Origin: Leucosporidium creatinivorum
Lineage: Eukaryota > Basidiomycota > Microbotryomycetes > Leucosporidiales > Leucosporidiaceae
NCBI GenBank assembly: GCA_001600635.1
Contig: BCKL01000001.1
Span: 1,096,808-1,160,807, forward strand
Direction of reading: 5' to 3'
Length of the DNA stretch: 64,000 nt
Shown: in pieces, positions 1-64,000 of the stretch
Layout: each line of letters opens with the position of its first letter
Position numbering within the stretch: the stretch's first letter is position 1
Translations under genes and position numbers: made by a program
Notes under the pieces: generated by a model
Seen by the model: only the letters and a program-made list of their open reading frames with translations
Told to the model about the DNA's origin: nothing
The model's database searches: none

Positions 1-23
1 TGCCCCGACGCGAGGCGAGCCTT

Positions 24-1208
24 TTATTCGAGAGTCGTTCTACTCAGCGCCGCGACCAGCTCGTTCTGTAACCGATCCATCTCCCTCTTCTTCTCGTCCT
101 CCATCTTACTCTCCGCCTTCCCTACTTCCCGCTCCGCCTCACTCGCAGCCAGCGTCTCGTCCAACTCTGCCCAAAACGAAGCGGGCTTGTCGTCTATCCG
201 CTCGGAGGGAGCCCATTGTAGCGCGAGGTCGTTGAATGCTTCGAGGTGCTCTTTTGTTGAGGGGAGGAAGAGGATTTTGAAGAGGGGAGCTGTGAAGCAG
301 GGGAGTCAGCCGTGTGAAGGTTCGCCGAGGAATGAAGAGCTCACCAGCTTTCGAGATGTAAGGCGATTTGGCGGATGAGGTGGCGCTGGGATGTGTCCTG
401 TTAGACGAGCGAGATCAGCATGAGTCTCTTAGCGGAGGTCGAGGCGACAGCACTCACGGATCGTCGTACATGTCTAGGCGGTTGCCGAGGATGACGAGTC
501 GGCGGAGTTTTGCTGGATCCCAATTCTTGCGAAGCAGCTCGTTGAATAGCGGTCGAGGGCAGTGGGGCATGTACAGCAGGGTTACGGTCTCGAAGGTAAG
601 GTCGTGCTAAGCGAGGAGAGAAGCTGCGAGTCAGCTCGGCGCTAGCAAAGGTCTGCGAAAGGGAAGCTCACCTCGGCCTTGAGGGCATCCAGACCCTCGT
701 CCAGGAAGTATTCGTAATCCTCTTCAGCAAAGACAGGATCATAGATGGTCGTCTTAGCCTGCAGCTGTACACCGAAGGGAAAAAGTCTGAGCTTGCGGAG
801 AGCTTAGCGACCGAGAGAAGCGACGTACAGCATCTCCGATCTCGGCAATGAGCTCTTGCAGAAGGATGAACTGCTCTTGAGATTTGCGAGAGTCGGCGAC
901 GCTCCCCAGGCCGAGGCAGACGAGCGAGACGGGTGGAGGGCAGGGAGAAGGAGCGCCGGGCTGCGAGGAAGGTAGAAGGGCGTTCCGTAGGAGTTCTGTA
1001 CCATCAAGATCAGTCTCAGAGATGCTCTGAGACGTTCAGAACCGAACTCACCTCGACAGGCAGCGAGGTAGCCGCTCTCGACGAGAGCTGCTCGACGAGC
1101 TTCAACGCGTTCAGCGACGGATCTCTCCCTGGGCTTGTTGGATTTCCCCTTGCGATTCTTGGGGGTCCGGACTTTCTTGTGAGAAACGTGTGTGAAATCC
1201 TCGGGCAT
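24..1208 (-). CDS. SRR1-like domain protein
   Basis: Six exons (1052-1208, 829-995, 672-764, 458-606, 345-397, 24-289) join in frame to a 294-residue protein. The SRR1 family is known from light and clock signalling in plants and from small conserved proteins in fungi; its biochemistry is poorly defined. Visible family blocks are a central VSLVCLGLGSV strand, then YDPVF, then LLYMPHCPRPLFNELL and LVILGN near residue 185. The N-terminus is basic (KKVRTPKNRKGK), and the C-terminal 60 residues are acidic and charged, probably helical. The start is the first ATG of the lysine-rich exon. All introns have GT-AG ends. The next gene starts about 100 bp away head-to-head, so the two probably share a promoter. 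Family call is solid, function is not. Confidence 0.82.
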
Positions 1209-1314
1209 GATTGAGAGCAGAACAGCTCAGAACAGGAAGACGTCGAAGGGCAAGAAGTTGAAAGAGAAGCTTGGCTCCTGCGTTATTGCTCGTCTACATA
1301 ATACTCGCTCTACG

Positions 1315-2086
1315 ATGGACCCGCAGTTCTACACACAGTTCAACAGTGCTCAGCCTGCTGCTCCCTCGACCAACACCTCGCTCGCTCAACTGCTGCATCG
1401 CGCCGACGTCCTTTCGACCGCTTTCAACAACCATCACTCGTCCTCTTTCAACAATGTCCAGTCCTGCCAGTCTGCCTTCACTCAGCTACAGAACCTGCTC
1501 GCTATGCCTTCGACGCCGGTGACTAGGTCGCGGCCAGAGGGCGGCATGAAGGAGCGAGGGATGATCAAGGTGCGTTTCGTTCAACTATGCGCGGGTCGCT
1601 GGGCTGCAGGGCTGACTCGTGCGGGTTGGCTACAGGTACAAGAAGTCATCGAAGAAGCGCTCGCTGGCGTACGAGAGGATCTCGGCAAGATGGAGCGAGA
1701 CGTCGAGCAGCTCAATGCCCTCCTCTTCGAAGCCGATCTCTTCCTCGCCACGCCTGGAACCGCTCTACAGCATGGACTGAACCCGAGGGAGGCGCTCACG
1801 CATGTCAGCGGACTGTTCGCTCAGTATCAGGCCGAGCTGATTAGGCTGAGGTAGGTTCGGCGCTCGGCGGAAGAGCTCGCCGAGTATGGAGCTGAATCTC
1901 TTTGTGACACATAGGGAGGTGCTCGCCGATTTCACGACCGAGGAGATTCAAGTGGACGAGTTTGTAGAGGAGTGGAGGGTCATGAAGGAGGTTGACAAGG
2001 GGCAGGAGGCCGAGTTGTCGGACTTGGTCGATGTGTTGGGCAGCTGGGGAGCTACGGGCGGAGGGCTCGATGTCGAGATGAGCTAG
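1315..2086 (+). CDS. Small coiled-coil protein, unknown
   Basis: Three exons (1315-1569, 1636-1850, 1915-2086) give 213 residues. The N-terminus is Gln/Asn/Ser-rich (MDPQFYTQFNSAQ). From about residue 25 the chain is predicted helical, with heptad-like stretches around KMERDVEQLNALLFEADLF and FAQYQAELIRLREVL. The length and helical content resemble small adaptor subunits such as Mediator or kinetochore subunits, but I recognise no diagnostic motif and do not assign one. The second intron uses a GTAGGT donor. The gene is divergent from the SRR1-like gene and convergent with the sulfoxide reductase, with about 185 bp between stop codons. Confidence 0.68.
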
Positions 2087-2270
2087 GCGGTGTGCTACAA
2101 TGCGGATGGAACGCTGCGGGTCGGCCGAGGTGAGTGGGATACACTGCTTTGTTCCTGGCTTCCACCGAGCCGAGCTCTGCTGACGATCCGACGCTCTCCA
2201 GTCTGCGCTACAATTTTCGCCCTCCTCTCTCGACTCTTGATCCTGTAATACTCCTTCCGTTCACCTCGCC

Positions 2271-3133
2271 CTACAACTCCCAAATTACGACCTTCACGAA
2301 CGCCTCCACGAACTTCTCCAACCCCACCCTGTCCTCTTCCCCGAAGGCTCCCAACCCCTCGCAATCCACATCCAACACCCCCACGACCACACCCCCAACC
2401 TTGACCGGCACGACCACCTCACTCTTCGTCATCCCATCGCAAGCAATGTGTCCCGGCCGAGCCTCCACATCCGGAACGACTACCGTCTCCCCTGCGAGGA
2501 AGGAAGCGGCGCAGACACCTACTGGACGGGTTCTCGTGGGGACGAGGGAGACGCTGTTGCAGGCTGGTCGGCCGTGGAAGGGACCGAGGATGAGGGTTGA
2601 GGGGGTGGAGTTGAGAGGAGTCGGATTGGAGCGGAGGAGGAGGGAGGGGTGGAGGTAGAAACCTGTGGAAAGTGTTGTAGGGATGTAAGCGAGTTGCGCT
2701 GGGTGTGGAACAGGCTCCGAGAGATGAGAGCAAAGCGAAGGCCGGCCCGGAAGCTCGCGCCGAGAACGGCGGGATTTCGAGGAGGAAGGCTGAGACTGCT
2801 TCGGAGAGCAATGGAGATGACTGCTTACCTGCCCAGTTGACTCGACGACCAGCTTCCCGTCCCCAAGCAGCTTCAAAGTTCTCAAACGAGCCGAAGAGGA
2901 GGGAAGCGGCGTTGGAAGCCGTCGTAAAGAGGTTTGAGGTGCCGTCTGGTGGTGATGCCGGTGCGAGGAGATGACCGAGAGTCTCTGTTACATGCTCGTA
3001 GAAGTCGGCTTTGGATTGGCTGTGTAGTAGAGCCGAGCGAGAGTCAGCTAAGCGAAAGAAGGGGGAAAGACGCAAGGGGAGCTTACACCGAGTCTGGTAG
3101 AGCGAGGGAATCGGCGTGAGTGGTGCCCATCAT
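2271..3133 (-). CDS. Free methionine-R-sulfoxide reductase (GAF domain)
   Basis: Exons 3087-3133, 2829-3019 and 2271-2662 encode 209 residues, close to the usual fRMsr length of 160-200. The enzyme reduces free Met-R-sulfoxide using cysteine chemistry inside a GAF fold, protecting against oxidants in the cytosol. Visible motifs are ILGPFHGRPAC, VGVCAASFLAGETVVVPDV, PGHIACD and VVVGVLDVDCEGLGAF, which match the family's conserved cysteines and GAF core. The start is a double ATG (MMGTTHAD). The frame stays open upstream to 3346, so an extra 5' exon is possible. The second intron is 166 nt, longer than most here. Yeast homologue: YKL069W. Confidence 0.88.
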
Positions 3134-3245
3134 GTTCTGTAGTCGAGTTGAGTTGAAATAATTGAGCGAAATGGCAGGAGAAAGAGCGCTGAAAGTCGAG
3201 CTTCCAAGCTTGCCCTCCTCGTTTCCGCTTCGTCGAGCTCGTGAG

Positions 3246-4380
3246 ATGGAAGGACACCTCGCCGAGGCAGCAGCGCAAGCAGCGGCGACTGCTGCAGCTG
3301 ATTGGAGTACAGGCGCCTCGTTCAGCACTACTACGCCCTGCAGCAATGTTTGGGCTCACGACGAGGTGAGTTGAGCCCTGGTCTGAAGGTCTGCTGTCGC
3401 GTGGAGGTGTTGACCTGCAGCTCTTCTACAGCACCAAGACTTGCAAGTACGCTACACCAAAGCTCTCGAGGATCTGTCGGCTGCTCGTCAAGAAGTCATT
3501 CGCCTGACCCAAGAGCTCAGCGCTGCGAAGCGTGAGTTTGCGGCCGCGTACGAGCAGGAAGCAGGCAGCTGACTTTTTCACATCGATACAGCTGCCCGTC
3601 AACGCGCCCCTCGCTCCCCTGCAGTCGATCTCAACGTCAACAGCCCCGACTCGGGCCAGCACGCTCCTGCTCCCGCTCATCCTCGACCCATCCTCGGTCC
3701 TCTCCCCTCGCAACCGCCCGACCCCATCGACCTGGTCAAGTACCACGACGAGGTCTCCAACTGGGTCCGACCCGTCTACGCGCCCCAGCAGGTCGCCCAC
3801 ATCACCAACTTCTTGAGCAGTCAGGCCGTCGTTACCAACTTGAGGAATGCCATGGTCGACTTGGATGGTCAGGTGCCCACGACGCAGGAGTGGAAGCAGT
3901 GGTGCGCGGACAGGCTCGTTGTGGTTCGAGGTGAGCTTCCTCGCTCGGTCCCCTCCTGCCTCGGCGCAAGCTAATCCTCCCCTTTTCGCGGCTCAACCAG
4001 ACATCCTCGACCCCGGAAGAACCTGGCGACAACAACAGGAGGAGCACAAGCGTCTCGCCGTCGCCGTCATCGAGAAGCGCTGGCCGACTCTCACCCTCTG
4101 CGAGTCGGACGTCTGCTGGAAGGCTTCCCAGTTCCTCTCGAAGCGCTTGGACGAGGTCATCAAGCTTGGGCATGCGGGTCAGAAGAGCAAGATGCTGAGG
4201 TGAGTACACCCTTCTCTGTTGTCCAGGACTCTTTGGACGTCTGCAGAGGCCGACACAGCAGCGCCGAGAATGAAGCTGACCGTCACCATCTTCACCCTTC
4301 ATAGGCAAGGCAGCAACGGTCCTCTCGATAGGAACATTGACGACCGCTTGATGGATGATGCGCCTTTGCTCTACTCGTGA
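3246..4380 (+). CDS. Coiled-coil protein of unknown function
   Basis: Exons 3246-3365, 3432-3531, 3592-3930, 4001-4199 and 4305-4380 give 277 residues. There is an Ala-rich N-terminus, a short coiled coil around residues 41-75 (KALEDLSAARQEVIRLTQEL), a Pro-rich linker, then a helical region with several tryptophans (EVSNWVRPVY, EWKQWCADR, RTWRQQQEEHKR). I recognise no family. The C-terminus is uncertain: bases 4377-4443 form a model intron (GTGAGC donor, GAGCTGAC branch site, CCAG acceptor) that would remove the stop at 4378-4380. The best protein-like frame beyond it (QMLDALLEPSIALYMLC, to a stop at 4627-4629) does not match the splice phase. The start could also be 3162 or 3171 in the same frame. 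Confidence 0.6.
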
Positions 4381-4868
4381 GCGGCCGATGGACGGTGGGT
4401 TGGTCCCCTCGAAGCGCCGAACCTCCGAGCTGACCTTTGCCAGGCTTCGCAGATGCTTGACGCTTTACTTGAACCTTCGATCGCCTTGTACATGTTGTGT
4501 TTGCAATCCCTACCTGATGTGCCAGCTTCCATCACCTCGACTTCGCCAGCGGCTGCCCTCGGCGCCTACCACTCGGGGCATCCGACGGTCAACTGGTTTC
4601 GCTCCTCTCGTCTCAGCTCCAGCAGATGACCGTAGACACTCATGACACTCAACCTCTTGACTCGAATGCTATTACTATGGGGACGAGCTGCTCCACTCAC
4701 CCGGTCGCCTGCAGGCTGGCAATGCCAGACCGAGCGTGGAAAGAGGTGCGAAGGGTGATCGGCTGCGAAGGCGGGGAGACGGGAAGGGAGAGTATTACAA
4801 TCTCCGAAGCCGAAGCAGCTGCTTGATCTTTTGTATCTTTCGACTGTGCGCTGCCGACCTACACGCCA

Positions 4869-6964
4869 ATGCAGCAAGCAGGTCGGTTCCAGGAGGTTGA
4901 AGGTCTCGACCCTGCCGCCGAAACACAAGCCGGCCTCCCTTTGCAAGGTTGCCCTCCTGCGCATCCAGTCGGAGAGGAGCAGCACTTGACCAGCGCTCGC
5001 CGACCTTCGAACACCGTGGCTCGACGACGAACCTCGACCGGGGCCGAGGGACTACCGCCCTCTCTCCCCTCCTCATCCCACACCCCTCTCGCTTCGATGA
5101 ACACGGCCAGCAGCTCTGGTACCTCGCGCACGAGCGATGCCGGGCTCACTACAGGCTTAACAGGGAGGAATAGGATGCTCTTGCCCGTCAACTTGGCCGT
5201 CAGGCGCGGCTCAGCTCAGTTCGACGCCATGAAGAGCTCCCTCAGCAATCACCCAGCGCTGGCCAAGCGGAACCGAAGCAAGTTCTTGGGCGGAGTAGTA
5301 GGGACGCTGCTGCTGGTGTACATCATCTCGAGGAATCTGTGAGTGGTCTTTTCGGTCTACTGGGCTGCAGCAAGGAGCAGAGGATGCGGAGAGCGCCTCG
5401 CGTGGCTTGTTTATGGAGTGAAGGGTCAAGGAGACCTCGGATGAGCTCTGTAGAGCAGCAGCAGATAGCTGACCATCTTTTGTATCTACTCATCTAGCAC
5501 CGGCTCGCGACGGCCGTCAACAGGACCGCCCTGCGACGCTCACGCTGCTCCCGGCCGACTCCTCATGAACCTCACCTCACCGCTGCACACTCACTGGCGA
5601 CCACTCAACGAGGTCGAGTGCCCAGCTCTACCACCATATCTCGCTTCCCTTTGGGAGCTCACTCACGGCCCCGACCGCGATCTCCCCCGCTACGCCGACT
5701 CGGTCTTCTCGGAGGACTACCGCTTGCTCGGCGCTTCACCAGAACCCTTCCCCGCCTCCTGGCTTACCTCCACCAATGGAAGCAACATCGAGCACGATCC
5801 CATCTACTTCCTCCGCAAGAAGCGCTCCACCCCTCCAACAGTCCTCGTGATTGGCGATTCGGTCGACCGGAACGGCCTCGTCCACTTCTGCCAGCTCTTC
5901 AAGCGCAACGTCACCATCTCCCACTACCACGACGTTCATCGCCATCCTCCAGATGCCCCAGCAGGCGATCTGACGAAGGGGCACGGTCCCAAGTTCGAGG
6001 GATGGGACCAGCGAGGCTTGCCCCATCTCTGCGAGATTCCGTTCTACTCGGAGAAGGGACGAGGACACTCGGGAGTCGCCATGCGCGTCGTCAACGGCTT
6101 CCACTACGGAATGGATGCTTTGGACGAGTTTGATACTCCCGACCATGCCGACTGGCATAAGCCTGGACGAGTCGAGGTCAGGATCGAGGAGCTTATGGTG
6201 CCGATGCTCGAGCAGATGGGAGGACCCGATAGCGTGGATGTGGTACAGCTGCATAGTGGGATGTGGGATCTGGCGAGGCGCACATCTCTTCACCTTCGTT
6301 TCCCGCCGAGCTGACCCTTTCTCCTCCTCGTAGGCTCTATTCGGCCTGCAAGACGACAAGACCAAGTGGAGTCTCACCGTCCCTCTCACGCCTGAGCAAC
6401 TCGCCTGGTGGCAAGAGCGCATGCGCCGTACCATCTATCACGTTCGACAGACGTTCCCGAGGGCGAGGGTCGTCTTCCGCAAGCTTCACCGAACAGACGA
6501 CTCGATCGCTGGCACGCAGTACATCACCAACCGTGAGTTTTTGGTAATTTAGTCTCACGCTCGCTTAACGCTGACTCTCATCCCCCTTCTCGCAGTGTGA
6601 GTGGCACTTCGGCGATGGCTCACCTCCGGCCCCGCCTTCCCAGCTCAGCGTTCTGACCCACTTCTCGTCCCGCAGGCGCGTCAACCAGCTCCGTCACCTA
6701 CAAGAGGAGGTCGCCAGGTCTGAAGGTCTCCCCATCTTCGGTCAGTCCAGCCTCCCTCGGCCCTCATCTCGCCCCTCGCTAACGCCTTCTTCTACCCTCG
6801 TAGACTTCGGCCACCTCCTGGAAGGCTACCAACTCTTCCAGGAAAAGGTCCACCCGCTTCTCGTGCCCGGTGGAGTCGTCTACGCCCAGAACTTGGTGCA
6901 TCAGCTGAGGCTGGCGCTGGAGAGCAAGGAGTCTTGGAGGAAGGGTTGGTTCAAGGGTGGTTAG
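4869..6964 (+). CDS. Type II membrane SGNH / PC-esterase-like protein
   Basis: Exons 4869-5338, 5498-6272, 6334-6532, 6596 alone, 6676-6740 and 6804-6964 give 556 residues. A single transmembrane anchor (FLGGVVGTLLLVYIISRNL) near residue 140 follows a polar N-terminus, so the rest should be luminal or extracellular. The catalytic region shows VLVIGDSVDRNG (SGNH block I with Ser), LHSGMWDLALFGLQDD, and a C-terminal FDFGHLLEGYQLF ... KVHPLL that carries the late Asp/His block. The family acts as esterases or O-acyltransferases on glycans or lipids; the substrate is unknown. Two splicing features are unusual: a GC donor at 6273 and an inferred one-nucleotide exon at 6596. Both are required to keep the family frame. 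Confidence 0.78.
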
Positions 6965-7512
6965 ATTATTGGAAGTATACGAGGTAATCTATTAGATATC
7001 ATGGTACAGGCCAGCAAGCCGCTGCAGAAGGAGCGCCTTCTCGATTTGGGCCCCATGCGGAGAAGAAGCTCGCCGTCATTTCGCTTTCGTCTCTCTCGCT
7101 CTTGCCGTTTCGCGCTCGCTTCTGCTACTTGTATCAGCTCAAGCTACTGTATCTGATCCTACTCGACAAGGTGAGCCCTCTACTCTGCTACACCGTCTGA
7201 GCCCTCCGCACTCGGGCACTCAGCTCGCCGTGCTCGCATGACTGGAGGAAGAGCTTCGCAGAGGACAGCAGAGGGCTCGGAGCAGCAGGGGGACCGCCGG
7301 GGAGATGGTAGCAACTCGGAGCTAGAGGTGGCAGCTCCCGGGACCCTGCTGTAGCCCGTCAAGCTGCTTCTCCCTCTGCGTTCTTCGCATCAACCCACCC
7401 CGCCTCCCCGCTCACAGACGATTATGCTAACTCGTGTACCGCTTTTTCAACCTACAGCAACCGCTACCAGCCTTCCTCCAGCCCAGCTCTCCTCGAACTG
7501 CCCCAGAACAGT
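6965..7512 (+). other. Gene-less stretch with a possible 5' UTR intron
   Basis: This 548-bp stretch holds the 3' UTR of the esterase-like gene and the promoter of the next. A donor-like GTGAGC at 7171 and a CTACAG acceptor just before 7460 could bound a 5' UTR intron of about 290 nt. The ATGs at 7000 and 7050 run into a stop after about 35-55 codons, so I do not use them as starts. Confidence 0.4.
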
Positions 7513-10500
7513 ATGGCGCGGGCTCCTAGTCCCGAGACTTCGCCGGAGGTCGATTTTGTAAGACAGTCGCTCGTGGCGTATATCGAATGTGCTTCAAGAA
7601 CGCTCCTGACTTCCGGATTCTTCGCAGGGAGCCTTCCTTCGACCCAGATCTCGCAACAGTGTCGCTCCGCCGAACTCTCGCCCCATCAGCAGCTATGCTA
7701 GCTACGCATCCGCTCCTCGCCCAGTCAGACCTTCGCCTACTCAGCAGAAGCTAGGAGCTCAACCTCACGGTCGGATGCGACAGGGAGCACCGAGGCTCGG
7801 CGGCTTGGGTCTCGGCGGAATCCAGAGCTCGCCTTCGCCTTTCGCTCCTCCTCCCGCTTCTCATACGCCCAAGAGGAAGTCGCCACCTCAGTCAACGACT
7901 CCAATTCCATCCACTCCTGCGACACGCAACTATGACTCAGCAGAAGTCGGCCGCCCCTTCCTGTCGCCCGAGATGGAGAAGGCTACCCTCCGAGAAGGCG
8001 CCTTCGCTCTGGACCGCCCTATTCCCGACCTCGGCACCAGTACGGCTCCTCCTCCCGACGACTTTCCTACTCCTGACTCGCCCTCGCCCTCACCGTCGCC
8101 CTTCTTAGGGCTCTCGCCGCCGACAAGCCCAACTTTGAATCGGCTCGACGCTCTCTCGGCGCCGCTCGAGATGCACGAGGTGGCTGAAGAGGGGCAGGAG
8201 GGGGCGTCTGGGATGATGGATGAGGTACTCGGGCTGGTCGAGGCCGAGTTGATGGGGCAGGAGGCGCATGATGAGCAGGGTCAGGTCGAGATATCGAGCG
8301 AGGAGGAGACCGAGTCTGAGTCCGAAGCGGAGGGGGGATCATCGCTGGCTAGCGAGTCAGAAGAGGAGGAGGAAGCGGTCCAAGATCCTACGCTCCCTTT
8401 TTCTCCAGCATCTGTCGAGCCCGAAGCGCGCAGTTCCTCGCCTCAGCCCTCCATCGCTTCGGCCGACTCATTCCACTCCCTCGTCTTGCCGCAGGAAGCC
8501 GAGGTCGACTCGAGCGGCTCGGAGAAGTCATTCGACGGTCCGACTACCCCTCCAGCTCTGCTCCCGGCTGCCCTCGCTGGGGGCGCCGTGCACGTCGAGG
8601 AGCCTACTCGGAGCATCGACGAGGTGCTGCTCGCCGACGTCCCCTCGCTCTCGGCGCCAACGAAGGAAGCTCACGCGCCAGAGATGGATCGCCAACCCTC
8701 AATATCCTTCTCCGACTCTTCCTCCTCCGACTTCGCCCCTTCCTCCCCTCGAAGCTCGATGTCGCGAGGTACTTCTCGCTCCACCTCGAGAAGCCGAGCT
8801 CCTCCGCCTCCTCGCCCACCTCGTGCTCGTCGGCCACCCGGGAGCTCCGTACACACGTCGCCTGCGCTCAGCCAGCGCACTTTCGAGGAGGATGGTCGGT
8901 CGGCGCCAACGGAGAAGGAGGTCGAGAAGGAGCCGGACGAGGCCGCCGCCCCCATATCTCCCTCGAAAACAACCTCATCTCCCATTCTCGTTCCAACTTC
9001 CCATTCCGCCAACTCGTCTCTCTCGATGAGCAGCCAACCCAGCGACGCTTTCTTCTTCGTTCCCCCTCCGCCTCAACCCACATCACCCAGCTCCGCCGAG
9101 ACAGCCACGGCTCCGCGATCACCGTCATCTCCAGTCGTCCCCGGATACGGAGGTCTTGGACTGCGACTGCCATCCTCGTTGCGGCCCAAGAGCTTCTACG
9201 CCGACCCCGAGGCGACTCCAATGGGCTCGCCGACCCGCCTCGGCGCTTCGCCTCCCTCCTTTCCTTCTCCGCCACTAGTCATCGCACCTCTAACTACGGT
9301 CGGAGGAGGGGTCACACCATTGGAGTCACCCGTAGCATCGGGAACGTCATCCCCACAGCCCTCCCGCCCGCTCGGCGCTGCTCGCTCTCCTCCCGCCAAG
9401 CCTACTCCAGTACCAGTCTTCACCGAGGTCTCCTCTCTCGACCCTGCCCCTCTTTCGACCATTTCATCTTCCCCTCTCACTCCTCCGACACCACCCGCCT
9501 CAGTATCGCCTGCTGAAGACCTCACCCCACTCGCCGAGGAGGAGTCAGGTCTCGCCGACATCGGCGTCGCCGCTGTCGGAGCTCTCGTTACGGGAGGAAT
9601 GGCGGTCGGCTACTCGGCATGGCGAGGATTATCGGCGGTGGCAAGTTCAGGGTGGGGCTGGAAGTCAGCAGCGCCGGTAGTGCAGCCGGTAACGCGCGTC
9701 GACGAGGAGGAAGAGGCGGAGGCCACCTCCGAGTCGAGTCTGCCTCGCTCGCCAGTGCAGGATGGGGACGCGGAAACGAGTCGAGGAGTTGAGGAGCACA
9801 CCGAGACGGGGGCAGAGCAGGCGGAAATTGACTCGTCGGCTATGTCGACGGAATGGGGCGAAGTTGCCTTCCCAGCGCCCGAAGGTGAGTCCCGCCCCTC
9901 TCCCCGAAGCTTCTCGGCTGACAAGACTTTCCTGCAGGATTCATCGAGGCTTTCAAGGAGGCTATGGCGCAGCTCGGACCGGAGGATCTTCTCGCCAACG
10001 ATAAGGTTGAGCTCGACGCTCAAGAAGCGGCCCACGACCTCGCCCTTCAGCTTCACCGCGAGTCCTCGGGGACTTCGAGCTCCCCAGCAACCTTCTCAAC
10101 ATATCCGTCTCGCGCTACCCCATTCCCCGCACCGCCCTCGCTCAACAAGCGCGCCTCGATGATCTCGCTCGGCGCAAGTTCGAAGAGGACTACCGACCGA
10201 GCAGGCGCCGGAGGACCCGAAGGGGAAGGAGACGAGTACGACGAGTTGATGGAGCTCGTTTCACCTCTCTTCGATACTCGCGTCGGTGACACCTCGCCCG
10301 CATCTCGCTACGCGGCTTCCGTCGGCGGCTTCGAGGGTGGACGACCCCTCTCGCGCACCTTCTCTGGATCCACCGAGTCGTCGGTCTCCTCCCGCCTTCC
10401 TCCCTCCTTCTCCGTTTCGCCCAGCCCGCCCATCGCTCGGGACACCCCTCGCCGCTCCTCCACAGGGAAGTCGAGCTTCTTCAGCTTCGGCAAGCGACGC

Positions 10501-11250
10501 CCCTCCATCGACTCGTCTCTGGCGCCACCAGCCTCCTCCTCAGCCTCCACCTCCTCGCATCAGCGCGCCATGTCTATCGACTCGGGATCCTCCGACTCGC
10601 ACGACGCAGCCAAGCTCAAGCGACGATCAAGCCTGTTCGGCGGCAGCAGCGTCAAATCGGCGGCGACCCTCTCCCCTCCCCTCTCCTCCTCCTCGCCAAT
10701 CGTTTCGCAGATCGTCGACACGACCTATGTATCCTACACCTCCGGCAAATCCTCGCGTCGACGCAGCTCCAGCGCCTCGACCATGTCCCTCTCGCCTTCA
10801 CCCTCCGCGCCACCACCCCTCCCTCCCATGCCAGCCTCATTCCAGAAGTCACCTCGGCGGTCGAGCATTCGCCTCGAGTCTCGCTACACCACTAGCGCTC
10901 CAGTCAGGGAGGGGAAGAAGATCTACACGGTGCGCTTTGCTAATGCGGACAGGGGAATCGGCTTGCGAAGCGTCGCCGAAGATGAGGCGCAGAGGGCAGG
11001 AGGAGATGCCCATGCGATGAAGTGGGTCGGAGTGGGGCGCGGAAACCGGTATGGTAACCTTCTGATTCAGGTGAGCTTACCTCTCTCGGCTTTCATCCAG
11101 CAACTGCTAATCTTATACCTCTCGCAGACCGACGCGGGCTCGGACGAGGTCTACGCCGAGCAGGTCGCCGAGATCAAGACCAAGTGGAGGCGATTCGGAG
11201 GTGCACAGAGGGGAGAGCAGCGTGATTGGACGAGGGTCAAGATCGACTAG
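7513..11250 (+). CDS. Large Ser/Pro-rich low-complexity protein
   Basis: Exons 7513-7557, 7628-9884, 9938-11070 and 11128-11250 encode 1,185 residues. Most of the chain is disordered: Ser/Pro runs, an acidic segment (EISSEEETESESEAEGG) near residue 170, and many SPP and SRSTSR-type phospho-site motifs. Near residue 610 a hydrophobic glycine/alanine stretch (GVAAVGALVTGGMAVGYSA) could be membrane-associated. The only folded-looking part is the last 100 residues, with KIYTVRFANADRGIGLRS, AMKWVGVGRGNRYGNLL and EIKTKWRRFGG; I do not recognise it. The start is the first ATG in the frame that splices cleanly (MARAPSPETSPEVDF). An earlier exon is possible. Phosphorylation-regulated scaffold is a guess from composition only. 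Confidence 0.7.
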
Positions 11251-11404
11251 CATGATGTCTCTTATAGCTTTCGCATGTCGCAATTCGTTCTCTGTAGTCT
11301 TCTCTGGCCGAGAGAGCAGGTACAGGTTAACAAGGTGATCCATTGGGCTAATCAAGACAAGTGAACGACGTCAAACAAGATACAGAACAGCTCCGCCCTC
11401 CGCT

Positions 11405-11454
11405 CGGCCCTCGTTCAGCCGTTCGAGGTCGGCCCTCGTTCAGCCGTTCGAGGT
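11405..11454. repeat. 25-bp direct tandem duplication over a stop codon
   Basis: A 25-bp unit beginning CGGCCCTCGTTCAGCCG occurs twice, exactly and back to back (11405-11429, 11430-11454). The copy nearer the gene contains the stop codon of the adjacent minus-strand gene (11440-11442). The second copy lies in its 3' UTR. Confidence 0.9.
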
Positions 11455-12900
11455 CATGCTTCCACCTCTCACTCGCGGCAGCGAGTCAAAGTCGATAAAC
11501 CTCCACCCCTCCCCATCCAACACGTCCGCATCCAATCCGGGATCTTCCTCACTCTCCTCGACGGCGAACGAGTCCTCCTCGCTCCCACCACCATCGCGCT
11601 CCTCGCCGCTACTCATCCTGCCTCCCGTACCGCTTCCTCGACCACTCTTGACGACGCAGGCCTCGACTACGAACTTCTCCTCGCCATCGGCTGTGGCGAC
11701 CCGAGGCTTGTAGGGGCAGTCGATTGGCATCGCGGCGAGTTTGGCGAGGGTCTTTGCGCTCGGCGGCTTCCGCTTTGTGCCCTTGGGCGGCAGGCCCGGC
11801 TTGTAGTCGCCAGAGGCGGTTGGCAATGTCGATTGAGTGGGAGGAGGACGAGGTTTGTGCACGGGTGGAGGGCGCTGTCGAATGGGAGGGATCCAGTCAT
11901 TCTCCTCCTGCCGCTTTGCTCGCCGAACGTCGCGCTTCTGCCGCTTGAGAATGGCGCGCTCCTGAGGTGTACGCTCGGGATGAGGTGATTGCTTCATGGC
12001 GATAGGGAGGACGAGGCTGGAAAGCGGTGGGTTGGGGTGTGTCGGTCGAAATGGCTTGGGATTGCTGTCGGTCTCGTTGTCGGGGTTGTAGCCGTACGAA
12101 TCCGGATCAGCAGCTGGGTCGACGTGGAAGGACGGGAAGAGGGAGGAGAAGGAGGCTCGTCGCCCTCCATCGCCGTCCGAGCTGTCCCCGCCGATGCTGT
12201 CCGCCGATGCCTCGGCGCTCCCGCCTCCTCCAACGCGAAACACCCTCGAGATGCGGACCTCTCCGCCGCCTAAGGTTGATAGCATCCGACGGAGAGTATC
12301 GAGCGTCTCGTCCATCTCCTTGCGAGTGAGGCCGACGAGGGTTCCATTATCGAGGACGCCGAGCTCGTACAGCGCCGAACCTCCTCCCTGGACCAGCCTC
12401 CAACGCAGCTGCGTCACGAGTTTGGCAAGTCGATGGGGCGAGTTGGCGTGTAGCTTGAGCTTGTACTCGATCTGAGAGCGAAGCAAGGTCAGCGCTGCTC
12501 CAAACCCACGTATCGGCGCCGAGACTCACATGGCCCTCCTGATCAACCTCAGGCGCGATGCCCTCCTCGACATCGCCCGTCAAGTCGTAGATGCTACTTT
12601 TGTCGAGCGACAGGCCTTCGAAATCCTCGCCCAAACCCTGAGCGAGCAGGTCCTCGAGGGAGGGCTGCCTCCGAATTCGAACGTGGGGCAGGCTCTGCGT
12701 GTCTTCGGGGGTGCGCGGAGTGGATGTCGGTGTTGGTAGGGAGAGAGGGGAAGGGGAAGCCGAGGCGGAGGACGAGTGGCCCGCCCATGGCTGCAGAAGC
12801 GGAGCAAGGCGCGTTAGCCGTGTTGATGAAAGGCGCGTGGGGCGGCGAGACGGCTTACAGATGGGAGCCGAGGCGACTCGGAGGTGTACTCGCCGAACAT
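11440..12900 (-). CDS. GTPBP1/2-type N-terminal domain protein lacking the GTPase
   Basis: Exons 12859-12900, 12530-12790 and 11440-12471 give 444 residues. Residues about 100-185 (IEYKLKLHANSPHRLAKLVT, then LRWRLVQGGGSALYELGVLD and TLVGLTRKEMDETLDTLRRM) match the segment found just before the G-domain in GTPBP1/GTPBP2 translational GTPases. No P-loop or NKXD motif follows. The rest is acidic and basic low-complexity sequence with a lysine/arginine-rich block (RAILKRQKRDVRRAKRQ) and a DDE-rich tail. The protein may bind a ribosome or RNA surface without hydrolysing GTP; this is inference. A 5' UTR intron (12950-13019 on this strand) has GTAAGT and CTGAC signals. Confidence 0.75.
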
Positions 12901-13449
12901 GGATAGTCGAAGGGTATGCAGCTTATTAGACTGCTCTCGTAGGCGCTGCCTGAGGGAGTGAGTCAAAGGTCAGCGACGGCCGCCTCTCTCGCTGCCCCGC
13001 ACTCCGTTTGCTGACTTACAGAGGGCGATGGGACGTACAGAAGGAGCTGGGCTCGAGCGATAGATTATTTGAAGCGAAGGGTTACGCTGAGTGGAAGAGC
13101 GACGGCGTGACGACGAGGTCTTTGTTGCTCGCTCAGGCGGTGGCGTAGCTGTCGATGTGCAGATGGTATAAGGCTGTAGGAGGTGTGCTTGGAACGCTCT
13201 ATATCCGTGTGATCATCGTCAGTCGTTTTGTAAGTCGAGTCGTGAGCGAGAGGATGAAGTGGGAGAGCAAGAGAGACTTAGAGAGTCGGAGGCCTTCGCA
13301 ACGGCGGACGTCGAGTCAGGACGAAGCTGGTTTGGCTGCGAGGAACTGATGTTACATTTTACTTTCCGATGGTAAACCCTCTACAACCTCCGGTCCTCGG
13401 TACTGCAAATAGCGCGGCTCGACTCGATCCTCCTCCACTCAGGTCCTCC
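12901..13449. other. Gene-less stretch: 5' leader and promoter
   Basis: Holds the 5' leader of the GTPBP1-type gene, including a 70-nt UTR intron, then promoter sequence, and the 3' UTR of ATP12 from 13449 down. A plus-strand open frame at 13022-13149 looks protein-like but I cannot give it a start or an upstream exon. Confidence 0.5.
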
Positions 13450-14766
13450 TCAAGCGCTCAAGTTTAGAGTACTGCACAACAACCCAGCGCTACCGAGGCG
13501 TACACGAACGTCTTCGTTGTCTACGTCGTGCGCTGTTGATGTGAGAGGTCAGCGACCGTCGTAGAGGCCTGGGAAGGGCTCCAGCGCCATCGCCGAGCGC
13601 CGAGAAACAGATTCAAGCGGTCCCGAGAGAGCCTGAGGCCGCCTGGGATCACGCGAGAGCTGGAAAAGGTGCCACTCACTATCCTCGACCTCTCCCCATC
13701 GATCAATCTGACTCTGCACCTCGACATGAGCAGCCTTGGCCGCGTCGTCAACCGACAAGTGGCCCTCAACCAGCGCCAACGCGATGATGTACGACTTGGA
13801 GGCGAGGACAGCACGCTCGAAAGCTGTAAGAAGGTCAGATCAGCTTCCTGCAGCTATCTAGTAAGAACTCATGCAGCAAACGAACCAGCAAGCTTGAACT
13901 GATCGTACTCGCCGACGATAGCGCCGAGCTTTAGGATGGTAGCGTCCGTTTGCTTGGTGTTGAGGATACCCTCGTAGACCTTGACGTCGACCTTGTAGGT
14001 GTCACGCACCCACTGCAGCAGCGGCTTCCAGTGGGCATCCTGCTGAGCGACGAGCTGGTGGGGAAAGTCCTCGTGGAAGCTGCGAGAGGGAGAGTGGGTC
14101 AGCGAAAGGCTGGCAAGGTACAAAACAAGCTGAGGATGCATTGACTGACCAGACGGTGTCGGTATCGAGGTACTTGAGCAGCGAAGCGACGACCTCCTTG
14201 CGCATCTCGGTGTCGTGGAGTCCGTCGAGGGCACGGGACATGATGGAGGTCTGGGAGTGAGGCTGTCAGATGGAACTCAAACTTCTCTGCACTCCTGCAG
14301 CTCGCCATGGGCAGAGTATGAGGCTGAAGGACCGCGACCTGGTTCTCCCACTCCTCGGCGATGAGCACGGCGACGGGCAGCCTCTCCTTCGGCAGCAGCA
14401 GTGGTACACCTCCGGGGGTCTTGAGCGTACGCTTATCCAGGAGGACCCTGAACTGACCTGTAAGTCGTGTAGGCAATCAGTCAGCTCCACCTCTCGAGCG
14501 CTTCTTCTCGAACAAGCCAGCCGACGCACCCTGCTCAGTCTTCTCGATCGAAACCGACTTCCAGAAGCGCCTCATCATCTTCTCAGCCCCTGCACCACAA
14601 ACCCGAAGCTTGTCAGCCAGCAGACGACGCGCTCCTTGCCGGACGAAAACGCACTCGAAGTCTGGGGCTCGGCAGTCGGTGCTCCGGCAGCTGGTGCTGC
14701 TGTTGAAGCATGGCGGATAGCCAGAGGTGAAAGAACTGCGCGAGATCTTGTAGCGAGACGGAACAT
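13450..14766 (-). CDS. ATP12: ATP12, F1-ATPase assembly chaperone
   Basis: Seven exons (14655-14766, 14530-14589, 14306-14457, 14150-14250, 13886-14079, 13680-13823, 13450-13532) give 281 residues. ATP12 binds the free F1 alpha subunit in the mitochondrial matrix. The N-terminus (MFRLATRSRAVLSPLAIRHAS) is a basic amphipathic targeting peptide. Family blocks are RRFWKSVSIEKTEQGQFRV, LLDKRTLKTPGG, LPMTSIMSRALDG, the LALVEGHLSVDDAAKAA helix, and the C-terminal QIDRWGEVEDTHDVDNEDV. The intron between LPM and TSIM starts with GC (GCGAGC at 14305), because no GT donor preserves the block. It is head-to-head with COA3, another mitochondrial assembly factor, across a 232-bp shared promoter. Confidence 0.94.
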
Positions 14767-14998
14767 GACGGGACGAGCGGGCGAGAGCACAACCCTGGGA
14801 AGCTCAGCTCGCAACTCTTGATATCGCCCACATCTTTCGCTCGACCTCTTGATTTCGCTCGTGAGCTGCAGCGCGTGTCTACAGAACTGCAGAACTTCCT
14901 GCTGACCTCCTGCCACGTCCCTAGCCACCAACACATCCCATTCTCAAAGCCCGATTCGCATCTTTCCTCCCCTCGCCGCCGCTCGCCCTTCCCATCCA

Positions 14999-15547
14999 AT
15001 GTCGGCCACTTCCAGCACCACCAGCCGTGCAGCACGAGCAACCTACCATCCTAAAGGATACGGCGTCTCCGAGGGACTCGCCCGCGCTCGCAAGCCCTTC
15101 CGCATGGCCAACGCCATCACCGGCGCCATCATCGCCAGCTTCGCCGTCTCGGTCTACTTCTACTCGATCCGCGCCGTGGCCCAGGACGACTTTTCCGACA
15201 TTGCGGCCCCGAGCGAGGAGGAGCGCAGGGGTGTGAGGTCGATCGAGGACGAGTTGAAGCTCAAGGAGCAGCTCAAGGCGGATCGCCTCGGCCTGCCAGG
15301 CAGCGTGCAGAGCAAGGTGCAGGAGGCCGAGGACGCGAGCAGGAAGCTGGGTGGACAGGTTCAGGAGAAGGCGGCCGAGGTCAAGCAGGCGGTCCAGGGA
15401 ACGAGGAGTTCGGTCCTCCAGCTCCTCACCGAGAGCTTCGGCGGCAAGGGAGCGCCGAGCAAGTTCATCCAGAGCGCTCCCTCGGTAGATAGGTTGGGTC
15501 GCGTCGGAGATCAGGCTCCTCTCGACGGGTCGAGGCGGTTGGTGTAG
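14999..15547 (+). CDS. COA3: COA3/CCDC56-type cytochrome c oxidase assembly factor
   Basis: One uninterrupted frame of 182 residues. The PF09813-like core is YHPKGYGVSEGLARARKPF, followed by a single transmembrane segment (ITGAIIASFAVSVYFYSIRA) at about residues 40-60 and the conserved QDDFSDI after it. COA3 is an inner-membrane protein that with Cox14 holds newly made Cox1 and feeds back on COX1 translation. The C-terminal half is a long charged helix (IEDELKLKEQLKADRLGL ... VQSKVQEAEDA) that is longer than in S. cerevisiae. One of the few intron-less genes here. It shares a promoter with ATP12. Confidence 0.88.
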   Translation: MSATSSTTSRAARATYHPKGYGVSEGLARARKPFRMANAITGAIIASFAVSVYFYSIRAVAQDDFSDIAAPSEEERRGVRSIEDELKLKEQLKADRLGLPGSVQSKVQEAEDASRKLGGQVQEKAAEVKQAVQGTRSSVLQLLTESFGGKGAPSKFIQSAPSVDRLGRVGDQAPLDGSRRLV

Positions 15548-15981
15548 GTGTAGCTTGTGATAGCTTGGAACGAGCCCTCATCCCCCATCTCAACTTCGAC
15601 GATGGCAGCGCTCGCGATCGCGAGGATTTGCGCAGCGCTCGGCCTACCTCCAACACTACCAGCTAACACCGCTCGCTCTAAGCCCTGCGAGTTGCTAGCA
15701 AACCACTCGGAAGCAAGCGAGACGAGTGAGAGAGAGGAGAGCCAGCTGGGTCGAGCGCTGGCGAGCTGAGACGAGAGCGGGGCGAGCTTCGTTGACGAAC
15801 TCTAGACGCTGTGCAACAGCAACAAGGGTTTTCAGCCGGAAGCTGGGTCACACCCTGTCCCTCGTGTGCAAGTACAGCTCGCTGATGCTCACTCCCGGCG
15901 CTGGACCTCTCGCCTGCTAGCGCTGAGATATGCTCGAGTCTCAAGCTTGCTGTGACAGAACACTATTCGTCGCTATCGAGG
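15548..15981. other. Gene-less stretch between convergent genes
   Basis: Holds the 3' UTRs of COA3 (+) and the F-box gene (-). I see no RNA gene, repeat or protein-like frame of note. Confidence 0.6.
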
Positions 15982-17256
15982 CTAGCTATCCTCCTCCCCT
16001 TTATCTCCGTGATCAGCTCCGTCCTCCGGCTCCTCCTCCGCCGAGCTGCCCGCCGAGTCCGACCAGTCGTCAAACCACTCCTCCGCATCGAATCTGCACA
16101 AAAAGACCCCACTCTCGCGCACCGCCGCCTTGATCTCCGTCATCTCCTCCTCGGGTCGGTCCATCCTCTCCCCGTCGTCTCCCGGGATCTCGGATTCGAG
16201 GGAGATGTAGTCGAGATTGGGTAGGCACTGCGAGTCGTTGAGAAACTCGATCAGGTAGGGGGTGCGCATGGAGAGTGAGTTGTAAAAGGTGATGCCTCGG
16301 AGCGAGGATGGAAGGCGATGAAAAGGGCGAAGATGGTCGATGGCGAAGGTTGACTCGCCGAGCTCATCCATCTCGCCGTTCGACTCTCGGTTGGCGCTGT
16401 AGAGCTCTTGGAGATTGGGACAGCCTCGGATAGCATCCAGTAGCTTATGGGCGTGCTGCTGGTTGTCCCACGGGATGTTGACGTGGAGCTGGCGGAGGGC
16501 GATGAAGGCGCCGAGGTCGAAGATCTGTCCCTCGAGGACCGCATCGCAGAGGAGCTCCTTCAGCGAGTCCTGCGACGACCGAAGAAGCCTCCCGAGTACG
16601 TCTGGATCCATCGGGTCGTGGGTGTAGAATCGGCGAAGGCGGAAAGCAGGGGAGGGGATTATGAGGTCGTTGGCGACTACGCCAAGGTCGTGAATATCGA
16701 GCCAGGTGAGAGCGGAGAGGGATGAAAGGAGAGGCAAGAGGTCTTCCGAGTGTATGTATCGCTCGGGGAGGCTTAGGTGACGAAGCGAAGGCGCGAAGCT
16801 CCCTAAAAGGCGCGCCAACGTCTTGGACTGCGAAGGCTCGGCCCAGCCTATCTCGGCGCTGACACTCACGCCAAGGTAAAGGTGTTTGAGGTCCCTCGAC
16901 ATCCCAAGAACGGTCTTCAATGCGTTCTCGACGGTCGGCAGGTCTTTCACTCGGAATCCCCAGAACCAGAGCTTTCGGACATGGTCGGCAAGGCTGGGTG
17001 CAGCGAGGAGGGTATTATAAAGGATCTGGGACTGTGCGTCAAACGAGGCGATCCTGGGAGTGGTATCTTGAGTGCGTGGTTCCACGAGGTGGAACGAGAT
17101 GCTGTAGTAAAGCGCCTTGCGCGCCAGATGGAGGAAGGATTTGGAAACGAGAGCGCAGTTGGCCCAGATTCGGTCGTTTCCTCGACGACCTGTGGGGTCG
17201 CTGACCTGGTTGAGGATAGCGCTGATGATCTCGGGAGGGAGCGAGGGGACGGGCAT
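15982..17256 (-). CDS. F-box protein with leucine-rich-like repeats (copy A)
   Basis: A single coding exon of 424 residues. The N-terminus (MPVPSLPPEIISAILNQV ... CALVSKSFLHLARKALYY) is an F-box-like motif. The rest has irregular leucine-rich repeats (SLRHLSLPERYIHSEDLLPL, LTWLDIHDLGVV, LRQLHVNIPWDN, NLQELYSANR) and an acidic tail (WFDDWSDSAGSSAEEEPED). Such proteins usually recruit substrates to SCF ubiquitin ligases; the substrate is unknown. A paralog lies inverted at 33366. Both share the start MP(V/I)P(S/Q)LPPEI and a long spliced untranslated leader. Many basidiomycetes carry expanded families of these genes. Confidence 0.85.
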   Translation of the reverse strand: MPVPSLPPEIISAILNQVSDPTGRRGNDRIWANCALVSKSFLHLARKALYYSISFHLVEPRTQDTTPRIASFDAQSQILYNTLLAAPSLADHVRKLWFWGFRVKDLPTVENALKTVLGMSRDLKHLYLGVSVSAEIGWAEPSQSKTLARLLGSFAPSLRHLSLPERYIHSEDLLPLLSSLSALTWLDIHDLGVVANDLIIPSPAFRLRRFYTHDPMDPDVLGRLLRSSQDSLKELLCDAVLEGQIFDLGAFIALRQLHVNIPWDNQQHAHKLLDAIRGCPNLQELYSANRESNGEMDELGESTFAIDHLRPFHRLPSSLRGITFYNSLSMRTPYLIEFLNDSQCLPNLDYISLESEIPGDDGERMDRPEEEMTEIKAAVRESGVFLCRFDAEEWFDDWSDSAGSSAEEEPEDGADHGDKGEEDS

Positions 17257-17690
17257 GGTGGTGAAAGGGAGGGATGCGGAAGCAGGCGACTTGGAGGAGG
17301 GAGGCTCGGCGATGGTCGTTCGAGCGGTGAGAGCTGTAGGTCGACAAAGCGGATCAGCTCGAGCTCGAACTCTGTTGCTGTGATACTACCCACCTGCTGT
17401 AGCCGAGGTGAGCGCGGTCGATTGAGCACGAGCCTTGTTGTGAGCGACGAGGGGAGCGAGCGTCCGAACTCTGCTAGAGTCGAGCTGGGAGCCGTAGGAG
17501 AGCGTGCTGAGTCAGCAGAGAGCTAGCAGAGCAGTCAATGAGACCTCTACTCACTCTCGAGCGGTCGAAGCAACGCCCTCGAGCTTCCAGTCCAGCGAGA
17601 GTCGAGTTGAGCAGCACCGACGAAGAGAGGTGTAGTCGAGTGGGGAGGGGGCTGAGAGCTTTCAGTCGAGCTTACAGCTAGCTTTTAAGT
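17257..17690 (-). promoter_or_regulatory. Spliced 5' leader of F-box copy A, shared with copy B
   Basis: On the minus strand this leader contains two intron-like segments (GTGAGT ... CCCAG and GTGGGT ... CTACAG). It aligns by eye with the leader at about 32930-33365. The block reading GCTCGCTCCCCTCGTCGCT is identical in both, and the surrounding 60 bases differ at only about five positions. No in-frame ATG starts upstream of MPVPS. The stretch 17691-17919 beyond it is promoter plus 3' UTR of the glycosidase gene. Confidence 0.7.
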
Positions 17691-17919
17691 CGTCCTGTTC
17701 CCTACGAGGCGAGTCGAAACGAGCGAGACGAGTGAAGCGTAGGAGGGCAAGCCGAGGTCGAGGAGCTGGGGCAGACGAGGTTCAGATCTCCAGGCCTTCT
17801 CCAGGCTTGAGCTTGGTGCAGGTAAGGCTGAACAAAGTGTTACATAGAGGGAGATAAACTATGAGCTCTATACAAAACGCTACAACATCACTCCTCCGCC
17901 AGGCTCTCTGTCTCGGCGC

Positions 17920-20900
17920 TCAACCTCTCACCGCGCCGACGACATAATACAGCGCCACTCCTACCGCCGCTCCCACCATCAAGCGACGACGCAATCTGGT
18001 CCTTTGCTCGTCGGTGTCGTTGGCGTCGGGGTGGAAGGCGATCCCGCCTGCTTGATAGCGGTACGGAGTCGGCGACGAGGGATGGCGCCGTCCTGTGAAA
18101 GGGAGAGAAGGAAGGTAAGTAGGAGAGGGAAGAGAGAAGGAGGGAGAGATGCGCACGTTCCCATTGATTGACCCTGAGGTGAGGTTGAGCGAGATTGAGG
18201 AGGACCGAGAAGGAGAGAGGGGAGGAGAGTCTCAGCGACGGCGAGACGAGAGATCGAATAGACAAGAGGCCGAAGTGAGAAAGGCAAGCTCACCAAGTAG
18301 GTATAGCTCCATGCGTCCTCTGCAGCTCAATCTTGACCGTCACGCTCCCACTAATCGGCCGAGGATAGAACCACCTCAAGATCTGGCCCTCGGTCTCCCA
18401 CCTCCCCGTCGAGACCTTGACATCCAACGACAACGCTCTCGGATCCTCTTCCAGCGTCTCATTCGGCAGGTCAAGGCGAATATCCCCTCCGCCCGAGCCT
18501 CGCCGAGTCTTGTCGTCCGAGCCGTGCAAAGGGAACGCCGGTCCGCCATCCTCCTCCTCTTCATCCTCCTCATCCTCCTCACGCAGATCATCGCTGATAA
18601 CCTGACTAACTCGACTCGGGTACGCCGCGTAGTGAATGAGCGGGACGTAGATCTCGGTCGGCACCTCATTGTCGACGACATCGCCCGCCTCGACCTTGAC
18701 GGTGAGGGAGAACTTGCTCGACCGAATGTCAAAGTTGATCTCGAGGGGGATGCCGACCGTCTTCATAGGGTATGGTCGACAGAAGGCGGCGATAGCGCGA
18801 GAGCCGTCGTTGAGGTTGATGGGTTGGAAGGAGTCGGAGGAGGAAGGGCCGAGGGTAGTGGACGAGGAAGTGGAGAGGTACGCTGGTCTTTGGGGTTTGA
18901 GGGAGGCGTTGGCGTCTGCTAGGGAGGTGGGGGAGTCGCGGGAGGTCGTAGGAGCGAGGGAAGTCGAGGAAGGAGAAGTCGAGGGAAGGGAATTGAGCTT
19001 GAGCGCCGAAGAGTCGCGAGAGGGGAAGGTCGACGAGTTGAGCGATGAGGCCTTCGAGTTGGCCCTCGCGCGATTGTTGGAGATCTTGCCGATGAGGTCG
19101 TTCTGGCTCGTCGTCGTCCGGTAGTCGAGCATCCTCTCCCGATCATCCTTGCTCCACACCGAGAGATCCTCCCCATTCCACAGATCGCCCCACTGATGAC
19201 TGTTGTCGGGACAGTACGTCCAGATCGAGTAGTTGAGCGCGTTGACCCCATCGCAGGCGTTGAGACTGGCGTCGAGCGCGCGAATGTGGCCCGAGTAATC
19301 GCCGTCGACGTAGGCCTTCTTCTTGTCTAGGTCGAAGGGGATGCCGATCTCGCCCATGATGGTAGGGAATTGGCCGAGGGCGGTGAGTCCGTCGGAGCGG
19401 AGCATGCTGAGTTGGTCGCGCATGCAGCGGCGGATGGCTGATTCGCCGACCTTGACGCCGAGCAGGACGGAGGCGTACTTGCTGCAGGAGAGAAATAAGT
19501 CAGCTTGAGAGCGACGAGGTACGTGAGACAGCGAGTGAAAGAACATGCCCGCGAAGGATGCCGAGAGCGTCGGCGTTGAACCAGTTCTGCGAGGGGGACG
19601 TGGGTCAGCTCGGCCTTGGCTTCAGGTTAAGGCGAGCTCGGGACGCACCCAATGCTTCGTCACCAACGTCAATCCGTCGTAGAAGTGACTCGAATGCGCC
19701 GCTCGTCCTTGGATCTCGGGTCCCTCGATCTTGGGCGGGACTTGGAAGACGGGGCTCTGGATGAAGTGGATGGCCTCGGGATGGAAAGAGCGAACGACTG
19801 GAGCGTAACGACGCCAATGCGGTAGCCAGTAGTCGGCGCCAAAGTCGACCTTTCGGAGGGGACCGTCAACGCGGGAGGAGGAAGAGAGGGAGGAGGAAGG
19901 GGAGGCGCCGCGGTAGAAATCGAAATAGGCGGGTTGGAGTAGCTCGTCCGTCTCGACGTCCCACACGCCATGCAATCCCCAGATACACGTGCCCAACTCC
20001 CAATCCCTCCCCCTCGTCCAGCCATACCGACTCCCCTCCCTCTCCTCCTCCGGATCCAGCCACGCCCTCACTCCCTTCGGATCAATCACGACACTCCCAT
20101 CCCTCTTCGGTCCCAAGGGGCCGAACTTCCAATTTTCCACCTCTACCTTCGCTCCCATCCCCATCCTCATCGCCTGGAACGCGGTGGGCATGGGCCCGAC
20201 GCGAAGGACCGACTCCTTGCCGTGCTGCGAGAGGTCGGGGATGGAGAGGTACCCCGCGTTCGGCTCGTTGAGGGAGTCCCATCCGATCACACACTCGTCG
20301 AGGAGGTCTCCGGCTTCTTCGATAGCCCTCCCGAGCTGCTTCATCGCATCAAAGAAGTGCTGCTCGAGGTAATCCTGGATATTGACGCCGTCGATGATGC
20401 ACTTGGGGGCGTAGTCCCGTCCAGCGAACCAGAGGGTGAAGAGGGTTTGACAGGCAAGGCGGGAGTAGTTGGTCGCCCAGATCATGGCGGGGTAGGAGGA
20501 GGGGTTGGGAGCCGAGGGGGTGGGCCATTCGCATTCGAGATAGGCGGCGCAGGTCGTGGTGAAGGCTTGGGGGTTAAGACCGCAGGCTAAGAGAGTCCAG
20601 TAGGGTGCGCCGGAGCCGCCGGAGAAGCGTGACCACTGTAGAAGGGGAGTGCGAGATTAGCTCGGCGCCGAGAGGGATCGGCGACGGGGAGCGAGGGCTG
20701 GTTGGAGAGGAGATGGAACGCACGAGATCTTGATGAGGGTCGATATAGACGTGGAATCCGTGCTCCTTGCATTTCCGTAGCAGCTTGACGGTGTAGTCGA
20801 GGTACTCTTGATCGTACTTGCCGCTGGTTCGGGGTTCGTCCGTCGTCAGCTGTCAACTCCATCCTCGCTTCGATAGAGCTACAACTCACGGTCCCTCATG

Positions 20901-21218
20901 TTCAATCGACTCCCACGTCACGACATAGCGCAGCGAATTGAACCCCCACCCCCTCAACCTCTCCAGATGCTCATCCGCCTCGTCGAGCTCCAACACCCTG
21001 CCAACAAAGCTCATCTCCCCATCAATCGCATGCTCCCAGAACCCTTCCAGCTGAGCTCCCGGTTGGCCGCGAGGTGTCTTGGCTGAAGAGGCGAGGTTGA
21101 TGCCGCGTAAGAGGAGGGTGCGGCCGTCGGTCTGAGTGAAGTGGGCGGAGGAGGAGTGGATGTAGTGTGGTGGGACGGGGTTGCCTGTTACTGGTGAATG
21201 AGTCGGAGGAGGTGCCAT
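17920..21218 (-). CDS. GH5 subfamily 12 glucosidase (EGCrP / steryl-glucosidase type)
   Basis: Exons 20890-21218, 20724-20823, 19649-20635, 19549-19586, 18294-19481, 18157-18173 and 17920-18092 give 943 residues. GH5_12 enzymes hydrolyse glucosylceramide or steryl glucosides in fungi. The acid/base is in [12 protein letters not shown] and the nucleophile in [22 protein letters not shown] and [21 protein letters not shown] are typical. A C-terminal beta-sandwich follows ([11 protein letters not shown] ... [19 protein letters not shown]), with a 60-residue disordered insert before it and a [16 protein letters not shown] acidic loop. The end carries a predicted membrane anchor ([18 protein letters not shown]). 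The frame requires a GC donor at 19548 and a 17-nt exon. Which of the two substrates is used cannot be read from sequence. Confidence 0.9.
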
Positions 21219-21514
21219 GGCTGCTGTGGTGCAGAGCAGAGAGACCGAGATGAGCTAGCGAGGTGGCCTGACTGAGCGAGCGCGCGGGGATGAGGTGACG
21301 ATGAGGCGGTGGAAACGAGAGGGATGATACGAGTGCTGCTATAGGCGGGCGACGGAGGCTATAAGGGTACAGAAATCGAGTCTTGTATGAGCGGTGGCAA
21401 GGACGAGCGAAAGAGGAGGAGGGAGAGCCTCGAGAGTCGCCTTGGGCGCGAACCACTCGGACTTGGCTTTCTCCGTTTCACTGCTCTTTCTCGCTTCGAC
21501 TAAAAGACTACAGG

Positions 21515-22789
21515 ATGACAGCTGACAAGTCCAAGCTGCAGCCCTCAGTGCAGCAGGACACCTTGATCATGTTCGGGGTCAGTCTCTCACCTGCCCCCCG
21601 CCTCCCTCTCTCGCTCGCTCATCTCCTCCTCCTTCTGCAGGACTCTATCACCCAAGTCAGCTCTGAATACACCTCTCAACATACCACTACTGCCCTCTGA
21701 CCCACCATCATCCCACAGGGCGCATTCGACGAAGGCGGAACGGGAGCAGCTCTCAGCCATCTCTATCAGCGAGCCTGGGACGTGAAGAACCGCGGCTTGG
21801 GAGGTTACAATACGAAATGGGTGATTCCCATTGGCAAGAAGGTGACCTGCAGTCTCAGTTCGTTCACCGGACTCGCTGACCCCGGCCCCACCCCTTCGCC
21901 GAGCAGTGGCTCCCTCAAGTCGGAGAAGACCGACCTCGTACAGCTTTGATGACAATCTGGTTCGGCGCCAACGACGCTGTCCTCCCCGGCTTTGGGCAGC
22001 ACGTACGCCTTCCTTCTCCTCCTTCCCCTAGCTCGGCGCTCACCTCCTCCTCACGACAGGTCCCCCTCCCCGACTTCAAAGCCAACCTCCACCTTCTCAT
22101 CTCTCTCCTCCGCTCCCCGACCTCCCCTTACTACTCCCCCGGCACCTCCATCCTCCTCCTCACCCCACCTCCCGTCGACACCGCCCGATGGGCCGCCGAG
22201 ATCGCTGCAAAGTACCCTCCCCCTCCTGGCGCAGAGCCACCGGCATTCGACAGGGATCCAGAGAATACGAGGCTGTATGCTCAGGCTGTGAAGGAGGTTG
22301 GGACGGAGGCGGGGGTTGTGGCTGTGGATGTTTGGACCGCGGTGATGGCGAAAGCGGCCGAGATTGGGGAGGACGGGTTGAAAGAGTTGCTTGTTGATGG
22401 GCTGCATCTGAGTGCGAGGGGCTATCGGGTTGTTACGGATGGTGAGTTGCTGCCGGAGGGGCAGGGAGGAGGAAGCTCGGCGATGGCGCGGCGAAAGGTT
22501 GAAGGCTGACATGAATCGCTCGCAGTCGTCAAGGACACAATCGCCAACCATCTTCCAGAGCTGCACTGGGATAAGGTGCCGAAGCACTACCCTCCCTGGG
22601 GCGAGATGCGTGAGTTCGGCCGAACCTCCCTTCTCTCGTGGACGACTGGCTGATAACTCTCTCTCTTCTCTCGCTCGCTTCACCATCCTTCAGTCAACTA
22701 TGACCGTAAGCGCGCCGTGCCCTCGAACTTCCCTGACTCCCGCTGACTTTCCTCGACCGGTCGCAGCCCTCGCCGAGGAGCAGGCGTAG
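21515..22789 (+). CDS. IAH1: Isoamyl acetate-hydrolysing esterase IAH1 (SGNH hydrolase)
   Basis: Eight exons (21515-21577, 21641-21655, 21719-21841, 21907-22002, 22060-22441, 22526-22609, 22694-22705, 22767-22789) give 265 residues, the usual IAH1 length. IAH1 cleaves short acetate esters in the cytosol. SGNH block I is MFGDSITQGAFDEGG (nucleophile Ser), block II NRGLGGYNTKW, block III IWFGANDAV and block V VDGLHLSARGY with the catalytic Asp/His pair. Exon 2 is only 15 nt and encodes the catalytic serine; exon 7 is 12 nt. The gene diverges from the glycosidase with about 300 bp between starts. Confidence 0.92.
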
Positions 22790-23146
22790 TCGGCTGAGTC
22801 TCTTGAGCTGTTCCCTCCTTGTAGCATACCATCCAGTCATCCCATCGTCTGTAAGTTATCAGTGCCTCCGACCCTCGAGCTTACGTCTCACTCGCGAAAT
22901 GCCCGATTGCTCGCTCGCTCGCTCTCCCTACTCTCCATCGCCGAGGAGCTGTCGAACGAAACGATCTGCATGTGCAACGAAAGAGAGGGAAAAGAGTATG
23001 CTACTGCGAAGGGGAATCGTGTTGTATACATCTGCGCTCTGCTGCCCTATCCTCACTCCCTCGGTAGTATCAAGCCTCCGACCTTCGCTCTCCTCCTCCG
23101 TCGCTCCCTCCTCCTCTCTGACCAGCCTGCGAGGCTCCCCGCCGCC
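22790..23146. other. Gene-less stretch between convergent genes
   Basis: 3' UTRs of IAH1 (+) and the following minus-strand gene. It contains short GCTC-rich runs near 22908-22925. Nothing else recognised. Confidence 0.6.
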
Positions 23147-24121
23147 TCACTGACCCGCAAACACCCCATCATCACTGACTACATGACTGTAATGCCCGGG
23201 GACATTACTCAGACACTTCTGACAATCATGCCGAAAGCCGAAAGTGACCTTCCACCCTCCTCCCGTCCTCTTCTGTCCTGCCGACAAGCTCGGTACACCA
23301 GCAGCGAGCATCGGAGGGGGTTGCTGCTCCTGCTGTAGTTGTTGGTAGGAGGGGGCGAGGTCCATCCCTTCTGCGGCGATGGAGGAGGAGGAGGAGGACG
23401 AGCGGGACATGGCTTGGGGCGAGCCGGCGAGGTGCTGGTGCAGGGGTGGGGCGTGGTGTGGGAGTTGTGGAGGTGAGGGGCGGTGGGAAAGGTGGTGAGA
23501 GAAGGAGGTGGGCAGGGAGTGGTAGTTGGCGGGAGGGGGAGGGTGGTCCGAGTCCATTTGGGCGTCCATCTGCGCGAGGGTAGAGTGCGTGAGCTAGGTA
23601 GTGGTAATGAGTTGTAGGATGGTCTGACTCACCTCCATGTCCCCTCCCATGCCTACATCCTCCTCCATCGCTCCTCCCTCTCCTCCCTCTCCAGCAGCAG
23701 CTCCCCCTCCCCAACTCGGCGCCCCCCTCTCCCCCGGCGGCGGCGTAGCCAGCATCAATCCCTCGGTCCTCGTCACCCAATCACCATTGCCCTGCCCTCC
23801 AATGCCCGGCGTACTACTCCCACTCCCACTCCCACTCGCGTGAGCTTGAGGTTGAGGCTGATGGAGGATCCCATCCGAAGAGAACGAGTGAGCGAGATGA
23901 GGGGGCAGAGTCGAGTAGATTGAGGGTTGGTAGGTTGGTGGGGCGCGTTTCTGTAGGTGAGCACAGCAGAGAGTGAGCTGTGTTCGCTTGCTCGCTCGCT
24001 CGACGCGTGAGAGATGAACGAGCTGTACCTTGTGCAGTGAGCCAGGGGAGGTAGAGCGAGTCCGCTTCAGAGTGGAACCTGCTGGTGGTGGTTGCGGTAA
24101 TGGGTCGAATGGGCTGTACAT
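23147..24121 (-). CDS. Fungal protein with C-terminal Cys-X2-Cys ... PGHYSH motif
   Basis: Exons 24029-24121, 23633-23950 and 23147-23569 give 277 residues. The chain is low complexity: Pro/Gly-rich, a Gly-Ser repeat from CACTCC repeats at 23817-23838, and a run of seven serines. The one conserved-looking part is the C-terminus, GWKVTFGFRHDCQKCLSNV followed by PGHYSH. I recall this kind of ending in fungal proteins of unknown function, where it may bind a metal; I cannot name a family. Divergent from QRI7 with 82 bp between starts, so the promoter is shared. Confidence 0.62.
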
Positions 24122-24203
24122 GATTCGACTGGGCTGAGACGAGGTGAATGTAAGAGGACAAGCTGCGAAACGCGTCGGAGTGCTCTTGCCTTTCGACTAC
24201 AAC

Positions 24204-25850
24204 ATGCTCCCTCACGAGCTCAAGCTGCTACTCAGTCGCTCATTACTTTCTGCACCATCTCACCGCCCTACATCTCTCCTTCGCCCTCGTTTCAGCTCCT
24301 CCTCCTCGAAACCGCTCCTAATCCTCGGCCTCGAATCCTCCGCCGACGATTCCTGCGCCTCAATAGTTACCTCCCACCGCCAAATCCTTTCCAACATCGT
24401 CCTCAAGCAGACCGACCTGCTCGAGAAATGGGGAGGGATCCAGCCGCTACATGCTCAGGAAGCTCATCAGCGGAATATGCCCCTGGCGATCAAGCAGGCT
24501 CTCGATGAAGCTGGCGTGCGATTGAGTGATTTGGATGGTATCGCTTTCACGCGGGGACCGGGCATGTACGGCTGTTTGAGTCAGTGTGCTGGAGCGGCGA
24601 AGGCGCTCGCCGCGGCGACGGGACTGCCGCTGATGGGGGTGCATCATATGGTTCGTCTGATTCGCTTAGTTGATCCTTAGTGTACACGTCTAACCTTAGC
24701 CGACCGCACAGCAAGCCCACGCCCTCACGCCGTTTCTCACCGAGGAGGTTCCACCGAGCTTCCCCTTCCTCACCCTCCTGCTGAGCGGAGGGCATACCCT
24801 CCTCCTCCTCGCTCGGTCAGAAACGGACTTTAAGATCCTCGCTACCACGCAGGATGAGAGCATAGGGTGAGTTTGGACTCGTAGCTCTCGCTGGGAGGGA
24901 CCTCGGCGCCGAGCTGACCATTCTCCATCTCCTTTCTTCCCTATCGCTTCATCCTCAACCCTCATTCGCACCCATCACCTATACTTTGCTCCACACTCCT
25001 CTTCCGCCCCTCCAGCGCCTCACTCGACAAAGCCTCCCGGGCGCTCGAGATCCCCCTCTCCCTCGGCAACGGCTCCGCAGGCGCCGCTCTCGAAGCCTTT
25101 GCCTTCTCCCCTCCCTCCTCGTCCTCCTCCACAACCGACCCTACCCTACCAGCACCACCGACCTTCCCCCTCCCCTTCCGCAACCTCCTCTCCTTCTCCT
25201 ACTCCGGCGCTCGGTCGTCCCTCACTCGTCTGCTCACCGCTGAACCACCAGGAGAGATGGAGGAGGGGAGAAAGAAACAGGTTGCTGGAGCGTTCATGAA
25301 GGCTGCGTTTGAGCAGGTGGGGGAGAAAGTTGGGTTGGCGGTGAAGGGGTTCGAGAAGGAGGAGGAGGGGAAGGAAGAGGGCGAGAGGGAGACGTTGGGT
25401 GGACTGGTTGTGAGTGGGGGAGTGGCGAGTAATTTGTATTTGAGGAAGAGGTGAGTGGTGTTCGCTCACTTGAGTCTGCCGCAGCGCGAGCATGTGGAGT
25501 GCGCCGAGCCGAGCTGAAGAGCTGACCCTCCCCTCCCGCACCGCTTCATCTCCAGCCTCCGAGCCAAACTCGACTCCCTCGGCTACCCCTCCATGCCTCT
25601 CATCTTTCCACCACCCCATCTCTGCACCGGTCAGGCCACTCCGATCCCTGCCTCCCTGCCTTCTCGGCGCTGACCCTCACCCACTTCCCCTCGGACAGAC
25701 AACGCCGCCATGATCGCTCAAGTCGGACACTCGCGCCTGCGTAGAGGTAGGATCGATCCTCTGACGGTGGGGCTGAAGGCAAAGTGGAGTATTGAGGAGT
25801 GTGAGAGCGATTTTGAGGAGGGTGCGGAGCGGGAGGAGGAGGAGGCTTAG
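24204..25850 (+). CDS. QRI7: Mitochondrial tRNA N6-threonylcarbamoyladenosine transferase Qri7/OSGEPL1
   Basis: Exons 24204-24650, 24712-24866, 25016-25450, 25556-25629 and 25699-25850 give 420 residues. Qri7 transfers the threonylcarbamoyl group to A37 of ANN-decoding mitochondrial tRNAs. A Ser/Arg/Leu-rich N-terminus fits mitochondrial import. ASKHA-fold motifs are ILGLESSADDSCASIV, GIAFTRGPGMYGCL, the metal-binding VHHMQAHAL, LSGGHTLLLLA and CTDNAAMIAQVG. ATG 24204 is preferred over the in-frame 24144 because it places the targeting peptide first. Intron 1 has the uncommon donor GTTCGT. An insert rich in Glu/Lys (residues about 310-335) is not typical of the family. Confidence 0.93.
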
Positions 25851-26389
25851 AAGTAGTCGAGCATGGCGCAGAGATGGACGTAGGTAGATGGGAGGGCGCT
25901 AGATTGTTGCTACATGTGTCCTTCACCGCTGTCCTTTGCCATGGCGATTCGATGAGGGTCTCTCGGCGGTGAGGGGTCGATTCTGAGCCGCGCCGAGCTC
26001 AGCCGAGCGCCGAGAATAGTCGATGACGAGGCGCTGTAGCTCAGTCGAGAGAGCGAGCACAGCAAACATGTAGCTTATTCGGCTGTGCTATATCGCTCAT
26101 CTCGAGCACTCTGGAGCGCTACATAACTAGTGAGCAGCAGCCGTGCGAGCAGCCGTCCCTCTTCTCCGACGCAAGTTTGGGAGGGAAAGCTTGGCTGAAG
26201 AAGCAGTTGAGGGTTTCCAACCTGCCTTGGAGTCGCTTCTCTTACTCTCCTACAGCCGCTGCACCAACTCGGCTACAGACTCGGGACCAGACCGAGGCGA
26301 CTCGATCTCTCTCCCTCCTCCCCGAGCAGCAGCCTCTCTCGCGTTTCTCTCGCTCTTCACCTTCGAACTCGTCCACCTCCTCAGGCGAC
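25851..26389. other. Gene-less stretch, promoter
   Basis: Holds the QRI7 3' UTR and the promoter or 5' UTR of the next gene. An open frame continues upstream of the chosen start from 26177 but has no ATG. Confidence 0.5.
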
Positions 26390-28294
26390 ATGGAGCCTCA
26401 ATCTCGGATCAGCTACCTCCCAGATGGCCCCTCTACACCTCAAGGCAAGCGTGAGCTGCTTTCACAAGGAGCGAGGTCGGCGATCCCACTCTCGAGCTGA
26501 CAAACCTCCCGTTCTCCAGCATCGCGCTCCTCGTCGGAGAGCCCGCCGTGTACCAAGAGCTACAGACGCTTCTCTTTCGCCATCCCGCCCTTCCGTCGTC
26601 GTGCAGAGAGCCCTCCTTCGCCTGCTGCTGCTGCGACGAGCGAGACCTCAGGCTCGGCGATGAGGCCCGCCAGTCGTACGGGTGGGAAAGGCTGGACGTT
26701 CCCGCTAAGGTTGAAATCGAGGAAGGCTAGGGAGGTAGAGGGTATGCGGGAGAGTGGTCTAGGGATGGTAGCGGGAGAGCAGCAGAAGGGCAAGAGCAGC
26801 GAGGAGGGAAAGAGGCGAGGGATCGGCTCGGCGGCTGCAGGGGATATCGCGTACGGCTGCTCTGCGCCTTCTCGTCACGTCCAGGAGGAAGCAGTGCTGG
26901 ATACTCGTAGGATCGAATCGCCTCTCACCTCGCATCACACGCCTCTCCCACGCCCGCCCGCCGCCGAGCACGAGCACCTCGGCCGAAGCCCTCCCTCTCC
27001 TCTCCAGGAGTTCCCCTTCCCCGTCTTCCATCATATCTCTCCAAGCTCACCTCCTCCAGTCAACTTCTCGCCGACTAGCTCAAATGCTACAACACCTCGA
27101 CTCGTTCCGCGCACAAGACCGACGCCGCTTCAGACCATCTCGAGGCCAATTCCTCAGGCCGCTCCCCCTCTTCAGCCCTTTCCACCTCTCCAGCACCTCC
27201 GAACGAGCAACAGCCCCTCCGCACCGCACCAAGCTCTCGCCCTTCACCCTCAACAGCACCTCCAATCGTGCTTCGCCGAATCGTTGCCTCGGCCTTCGCC
27301 TCTCTCCCTCCCAGCTCCCTCGCATCCTCGTCCTCCTTCGCCCTTCCAGCTGGAACGTCAACGTACCCCTTCCACCGACTCTTCAATTTCTCCCTCGATC
27401 CAACTCCCAGCCCACTACGACTTCCCCGCCCGCTCGCCGAATCGCCCTGCTCGCATGCCGTACGAGCAGCCGACCTCGCGCTTCTCCGACTGGACGACGA
27501 GCACGAACGATTCCATCGACTCGCCATGGGATGAGCCGTTCCCTCGTGCCGACGAGTCGGGAGGTGCGGGAGCGTCGAGGCGGGCAAGTCTGGCGACGGG
27601 AGGAAGCAGCGGAGCGAGGGAGGGTTGGAGGTCTTCGGCGCCCGAGATGGTCGGGGAGAGCGATGGGGATGCCGACGGGGAGGAGAATGGGGAAGAGACA
27701 GATGAGCAGGATGTAAGGGATAGGAGAGGGAGGATGAGGCATCGCCACAACCACTCGCATAACGGCTCGTCGAGGGCGCCCTCGAGGCATCGCAACGGCC
27801 AGCACAAGCCTCGCATGGTCTCGACTTCCACTCAAACGACCGAGGATCTCCTACTCTTCTACAACTCGCATGCCGTCCTTCCTCCTCCCTCCGAGTCGGC
27901 CCTCTCCACCTGCTCCTCGCAACGACCTCATCGCCGAGCTCCCCCTCCTCCTCCTTCGCCATCCTCGCAACTCCTCCACAACCCCGCCAGCAACAGCAGC
28001 CTTCGTCGACCTCCAGCTCACTCCGAGTCCTCATCCAGCGCAGCGACCTGGTGCACCTCCACCGCCGACACGAGCGTGCAATGCCTCGACGCCTTTCCCG
28101 TACCGAGCGCCGCCTTCGCCGAGGCGCTCAAGGCGCCCCCACTGTCGACGGTGGAGGAGAGTCGCTCGAGGAGGAGCAGTAGTGCCGGGTTGGAGACGGG
28201 CGACAAGACGTTCAAGAAGAGGATGAGCGCCTTGGCCGAGTGGATGGGAGGGTCGACCAAGGCTCAGAAGGAGGCGAGGAGGATGACTGCTTGA
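26390..28294 (+). CDS. Ser/Pro/Arg-rich protein of unknown function
   Basis: Two exons (26390-26450, 26520-28294) give 611 residues. The chain is mostly disordered with many SP and RRxS sites. Short ordered-looking patches are CTKSYRRFSFAIPPFRRRA near residue 30, KGWTFPLRLKSRKAREVEG near residue 80, and a basic amphipathic C-terminus (TFKKRMSALAEWMGGSTKAQ). Asp/His-rich runs lie in the middle (RHRHNHSHN-like). I recognise no domain. The first ATG of the spliced frame is used. Confidence 0.62.
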
Positions 28295-28549
28295 GCTGGG
28301 AGAGCCGAGAGGAGGTGTAGGACATGTGCTTGTTGGATATGCTCGCTTGTATGTTGGATAATATCGGAGCGGACACTTGGAAGTCGAAACTACCCCCCCT
28401 TGTTGATGTAAAGCAGCTTCAAAGCCCGACCCGAATCTCGACCGAGCTTCTCAGTGAGACGGAAGAGGCTGAACAGACCAGTTTTGTAACAGAAGTACAA
28501 ACGTGATCACACAGCACTGCATCTATCTAGGTCTCGCCTCCAGTGCTGC

Positions 28550-29207
28550 TCACCAGCACATCTCGCCCAGCTCGAACCCGCCTGCCCCTTCGGTTCGTCT
28601 CGCCGCCATCTCCACCTCGGGCATGACCATCTCGTCCTCTGCTCGGAGCTCTGGAGTGCTGAAAGTGGCTCGAGCGTCTGAGCCCGGCTCAGCGCGCTCT
28701 ATAGCGGGCCTCTTGAGTGGACTTCCTCCCTGCTCGGCGATGTCATCCTCCGCGTCGGTCTCGTCAATTCGACGCTTGCGGGAGGGCGAAAAGGGTGCGC
28801 AGGACGGGATGAAGTAGGGTGATGTCGGTGGTAGAGTTACAGGCGGTAGTAAGGGCTGAGGAGGCGGGTAGGAGGGAAAGTGAGGCTGGTGGAGGTAGGG
28901 ATGAAAGGCTGGCGAAGCGCCGAAGGGATGTTGCTGGTGGGCGAGAGTGTAGGTGGTGAGCATGACAGAATTTGATAGGTGGAAGAGGTTTCGCCAGTGG
29001 CCAGCTGCGAGGCGGTCTGCGACGCACAGATAGGGTCAGCTCGAGCTTCTGACTCGGAGCTGCTCCTGCGGTCGACTCACCTCGTCTGAGGGTGCAGACG
29101 GAAGAACTCAAGCCACAAGAGCGTCGCTTATAGTGGCGCAATTGCTCCTCCGCGTCATCAAGCAGGATAAGGAAGCAGAGCGGGGGTGCAGGATCGAAAG
29201 CAGACAT
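28550..29207 (-). CDS. Small Pro-rich protein, unknown
   Basis: Two exons (29081-29207, 28550-29016) give 197 residues. The N-terminus includes EEQLRHYKRRSCGLSSS and DRLAAGHWRNLFHLSNSV, followed by a His/Pro-rich segment (YLHQPHFPSYPPPQPLLPP) and a short nuclear-signal-like SRKRRIDET. No family recognised. A more upstream UTR intron (donor near 29325) is likely, and the frame remains open above 29207 without an ATG. The alternative start is 28963, which would skip the first exon. Convergent with the preceding Ser/Pro-rich gene, about 255 bp apart. Confidence 0.5.
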
Positions 29208-29411
29208 GCGAAGGCAGGGGAAGGCTCGATAGCCAGGCGCGCGATTGGTGGGGGGTCTGGCGAGCGAGTGACGAGCCGGAAGTCAGCAAACAGCGAGAGA
29301 GATGATAATGTAGACCTGCGACTCACCTTCGCAGGTTGTCGAAGCGAACGCCGAACCGCCTGAAATCGTTTGGAAGCCGAGATTCCTTACAACATGTACC
29401 TACAGCGTAGT

Positions 29412-31473
29412 CTACCCTCTCCCCAGTCTTCTCCGTAGCTCCACATGGATACCCAGCACCAGCCCACTAGCAGGCAGCAACGCCGCAAAGCAGAGGCGGA
29501 AGACCGCTGCCGGTCGACTTTCGAGCCCGCTGAGAAGGGCGACGGTGACCAGCAAGTTGAGCGGGACTCGGAAGAGGGCGGTGATCTGTAGGTGGAGAGG
29601 GTGTGAGTGGATGCAGTGAAGCTTAGTCGAAGGAACGAGGCGCACTGTCGCTCGATGCTCCTCGGCAATCAACGCCGAGCGCAATGAGGCAGCCATTGGG
29701 TCTGCGAGGAGACACAGCAGGTCAGTGACGGCCCAGTAAGGTTCGGAGAGAGCAACACCGACTGACAGTACATCCCCACGACGACCTCGAATAACACGAA
29801 GCAGCAGAACTTGGCCTTCGTAGAGTCCACGGTCGTGCTGACCAGAAGAAGCGTCCCTGCCGCCATGAGCGTCAGGTTTCCGAGTCGCGAGTTGAAGTCG
29901 ATGCTTCCGACTTGCTCGAGCGAAAGGTTGGAGGTCGAGGAGCCAGCGGGAGGAGCAACGAGAGCGTCACGCTCGTTCAGCGTTGACGACTGCGCCGAGG
30001 GGGATCGTGCTTGGACCATAGGTGAGAACCCTGCAGCGGCCAAAACATGCTTTCCAGCATGTGCGCTGAGGTGCGAATAGAGAATGTTGTCTGCGAACCG
30101 GAACTGGGTCAGCTCTTTGTCTTTCGACCGATCCCGCTCGGCATCGACGAACGCACAGAGAATGCTGCCGCCCGAGAGACAGATCATGAATGTGCTGAAG
30201 ATGACGCCAAGTGGCAGAGGTGGGTCATGTGGACCGAGCGTGCCCTGCAGCGTCGGTACCCATCTAAGGGAGGAAGAGCAAGGATCAGCCCAAGCTCGGC
30301 GCGCCAGTGGTGAGCGAACGCGACACACAGGAAGACGAAGAGGTACATGGAAGCCTCGAACGCGGTGATACCAGCGAGCAGGTAGATCAGCGAGTTGTCT
30401 GCGCGTAGTCGAAGGTGGTTAGCTCAGTCGAGGCGTCGGGAGTTTGGGCTGACATACCTTTCTGCACTACAGCAATGGCTTGGTTCAGATGCTCCCACCG
30501 TCCAGCAGTCGCCTCCTCCTTCTCTCCATAGTTCTCGTCCCATGTAGCCGAGATGACTAGTCCAGCGACGACGAGAAAGCAGGCTGAAGCGACGAACGGC
30601 GCTTTGAACGTTCCGAACGCCTCTACGAGTTGGTTGGACAGCACGCCAGCACCGCATGCCACAGCTCCGTTGACGAGGGTGAGTCTCCCGAGGAAGGCGC
30701 TGAGCTCGCTCTGTCTTATCCCGCGCTCTAACGCCGAAGAGACGAGCCATGATTCGAAGGCCGAGAAGAGGATGGACGTCGAGAAGCCGCCGAGGAGTCG
30801 ACCGAGGATGAGGGAAGGGAGGGGACGGAACATTTTGGTGGCGCAGGAGAGAGTGTAGGTTGCGGTGAAGACCAGGCAGAGGCGACGACGGCCGAATCGG
30901 TCGGCCCTGCGATGCGTAAGAGCGGAAAGCGGTCAGTGCGGTCGGCGAGGGTGAATTATGGATGCTCGAACTTACCAGTCGCCTACGAATGGTGCCAGAA
31001 GGCCAGCTGAGAGGAAGCCGAGCACGAAGAGGGCAGCGACGATCCGGATCGAGTACTCGAACTCGTCGTGATCTGGCGACAGTTCGTCAGCATGCTACTA
31101 GATACATATAGAGACGTCGAGCTCACAGAGCGAGTAGATGTAGGGTCCTTGAAGCCAATCGGCTCCCATCACGAGGGCGAATACCTGAGGGAGCTTCGGT
31201 CAGTCTGCTGTACTGCAAGTGAGAGAACGAGGGAGCACAGCGAGGCGATGAAGATAGATATGAGTAGCTTCGGTTACTCACCAACAGGTAGTTGAGCTTC
31301 AAGCTTCCCAGCTTCCGCCGCTTCTCCTTCTCCGCTCTTTCGTCTTCGCCTCGTTCCTCTGGTTCAGCGACCTTGACACACAGCCCGCTCCTGTTACTTC
31401 TCCGAGCGTCGTACGCTCCGAGCAGCAGCACAACACCCTCGATAGTAGCCAGCCGGCTCTCCCAGTCGTTCAT
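29412..31473 (-). CDS. MFS transporter, MFSD5 / molybdate-anion type
   Basis: Eight exons (31282-31473, 31127-31184, 30976-31072, 30458-30906, 30329-30398, 29767-30263, 29646-29701, 29412-29585) give 530 residues with about 12 membrane segments. Family blocks are GADWLQGPYIYSLY, GDWADRFGRRRLCLVF, LLGGFSTSILFSAFESWLV and FRVPLNLLVTVALLSG. MFSD5 relatives (algal MoT2) import molybdate for the molybdenum cofactor; the substrate here is inferred. A 60-residue polar insert (SKDKELTQFRFADN ... GSIDFNSRL) sits in the cytosolic loop between helices. The last intron (29586-29645) is 60 nt without a stop, so retention would stay in frame. Confidence 0.88.
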
Positions 31474-31721
31474 CTCCGGCCGACGCGTCTCTTTGTAGTG
31501 AGTGAAGGGCGATCCGACGGCGTACGAGCAGCGCTGCTTGCTGTAGCTGATCCAATGGTCCGTTCGAGTTGTTCAAGTGCAGACGAGTGAGGCGGAGGAA
31601 GCGAAGGGGGCTGAGGCTTCCTTGCCCTAAGAGGGGGCCCGTCCGCTGTGCTGGCTGTGCTGGGTCTTGAGACTCTCTTCGGCTCTCTCTCCCTCCGTCC
31701 ACATCTCTCAAGCTGTACAAC

Positions 31722-32553
31722 ATGCGATCTGTCATCTTCAGTGAGCCCCTTGCTCGTGCTGCTGCTCTCCTCGGCACTCACCCCTTCTCCCCTCCTCAGT
31801 CGCGCTCGGTGCTGCTCCCCTCGCTCTCGCTCAGTTCGGCATGGGGGAGGATGGTTCGCCTCTGGGGGGATATGGCAGTCCTGCTCTAGAAGCCTGTAGC
31901 ACGGGCGACAACGCTGCCTGCGCGGCTTATGTGACGGAAGCCACCGTGAGTTCGGCGGAGAGACGCTGGCTTGTGCTGAGTTGAGGCTGACCGGTTCATC
32001 TTCTAGAAATGCTACCAAATCATGGTGGATGGTGGAACGGAGGAGGAGGCCACGGCTTGCGCCTGCGACCCCAAGTCGGACTTCCTTTCGGCGTTCAAAC
32101 AGTGCGGGGACTGTGTGGCCAGCAAGTCGGGTGCGACTGCCGGCTCCGGCAATCAATACGCATCTAGTGAGCCGCGCAAGGGCCGATGGAGGTGCTGGTG
32201 CAGAAGAGAGGCTGACCCGACCTTCGGCGAGTCCTTTCCCTTCCTCCACCACCTACTCACTACACGCAGAGTTTGCAGAGATGTGCAAGCAGCTTCAAGA
32301 ATCGGGCAATGCCAACTCGGCATCCTTTTCATCCTCCTCGGACGGCTCTCCCCCCGCTGCAGCCACCCAGTCGACCTCGTCTAAATCCTCGGCCGGCACG
32401 GCGTCATCACCCTCATCCGCTGGAGCTCAGGCCGCTGCGAAGACATCTACAGAGACTGCTGGAGCATCTCCTACCGCCGCCGGTGCACGAGAGGTCGTCG
32501 GAGTGGCCGGTTTGCTGGGAGTGGTGTTCTCGGCGATGATAGTTTTGGCTTGA
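31722..32553 (+). CDS. Secreted Cys/Ser-rich GPI-type surface protein
   Basis: Exons 31722-31740, 31800-31945, 32007-32166 and 32270-32553 give 202 residues. There is a signal peptide (MRSVIFIALGAAPLALAQ), then a compact domain with seven or eight cysteines (EACSTGDNAACAAY, KCYQIMV, ACACDP, CGDCVASK, EMCKQL), a Ser/Thr/Ala-rich stalk, and a C-terminal hydrophobic tail (VVGVAGLLGVVFSAMIVLA) after a small-residue omega-like site. This is the plan of GPI-anchored fungal cell-wall proteins. The cysteine spacing is not clearly CFEM. The promoter is shared with the MFSD5-type gene (248 bp). Confidence 0.8.
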
Positions 32554-32929
32554 GGCTGTAAGGAGGGCTGCGAGTGCAACATGGACACTCTTATGGAATC
32601 TTGAAGCCACTATGTAACACTCTATGAGGCTGCTCGCTAGTTGGGAGTGGGGCTGAGAGCAGGGAGGCCTGGTGAACAGTCGCCGAGCATCGACGGGCGG
32701 GAGATGTAGCTACTGGGTAGCTACTGAGGCTACACTCGATCTCTAATCTCCAAGGCTGCACTGCTGTGACTTGAGCCACTCCCTTACATCATCTGTCCCT
32801 ATCTGTCCGGGTCTTGACCTTGCCCTCGCCGCGCTCGACTCAGGCTGCTCTCCTACGCTTCACTCGTCTCGCTCGCTTCGACTCGCTTCGCAGGGACTAG
32901 GACGAACAGGAAGCTAGCTGGAAGCTCGA
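32554..32929. other. Gene-less stretch, promoter of F-box copy B
   Basis: Contains the 3' UTR of the GPI-type gene and upstream promoter sequence. Runs of CTCGCTTCGACTCGCTTCG near 32868-32890 are the only local repetition. Confidence 0.45.
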
Positions 32930-33365
32930 CTGGAAGCTCTCACCACCTCCTCAATCGACTACACCTCTCGTCGCTGCTGCTGCTCGACTCGAAGCCCTCG
33001 TGACTCGCTCGCCGCTCTCGCTGAACTGGAAGCTCGAGGGCGATACTTCAACTGCTAAGGAGTGAGTTGAGGTGTCTTAGACTGCTCTGCTACCTATGGG
33101 CTGACTTCCTATGCTCCCTACAGCCCCCAGCTCAATTCGAGCAGAGCTACGACGCTCGCTCCCCTCGTCGCTGACAACAAGGCTCGTGCTCACTCGACCG
33201 CGCTCCACTTTGACCACAGCAGGTGAGTCTTAATGAGAGTACATCAAGCGAGTTCAAGTTCGAGCTGACCTGCTTTCGTCGCTCTGCAGCTTCGACCCTC
33301 ACACGACCATCGCCGAGCTTCCTTCTCGCCCTTCGCCCTCGCCCCTGCCGCCTATCTCCGCCACC
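32930..33365 (+). promoter_or_regulatory. Spliced 5' leader of F-box copy B, shared with copy A
   Basis: Counterpart of the leader at 17257-17690 on the other strand. Two intron-like segments lie at about 33061-33121 (GTGAGTTGAGG ... CCTACAG) and 33222-33289 (GTGAGTCTTAA ... CTGCAG). The exonic parts align closely with copy A, the introns less so. In copy A the matching CCTACAG acceptor reads CCTACGG, so the splice point there must move by several bases. Confidence 0.7.
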
Positions 33366-34582
33366 ATGCCCATCCCTCAGCTCCCTCCCGAGATCTTCAT
33401 CCAGATCATCAAGCAGCTCGGCGGGCCCGGCCAGACAGCCGCTCAGCGCAGCTGGGCGACGTGCTGCCTCGTATCGAAGACCTTCCTCGCTCTCGCGCGG
33501 GAGGAGCTCTATCGCGACATCCACATCCTACACGGCGTAAGCGACAATGAGTCAGCCTGTCCGGGACTTGCCGTAGTCGCTCGCAACCCTCATCTCGTCG
33601 CCTCTACTCTGCACCTGGGCTTTTGGCTCCTCTCGGGCCCCAATGATCCCGCCGACGCACTCTCCGACTTCGAAGGCAGCCTCTCCGTCGTGATCAACGC
33701 ATGTCAAAGCTTGACTTCGCTAATACTCTTCTTCTCTCGATCTACGCCTACCGTGCCCATGGCGCCGGCGCTAAGGCAAGCACTAGCTGGGCTCGGCGGC
33801 CACCTCAAGGTGCTTGCGATGCGCGGCGCTTACTGGTCGGATGGGATAAGGGAGGTTATCGCAGCCCAATTCGCTCTGAAGTCGATCGTGGTGGATCTGG
33901 ATCTGAGGTCCACGCTAGAGCAGCTCGGTCAACCGGCGCTCCACTTGCAGGGTTTCTCAGGCCAGTGCGTGCGCGGAGCAGATGTGGACTGGACGGCAGT
34001 GGGAGATTTTCTTAACTCGTCTCGTGCGACACTCGCCTCGTTCAGTCTTGAGGCGGCTTCCCTTCCCTCGGTGGACGATCTCGGATTAGGTCGATACGGC
34101 TCGCTGCGTCGCTTACACCTCATCGTGAATCTGGAAGACGAAGGATGGTTGCGCGCATGGTGGATATCGTCAAGAGCTGCCCGAGCGTCCAGGACTTGTC
34201 GCTCGACGGCATGGATCGCCTCGCAGAGACCAGCAGGCTGGAAGACGTCGACCTTCTCCGCCGCTTCCCGCCTTTCCTACGCAAGATAGCCATGGTCCGC
34301 CTCCCCTTCACGACACCTTACCTCCTCGATGTCCTCGCAGAAAGCCATTCACTTCACCACGTTGCGACGCTCAGCCTTGACCACCGCCTGCCCGCCGAGC
34401 TCGGCGACGCCGCAAGCACGCCGCGCCCTCGCCCCTTTGAGGAGCTGGGGGCGGTAGCGGAAGCTGGAAGGAGGCGAGGAATCGAAGTGACTTGGAAGAT
34501 GGCGGGCTACGGTAATGTGTTTTTTGAGCTGAAAGCCGGTGGGGTCGAGGCAGTCGGAGGCGCTGCGACGGGAGGTGCTTGA
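33366..34582 (+). pseudogene. F-box protein, copy B, with a frame break
   Basis: Paralog of the gene at 15982. The first 258 or so codons are open (MPIPQLPPEIFIQIIKQL, CCLVSKTFLALAREELYRDI, LRRLHLIVN). The protein-like frame then shifts at about 34135-34146 and continues as MVDIVKSCPSVQDLSLDGMD to the stop at 34580-34582. The sequence around the shift (GACGAAGGATGGTTGCG) has no room for an intron; a single missing base would explain it. This is either a decaying F-box copy or a sequencing error. The second segment still keeps good codon use, which favours a recent break or an error. Confidence 0.7.
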
Positions 34583-34811
34583 AGGAATGCGAGCGAGTTG
34601 CCTGGTAGTACAGCGCTGAATTCAACTGCTTTGCTTGCGCGTGCTCGTCTTGGAGTCTCGAAGACGGGAGCAGCGAAGATCGAACGAGCACTTCGGCGAC
34701 AGCAAGCAACCTGCTTCCTCCTCGACGAGCCGATCCCGATCTCTCGCAGCCTCAGTATCGCAGCAAAGAGAGCAAACTATGAACACGCGCTTTCTTTCTC
34801 CACTATCCACG

Positions 34812-36926
34812 CTACACCTTCTTCTTCTCGCCCAACACCTTCATCCTGACCCTCTCAAAACCCTCCCTCGCGATCCTCATCCCCTGGACATCCTCCCCCT
34901 CGCCCTCCTTACCCTCGCCCTTGGCAAACTCCATAGCCTTGGCATAAAACGCCTCCGCCACCGCGGGACCACCACACCACTCCGCCTCCTTCTCACTTCC
35001 CTTCCCCTTCCCCCACCGCGAGCCGGAAGACGACCTCGGCCCCATCTCATGCACCAAAGCCACGAGGTTGGCGCTCATAGCGCCGGTGACCCTCGCGTCC
35101 CTCTGGACCTGTTTGGCTGCCTTGCCCAGGATCCTTTCCTTCGAATTGACCCAGCCGGTGGGCTTGACCTTCAAGAGAGGGGAGGGTTCGAGGGCGTGGA
35201 GAACGGATTCAGAGGTGTGAATTGAGCCTTGGAGGAGGGAGAGGGAGAAGGGCTCGGTGGAGGGGAGGCGAAGGGCGAGGGAGACTTCGGCGAGGTGGGT
35301 TGAGAGGACGGAGGTGCGGGTCGCGAGGTGGAGGTGGGTTAGGGCGTGGGAGGCTGTTGCTACGGCGGTGGAGGAGGAGGAGAGGGTGGGAGTGGGGAGA
35401 GTGGTAGGTGTTGTTGGTGAGTGGGGGAGGAGGAGTTGCGTCAAGTGCAGGGCGGAGGATTGGAGAGCGTGCGCCGCGGGGAGGGAGTGCTGGCGTGCGA
35501 GTTGGGCTTCGAGGGAGATGAGAGAGGCGATGATGGCGCGGTAGGTTGCTGGATGGAGGGGGGAGGCGGAGGAGTTGTGCGCGGTGAGGAGGTCGACGAG
35601 GGTCGAGAGTTCAGGGCGGAGGGGAGCGGAGGGCGAAGAGGGAGTAGGGATGGTGCTGAGTGTAGGTGAGGAGCCGGAAGGGTGGGATCGTGACCAGAAC
35701 GCGAAGAAGGAGGACATGGGCGAGGCGACCTTCTTCAGCGACGAGGAGGACGATTCCTCGGCGATAGTCGAGCGATCTTGTCGATGATGGTCGGCCTTGG
35801 CCAGTTCGGGCAGCAGTCCACCAAGGATCCATCCCTCCGCCTTGCTCTGCTCCAACTCCCTCTCCTCGGTTCCTGCCCTCCACAGCAGCGCCAACCGCGC
35901 CGACAGCTCTCCCAGCTTCCTCGTCGCTCGCAGCTTTTCCCTCGTCTCCCACCCAGTAGGCTGCGACGACGCCGAGAGGGCATAGTAGATCCTCTCCCAT
36001 CCCTCGCGAGCCTCCTCCAACTTGTACCGTCCGCCGATCCTCTCCCTCAATCCAGCGAGGCGCTCCTCCAACTCGACAGCCGCTCGGTCGACTCCGCTGC
36101 CGAGTGCTCCGGGAGTAGCAGTGTAGGTGACGGAGGTGGGGTGGGATTGTGGTGCACCTCGCTCGTGTCCCTCGGGGAAGACGAGCGAGATACCCTTCTT
36201 CTCGGCGCGAGTGAGAGCGTAAACGAGGTAGTCCTCGGCGAGCCTCCACCCTGCATCTCCGACCTCGGTGCCCAAGCTCGGCTGCTCGACGCTCTTGCCT
36301 CCAATCATCGTTCCGCCGAGGGAGGAGGCGAAGGGGTTGCCCGTCGAGTTGGAAGTGCGAAGCGCCTGTTGCGTTTGGGAGACGGGCGAAGCGACGATAC
36401 CGCCTCCCCAATGCTGCGAGATCCATGCGCCGCGAATCGCCGCTCGGGCAAAGAAGCCCAGTCGAGGATCGGTCCCTCCTCCCCTCCATGCTCCTGACCA
36501 TCCTTCCAGCTCCTCGCCCCAGCCTTCGGGGTCCTGCTCTTCATTTCCCTCGACTGATCCTCCCGCCAGCTCGACCTTCTCAACCCAAGCATGTACCGCA
36601 GCGACGGATCCTACGCCGAGGACGACGATGCTGACCGAGCCAAAGACGGCGTAGCGAAAGAGTTGGTGAAAGAAGGAGGCGGTATGGAGCAAGGGGGAGG
36701 CGTAGTCTTCTACAGGGAGGTCGGTGGGAGGGAGAGGTTTTGCTGCATCTTCTGCTGTGTAGGTCTTGACTGGCTCGATGGGAGTGGTGAAGGTGGGCTG
36801 TCGTTCGAGGCGAGGAAGCGAGTGAGGGAGAGAGCGGGAAGTGGTAGAGGAGATAAGCCGAGCTGTAGGGTGTGCTAGCCGTGTAGGTCGTAATGCTGTC
36901 CGTAACATGCTGCTACAGCGAGTCAA
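34812..36926 (-). CDS. Mitochondrial membrane protein, possibly TPR-like (Mgr3-type)
   Basis: A single exon of 704 residues. The N-terminus (MTRCSSMLRTALRPTRLAHP) is a basic targeting sequence. One transmembrane segment (AVFGSVSIVVLGVGSVAAVHA) lies near residue 95. The C-terminal two thirds is helical with repeats that look like degenerate TPRs (RPELSTLVDLLTAHNSS, ATYRAIIASLISLEAQLA, VAEAFYAKAMEFAKG). This plan matches basidiomycete relatives of Mgr3, an adaptor of the i-AAA protease, but the match is by architecture only. Intron-less and long, which is rare in this window. Head-to-head with the CENP-O gene (186 bp between starts). Confidence 0.6.
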   Translation of the reverse strand: MTRCSSMLRTALRPTRLAHPTARLISSTTSRSLPHSLPRLERQPTFTTPIEPVKTYTAEDAAKPLPPTDLPVEDYASPLLHTASFFHQLFRYAVFGSVSIVVLGVGSVAAVHAWVEKVELAGGSVEGNEEQDPEGWGEELEGWSGAWRGGGTDPRLGFFARAAIRGAWISQHWGGGIVASPVSQTQQALRTSNSTGNPFASSLGGTMIGGKSVEQPSLGTEVGDAGWRLAEDYLVYALTRAEKKGISLVFPEGHERGAPQSHPTSVTYTATPGALGSGVDRAAVELEERLAGLRERIGGRYKLEEAREGWERIYYALSASSQPTGWETREKLRATRKLGELSARLALLWRAGTEERELEQSKAEGWILGGLLPELAKADHHRQDRSTIAEESSSSSLKKVASPMSSFFAFWSRSHPSGSSPTLSTIPTPSSPSAPLRPELSTLVDLLTAHNSSASPLHPATYRAIIASLISLEAQLARQHSLPAAHALQSSALHLTQLLLPHSPTTPTTLPTPTLSSSSTAVATASHALTHLHLATRTSVLSTHLAEVSLALRLPSTEPFSLSLLQGSIHTSESVLHALEPSPLLKVKPTGWVNSKERILGKAAKQVQRDARVTGAMSANLVALVHEMGPRSSSGSRWGKGKGSEKEAEWCGGPAVAEAFYAKAMEFAKGEGKEGEGEDVQGMRIAREGFERVRMKVLGEKKKV

Positions 36927-37112
36927 ATCGAGTCGAGGTGAAAGCGTAAGAGGGAGAGGGCGAGCCGCTTCGCTCCTTGGCTTCTTACCGCTCGCTCATT
37001 TCTGGAAATCGCTCCTCCGCCTTCGTCGAGCCTACAGACGACTTCGAAAGCTCCTCAATAACCTACAGCTGCTTCCCTTCTTCATCTCATACACTATTCG
37101 GCCCAAACGAGC

Positions 37113-38552
37113 ATGTCAACAGTCGCCTCCGTCTCTCAATCCGAGTCGCTCGACTCTCTCAGGCAACGAGGTGAGCTACAGAGCTACAGGGCCAGTCTTT
37201 ATTCAGTCTAACGCGTCTTGCGCTCCACAGCCGCCGCTCTACGCGCACAGTTGGCCCACCTGCAAGCCTCACGCCCTCCGACCCCTCCCATCGCGCCTCT
37301 GCCGTCTCTCACCTCCCTTCGCCCGCTTCCCACCCACTCTTCTTCCTCCTCCTCTCATCTCACTACCACCCTCCCCGGTTCGGACCCCAAGCAAGCCGAA
37401 CTACACGCGACACAAGAGCTCGCGAGGAAGTATAGGATCACGGGGAGGAGTGTGTTCCCTGTGGAGTTGGCGAGGGGGGTGAGGGCTAAGAGGGAGGCGT
37501 TGGAGAGGGAGAAGAGGGAGGGGAAGGGCAAGGGGAAGCAGAGGGATGAGGCGGAGGGGGGAAAGGAGAGGCAGTTTGTCAAGAAGGGGGTAGCTGTGAG
37601 GTTGGAGACGTTCTATGAGGGTGAGTAGAGTATGTTCAGCTCTTCTAACCGTTCGACTGACCTCTGATTGTCTCCAGGGAGGTACTACGAGCTCTACTAC
37701 CTCGTCTTTGCCCCTCAAACCGACTCGACCCTCAACGCCGAACCCAGCAGCAACGCCGAGAAGCCCCCTCCACTGCACATCGTTCACCACTCCATCCCAC
37801 ACTGGCTACCACTCAAAGACCTATCCCAGAAGTACCTTGGCGTCGGCATCCGCGGCGAGGAGGACGAGTTAGCAGAAGACGATGGCTCCGAGCTATCGAG
37901 CAAGAAGGCCGTTCAGCCCGACCTGGACGTGAGTCGCTCAATCGAGCTACCTCTCCCCAACGAACCTCGCTGACAGCCGCTTTGCTATACCACAGCTCTT
38001 CCTCACGCGCCTCGCCGTCTTCCTCAACGCCCACCTCTCCCGCCGCGAGCAGCTCATCTCCCTCCGCGCGGCCTACTCCCTCTCCGCATTCTCCTCGCTC
38101 GATTTCCGCGTCTTTGCCAGCGAGTCAAACGATCGGGTTATCGTCGAATGGGACCTTGCTACCCCCATCGAAGCAGAGGAGGAGGCGGAGGAAGAAGGAG
38201 ATAGGACAGAGAGGATCGTGGTCGTGCAGATGGCGTTCCTTGACTTGAGGGGGAGTTTGTTGGCTACCAGTCGGTCGGAGGGGATGGGAGGGTCGTTGTT
38301 GGTGCGGTATGTCGAGAGGAAACCGGCTGGAGGTGAGTCCAAGGTTTCGAGCTGACCTGGAGCCGAGCGCCGAGATGCTGATCATCCCTCTCTCTTGCGC
38401 GGTGTGCAGGTGAACCGCCAGTGCAGGTCGTACTCGAAGAGCTTACTACGCAGGTAGTGAAGGGCCCGAAGGGGGGAAGGAGCATGCTGGAGGTGATCAA
38501 GGAGCTGGTGGAGGAGACGACAGCCGAGGGGTGGTCAGCCGAGGAGGTGTAG
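37113..38552 (+). CDS. Kinetochore protein CENP-O / Mcm21-like
   Basis: Exons 37113-37170, 37231-37620, 37678-37928, 37996-38332 and 38410-38552 give 392 residues. CENP-O (Mcm21, fission yeast Mal2) is a RWD-domain subunit of the COMA part of the inner kinetochore. Matching features are an N-terminal coiled coil (SLRQRAAALRAQLAHLQA), AVRLETFYEGRYYELYYLVF as the first RWD strands, LHIVHHSIPHWLPLKDLSQKY, and a C-terminal second RWD with RVIVEWDL and RIVVVQMAFLDL. An acidic loop (EEEAEEEGDR) interrupts the second RWD. Assignment is from these motifs by memory of the family. Confidence 0.72.
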
Positions 38553-39050
38553 AAGGAGGTCGTAGGATCTATCAGTATGCTTCGCTTCGTTGTAGGCTTA
38601 GTAACAGTCTCGCTGGCTGTATCGAATCATCCACGACAAGTCAGCCATCGCTTGGTGGGGACATCGCCAGAGGCCTGCGAAGGATGAAGGTCACTTCGGA
38701 GGTACAGAAGCTGCCTAGTGTACAAGCAAGGACAGAAAGCAATCAAGAGAGTCCGTCCACCTAATTCCCACGTGGTGAAACGTGAGGCCGAGCATGCACC
38801 CTTACTGGAGCAGACCTGATTCTCGAGGCGCGCGTCCAAGCTTGATCACTCGGGGCTGTCACTCTGCGTGCACGGCAGTCGTCGCCCACTCGTCTACAGC
38901 TTCAATCGCAACTGCTCGGCGTGCACCACACTCTCAGAGCTCCACCCTCGCTCCAGTTCTCAACAGCCGCCCCACCCCTCTCATCTCCCAGCTTCTCGCT
39001 CTCGCTCTGTTCCGCCACTTCTCTCCAGCGCCAGAGCAGGACCTTACAGC
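38553..39050. other. Gene-less stretch, promoter
   Basis: 3' UTR of the CENP-O gene and promoter of the REEP-like gene. Nothing else recognised. Confidence 0.5.
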
Positions 39051-40583
39051 ATGTTCTACCTCCTCTCCCGTCTCGTCTCGTACGTCCTTTTGCCTCGAGC
39101 TCTTGTTAGGAAAGTCGATCCAAGAGCTCACGCGCTCTCGCACTCGCAGAACGACGGCCGGCTCCCTCTACCCAGCCTATGCCTCTTACAAGGCCATCAA
39201 ATCGAACGACCTGCAAAAGCTGGAGGTCTGGCTCATGTACTGGGTCGTCATGGGCTTTGTCATGTGCGCGGAATCGACCGTCGAGTGGTTGTTCGCTTGG
39301 TGAGTTCTTTAGCAGGCGGATAGGATGAGCGGGGCGTAAGCTGACAAGCTGGGTGGTGGACAGGTTCCCCTTCTACTACGAGTGCAAGACGATCGTCATC
39401 CTCTGGCTCACCCTCCCGCAGATTCAGGTGAGTGTTCGGCCTCATCGCTTGCGAGCGCACTCTGAGAGCCGAGCTAACGCTCCTCTACCTCTTCTGTTGC
39501 GATGCAAAGGGCTCGACCTACCTCTACGTCGCGCATGTGCACCCATTCCTCAGCTCGCACGAGGAGGAGATTGATGCGGCGGTGGCGGATGCCAAGGTTC
39601 GCGCGAAGCAGGTGGGCCTCGAGTGGTTGAACAAGGGCGTGCAGAGGCTCAAGGAGCTCGTTGTGGGTAACTTGGTGGTGAGTAGTAGCTCTACGTATAG
39701 TTCAGCGAGGGCTGGAGCTGACTACCAAGCTCTGCAGGCCCAATCGCTCGAAGGTCAGCTCGGCACTGCTCCCGTCCAGGGACAGCAGCAGCAAGCGCAA
39801 CATCCCAATGGTCCTCCTCCCTCCTACGACCAACCCTCGAGCGCCACCGGCGGCCTCTACAACATGGCTGGCCATTACCTTCGCCAGTACGGTCCCGCCG
39901 CCGTCGCCGCCGGTACGGCTCTTCTCCACCCGATGAACGGTCGTCAGCCCTCGGTCCGCACTCCTGCCACCTCCAACAACCCTCCCACCTCCCGTCGCGC
40001 CGACCAGATGCGCTCCCTAGGCCTCGGACACTCGACCTCCGAGCCTCTGATCCCTACTTCAGGCAGCTCGACCTCGACCCTCACCCGCGAGGAAGCCCGC
40101 CGTCGTCGTGCCGAATTGGAAGCCGAGCTCGCCGCTATCAACTCGGATGCCTCTTCCTCCTACGACTCGTCCTCGTCGCCCTCGTCGCATTCGACTCGCT
40201 CGGCGTCCTCCTCGGCCGCAGCACCTACGCCTCAATACCAACAACGGATCCTCCACCCCCGCTCCGCTTCAGCTGGGCATCCTACTTCCCTCTCCGCCGG
40301 TGCGGGGGGGAGGCGCACCCCCTCCCCTTCTGGCCTCAGCAGCGCCGAAGGAGGAGTCCCTCGCGATCCCGTCGCTGCGAGAATTGAGCGCTCGTTCGTC
40401 GGTGGGATTGGGTTTGAGGAGATTGGAAAGGATGAACTGGGGGATTATGCGCCACTGTTGCCGGGTAAGGCGGGCGTGGGAGCGGGAGGCAGTACGGCGG
40501 TCGGAGGGGGGAGTTGGTGGAAATGGGGCACGGGGCAGCAGAGCGTTGAGGCGGAGGCGGCGGCGCAGAGGAAGATTGCTTGA
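39051..40583 (+). CDS. REEP / TB2-DP1-HVA22 (Yop1-like) ER-shaping protein
   Basis: Exons 39051-39079, 39150-39299, 39364-39427, 39510-39677 and 39738-40583 give 418 residues. TB2/DP1/HVA22 proteins insert hairpins into the ER membrane and curve it. The domain is in the first 110 residues: LYPAYASYKAIKSND, VEWLFAWFPFYYECKTIVIL, and QGSTYLYVAHVHPFLSSHEE. The remaining 300 residues are Ser/Pro/Gln-rich with a helical segment (TREEARRRRAELEAELAAIN), much longer than yeast Yop1 (180 residues) but common in filamentous and basidiomycete relatives. The first exon is 29 nt. Confidence 0.87.
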
Positions 40584-40787
40584 GGTGTAGATACTCTCTC
40601 GGAGGAGATGAGCCTCTCAGCTACCCGCCTGCAGCCTTTCCCCTTTCCTTCAGCCTCACACTTGTTCGCCGAGCCCAGATTGTCGATAGCTCTCTTTGCT
40701 GTGTTATAACGCCCTGTAGTGTCCTACCTTGTCTGAATACGAATATGTTGCTTTCATTGAGACTAGGTGAGGCATAAGAGAGTAGTC

Positions 40788-43660
<2,873 letters not shown>

Positions 43661-44075
43661 GGCCCAGCAGCGAGCAGGGGGGGAGGAGAGGATTCCGAGC
43701 TGGGATTGGCTCGCGCCGTGTAGCTGTTCTTGTCTGATCATGTGAAGTCTGTGTTTCCCGTTTCTGCTGAGCTACAGAGAGTGCCTGCAGGTCGGTGAGG
43801 CTCTCATCCTGCACGAGGGAGAGGGATCGAAAGGGGAACCTCCGACCCCGTCTTCTGGACTCGGCTTGATCGCACAATTGGAGGTAATAGCTCGCACTTA
43901 CCTCTGTAATTCTGTTCCATTTCACGACTATTGATCTGGCACAGCGGGAAGGGAGAATCTGGACTCGGAGCTGACTGCCCTGGCCATTCGAAACCTCCGC
44001 GTGCGAAGAGCGTCGGTTCTGAAGTTGGGCGACTGATCCTCTGCTCTCTCTCTGTCTCCTCCCACATCGAGCTAC
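43661..44075. other. Gene-less stretch, promoter
   Basis: 3' UTR of the PFK-2 gene and promoter of the protoglobin gene. Nothing else recognised. Confidence 0.5.
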
Positions 44076-45557
44076 ATGACACCATCAGTGTCCCACGGCG
44101 GCTTCCTCGCCTGGCTTCGGCGCAAATCAGGCCAGTCGACCTCCCCGCCCATCGCTTCTCCAGCTCCCTCCTCGGGCGGCTCTTCGCATTACTTCAGCGA
44201 CTCGCCTTCAAATCAACGCGGGACGCAGCATGTCGACCGGGACAAGCTGGTCGAGGACCTGCAGTACAGGGTCGCGTGGGCGCAGCTGTTCTTGGGCTTC
44301 ACCAAGGTGCGTTCTCGTCTGGTCCGAGCATGGATTTAGGCGAGAGCGAGGGTTGGAGGGAACGGGGAGGCTTACGACTTGGCGTGCAGGAGGATGGGAA
44401 AGTTTTGAATGCTACGCTGCCGCTGCTGAATCCTATTGTGTCGGACAGTGAGTGCTGAGCTTGCTTACCTGGCTTCCCGCTGCTCGCTCACCTTCTCGCT
44501 TTGGCCTGCAGTCACCAATGGAGTCTACGCACATCTGTTCCGATGGGATTACACCAAGTATGTGTCTCGTCTTGCTTGTGCTCTCTCGAGGGTGTCGAGC
44601 CGCTGGCTGGCGCTCTACAGCCGGCGCGAGGGCAGGCAGAGGGATCGCCGCGCTTCAAGAGAGCTACAGAGCTGACCTTAGCATCACATCTTCTCGTCCG
44701 CAGAGCCCCATTTCTCAAACGTAACGTCGGCTTCGAGTGCGTCTCTACCGGTCGCTCCACCCGCGTCAAGAGCTGACCTCGGCGCTCTCGTCTCGCTCGC
44801 AGAGGACCACTAGCCGACTCCCTGGAGAAGCTCATGCTCGACCACCCTCAAATCCTCTTTCGCAAACGTTTTCTCAACACCTACCTGCGCAAGGTCAGTC
44901 CATTTGACAGCGGGAGGCGGGCGGGCGAGGGCGATCTTTTGAGCCCGTCTCGTCAATTGCTCTCAACGGTCGAATCAAGTCAAACTTACCGTCCTTCTGG
45001 ATTTCTCGCTGTACATAGGTGTTTGACGCCGACTATGAGGATCCTGCAACCTGGGTGTACATGGACAGGGTCGGGATGTAAGTCCTTTTCTCCCAGGCTT
45101 GAGGAAGCTCGGCGCTGAATCTCGGCTCGGCTCGTTTTGATCTGCTCTGCAGGATGCACACTGGTCGGCCGGGATTCAAGCACCGGGAGAACAAGACTCC
45201 ACTGCATGTCGTGAGCCTGCGGGTCTGGCCTTCCCTCCCTAGCCCTCGCTGACCGCTCTCGTTCGCTGCAGGATCTGATGGCCTGTTCGTCTTGGCCGAC
45301 TTTCTGTCCTCCCTCGCTGCAAGCTGACCTCCTCCAACTCCACAGGTACACTCCTACTTGGCTGGGTACAAGACGTCGTCATCACCGCCGTCTTCACCAT
45401 CAAGGAGAAGGATCTCTCGCAGCAAGATCGAATGGCCGTCCTGCGCGCCTTCAACAAGGTCGTAGCGATTCAGACGGATCTGTTTCAGAAGCACTATATT
45501 CGAGACGACGAGGAGGCAGCTTTCAATCTTGCAGCGCAGAGGTTTCAGGGAAATTAG
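44076..45557 (+). CDS. Protoglobin-domain protein (heme globin, sensor-type)
   Basis: Nine exons (44076-44306, 44390-44447, 44512-44557, 44704-44736, 44803-44893, 45019-45077, 45153-45210, 45272-45284, 45346-45557) give 266 residues. After a 45-residue Ser-rich leader, one globin-like domain fills the protein: WAQLFLGFTKEDGKVLNAT, TNGVYAHLFRWDYTKAPFLK, HPQILFRKRFLNTYLRKVF, DRVGMMHTGRPGFKHRENK and ITAVFTIKEKDL. The histidine in GMMHTGR is a plausible heme ligand. Protoglobins are best known from archaea and bacterial gas sensors; fungal members are poorly studied. No output domain follows, so a stand-alone gas or redox sensor is inferred. Exon 8 is 13 nt and its intron uses the rare donor GTTCGT. 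Confidence 0.86.
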
Positions 45558-45908
45558 GAGGGCGCGGTCGAGGAGGCTTAGGGTCAACGGGCGCGAGCAG
45601 GTCTCGCACGGAGTACTTATCAGTAGCTTTGGGGGTGCTGTACATTGTTAGTGCGTATTCGAGGGCAGATTCAATTCTCGAGTGGCCGTCGAGGTACACG
45701 ACGAAGCGAAGAGGATGCTCGGCGAAGGAGCTCGCTCTGGCTTCAGCATTGTCCAATCTCTCTGCACGTGCTCTCGCTGTCTCAAGTACCAATAGTAGAG
45801 CTATAGATGTATGTCCATAGGAATGGACTGCACTACGAAGACACGACAAGCACACGCTCTCGGCAGCAAGCGAGGGAGAGGTCTAACAGCCACACCGCCA
45901 GTCTCAGC
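45558..45908. other. Gene-less stretch between convergent genes
   Basis: 3' UTRs of the protoglobin gene (+) and the following minus-strand gene. Nothing else recognised. Confidence 0.5.
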
Positions 45909-47043
45909 TCAATAATCCAGCCAGTGATGCTTCCCCCCACCCCCGATAGACTTCTCAGCCAGCTCCGGCGCACTCCGAGTCCTCGTAACAACTCCCCCGC
46001 GAAAGCTCGGCGCAGGCGGCTGGAGTAAGCTCGGCACGCTCCTTCCCCTCCACTGGGGTCCAATGCTCTGCTGCTTCCACTCTTCGACGCGCGATATCCC
46101 CGAGATGCGCTTCGTTTCGCTGCGAAGGCGAACGCTGGAGATGGAGGGCGCGGGAGAGACGTCCTGCGAGGAGCGAGGGGAGGGCGGCTCGGCGGCTGCT
46201 CGGTGCTGAGGGAGGTAGGGGTGATTTTTGGCCAGCGTGGACGAGGCAGTCGAGTTGTGGCTCTTGCTTTCGAAGGGAGAAGAGCCAGCGAGACCGCAGG
46301 TGAGGACGGAGACGAGGCCGCCGAGGAAGCGACGATGACCTTGCTTGGCGCGAGCGGCGAGGAGGGCTTCCTGCTCCTTTGCCTCGCGCTGCTGCTGTTG
46401 CTCGAAGCGTTTCGTGGCTACTTCTAGCTCGAGCTCGGTAGTCGCCCACTGCTGGATCCTGTCGGTGTAGCGAGACGGGATCAGCGCTCGGCGATCGTCT
46501 CGGCGGGGTCCAAAGAGGCGCAGGCGCGACTCACTCGGACAGACGTCGCTTGTGCTTGACAGCCAGATCCTCGAAATCCATGATCCTACTCGTGGTAGGT
46601 CCCTGCTCTCTCCTCTTTCTCTCTTTGGCGGCCTTCCCGAACCACTCTCCGACTCCCGTCACCATCCTTTCCTCCGTCTGACTCCCTCGACGACCGCTGA
46701 AAGGTCGATCCTTGTGTCCCGTGATGGGGAAAGTGGAAGGAGCGCCGAGGTCGATCATGGTGCTGCTGCGGCGCTGCAGAAGAGTCTGAGGGCGGTGCTG
46801 GTGCGAGAAGGAGGCTGGACGGCGAGTCGGCTCGGGTCGTCGAGGGGGGTCCAGGATCGGAGAGAGGAAGGGTGCAGGCCTGCTTGAGAGACGCTGAGAG
46901 GATCTCTTACGCCTCTCAAGCAGGCTGTGCGAGGTGAGCGTCGACGGAGAGGGAGCGAGGTGGCTGACGGCGAGGTGCGACGGGAAGCGGAGCTGAGAGG
47001 GGAGCTGTGTAGTCGAGCCAGTCTTCCTCCTCGTCCACAGCAT
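45909..47043 (-). CDS. Unknown protein, N-terminal part unresolved
   Basis: Two exons (46535-47043, 45909-46458) join in frame, GTGAGT to CAG, to 352 residues. The well-supported part begins near MIDLGAPSTFPITGHKD and includes GVGEWFGKAAKERKRREQ, a charged coiled coil (QQWATTELELEVATKRFEQQ) and a Ser/Pro tail ending HHWLDY. I recognise no family. The start at 47043 is only a default. A second frame beginning at 47061 (MARITPLDAVDEEEDWLDYT) also looks coding for 49 codons but cannot be spliced in, and more coding-like pieces lie upstream to about 47.6 kb. The true N-terminus is probably further upstream. Confidence 0.45.
46887..46932. repeat. 12-bp perfect inverted repeat inside a coding frame
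   Basis: CCTGCTTGAGAG and its exact complement CTCTCAAGCAGG flank a loop of about 22 nt. On the minus strand the RNA would form a stable hairpin in the N-terminal part of the unknown gene, just after the point where the alternative frame (MARIT...) meets its stop. Confidence 0.8.
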
Positions 47044-47060
47044 CCAGAGGAGTGATCCGT

Positions 47061-48142
47061 GCCATCTCGTACTTGAGGGTTGAGACGAGAATTCGAGACG
47101 AAGGGAAGAGGAAGAAGGACAAGAGGCGGGGCAGCTCGGCTGACCTTTCGGAGCTCCGAGCGAGATGGTCGTAAGCCGCTCGAGTTCTGTAGCGGGTCTA
47201 AGGCGATGGCGGGATATGGACAGAGAAGTTCACAACCCATCTCGACAGCCACCACCGAGCACAGGCCTCACAGCAGGGGGTCAGGCAACTCAAACCTTTC
47301 GGAGCTCGGTCACCTCTCGCTGGCGTTGCTGCTCGAGGTGCAGCTTGTTGGGCGTACAGAGGCGAGCATACTGTTGGTACGGGAGTGTAGCATAGACTCT
47401 ACCTTCCCCCACCCTTCCCGAAGCCTCTGCAGCCTCTCCCGAGCTCGCCCTCTGCCAAGCAAGATCGCCGAAGCCCTCGCATCGAGTACAACAAGTTCCA
47501 GACCCGTTACAACACAGCTCTACACTGTTCAGCCCAGCGACCACTGATTCGCGAGCGTCTCGAACGATACGAGCCTGTCAAAGTCGGCGTCGGCGAGGGA
47601 GGATCAGCTCGGCGCTCAGTCCGGCGAAGCAACAAGGCGAGGACTCACGCGCTGTCTAAGCCGCAATCCAGGTTCTCCCTCCCTGGTTCTCGCCGCCAGG
47701 ACTCTTGAATGTCCTTGTCGAACTCGGGGAAGATGGTCTGCGTGCTCTTGGGCCCGGCTCGAAGGGAGTCCGCTGCTCGGCGTAAGCAGCTCGGGCGCTA
47801 CGAAGGGCAGCCAGGTGGTACTCGTAGCTTGCCTATGCAGGCAGCCCTGGGATGCAATACAATCCCACGTCAGTCCGCCTGCGAGGGTGCGAATCCGAGC
47901 TACAGAGCGAGCAGAAGCAACGAAAGCCCACCGACGCCTTCGCCGAGGACTACCGCCGCTCCTCTCTCTTGGGCCAAAGTCTGCCTACCAGCGCTCAGTC
48001 CCTCGGCTGTGATGTCTACGAGGGATGCTCTCAGCCGCAGGGGAGCGCGCAGCCGGACCGCCTCGCCCGTGACAGCCGGCAAGGAGCAAGACAGAAGCGA
48101 AGGCGGCTCGGCGGCAGCAAAAAGAGGTTCGCTGCACCCTGA
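47061..48142 (-). other. Coding-like region with unresolved frames, both strands
   Basis: Several protein-like segments do not join into one model. On the minus strand: SYEYHLAALRSARAAYAEQ (near 47,780-47,830), FPEFDKDIQESWRREPGREN ending LVSFETLANQWSLG at a stop at 47529 through a good intron (47575-47648), VVLDARASAILLGRGRARER, and LHLEQQRQREVTELRK. On the plus strand a frame ending at 48142 (QRKPTDAFAEDYRRSSLLGQ) also has good codon use. Frame steps of one base recur between neighbours. This is either a multi-exon gene I could not solve, a decayed gene, or a stretch with base errors; an undetermined base (n at 48239) lies close by. Confidence 0.35.
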
Positions 48143-48226
48143 CTCGCACTGGGGTGTAGCCTGGTGGGCTCTAGACCCAGCAAAAGATGAATTAGACCAG
48201 ATATGAGCCTACAGGCATGCAAACTG

Positions 48227-48231
48227 GCAAA
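48227..48231 (-). terminator. Pol III T-run terminator
   Basis: On the minus strand a run of five T (plus-strand AAAAA within GGCAAAAATGAG) follows the tRNA 3' end by about 25 nt, as expected for RNA polymerase III. The coordinate is approximate by a few bases. Confidence 0.7.
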
Positions 48232-48254
48232 AATGAGANCAATTCCGCCAGGAA

Positions 48255-48341
48255 TGCCTTCACCCAGGATCGAACTGAGGACCTCATGCTATACCGTGTT
48301 GAAAGTACTAGGCATGCGCTCTACCACTGAGCTATGAAGGC
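48255..48341 (-). tRNA. tRNA-Thr(AGT) with a 15-nt intron
   Basis: Read on the minus strand, the acceptor arms GCCTTCA / TGAAGGC, D arm GCTC...GAGC, anticodon arm CATGC / GCATG and T arm CTCAG-TTCGATC-CTGGG all pair. The anticodon loop CTAGTA+A holds AGT, interrupted after position 37 by a 15-nt intron (CTTTCAACACGGTAT). The mature length is 72 nt before CCA. Internal A box (TAGCTCAGTGGTAGA) and B box (AGTTCGATCCT) are present. Confidence 0.95.
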
Positions 48342-49672
48342 TGGTTGCTTTTTTTGCTATCGAATCTACTTTGTTCAATATAAAATCCAAAACGGTTTAA
48401 AGCCAGCTTTTGCTCGCCTCTCACTCGGCTCTTCTCACTTCTGTTGAGCTTCGCACTGGTCGGATCGCCTCGGTTGATCGGTCATCTCGTAAAGACAGCT
48501 ACACTTCTGCGCTTCCGTCAAAGGGACCCTCTTCTCGTGGTTTGGACGCCGAGATGAACTGCGAACAACCGTGATGACTTCGGCGGACAGACGGTCAGCC
48601 GTCGCTTAAGAAGGGCGACGCTGCCTGAGGCTCAGAGCCGTCCAGCACACGCAACAAGGCCTGTGACGCTCTCTCTGCAGCCCTTAGAGGTGTGGGTGGC
48701 CAGTAGACGCGAGTTAGCCCCCAGTGGAGGGGAATTCATCGCAGAGCTTCGCGGTCTCTTCTGTAGCAGATACAGCTATATCAAAGCCATAGCTTGCTTG
48801 TGTTTCAAGACCCCTGCTCGAGCGCTCTGATCTTCCCCTCACAGTCCTCCAACACCTCCGCCCAAGTACACACTTCCGCCGAGCCTCGAGCCCTCTGCCG
48901 ATTCGGAGAAGAGCTAGACCAGTCTAAACGGCCCCGTCACTCGTCGAGATATACTATCGTGCATGGGTTGCGACCGGTACCGGCTTGCGACAGAAGAAAT
49001 CGACCAGTAGCGGCGAAAGCGAGCGCCGAAGCCAGCACCGAGGGGCCAGCCAGGGCAAGCTAGCCACTCTGTGTGCACATCAAAGCTCAGATGACCGCCG
49101 AGGGGAGTCAAGCATGCAAAGACTCGCGATCTACTCACCTGGCCGAGTTGGAAGCCGCAGAACAGCTGATGAAAGAGTGCCGAACGACGAACGCCGAAGG
49201 ACTCTGGCTATAGCGAACCGGTTCCGCAACGACACCTTTTCCAGGGCACAAGCTCTCAGAGATAGATCGGGATCGTGTACGCTTGTACAATACTACCATG
49301 CACCCTCCAGCAGCGACTGGGTGGGGTAGGTCAGCCGACTCGGCGCTGCGAAGGGAGCAATTGCAAGGGAAGGCTCCGAGGCGAGCAGGCGGAGGTCAGC
49401 AGAAGCCGTAGCAGTGTTCAACCAGAAGAGTGATTCTTGCTGAGCTGCCACAGCTAGGCAAGCGAGCTCAGTACATGCGCCGCTCGAACCTCCAAAACGA
49501 CCGCGAAACGGACTTGCTCTCCTACCTCGTCCTGCTCGAAGCACCTTCATCAATCAGCACCAGTAGTACTCACACCCTCAACAACCACCCTCAGCACCAC
49601 ACCACTCCTGCATAACCCTCACCGTCTTCTCGAACCGTTGCGCTCGTCACGCTCCCACATCTCCAGCGGAAA
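48342..49672. other. Largest gene-less stretch, 1.3 kb
   Basis: Contains the upstream region of the tRNA, including an AT-rich patch (about 48345-48402, TTTTTTTGC and AATATAAAATCC) unusual in this GC-rich window, then about 1.2 kb of mixed sequence up to the next gene. Open frames at 48794-49063 and 48985-49329 have poor protein character. A box-C-like GTGATGA near 48571 and a CTGA near 48628 do not come with a convincing terminal stem. A long promoter or an unrecognised non-coding RNA are both possible. Confidence 0.45.
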
Positions 49673-51906
49673 ATGTGAGTGCTCGCTCCCTCAGTCGAGT
49701 GTAGGATAGCAGACAGCTAACAAGTCTTTCATCACAGGCCTCCAGCACCTGCCACCACCCTCCAGGAGCGCATCGCCCGGCTTAACCTCCAGCAGGACGC
49801 GTCGACCGCTCCTGTGGCTAGCTCAGCCGTACAGAAGCAGACGGGCGCCCAAGGCAAGATCTCGGACAAGATTGGGAGGTTCCAAAAGAATGCAGAAGCA
49901 GCGCCGCTTATTCCAGTGGGATCTTTCGGGCTAGGAGGGGTCCGACAGCCGAGCGGCGCTGGCTTGCAGGAGAAGGGAAGGGTGGCGAGTTTGGGAGGTG
50001 GAAGAGCAGCTGTACCGCTGGGAGTAGTTACCACTCCTCGCAGCGTCAGCGCCGGCAGCCCTCGCGCACCGAGGAGCGAGGCGGGCGACTCCAGCTCGGG
50101 CAACTCTCCAGTCTCTTCTCGAGCTTCCACTCCCGCCCTCGGGGACAGCGTCGCCACCCTCGAGCCTCATCCTGCGGCAGCTCCTCTATCTCCCGCCCTC
50201 TCTCGGACCGATTCCTCGTTCGGAACAGGCGCCCAGACTCCCGGCGCCGTGTCGGTCTCCTCCATGTCGGTCGAAGGCGGCAGCTACACCAGCGAGGCAG
50301 GAGGACCGGATCCCAACAGCATCAACCTCGGCGAGATGGACATCGCCCCATCTCCCCTCTCATCGCCTGTCCTCACCGCACTCGTCGAGCCCACCGTCAA
50401 CGTCGAGCAAGCCGACCTCCCTTCCCCCGTCTTCCCCTCTAGCCCACTCAAGGGTCACCTCGAAGGACTCAAGGCGCCGCTGCGCTCTCCTTCCTCCGTA
50501 TCCGTCTCGTCCATGGTCGTAGAAGTCGGTGACGACGCCACCGAGGGAGCCTCGGCGATGGATACGGACGGCATCGACACGCCGAGGACAGAGGAAGCGC
50601 CAGTGCCCGAGACGGTCGGCGAGGTCGATCCGACTGGACTCGGCGTGTCGGGAGCGACCGGTAGTGGTGTGGAAGCGGCCGAGGTGGACGAGGAGGCTCA
50701 GGCAGCGAGGGAGCAGGCGCGCGAGGAGGCGACTCAGATGGAGCTCGACGAGTACGAGCAGGAGACGTCCATGGATGTCACCGCCCCCCGACTCACCGAG
50801 TCGACCTCCCCATCAGACGATGTCTTGTCCACTTCGCCCCACGCCGACTACTCCGTCCTCTCCCATGCTTCGGACGACTCGACGAGGCCGACTGAGGAGG
50901 CACCGGCGACCATCGAGACCAGCATGTCGGATCCTGCCGAGTCAGGCGAGGAGAGCGAGGGCGGCGGAGGATACGGAGACATCCTGGACGACTTTGCCGC
51001 TTCGGAAGAGGACTCCTCGCGCCCAGCTTCGCCGACGGGAGATTCGGGCATGCCCAAGGTCAAGTGCAGCGATTGCAATCAGGACGTGGATCTCATGGAG
51101 TAAGTCATCGATGATCAGCTATCGCTTCTGGCCCATAGGCGAGCTCATTCGCTAACGCTCGCTCTCGCAGGCTCGCCGACCATAGCTGCGGGCCCACCGA
51201 CCAGTCTCCCGCCCTCCTCACCTCTCCTCAACACTCTCCCGTCACTCCTCGTGCACCCTCGTTCCCCTCCGAGCCTGAGCCTGAAGATGAGGCTGAGCCT
51301 GTGTCCCTCCTTCCCGATGATTCGGTCACTCCCTCCGCCTCATCCGCCGCGCTCGACAAGGAGGCTACCTCGCCAAGCTCGCCGACGGGCCTCACTCGCT
51401 CTGAATCGCAGCAAAACCCCAGGTTCGACTCCTTCGTCCCTCAAACCGAATCGCTGGTTCCGGACGACGTCCTCGACCTCTACGAGGACGACGACTTTGG
51501 GGGGTCAGCATCCGTTCCCGTTCATTCGTCCAACACCCTCGACATTCCCACGGGCGTCGCTAGCGATGTGTCGGATGATGGACTCGACTCGCACCTCGAA
51601 CAGCCCGCCGTCTCGGAAACCAACGCCGAGAGGAGGACCTCGACCGACCTGCCCGTGGACATCAACGACGACGACGACGACAGCCTCGCCAAGCTCCCTC
51701 CTGCCGTTGCCCGTACTCCCAAGGCTGCGCGGGGTCATGGCGAGGACGGAAGGAAGTCGCGATCCGTCTATGGCTCGGTCGGAGGATCGCTCTACGACGA
51801 TGATGATGAGGAGAACTACGAGGGCGGCAGTGTATCCATCGTCTCGAGGACCACGGCTTCGCACTCGCCTGGATCTTCTGCCATGGCGAGGACCGGCACG
51901 GCGTAG
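49673..51906 (+). CDS. Ser/Thr/Asp-rich protein with a C-X2-C ... H-X3-C knuckle
   Basis: Exons 49673-49674, 49738-51099 and 51171-51906 give 699 residues. The start codon is split: AT lies in exon 1 and G in exon 2. The N-terminus (TLQERIARLNLQQDASTAP, GKISDKIGRFQKNAEAAPLI) is helical. The middle is disordered and acidic, with repeated short phrases around SVSSMSVEGG and SVSSMVVEVG. Near residue 443 a small zinc-binding-like knuckle appears, VKCSDCNQDVDLMELADHSC, encoded across the second intron. The tail is Asp/Ser-rich. I do not recognise the family; the layout resembles fungal cortical or cytoskeletal scaffold proteins, which is only a guess. Confidence 0.7.
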
Positions 51907-52335
51907 CAGAAGAGCGGATAATCGTCTCGAGGAGTTCGGCTCGGCCAGAGGGGAGAGAGAGTGAAAGAGCAATACCGTCGTTTTCCTAGCAGCAGTCGCA
52001 CAGTAGTTTGCATAGTCTTGATCATAGCAGGTTCCACTTACTCATCTGTAACCTTGCGAGCCGACTCGTCCGTTCGCTTGAGGCTCTACTACTCGGGGCA
52101 GGCGCGCTGGCATCTCTTGTCTTCTCCTTCAATCTCGCCTCGCTCAAACTTCTCTCGACGCTGCTTCGTACAGCAGAGGCAAACCGGCTTCCAGCCGATA
52201 CAACCTTCACCCTCTTCCTCTCGCTCTCCCCAGCATCTCACCACCAGCAGCGGGACACGCGAGAGAGCGCCTCCCTTCCTCGCAGCTCTCCCTCTCCCTT
52301 CGCCTCGGCTCAGCTGAGTAGCAGGGTAGCCAGCC
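51907..52335. other. Gene-less stretch, promoter of SAPS gene
   Basis: 3' UTR and promoter sequence. No RNA gene or repeat recognised. Confidence 0.5.
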
Positions 52336-55300
52336 ATGTCGTTCTGGAAGTTTATGGCCCCAGCGGCCGTGGATACTATCTCTAGCATCCTCGACAAACT
52401 CCCAGCTCACGACGACCCGTCAGCGCCCCTCACGCCAGCCGACGTCGCCCTCTATGAAACGACTCTCGACTCGCTGCTCGGCACCCCCGACTTGCTCTCC
52501 GAGATCAAATCAGGCTCCAACCAGCGCCTCAACGACTTTCTCGCGTCTGAGGCCGTCGTGCTTCGCCTGGGAGGTTGGGTCGTCTGGGGTCTGGGCAGGG
52601 ATCTAGTCGAGGAAGTGCCCAACGGGGGCATCATCGCCGACGATGTGGAAGATGGCAAAGTGCCCGACTTTGTCGTGGCGGCTGCAGAGCCCAAAAAGGT
52701 CGGGATGGGAGGAGTCCCTCGCCGGCGCAACATGGACGAGATGGGAGTTCTAGAGGGCGGTACGCCAGAGACGGAACAGGAGAAGACTTGGTCGGTGTAA
52801 GTAGCTCATTATTCTGGCTCTCGATGCGCTGCTGCCGGCACCGAGAGCTGTCAGCCGGCGCTCGAGCTCTCGCCGACTGTCGCGCGCGCACGCTACCTCC
52901 CGCCAAGTCGCGTTCGCTGACCCTCTTGCACCACAGATTCCCTCGCCTATGTACAGAGATCCTCTCATCCGACAGTCCCAGCCTCACCAACACCCTCTTC
53001 CACCACGATGCCGCTTCCTCGCAGCCTAGCACCTGTCCCGCCCCGCTAGCCTTCCTTCTTCCCTTCTGGTGCGTTGCGCTATGACATTCGAGCTCTCTTA
53101 AGCTGACCCATTCGCATATTAACAGGGAGACTCTGCTCGGATGTACCGAAGTCCAGCTCGAGACGCGCGCCGTTCAGGTCGGCTACTGGGCTCGCGTCAA
53201 CGGTGTCCTGCTGAGCGGTCCAAGAGGGGTAGAGGTACATCCGCAAGCGAGAATCCTAGTACGGAGCAAGGTGCTGACCCTGTTGCGCCGTGTTAGGTGC
53301 TCTCCCTCGTCCTCACCATCCCCCATCTCCTTCCTCGGCTACTCGCTCTTCTCCCCTACTGCTCGCCCATCAACGATCTCCTCCTCCTACTCCTCCGAAT
53401 CTCAACACCACCATCACCTCTCATCCCATCCGTCGTCAAGCAGTCTATTCGCATGCTCGACCCCTTCGCCGCGCTTGGCAAGGAGGGGCACGTCGCCGCC
53501 GAGGAGCTGCTTCGGGGCATCATCGAGCTCTGCAGCGCTGCGCCAACACCAGGACCTCCTGGACCAGGGGGTCAAGATGTGATGGATTGGAGGGACAACT
53601 CGCTGGCACGGCAGATCGCAGACGGGAGCAGCGTTCGGTTACTCGTCGACTGGATGCTTGCCGGTCTCGAGGAGACGAAGGGAGAAGGTCGGACAAGCGT
53701 GGACGAGGACGCTACACCTCGAATGAGCACCGTCGAGCTCGACAACAGCTCAGCCCAGGAGCGCGCCGAGCTACGGACTTCAAGTCTCGTCCAGTCCATC
53801 TCGGTGCTCGTCGACCTCATTCGCAAGAACAACTCGGATTTCGTCGAGCAGCAGATGCTGAGCTGGGCACGGCGGAAAGAGGAGGAAGCGGCAGAGCGGG
53901 AGCTGCTCGAAGCAGACGGCGCCGAGATTGTCGTCGACCCTCTCGCAGCCGACGATGGACGATCGAAGGACACGGACCGAGGGCCTTCGCTCGTTGATCT
54001 CGGGGCGATGCTCTCCATTGTCTCGGAGCGGATACCAGGACTGCAGAAGCTCGTGCAGACTCCTCGAAGCCTCGTGAGTGCCGCGATTCTCGCAATCTCG
54101 AACGCTGGCTGACCCTCCTCGCCTTCCGCAGAATGGACCCATCGCCACCTCCGCTGGCTCCATCACCCCTCTCACCCTCGAGCGATTCCGCATCTGCGAG
54201 TTCTACGCCGAGCTCCTTCACTGCTCCAACATGAGCTTGCTCAACCGCCCTCCCAATCTAAACTATCTCTACGACGCCGAGGGCTACCTCTCGCAAGGAT
54301 GGCAAGCGGCCGACGATCTCGCCGATGCGCTCACTGGACCACCGCCCGAGGAGGAGGACGATGCTCGCGACGCTCGGCTACCGTCGACACCCAGCGGCCC
54401 ATCCGACATGTCCATTGACTCCACCACCGGCCCCATCGACCTTCCTTCCTCCTTCTCCGGCATCTCGACACCTTCGGGCCAAGGCTCACTCGATTCCGAG
54501 TCGGGCATCCTTACTCGTGCGGAGGCCAAGGAGCTCAGGGATGTCGTAGCCGCTGCTGCGACAGAGGATGAGGAGAATGTTGCGGAGACGGAGCAGGATG
54601 ACGGGAAGGACCCCTTCGGCGATCCCGATGGCTCCGGCAGCGACACCGAGCTCGCAGAAGCTACCGAGGCCATCAACCTCGAGAGTGAGGGACAATCGGA
54701 GGAGCAGGACGATCTTCAGGAAGGAGGTGAGAAGGAGGTCGTAACGAACGGAGACGAGCAGGAGGCTGAGAAGGAGGTCGAGGGGACGGCCGAGGACGAC
54801 GAGGACGTGCCGCCACCGGTACCACCAAAGACGCCTCGCCGCTCGCCTGCACTGCCTCTACCCTCCCTTCCTCCTGGCCCCCTGCTCAAGCGTCGCTTCA
54901 TCGAGAACCGGGTCATCGAGACTATGCTCGTAAGTCGTTCAAGCTCCATCCGCTGCCCGGCCCTCACTGACGCCTTCGTTCACAGGAAATGTTCTTCGAC
55001 TTCCCGTGGAACAACTTCCTGCACAACGTCGTCTTCGACATCCTCCAGCAGATCTTCCACGGCCGAATCGACCGCGCTCTCGACCGCCAGCTCGTCCTCT
55101 CCGTCTTCCTTAAGGGTCGCCTCATCAACCGCATTTTGGATGGTCAAGCCGCCAATGATGCTGCATGGTGCGTCGACCTTTCGCTTCAGAAGTCTGCGAT
55201 AGCTCGCTCACGTCGATTCGCCGTTGCAGCTCCAAGCCCAACGGCATTCGGCTCGGCTACATGGGCCACATGATCCTCATCGCCGAGGAAGTCGTCAAGC

Positions 55301-56696
55301 TCTTCGGCCGCTTCCCCCACGACATCTACGCCGTCGTCGAGCCTCACATCCCCGAGCCAGCATGGAGCAACTACACCGCGACGACCTTGCGCGAGACGCG
55401 GGAGCGCGACCTCCTTCAGCTCGGAGGCGGCATCACCATCGCGCCCCACGACACGGCTTCCACTGCTAGCGGATTGAGCGACGAGGATGATGAGTTCCCG
55501 ATGAACAGTCAGCGCGCGATGAGAGCGATGGAGGCGGGAGGACAGGCGGGAGGAGGATCGCCAACGGACGAGGGCATGTTCGGCGGCCATGCGAAGGCTA
55601 GCACAATCACCGAGCAGGGAGAGCCAGGATCTAGCGATCAGGTGCGTTCTCGTTCTGCCTTCCCAAGTCGTTGAACCTCACGCTGACCGCGTTGCTTTCC
55701 CAGTTCTCTCGCTACCTTCGCAACGCCATCTCGAGCGACCGGCCAGATAACTTCGGCAGCTCGGATGAGGAGGACGACGATGACGATGATGTCTGGGGAG
55801 GCGAGCCCGGCGACGGCGATTTCGCCCTCAACGACTCGAGCGTTGCGCAGGGCAAGACGACCTTCGGCTTCGACGATCGTTTCGACTCGATTGAGCCAGC
55901 GCAATTCCGCTCGAGCTCATCGGACGATGTAAGTCTCGAAGCTGCTCTCCTCGCCTCTACAGTTTCGCTGACTCCGTTCTCGGACACAGGATGGCGACTG
56001 GGGACCTTTCCCCGCGGATGCTTCGACCAGCAAGTCAAGTCCCTTCTCGCAGGACGACTTCCGACCCACCGTCGCCTCGAGCTCCTTCGCCTTCCAATCC
56101 TCCTTCTCCGACAACTTCGACGCCAGCCCCGAAGCTCCCATCGGCGGCAACGACGACGACGACTTTGGCGACTTTGAGAACGCGCCTTCCATCACCCTTC
56201 CCTCGATGGACGCCCTCGAGGACTTTGACTTTGGCGAGGAAGCGCGGCCGAACCTCAACGTGCCATCATCGTCGTTTGGTGCTCGGCCGGCCTTCGGTCG
56301 CAGAGTGACAGCGGACGACGGATCAGCCCTGTTCGGCGGCCTCACTTCCTCCTTCGACGACTCGGACCCCTCAAGTCCCGTCATCCCCGCCTCTTCGTCC
56401 TCCAACGCCTCGGCATCACCGCCAGCTTCGCCCTCCCTCCAGGCCGACCTCGCAACCACGCTCGCCGAGCCTCTCGGCCCCAGCATGTCTAAGTCGAGTC
56501 ACTTGACCGACGATGGTTTTGTGGAAGCGGTGAGCGAGGTCGACGGAAGCAAGATTCGAGTGCCAGCGGACGACGTGAGTTGCCACCTCTCCTACCTTCT
56601 CTCGGCGCTGAGAGCTGACCTCGCTCTTCCTTGTAACAGATCGTCCTCGCACACCGGAGATCGAGCTTCGATGGAGCAGAACGACCCACCTTGTAG
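52336..56696 (+). CDS. SAPS-domain protein, Sit4/PP6 phosphatase regulatory subunit
   Basis: Ten exons (52336-52796, 52937-53068, 53126-53234, 53297-54073, 54132-54929, 54986-55167, 55230-55641, 55704-55928, 55990-56574, 56640-56696) give 1,245 residues. SAPS proteins (yeast Sap155/185/190, fission yeast Ekc1) direct the PP6-type phosphatase Sit4 in cell-cycle and nutrient signalling. The N-terminal MSFWKFMAPAAVDTISSILDK and LDSLLGTPDLLSEIKSG are the family signature. ERFRICEFYAELLHCSNM, FFDFPWNNFLHNVVFDIL, and GHMILIAEEVVKLFGRFP follow. Long acidic inserts (residues about 590-700 and the C-terminal 300) carry several DDFGDF-like motifs typical of the family tail. One copy is visible; yeast has four. 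Confidence 0.94.
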
Positions 56697-56833
56697 TCAT
56701 ATACCCCCCGGGTTCGCTCCCTCTATCGTTTTCCGCGCTCGCTCACGCTAGGCTGCTATTCTATTCCGCTTGCTCTCCGCTGCTGGAGGGCGGGTATTTG
56801 ACGATTATATGTTCAATGCGAGATGAGAGCGGT

Positions 56834-57798
56834 CTACTTCTCGGGAGCAAAGAGGTAGCCGCCTTTGCGAGTGCGGACGAGATGCTCGATTGTCGAGATG
56901 ACCTTGCCGTCTTGCTCGAGTCCTGCGAGGCAAGAGAGGTGTTAGTGAGAGGTAAACGGCGCTACCCGATATGAGCTCGGCTTACCGGCACTGATCTTGT
57001 CGCCTTCCTTGACTGCGCTGACGCCTGCCGGGGTACCTACGAGCAAGGGAAGCGAAGGTCAGCTTCGCCGAGTCAAAGAGAGAGGATTGCCTACCGGTGA
57101 GGAGCAGGTCGCCCTCGGACAAGGTCATGAAGCTCGAGCAGTGCTCAATGAGCTGGGGAATGCGCCACAGCATGAGGTTGGTCGAATCGTTCTGCTTGAC
57201 CTCGCCGTTGATCTGATCAGCGCCGAAGGGTCAGTGATCCGCTCGCGAAAGGGTGGGAAGGCTCTCACCTTGAGCCAGAGCTGGAGCGCGTGAGGATCCT
57301 TAATGTCTGAAGAAGGAATGAAAGGTCCGATGGGGCAGGAGTCGTCGAATCCCTTCGCCTTGGTCCATGGGAGTCCCTTCCCCTTAAGCTGGTCCTGCAG
57401 GTTGCGCCCCGTGTAGTCGATGGCGAGGGCGTATCTGTCGCGAAAGGTCAGTCAAGCTCGGACAGAAGAGACACAGAGCTCACCCTGCAACATGCTTCAT
57501 AGCATCCTCCGCCTTGATCTCTCGCCCTCCCTTGCCAATCACGACCCCCAGCTCGACCTCATGGTGCACCGAGATCCCACGGGGTAGCTCCACCTCACTG
57601 GCGGTAGTGTATGAGCTCACGGGCTTGAGGAAGACGATGGGCTCTTCGGGAACGGCGTTGTTGAGCTCCTGCAATGGGGAGAAGTGTCAGCTCGCTTGCC
57701 CCGTCTCTGCTGCCTTCTGAGCTGACCTTGATGTGGGCGACATAGTTGCGGCCAATAGCGACGATATTCTTTCCTCGTTGGACAAACTGGGCGGCCAT
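56834..57798 (-). CDS. FAHD1-type fumarylacetoacetate hydrolase family protein
   Basis: Exons 57727-57798, 57484-57668, 57269-57434, 57095-57212, 56986-57036 and 56834-56922 give 226 residues, the usual FAHD1 length. FAHD1 proteins are acylpyruvases and oxaloacetate decarboxylases, mostly mitochondrial. Motifs include AIGRNYVAHIKEL, EPIVFLKPVSSYTT, the metal-binding HHEVELGVVIGKGGREI, YALAIDYTGRNLQDQL, and SEGDLLLTGTPAGVSAVKEG. There is no long targeting peptide, only a short MAAQFVQRGKN start. Divergent from FBP1 over a 465-bp region. Confidence 0.93.
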
Positions 57799-58263
57799 GG
57801 TTGACGAGATGGTAGACAGCAGCGAAGGAGCGGAGCAGAAGCCGTGAGCCGCGTCGAGGGGGTCAAGTCGAGGGAGATGTGGATGACTAGCGAGATGAGC
57901 AGAGCAGGAGAGCTGTGAGCATAGTGTTTGAAGGTGGACGAGGCATCCTCGAGGTATTGGACTACAGCCCTTCACCCCTCTCGGCGCTTGCTTCGGCGCG
58001 GACCCGCCGTTGACTAGGGAGGACCTCGGTCTACTGGTCGATAGTCTAATCAGAGTCGTGAGTGCAAGGAAATACTCTATAAGACTACAGGAGAAGGAGA
58101 AGGTGACCCTTGATTCCCCGACCGACCCCGGGCTGGAGCGGAGGTCTGCAAGCGGCGCTCCTCCCCTTGGCCTCAGCCCAAGCCGGAACTCAGCCTTCCT
58201 TGCTCTCTCACTTCGCCCACCACGTCCGAATCAATCCCTCCCCCTTCTAAACGCCTTCGCACC
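57799..58263. promoter_or_regulatory. Shared promoter of FAHD1 and FBP1
   Basis: A 465-bp divergent intergenic region. I see no clear carbon-source element (no convincing CSRE or Adr1-type site) by eye. Confidence 0.4.
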
Positions 58264-60327
58264 ATGGTACAGCTCTCTCCTTTCCTTGGAGCCGCCGTGC
58301 TTCTCATCTGCTTGCTGTCCAGCTGACCTTATGCCCTCGCTCGTCGTCGCCGCTTCCCGTCCTCTCAGCACGAGCAAGCACCCCCCAGCACCGAGATTGT
58401 CACTTTGACTAGCGTGAGCTCCTCCGTGTGCTCCTCACCAAGCAGCTGTACATGCTAACGCTCCTCTCCATCCCACAGCATGTCCTCCAGTCTGCTCAGC
58501 AGTCGCCAGAGTCGACGGGAGACCTCACTATCCTCCTCACCGCCGTTCAGACCACCTGCAAGTTCATTGCAACCAACGTTCGTCGCGCTGGTCTCCTCAA
58601 CCTGTAAGTCTACACCCCTGCTGCCGGTCTATCTCCCTCTCAACCGAAGCGTTCCGCTCTCCGAGTGACGCTCCCAAGTCGGGGGCCGCGGGCGCTCGCG
58701 CTGACCTCACACGACTCGTGGGGTAGCGCCTGTTGTCCTCCGGGGTGGCCCCGACCCTAGTCCTAGCCTTCCTAGCCGTCCTATCGATGTGCTGCACCAC
58801 TATCACGAGCGGAAGGCAGGCTTTCGGCGGGACCGCGCCGCCCCGCTAGCCGTCGAAGGTCAACGAGCTGAGGTGCTTGTCAGGCGCCGGTGGGAGGGCG
58901 ACCATGTACTCGAGCAGGTCTATCATCCCAGGAAAAGGAACCGGAGTGCTGCAAGCTCGAACTGAGCTCGTGACCCACCATCGCCTCTGCTCCGCAAGGG
59001 TTCAACGCTGACCCTGTCTCTCGCGTCTCTCCTACAGAATTGGAGTCGCCGGAACTGCCAACGTCCAGGGAGAAGATCAGAAGAAGCTCGACATCCTCTC
59101 CAATGATATCATGGTCAACAGCTTGAGGGCTAGTGGTGAGTTGGCTGTGGTCTTGCTCGACCAGACCGAGGCAGAGCGATGATTAGCCTCGGTCAAGTTG
59201 CCGAAGAGTAAGAGCTGACCATTTCTACCCTCTATGTGCTCTGCTATCGACAGGCAAGTGCGCCGTCCTCATCTCGGAAGAGATTGACGACCCCATCATC
59301 ATCGACATCCCCTACCGCGGCAAGTACTGCGTCGTGTTCGACCCTCTTGATGGATCGTAAGCTACTTGACCCCTAGGAGACGCCAGCAGCGCCCCGCTGC
59401 CAGTCAACTTGGCCTGAGAGCTGACCTCGGTGCGCGCTTCCGCTTTTGCAGATCCAACATCGACGCCGGTGTCAACATTGGCACTATCTTCGGTATCTAC
59501 AAGGTCCTTCCCGGATCCGAGGGTCAGGTCTCTGATGTCCTTCGCCCCGGAAAGGAGATGGTCGCCGCTGGGTGAGTCGTCGAGGTTCGGTTGTCTCGGT
59601 TGAGCTCGAGCTGACTCTAGCTCGCTATAGTTACTGCATGTACGGATCTTCCGCCAACCTTGTCATCTCTACCGGTCGTGGAGTTAACGGCTACACCCTG
59701 GATAACGTACGTTTCGATTTGGAGAGCTAGTTCGGCGCCCCCAAGCTGACCCTTTTCGACACCTGTAGGGAATCGGAGAGTTCATCCTCACCCACCCCAA
59801 CATCCGCATCCCCTCGCGTGGAAAGATCTACTCCTTCAACGAGGGTAACGCTCTCTACTTCCACGAGTGAGCCTCTCTTTCCCCTCTCCCCCTACCGAGC
59901 GCCGAGCTGACTTCGACGTCTCACAGGCCCGTGACCAAGTACCTCGACTCGATCAAGTTCCCTGCCTCTGGCAAGCCCTACAGCGCTCGCTACATCGGCT
60001 CCATGGTCGCCGACGTCCACCGAACACTGCTGTACGGAGGAATCTTTGGCTACCCCGAGGACAAGAAGTCCAAGTCTGGCAAGCTCCGTCTTCTTTACGA
60101 GGGTTTCCCCATGGCCTACCTTATTGAGCAGGTGAGTTGTAGCCGAGCTCTTACGAAGCCGTCGAAGCAAGCGCTGACCGAGCTTCTCGGTCGATCAGGC
60201 TGGCGGAATCGCTACCACTGGACGCGAGCGCATTCTCGACATCGTCCCCACTGGCATCCACCAGCGCATTCCCGTCTTCCTCGGATCCAAGGAGGATGTC
60301 GAGGACGTCCTCAAGTTCTACGCTTAG
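58264..60327 (+). CDS. FBP1: Fructose-1,6-bisphosphatase
   Basis: Ten exons (58264-58266, 58369-58413, 58479-58603, 59038-59135, 59254-59356, 59452-59571, 59631-59706, 59769-59866, 59927-60131, 60199-60327) give 333 residues, the usual FBPase length. It performs the committed step of gluconeogenesis. Metal site residues lie in LISEEIDDP and [20 protein letters not shown]; substrate site in [11 protein letters not shown] and [20 protein letters not shown]. The first coding exon is exactly the ATG. The mature second residue is then His (MHEQAPPS), so a Pro N-degron of the yeast type (Pro at position 2) is absent, though PPS follows closely. Intron 3 (58604-59037) is 434 nt, far longer than the others. 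Confidence 0.95.
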
Positions 60328-60811
60328 GCGCTTTGCGTCTCGGCGTCGCTGGCGTCGAAGGGTTGTTCGGTTTCCACCATCTCACGGTTCTGGGCTCGCT
60401 CGAGTTGATACATAGGGGATTCGGGATGGGAGAGCAGATTTTGACAGACTATGCAAACAAGTTGTGCCCCTGTAGCTTCAGATTTAGACGCCCAAGAGAG
60501 GCCAGAAAGCGAGCGCCGAGAAAGGGAGTAGGCCACTGCAAGGGAGCTGCAGCAAAGCGGAAAGTGGAGGAGCGGATCACAATCGACCGAAGACTGCTGC
60601 TGCACCTCTGCAGATGCAGGCGATACGGTCTCGAGGATTCGCCTCTCGAGCTTTCGCGAGCGACCAAGTCGAGCCGAAACGCGCGTCCAGCGGCTCTGCT
60701 TCTCGCCACATCTTACTTCGGCACCTCGCACACGACTAGCACGACCAGATCACACCGTACAGCTGCAGATACCGCCTCTCTACACAGCTACACCTCTTGT
60801 TTCACGACTCG
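60328..60811. other. Gene-less stretch, promoter of DOA1
   Basis: FBP1 3' UTR and DOA1 promoter. Nothing else recognised. Confidence 0.5.
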
Positions 60812-63800
60812 ATGACGAAGCCCTTCCGCCTGTCGTCGACGCTTGCTGGCCACGGCTCTGATGGTGAGTGCTACAGCTCGGGCGGTAGCAGTTGCTGTCG
60901 AAGCTGCTCCAGATCGTACTTCACTCTCAGCAAGAGCTACGACTGACCCGTCCTCGTCCCCCACTCTGCTCCTCCAACAGTTCGCTCCCTCTCCTCCTCG
61001 CCCGAGGGTCCCGTCCTCTTCTCCTCCTCTCGCGATGGAACTGCACGTAGCTGGTACAGGCCCAGCGCGGACGCCATGGCCGTAGACGGCGAGAGCAAGA
61101 AGGAGGAAGGCGGGGGATGGGTCGAGGGAGTGAGCTTCACAGGGCAGCATGAGGGATTCGTGAATGCTGTGCAGTGGGTCGGAGGAGATGGAGATGGTGA
61201 GTGCACCGCTGTATAGGCTGCTCGGAGCTGGAAGCTCGAACGAGGCGGCGGAGCTCGACGCATCTCCACGTCCTGCAGCGGTTCGAGTTGGTTGTAGTGG
61301 AGCAAGAACTGACCGTTCTGCATCTGTACAGGCTACCTCGTCACCGCCGGTCAAGACAAGCTCATTCACGTCTGGCCTCTCCCTTCCTCGCTCGCGCCCT
61401 CCGAGACTCCCCTCACTCCGAGCCACATGCTCATCGGCCACGAAGCCAACGTCTGCGCGCTCGGTGCTTCCAAGGATGGAAAGACGATCGTCAGCGGTAG
61501 CTGGGACAAGTAGGCGTCGCGTTTGAGTGAGCCGCAGGGGTTAGAGAGCTGATCGGCGCTCCCTTCTCGCAGGACGGCCAAGGTCTGGAAGGACTTCCAG
61601 CTCGCCTACACGCTCGAAGGACACGAGCAATCTGTCTGGGCTGTCCTGGCTCTCGAGGGAGACGAGGACCTCGTTCTCACAGGTGAGTAGCAGGCCTGCC
61701 TCGGCCGCTCGGCGCAAGCTAATCATCGCCCTTCACAGGTGCCGCCGACAACCTCGTCAAGCTCTGGAAGGGAGGAAAGGCCCTCCGTACCTTCTCAGGT
61801 CATACTCAGGCCGTTCGCGCGTTGGCCAAGCTCGATGCTGGAGTCGGAGGAGGCGATCTCTTCGCGAGTGCTGGAAACGACGCGTGAGTTTCTGCCCCTT
61901 TCCTACTCGTCTCGTGGCTCACCTTCGCTCCCCTTCACAGCTCCATCCGTCTCTGGTCCCTTACCACTGGAGAGGCCGTTCACGTCCTCTACGGCCACGA
62001 TTCGTTCATCTACTCGCTCTCGGCGATCCCAGATTCGGCCGGCGGAGGACTCATTAGTGGAGGAGAGGATCGGACGATGAGGGTTTGGCGAGGTGAGTAC
62101 CTCCTCTATTGTGTCCGAGCGATGATTGGGCGCTTATCCCTCTTTCGATCTTCCTTTCGCAGCGGCCGACGGCGAGTGCGAGCAGACCCTTGTCATCCCG
62201 GCCATTTCCGGTACGTTCTCTGACTACACCCCAACTATTCGCGCTCTAACGACCTTTGCGTTATCAGTATGGGCCGTCACCTGCTTGTCGAACGGCGACA
62301 TCGCGGCCGGAACCTCGGACGGCCTCGTTCGAGTCTTTACTCGCTCAGACGACCGCGTCGCTTCGGCTGAAGCTCTTTCGGTATGTTCGCCGTTCGGTTA
62401 CGCGTAGTCGGACCTCCTCAGCTTACACTTCGCTCTACGGCAGGACTACGACGTGCAAGTCTCGAAGACCCAGGTCAACTCGTGAGCAGCCTCTCCTTTC
62501 GCCCTCGCCGCATTCGCTGACGACTCTCCATCAACCAGCTCGCAGATTGGAGACGTCAAGAGGGACAACCTACCTGGACTTGAAGCACTCGATTCGCCCG
62601 GCAAGAAGGACGGCGCCGTCATCATGGTCAAGGCGCCCGACGGTACCGTCGAGGCTCACTCGGTGGGTCTGCGCATCACTTCTTTCGAGGTCGAGCGAAG
62701 GCTGACATGCTCCTATACTTGTAGTGGTCGAACGGAGAAGGCTCGTGGACCAAGATCGGCGAAGTCACCGGCGGCGTCGGCGCGAGTCAGAAGCAGATGT
62801 ACATGGGACAGGAGTACGACCACGTCTTTGACGTCGACTTCAAGGACGGCGCGCCCAAGCTCAAGCTCCCCTACAACAACGGCCAGAATGCTTACGAGGC
62901 AGCTCAAAAGTTCTTGTTCGCCAATGAGCTCCCTCTGGAGTACACCGAGCAGGTCGTCGAGTTCATCGACAAGAACACCGGTGGCGTCACCCTCGGCGCT
63001 AGCGACTATGTCGACCCCTACACCGGCGCATCGCGGTATACTGGCGGAGGAGTGCCCACGAGTCGGCCTTCGCAAGGCTTCAGCGGCGATCCGTTCACTG
63101 GTGAGCTCCGGGCGACCCCCGTCTCTCATCGAATCTACCTACTGATTCTCCTTACCTACAGGTGGAGGACGAACCATCCCCACGACGCCCAAGATCCTCC
63201 CTCACGTGCGTTCGCTGCTCGACGATGAAGGTGCTTGCCCGCTGAGATCTCTCGCCCACCACAGAAAACCTTCCTCTCCTTTACCTCCGCCAACCTCCCC
63301 GCTCTCAGGAGCAAGCTAGGTCAACTCAACGACGAGCTCGCCGCCAACGAGGCAACGTCCGCCCTCGCCCTTTCGCCTTCCGAGGTCACCTCGCTCGACA
63401 GCCTCGTCGCCTACCTTCTCATCTCCACCGCTACTCCCGGAAAGGCCTCCCGCTCGCTGGATGAAGCAGAAAGCGCTGTGGCGCTCAAGCTGCTGCAATG
63501 GCCCTCGGCTCAGCGCTTCCCAGGCGAGCCGAGGTCGTCTTGTACTCGCCTGAACTACGGCTGACTTCTTCCACTCGCAGGTCTCGATCTCCTCCGGCTC
63601 GTCTCCCTCTCCTCGCCACTACCCGAGTCCCTCCCTGCCCTGCTCGAGGTCGTGCACACCACGTCCGGTCCTGCCAAGGAGCTGGAGACCAACTCGATGC
63701 TCGCTTTCCGTGCGCTCGCCAACCTCTTCGTACCGGCATCCGGAAAGTCGCTGGTCAAGGATGAGGCTGATTCGGTGAGCTCTTTCTCCTTGAGCTATCC

Positions 63801-64000
63801 CACTTCATTCGGCGATGCTGACCCGCTTGGCGCCCACTCTGCAGATTACCGAGGCGCTCAAGAGTCGTGGAGTCGCCGGTGTCAGCAAGCTCGGAAAAGT
63901 TGCTCTGGCTACCATCGCTTTGAAGTGAGTCCTTGCTGCTGTGCGCGACTTGCGACGGCGAGCTTACTCCTTCTCATCTCGCAGCTACTCGATCCTCGCC
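60812..64000 (+). CDS. DOA1: Doa1/Ufd3 (PLAA), ubiquitin-binding WD40 protein, partial at 3' end
   Basis: Starts at ATG 60812 ([18 protein letters not shown]) and runs past the window edge. Doa1 binds ubiquitin and Cdc48/p97 and sets ubiquitin levels and sorting. Six or seven WD repeats are visible ([53 protein letters not shown]). The PFU domain follows with [35 protein letters not shown] and VEFIDKNTG, then the start of the PUL domain ([20 protein letters not shown]) which is cut by the window end. Many introns of 55-75 nt. The N-terminal start lies a few codons before the first WD repeat, as in homologues. Confidence 0.93.

What the first reader, a model, noticed from the sequence alone, without database searches (positions are those of the whole stretch)
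6533..6675. Inferred single-nucleotide exon
In the esterase-like gene, exon 3 ends at 6532 with one leftover base (AAC C|). Two textbook introns follow, 6533-6595 (GTGAGT, CTGAC, CGCAG) and 6597-6675 (GTGAGT, CTGAC, CGCAG), separated by one base, T6596. Joining C+T+G gives CTG and the family-like frame NLRVNQLRHLQEE...FDFGHLLEGYQLF. Treating 6533-6675 as one intron shifts the frame into a stop. One-base exons are known from very few cases, such as an Arabidopsis APC11 exon.
Basis: partly seen in the sequence, partly recalled or inferred. Interest (0 to 1): 0.85.

Follow-up and report, generated by a model that had tools for sequence, protein, structure and literature searches.

The report
Likely one-letter exon, fungal esterase gene
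A fungal enzyme gene seems to contain an exon only one DNA letter long, a structure reported with proof in only a few plant and fungal genes, but no RNA was available to prove it here and the closest sister gene leaves room for another reading.

Summary
The letters are as described: C6532, intron 6533-6595, T6596, intron 6597-6675, both donors GTGAGT, both acceptors CGCAG. C+T+G gives CTG and an intact 454-aa SGNH/GDSL-like protein. A home-made gene finder, trained on another 200 kb of this genome with no minimum exon length, chose the 1-nt exon, also with frameshifts allowed. Of 1302 enumerated in-frame models it ranked first; the best single-intron model was 6.7 nats lower. Pfam Lipase_GDSL_2 scores it best of the four models given (24.5 bits against 21.7, 20.7, 19.5).

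The closest paralogue, joined by eye, fits better when 6596-6675 is read as protein (293 against 272), and its own intron lies at that place. So the second 'intron' probably descends from coding sequence: either it was recently turned into an intron, leaving one base as exon, or it is still coding behind a weak donor at 6544, or one base near the junction is wrong or mutated. Splice signals favour the 1-nt exon; I put it at about 0.55. One-nt exons are known in plant APC11 and VPS55 and Fusarium CYP621A. RT-PCR decides.

The parts
5175..5338 (+). exon 1 of the SGNH/GDSL-like gene: start ATG and hydrophobic stretch FLGGVVGTLLLVYIIS
   Evidence: the start codon is my choice (the gene finder started further upstream, at 4869)
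5498..6272 (+). exon 2: GDSV block, ends ...GMWDL; GC donor at 6273
   Evidence: the gene finder instead ended this exon at 6233, but the predicted paralogue L010 reads GLWDLAFFGRQD across this join
6334..6532 (+). exon 3, ends AAC C (phase 1)
6533..6595 (+). first intron, 63 nt, GTGAGT...CTGAC...CGCAG
   Evidence: donor 6.2 and acceptor 7.2 nats, percentiles 73 and 67
6596..6596 (+). candidate single-nucleotide exon, T, middle base of a CTG leucine codon
6597..6675 (+). second intron, 79 nt, GTGAGT...CTGAC...CGCAG; in the rival reading part of coding sequence CEWHFGDGSPPAPPSQLSVLTHFSSRR
   Evidence: donor 6.2 and acceptor 9.0 nats, percentiles 73 and 90; resemblance of its open frame to paralogue coding sequence
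6544..6595 (+). rival intron (GTAATT donor) that keeps frame if 6596-6740 is retained
   Evidence: 34.6 against 41.3 nats
6676..6740 (+). next exon, RVNQLRHLQEEVARSEGLPIF
6741..6803 (+). ordinary intron, 63 nt, GTCAGT...CTAAC...CGTAG
6804..6964 (+). last exon, DFGHLLEGYQLFQEKVHPLLVPGG... to TAG
   Evidence: the gene finder ended this exon at 6944 and ran on into the next gene

Best explanation
T6596 is a real single-nucleotide exon in a fungal SGNH/GDSL-like, probably membrane-anchored hydrolase gene. Two complete short introns sit one base apart. Acceptor CGCAG|T and donor T|GTGAGT overlap too closely to be bound at the same time, so the introns should be removed one after the other by intron definition, like a recursive splice, in either order (inferred from known spliceosome behaviour; order not tested). 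The mature codon is C+T+G. Leaving the base out or keeping the second intron breaks the frame (shown in sequence). The second intron most likely arose from coding sequence that now carries splice signals, leaving one base of the old exon behind (inferred from the paralogue).
For: Ab initio search without a minimum exon length, trained elsewhere in the genome, picks it, and still does with frameshifts allowed at costs of 7, 9 and 12 nats. It is first of 1302 enumerated in-frame models at 41.3 nats; second (40.1) keeps the same 1-nt exon with acceptor 6648; best single intron 34.6. Strong donor-acceptor pairs 45-120 nt apart inside coding sequence are rare: 0 in 96,283 nt of predicted long exons, 0 in 28,455 nt of long ATG ORFs, 3 in 89,622 nt of stop-to-stop ORFs. 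Pfam Lipase_GDSL_2: 24.5 bits over 85 residues on 85 positions, against 21.7, 20.7 and 19.5 for the three rivals given. The join recreates TN-x-R[VI]xQ of paralogue L010; 8 of 5000 random 5-mers in place of YITNL score as well.
Against: No transcript. The by-eye-joined closest paralogue (L010) scores 293 with the second intron translated and 272 with the 1-nt exon; with stiffer gap costs (13, 2) three models beat the 1-nt one: 275, 264 and 256 against 250. 3 of 3000 shuffled, 0 of 3000 intron-derived and 4 of 3000 coding-derived inserts reach 293. Against eight machine-predicted paralogues the 1-nt model is best of the ten models in one (L010, wrongly joined) and beaten by some rival in seven; against the read-through alone it wins 5 of 8. 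Content of the second intron is neutral between intron and coding, and its interior G+C (0.69) is above the intron mean (0.58, s.d. 0.07). The gene finder trained on its own predictions, fused this gene with its neighbour, and with frameshifts allowed used 144, 61 and 17 of them elsewhere, so it is a coarse tool. No length prior against 1-nt exons was charged.
Confidence: 0.55

Rival explanations
1. One ordinary intron 6544-6595 with a weaker GTAATT donor; 6596-6740 is all coding (484-aa protein ...YITNREFLCEWHFGDGSPPAPPSQLSVLTHFSSRRRVNQ...). The GTGAGT at 6533 and the signals of the second intron are unused, or used only in minor isoforms.
For: Frame open and intact. Best fit to the by-eye-joined paralogue tail, 293 against 272, and the similarity of the extra segment is unlikely by chance. 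24% of predicted donors are as weak as 6544.
Against: Scores 6.7 nats below the 1-nt model; leaves a GTGAGT 11 nt upstream and a complete strong intron unused; Pfam score lower (21.7 against 24.5); its intron is phase 0 whereas the paralogue's at this place is, by my reading, phase 1 with a GTGAGT donor.
Confidence: 0.17
2. A one-base error in the assembly, or a recent real one-base frameshift, next to an ordinary phase-1 intron 6533-6595; the 79 nt are coding (or were, in a decaying gene) and their splice signals are coincidence.
For: Paralogue L010 has a phase-1 GTGAGT intron at the same place followed by DWRHTGSG, like EWHFGDG here but one base out of step; hypothetical in-step joins score 297, 297 and 311 against 272.
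Against: Needs a strong intron with donor exactly one base after an acceptor and of frame-restoring length to arise by coincidence. A gene finder allowed to skip one or two bases did not do so here, though it did elsewhere. The rest of the reading frame is open. Reads not available.
Confidence: 0.16
3. Another splicing: a [D1,2] stwintron (G6543 + internal intron 6544-6595 + external donor GTGTGA), or single introns 6519-6675, 6537-6675, 6544-6643 or 6544-6688.
For: All keep frame. Some are the best of ten against individual distant paralogues: 6537-6675 with L012, L013 and L015; 6519-6675 with L016; the stwintron with L011.
Against: Weak donors (6519 GTACAT 1.2, 6537 GTTTTT -1.5 nats). Lower against the curated L010 tail, 247-261 against 272, though 6544-6643 ties at 272 and is ahead (264 against 250) with stiffer gap costs. 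Pfam 20.7 (6519-6675) and 19.5 (stwintron) against 24.5; the others were not scored in Pfam.
Confidence: 0.12

Closest known systems
Fusarium CYP621A single-nucleotide exon (PMC12940212; abstract, Results and Discussion read)
   Same: Fungal nuclear gene; one base between two short GT-AG introns, needed to keep frame; a family member without the introns serves as length marker.
   Different: There 20 orthologous genes and RNA reads from two species support it and the base is G (AGGGT); here one genome, no RNA, base T, and the closest paralogue favours a longer reading.
Arabidopsis APC11 single-nucleotide exon (PMC4674806; abstract and Discussion read)
   Same: One-base constitutive exon; its authors propose intron definition combined with recursive, one-after-another removal.
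   Different: Supported by reporter-fusion constructs in Arabidopsis and rice; a plant gene, conserved in most land plants (PMC8831610 passages).
Plant VPS55 1-nt microexon (PMC8831610; passages only)
   Same: A conserved GTRAGT donor stands right beside the acceptor; the passages tie the copy without the microexon to loss of the donor next to it, which resembles the paralogue relation seen here.
   Different: RNA-supported and conserved across land plants.
Fungal stwintrons (search listing; PMC5639578 passages)
   Same: Two nested introns removed in succession in fungi.
   Different: In a [D1,2] stwintron the internal intron splits the external donor and no exon base is left; that arrangement scores worse here against L010 and Pfam.
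Intronization in Cryptococcus (PMC2740785; abstract)
   Same: An internal exonic region becomes an intron by new splice boundaries.
   Different: The abstract reports five cases among 28,256 studied introns; here inferred from one paralogue without cDNA.

Membership tests
single-nucleotide exon | complete donor, branch site and acceptor in both flanking introns | tested here: met
   donors at percentile 73 and 73, acceptors with branch site at 67 and 90 of 476 predicted introns
single-nucleotide exon | including the base restores the family frame; omitting it or keeping an intron breaks it | tested here: met
   but other in-frame splicings exist
single-nucleotide exon | length marker in a relative without an intron at this junction shows exactly one base missing | tested here: inconclusive
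   the DNA alignment to paralogue L010 places one base at TCACCAAC, but the score is the same with and without T (73 and 73), and the paralogue has an extra coding segment upstream that fits 6596-6675
single-nucleotide exon | spliced RNA carrying the single base | not testable with these tools
   no transcript data held
single-nucleotide exon | conserved in orthologues | not testable with these tools
   no collection of fungal genomes on hand; scans of genome contigs and viral contigs gave no relative
[D1,2] stwintron | internal intron splits the external donor between its first and second base, with a family-like product | tested here: inconclusive
   in frame and best of ten against L011 (254 against 245), but 259 against 272 with curated L010 and 19.5 against 24.5 bits in Pfam; external donor would be the atypical GTGTGA
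Lipase_GDSL_2 (PF13472) | score over the curated cut-off of 32.9 bits | tested here: not met
   22.3 bits, E 2e-4 for the whole protein; 24.5 for the C-terminal part

The most novel reading that the evidence does not exclude
The 79-nt second intron is a freshly intronized coding segment, so the one-base exon is the stump of an old exon caught at its birth. The two frame-keeping splicings (donor 6533 with removal; donor 6544 with retention) may both be made, giving a short and a long enzyme, while the two mixed choices break the frame.
Probability: 0.25. Interest if true: 0.65.

Novelty: new member of a known kind. Interest (0 to 1): 0.42.

Why it matters
If RNA confirms it, this would be one more gene family with a one-base exon and, as far as my searches of the held library show, the second reported in fungal nuclear genes. 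The paralogue would give a concrete route by which such exons arise: an exon is turned into an intron from a donor that appears one base after an acceptor. It would also be one more gene that callers with a minimum exon length misread.

Tried and rejected
Single intron 6533-6675 with ribosomal frameshifting: considered, not tested. Repeated or introner-like intron: the 401 bases 6400-6800 match only themselves in the genome. Orthologues: none in genome contigs or viral contigs, where 54 and 5 pattern matches were not confirmed. PDB by sequence: best E 0.13 for this protein. NCBIfam: best E 0.05, nothing meaningful. Codon usage and composition of the 79 nt: neutral. A first comparison with machine-predicted paralogues was misleading for L010 because the gene finder had joined that paralogue wrongly; I redid it with introns joined by eye, which reversed the order of the two leading models. 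Bare count of AG-N-GT sites: not rarer than chance. Paper searches for microexons in fungi (15 of 51 listed) and for Pucciniomycotina with introns or small exons (10 of 397 listed) showed no further fungal 1-nt exon in what was listed.

Full report
What is there. The window lies in a 27.7-Mb, 63-contig genome; a 200-kb sample of it has about 60% G+C. The gene reads, on the + strand, 5175-5338, 5498-6272, 6334-6532, 6596, 6676-6740, 6804-6964, 454 aa, with a hydrophobic N-terminal stretch, a GDSV block and HPLLVPGG near the end. Pfam gives only a sub-threshold Lipase_GDSL_2 match (22.3 bits, cut-off 32.9). A fragment of its phenylalanine ammonia-lyase matches PDB 1t6j and 1y2m far better than the other 15 chains listed (222 bits against 46 and less); I recall 1t6j as the Rhodotorula toruloides enzyme, so a basidiomycete yeast related to that group is likely, but this is recall plus one gene.

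The observation. Both introns have GTGAGT, CTGAC and CGCAG. Against 476 introns that my gene finder predicted in 200 kb of another contig, the donors lie at percentile 73 and 73 and the acceptors at 67 and 90. The 481 predicted introns used for training have a median length of 66 nt and an upper quartile of 84 nt; 63 and 79 nt are typical, 143 nt is long.

Splice-site test. I wrote a codon-plus-splice-site gene finder with no minimum exon length, trained it on C2:300001-500000 only, and ran it on the window. It chose T6596 as an exon by itself, the only internal exon of fewer than 6 nt among 151 in the window; in the training region 410 internal exons included one of 0 and six of 3-6 nt, which I regard as doubtful. 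Weaknesses: it trains on its own output, fuses this gene to the next and misses the GC donor at 6273. Enumerating in-frame models between fixed flanks (41 donors, 16 acceptors, one or two introns; 1302 models), the 1-nt exon scored 41.3 nats, the same exon with acceptor 6648 scored 40.1, and the best single-intron model (6544-6595, rest read through) 34.6. No exon-length prior is in those numbers; charging a few nats for a 1-nt exon would narrow the lead. Allowing one- or two-base skips at costs of 7, 9 and 12 nats did not change the choice here, although the finder used 144, 61 and 17 such skips in the 264 kb, so most of those are probably spurious.

Chance. In 264 kb, both strands, 331 acceptors and 345 donors reach the strength seen here, and exactly one pair stands 1 nt apart: this one. 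But 0.26 is expected per spacing, and spacings 0, 3 and 6 also have one each, so the motif count alone proves nothing. No 1-nt split as good appeared in 2000 dinucleotide shuffles of 6539-6650. Strong donor-acceptor pairs 45-120 nt apart inside coding sequence: 0 in 96,283 nt of predicted long exons (a biased sample, since the finder avoids such pairs), 0 in 28,455 nt of long ATG ORFs, and 3 in 89,622 nt of stop-to-stop ORFs, which may include real introns.

The paralogues. A protein search of the own genome found a closest relative on C10 (49-51% in pieces) and more distant ones on C2, C13, C19 and C1. On C10 (L010) one exon reads ...DWRHTGSGDPGAVEKFSNFFTNARIHQIREMQEQVAHETGIPAFDFGEIWEGWQSHQQMVHPLL, with no intron at the place of our junction. 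TN-A-R-I-H-Q-I-R lines up with TN-L-R-V-N-Q-L-R, and 8 of 5000 random 5-mers in place of YITNL score as well. That is the length-marker argument used for CYP621A. By eye, N stands at this position in L010, L015 and L016, and H, Y, F and K in L011, L014, L017 and L018 (reading; seven of the ten regions fetched, L012 and L013 could not be lined up there and L019 does not look like a relative).

The conflict. When I joined the L010 introns by eye, its tail scored 272 with the 1-nt model but 293 with the model that reads 6596-6675 as protein. With gap costs of 13 and 2 the read-through (275), intron 6544-6643 (264) and the 1-nt exon with acceptor 6648 (256) all pass the 1-nt model (250). The extra match is EW-HFGDGSPPA against DWRHTGSGDPGA. 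Shuffled inserts reached 293 in 3 of 3000, inserts from introns in 0 of 3000, inserts from other proteins in 4 of 3000 trials; in a second setting 1 of 3000 shuffles reached the observed score. The L010 intron, also with GTGAGT and phase 1 by my reading, ends just before DWRH. So 6597-6675 looks like a descendant of coding sequence, one base out of step with a phase-1 entry. Both the match of YITN to FFTN and the match of the 79 nt to the segment before it have chances near 0.001, and as plain homology they exclude each other. With eight machine-predicted paralogues the 1-nt model is the best of ten in 1 (L010, there wrongly joined) and beats the read-through in 5. Pfam Lipase_GDSL_2, which is independent of this genome, prefers the 1-nt model: 24.5 bits, 85 residues on 85 positions, against 21.7 (read-through), 20.7 (6519-6675) and 19.5 (stwintron). 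The DNA alignment to L010 scores the same with and without T (73 and 73), so it does not by itself demand the base. The content of the 79 nt is neutral: intron score 1.68, coding score 1.53.

Weighing. The spliceosome does not read frames. With a GTGAGT at 6533 and a full strong intron at 6597-6675, removal of both is the expected outcome, and it yields an intact protein. The read-through model needs a weak donor to win over GTGAGT 11 nt upstream and a strong intron to be ignored. The base-error model needs the same coincidence plus an error. On the other side stand the rarity of 1-nt exons and the paralogue. I settle at 0.55 for the 1-nt exon, with recent intronization as its likely origin; the weights are judgement, not a computed posterior.

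Mechanism. Shown: two complete introns, one base apart; including the base keeps the frame, skipping it or keeping the second intron breaks it. Inferred: the two sites cannot be bound together, so removal is sequential by intron definition, as proposed for APC11 (PMC4674806 Discussion). Not shown: any RNA, the order, or a regulatory use.

Known cases. Searches of the held library for 'single-nucleotide exon' (14 papers) and six other spellings (9 papers) showed, for nuclear genes, Arabidopsis APC11, plant VPS55 (PMC8831610 passages) and Fusarium CYP621A, which its abstract calls the first for a fungal gene. A mitochondrial cox1 single-base exon in placozoans appears by title in the listing; two papers on fungal mitochondrial introns hold the term but I did not read them. 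'stwintron' gave ten papers, and 'intronization' with 'fungi' and 'exon' gave 48, of which 12 were listed. I saw no report of this gene or of a basidiomycete 1-nt exon in these listings; most subscription papers are not held.

Noticed in passing
window 6273-6333: GC-AG intron in the same gene (CTG|GCGAGG...CGTAG). In the gene finder's training introns about 9% of donors were GC, high enough to be worth a check, though some will be false.
   Followed up: no
G000:C2:300001-500000, predicted gene at offset 34967-37314 of the joined piece: The gene finder placed a zero-nt exon (ctacag|gtcagt), i.e. an acceptor touching a donor as in recursive splicing; frame does not test it.
   Followed up: no
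G000:C13:591830-592384 (-) and 625939-626364 (+): Two closely similar inverted copies of a related gene about 34 kb apart, one with an in-frame TAA where the other reads on.
   Followed up: no
window 6643 and 6648: Two further AG acceptors inside the second intron; 6648 keeps the frame with the 1-nt exon and adds nine residues (40.1 against 41.3 nats).
   Followed up: partly
window 48239: A single N; the C2 sample has runs of 2225 and 2700 N and scattered single Ns, which may be scaffold gaps or withheld stretches.
   Followed up: no
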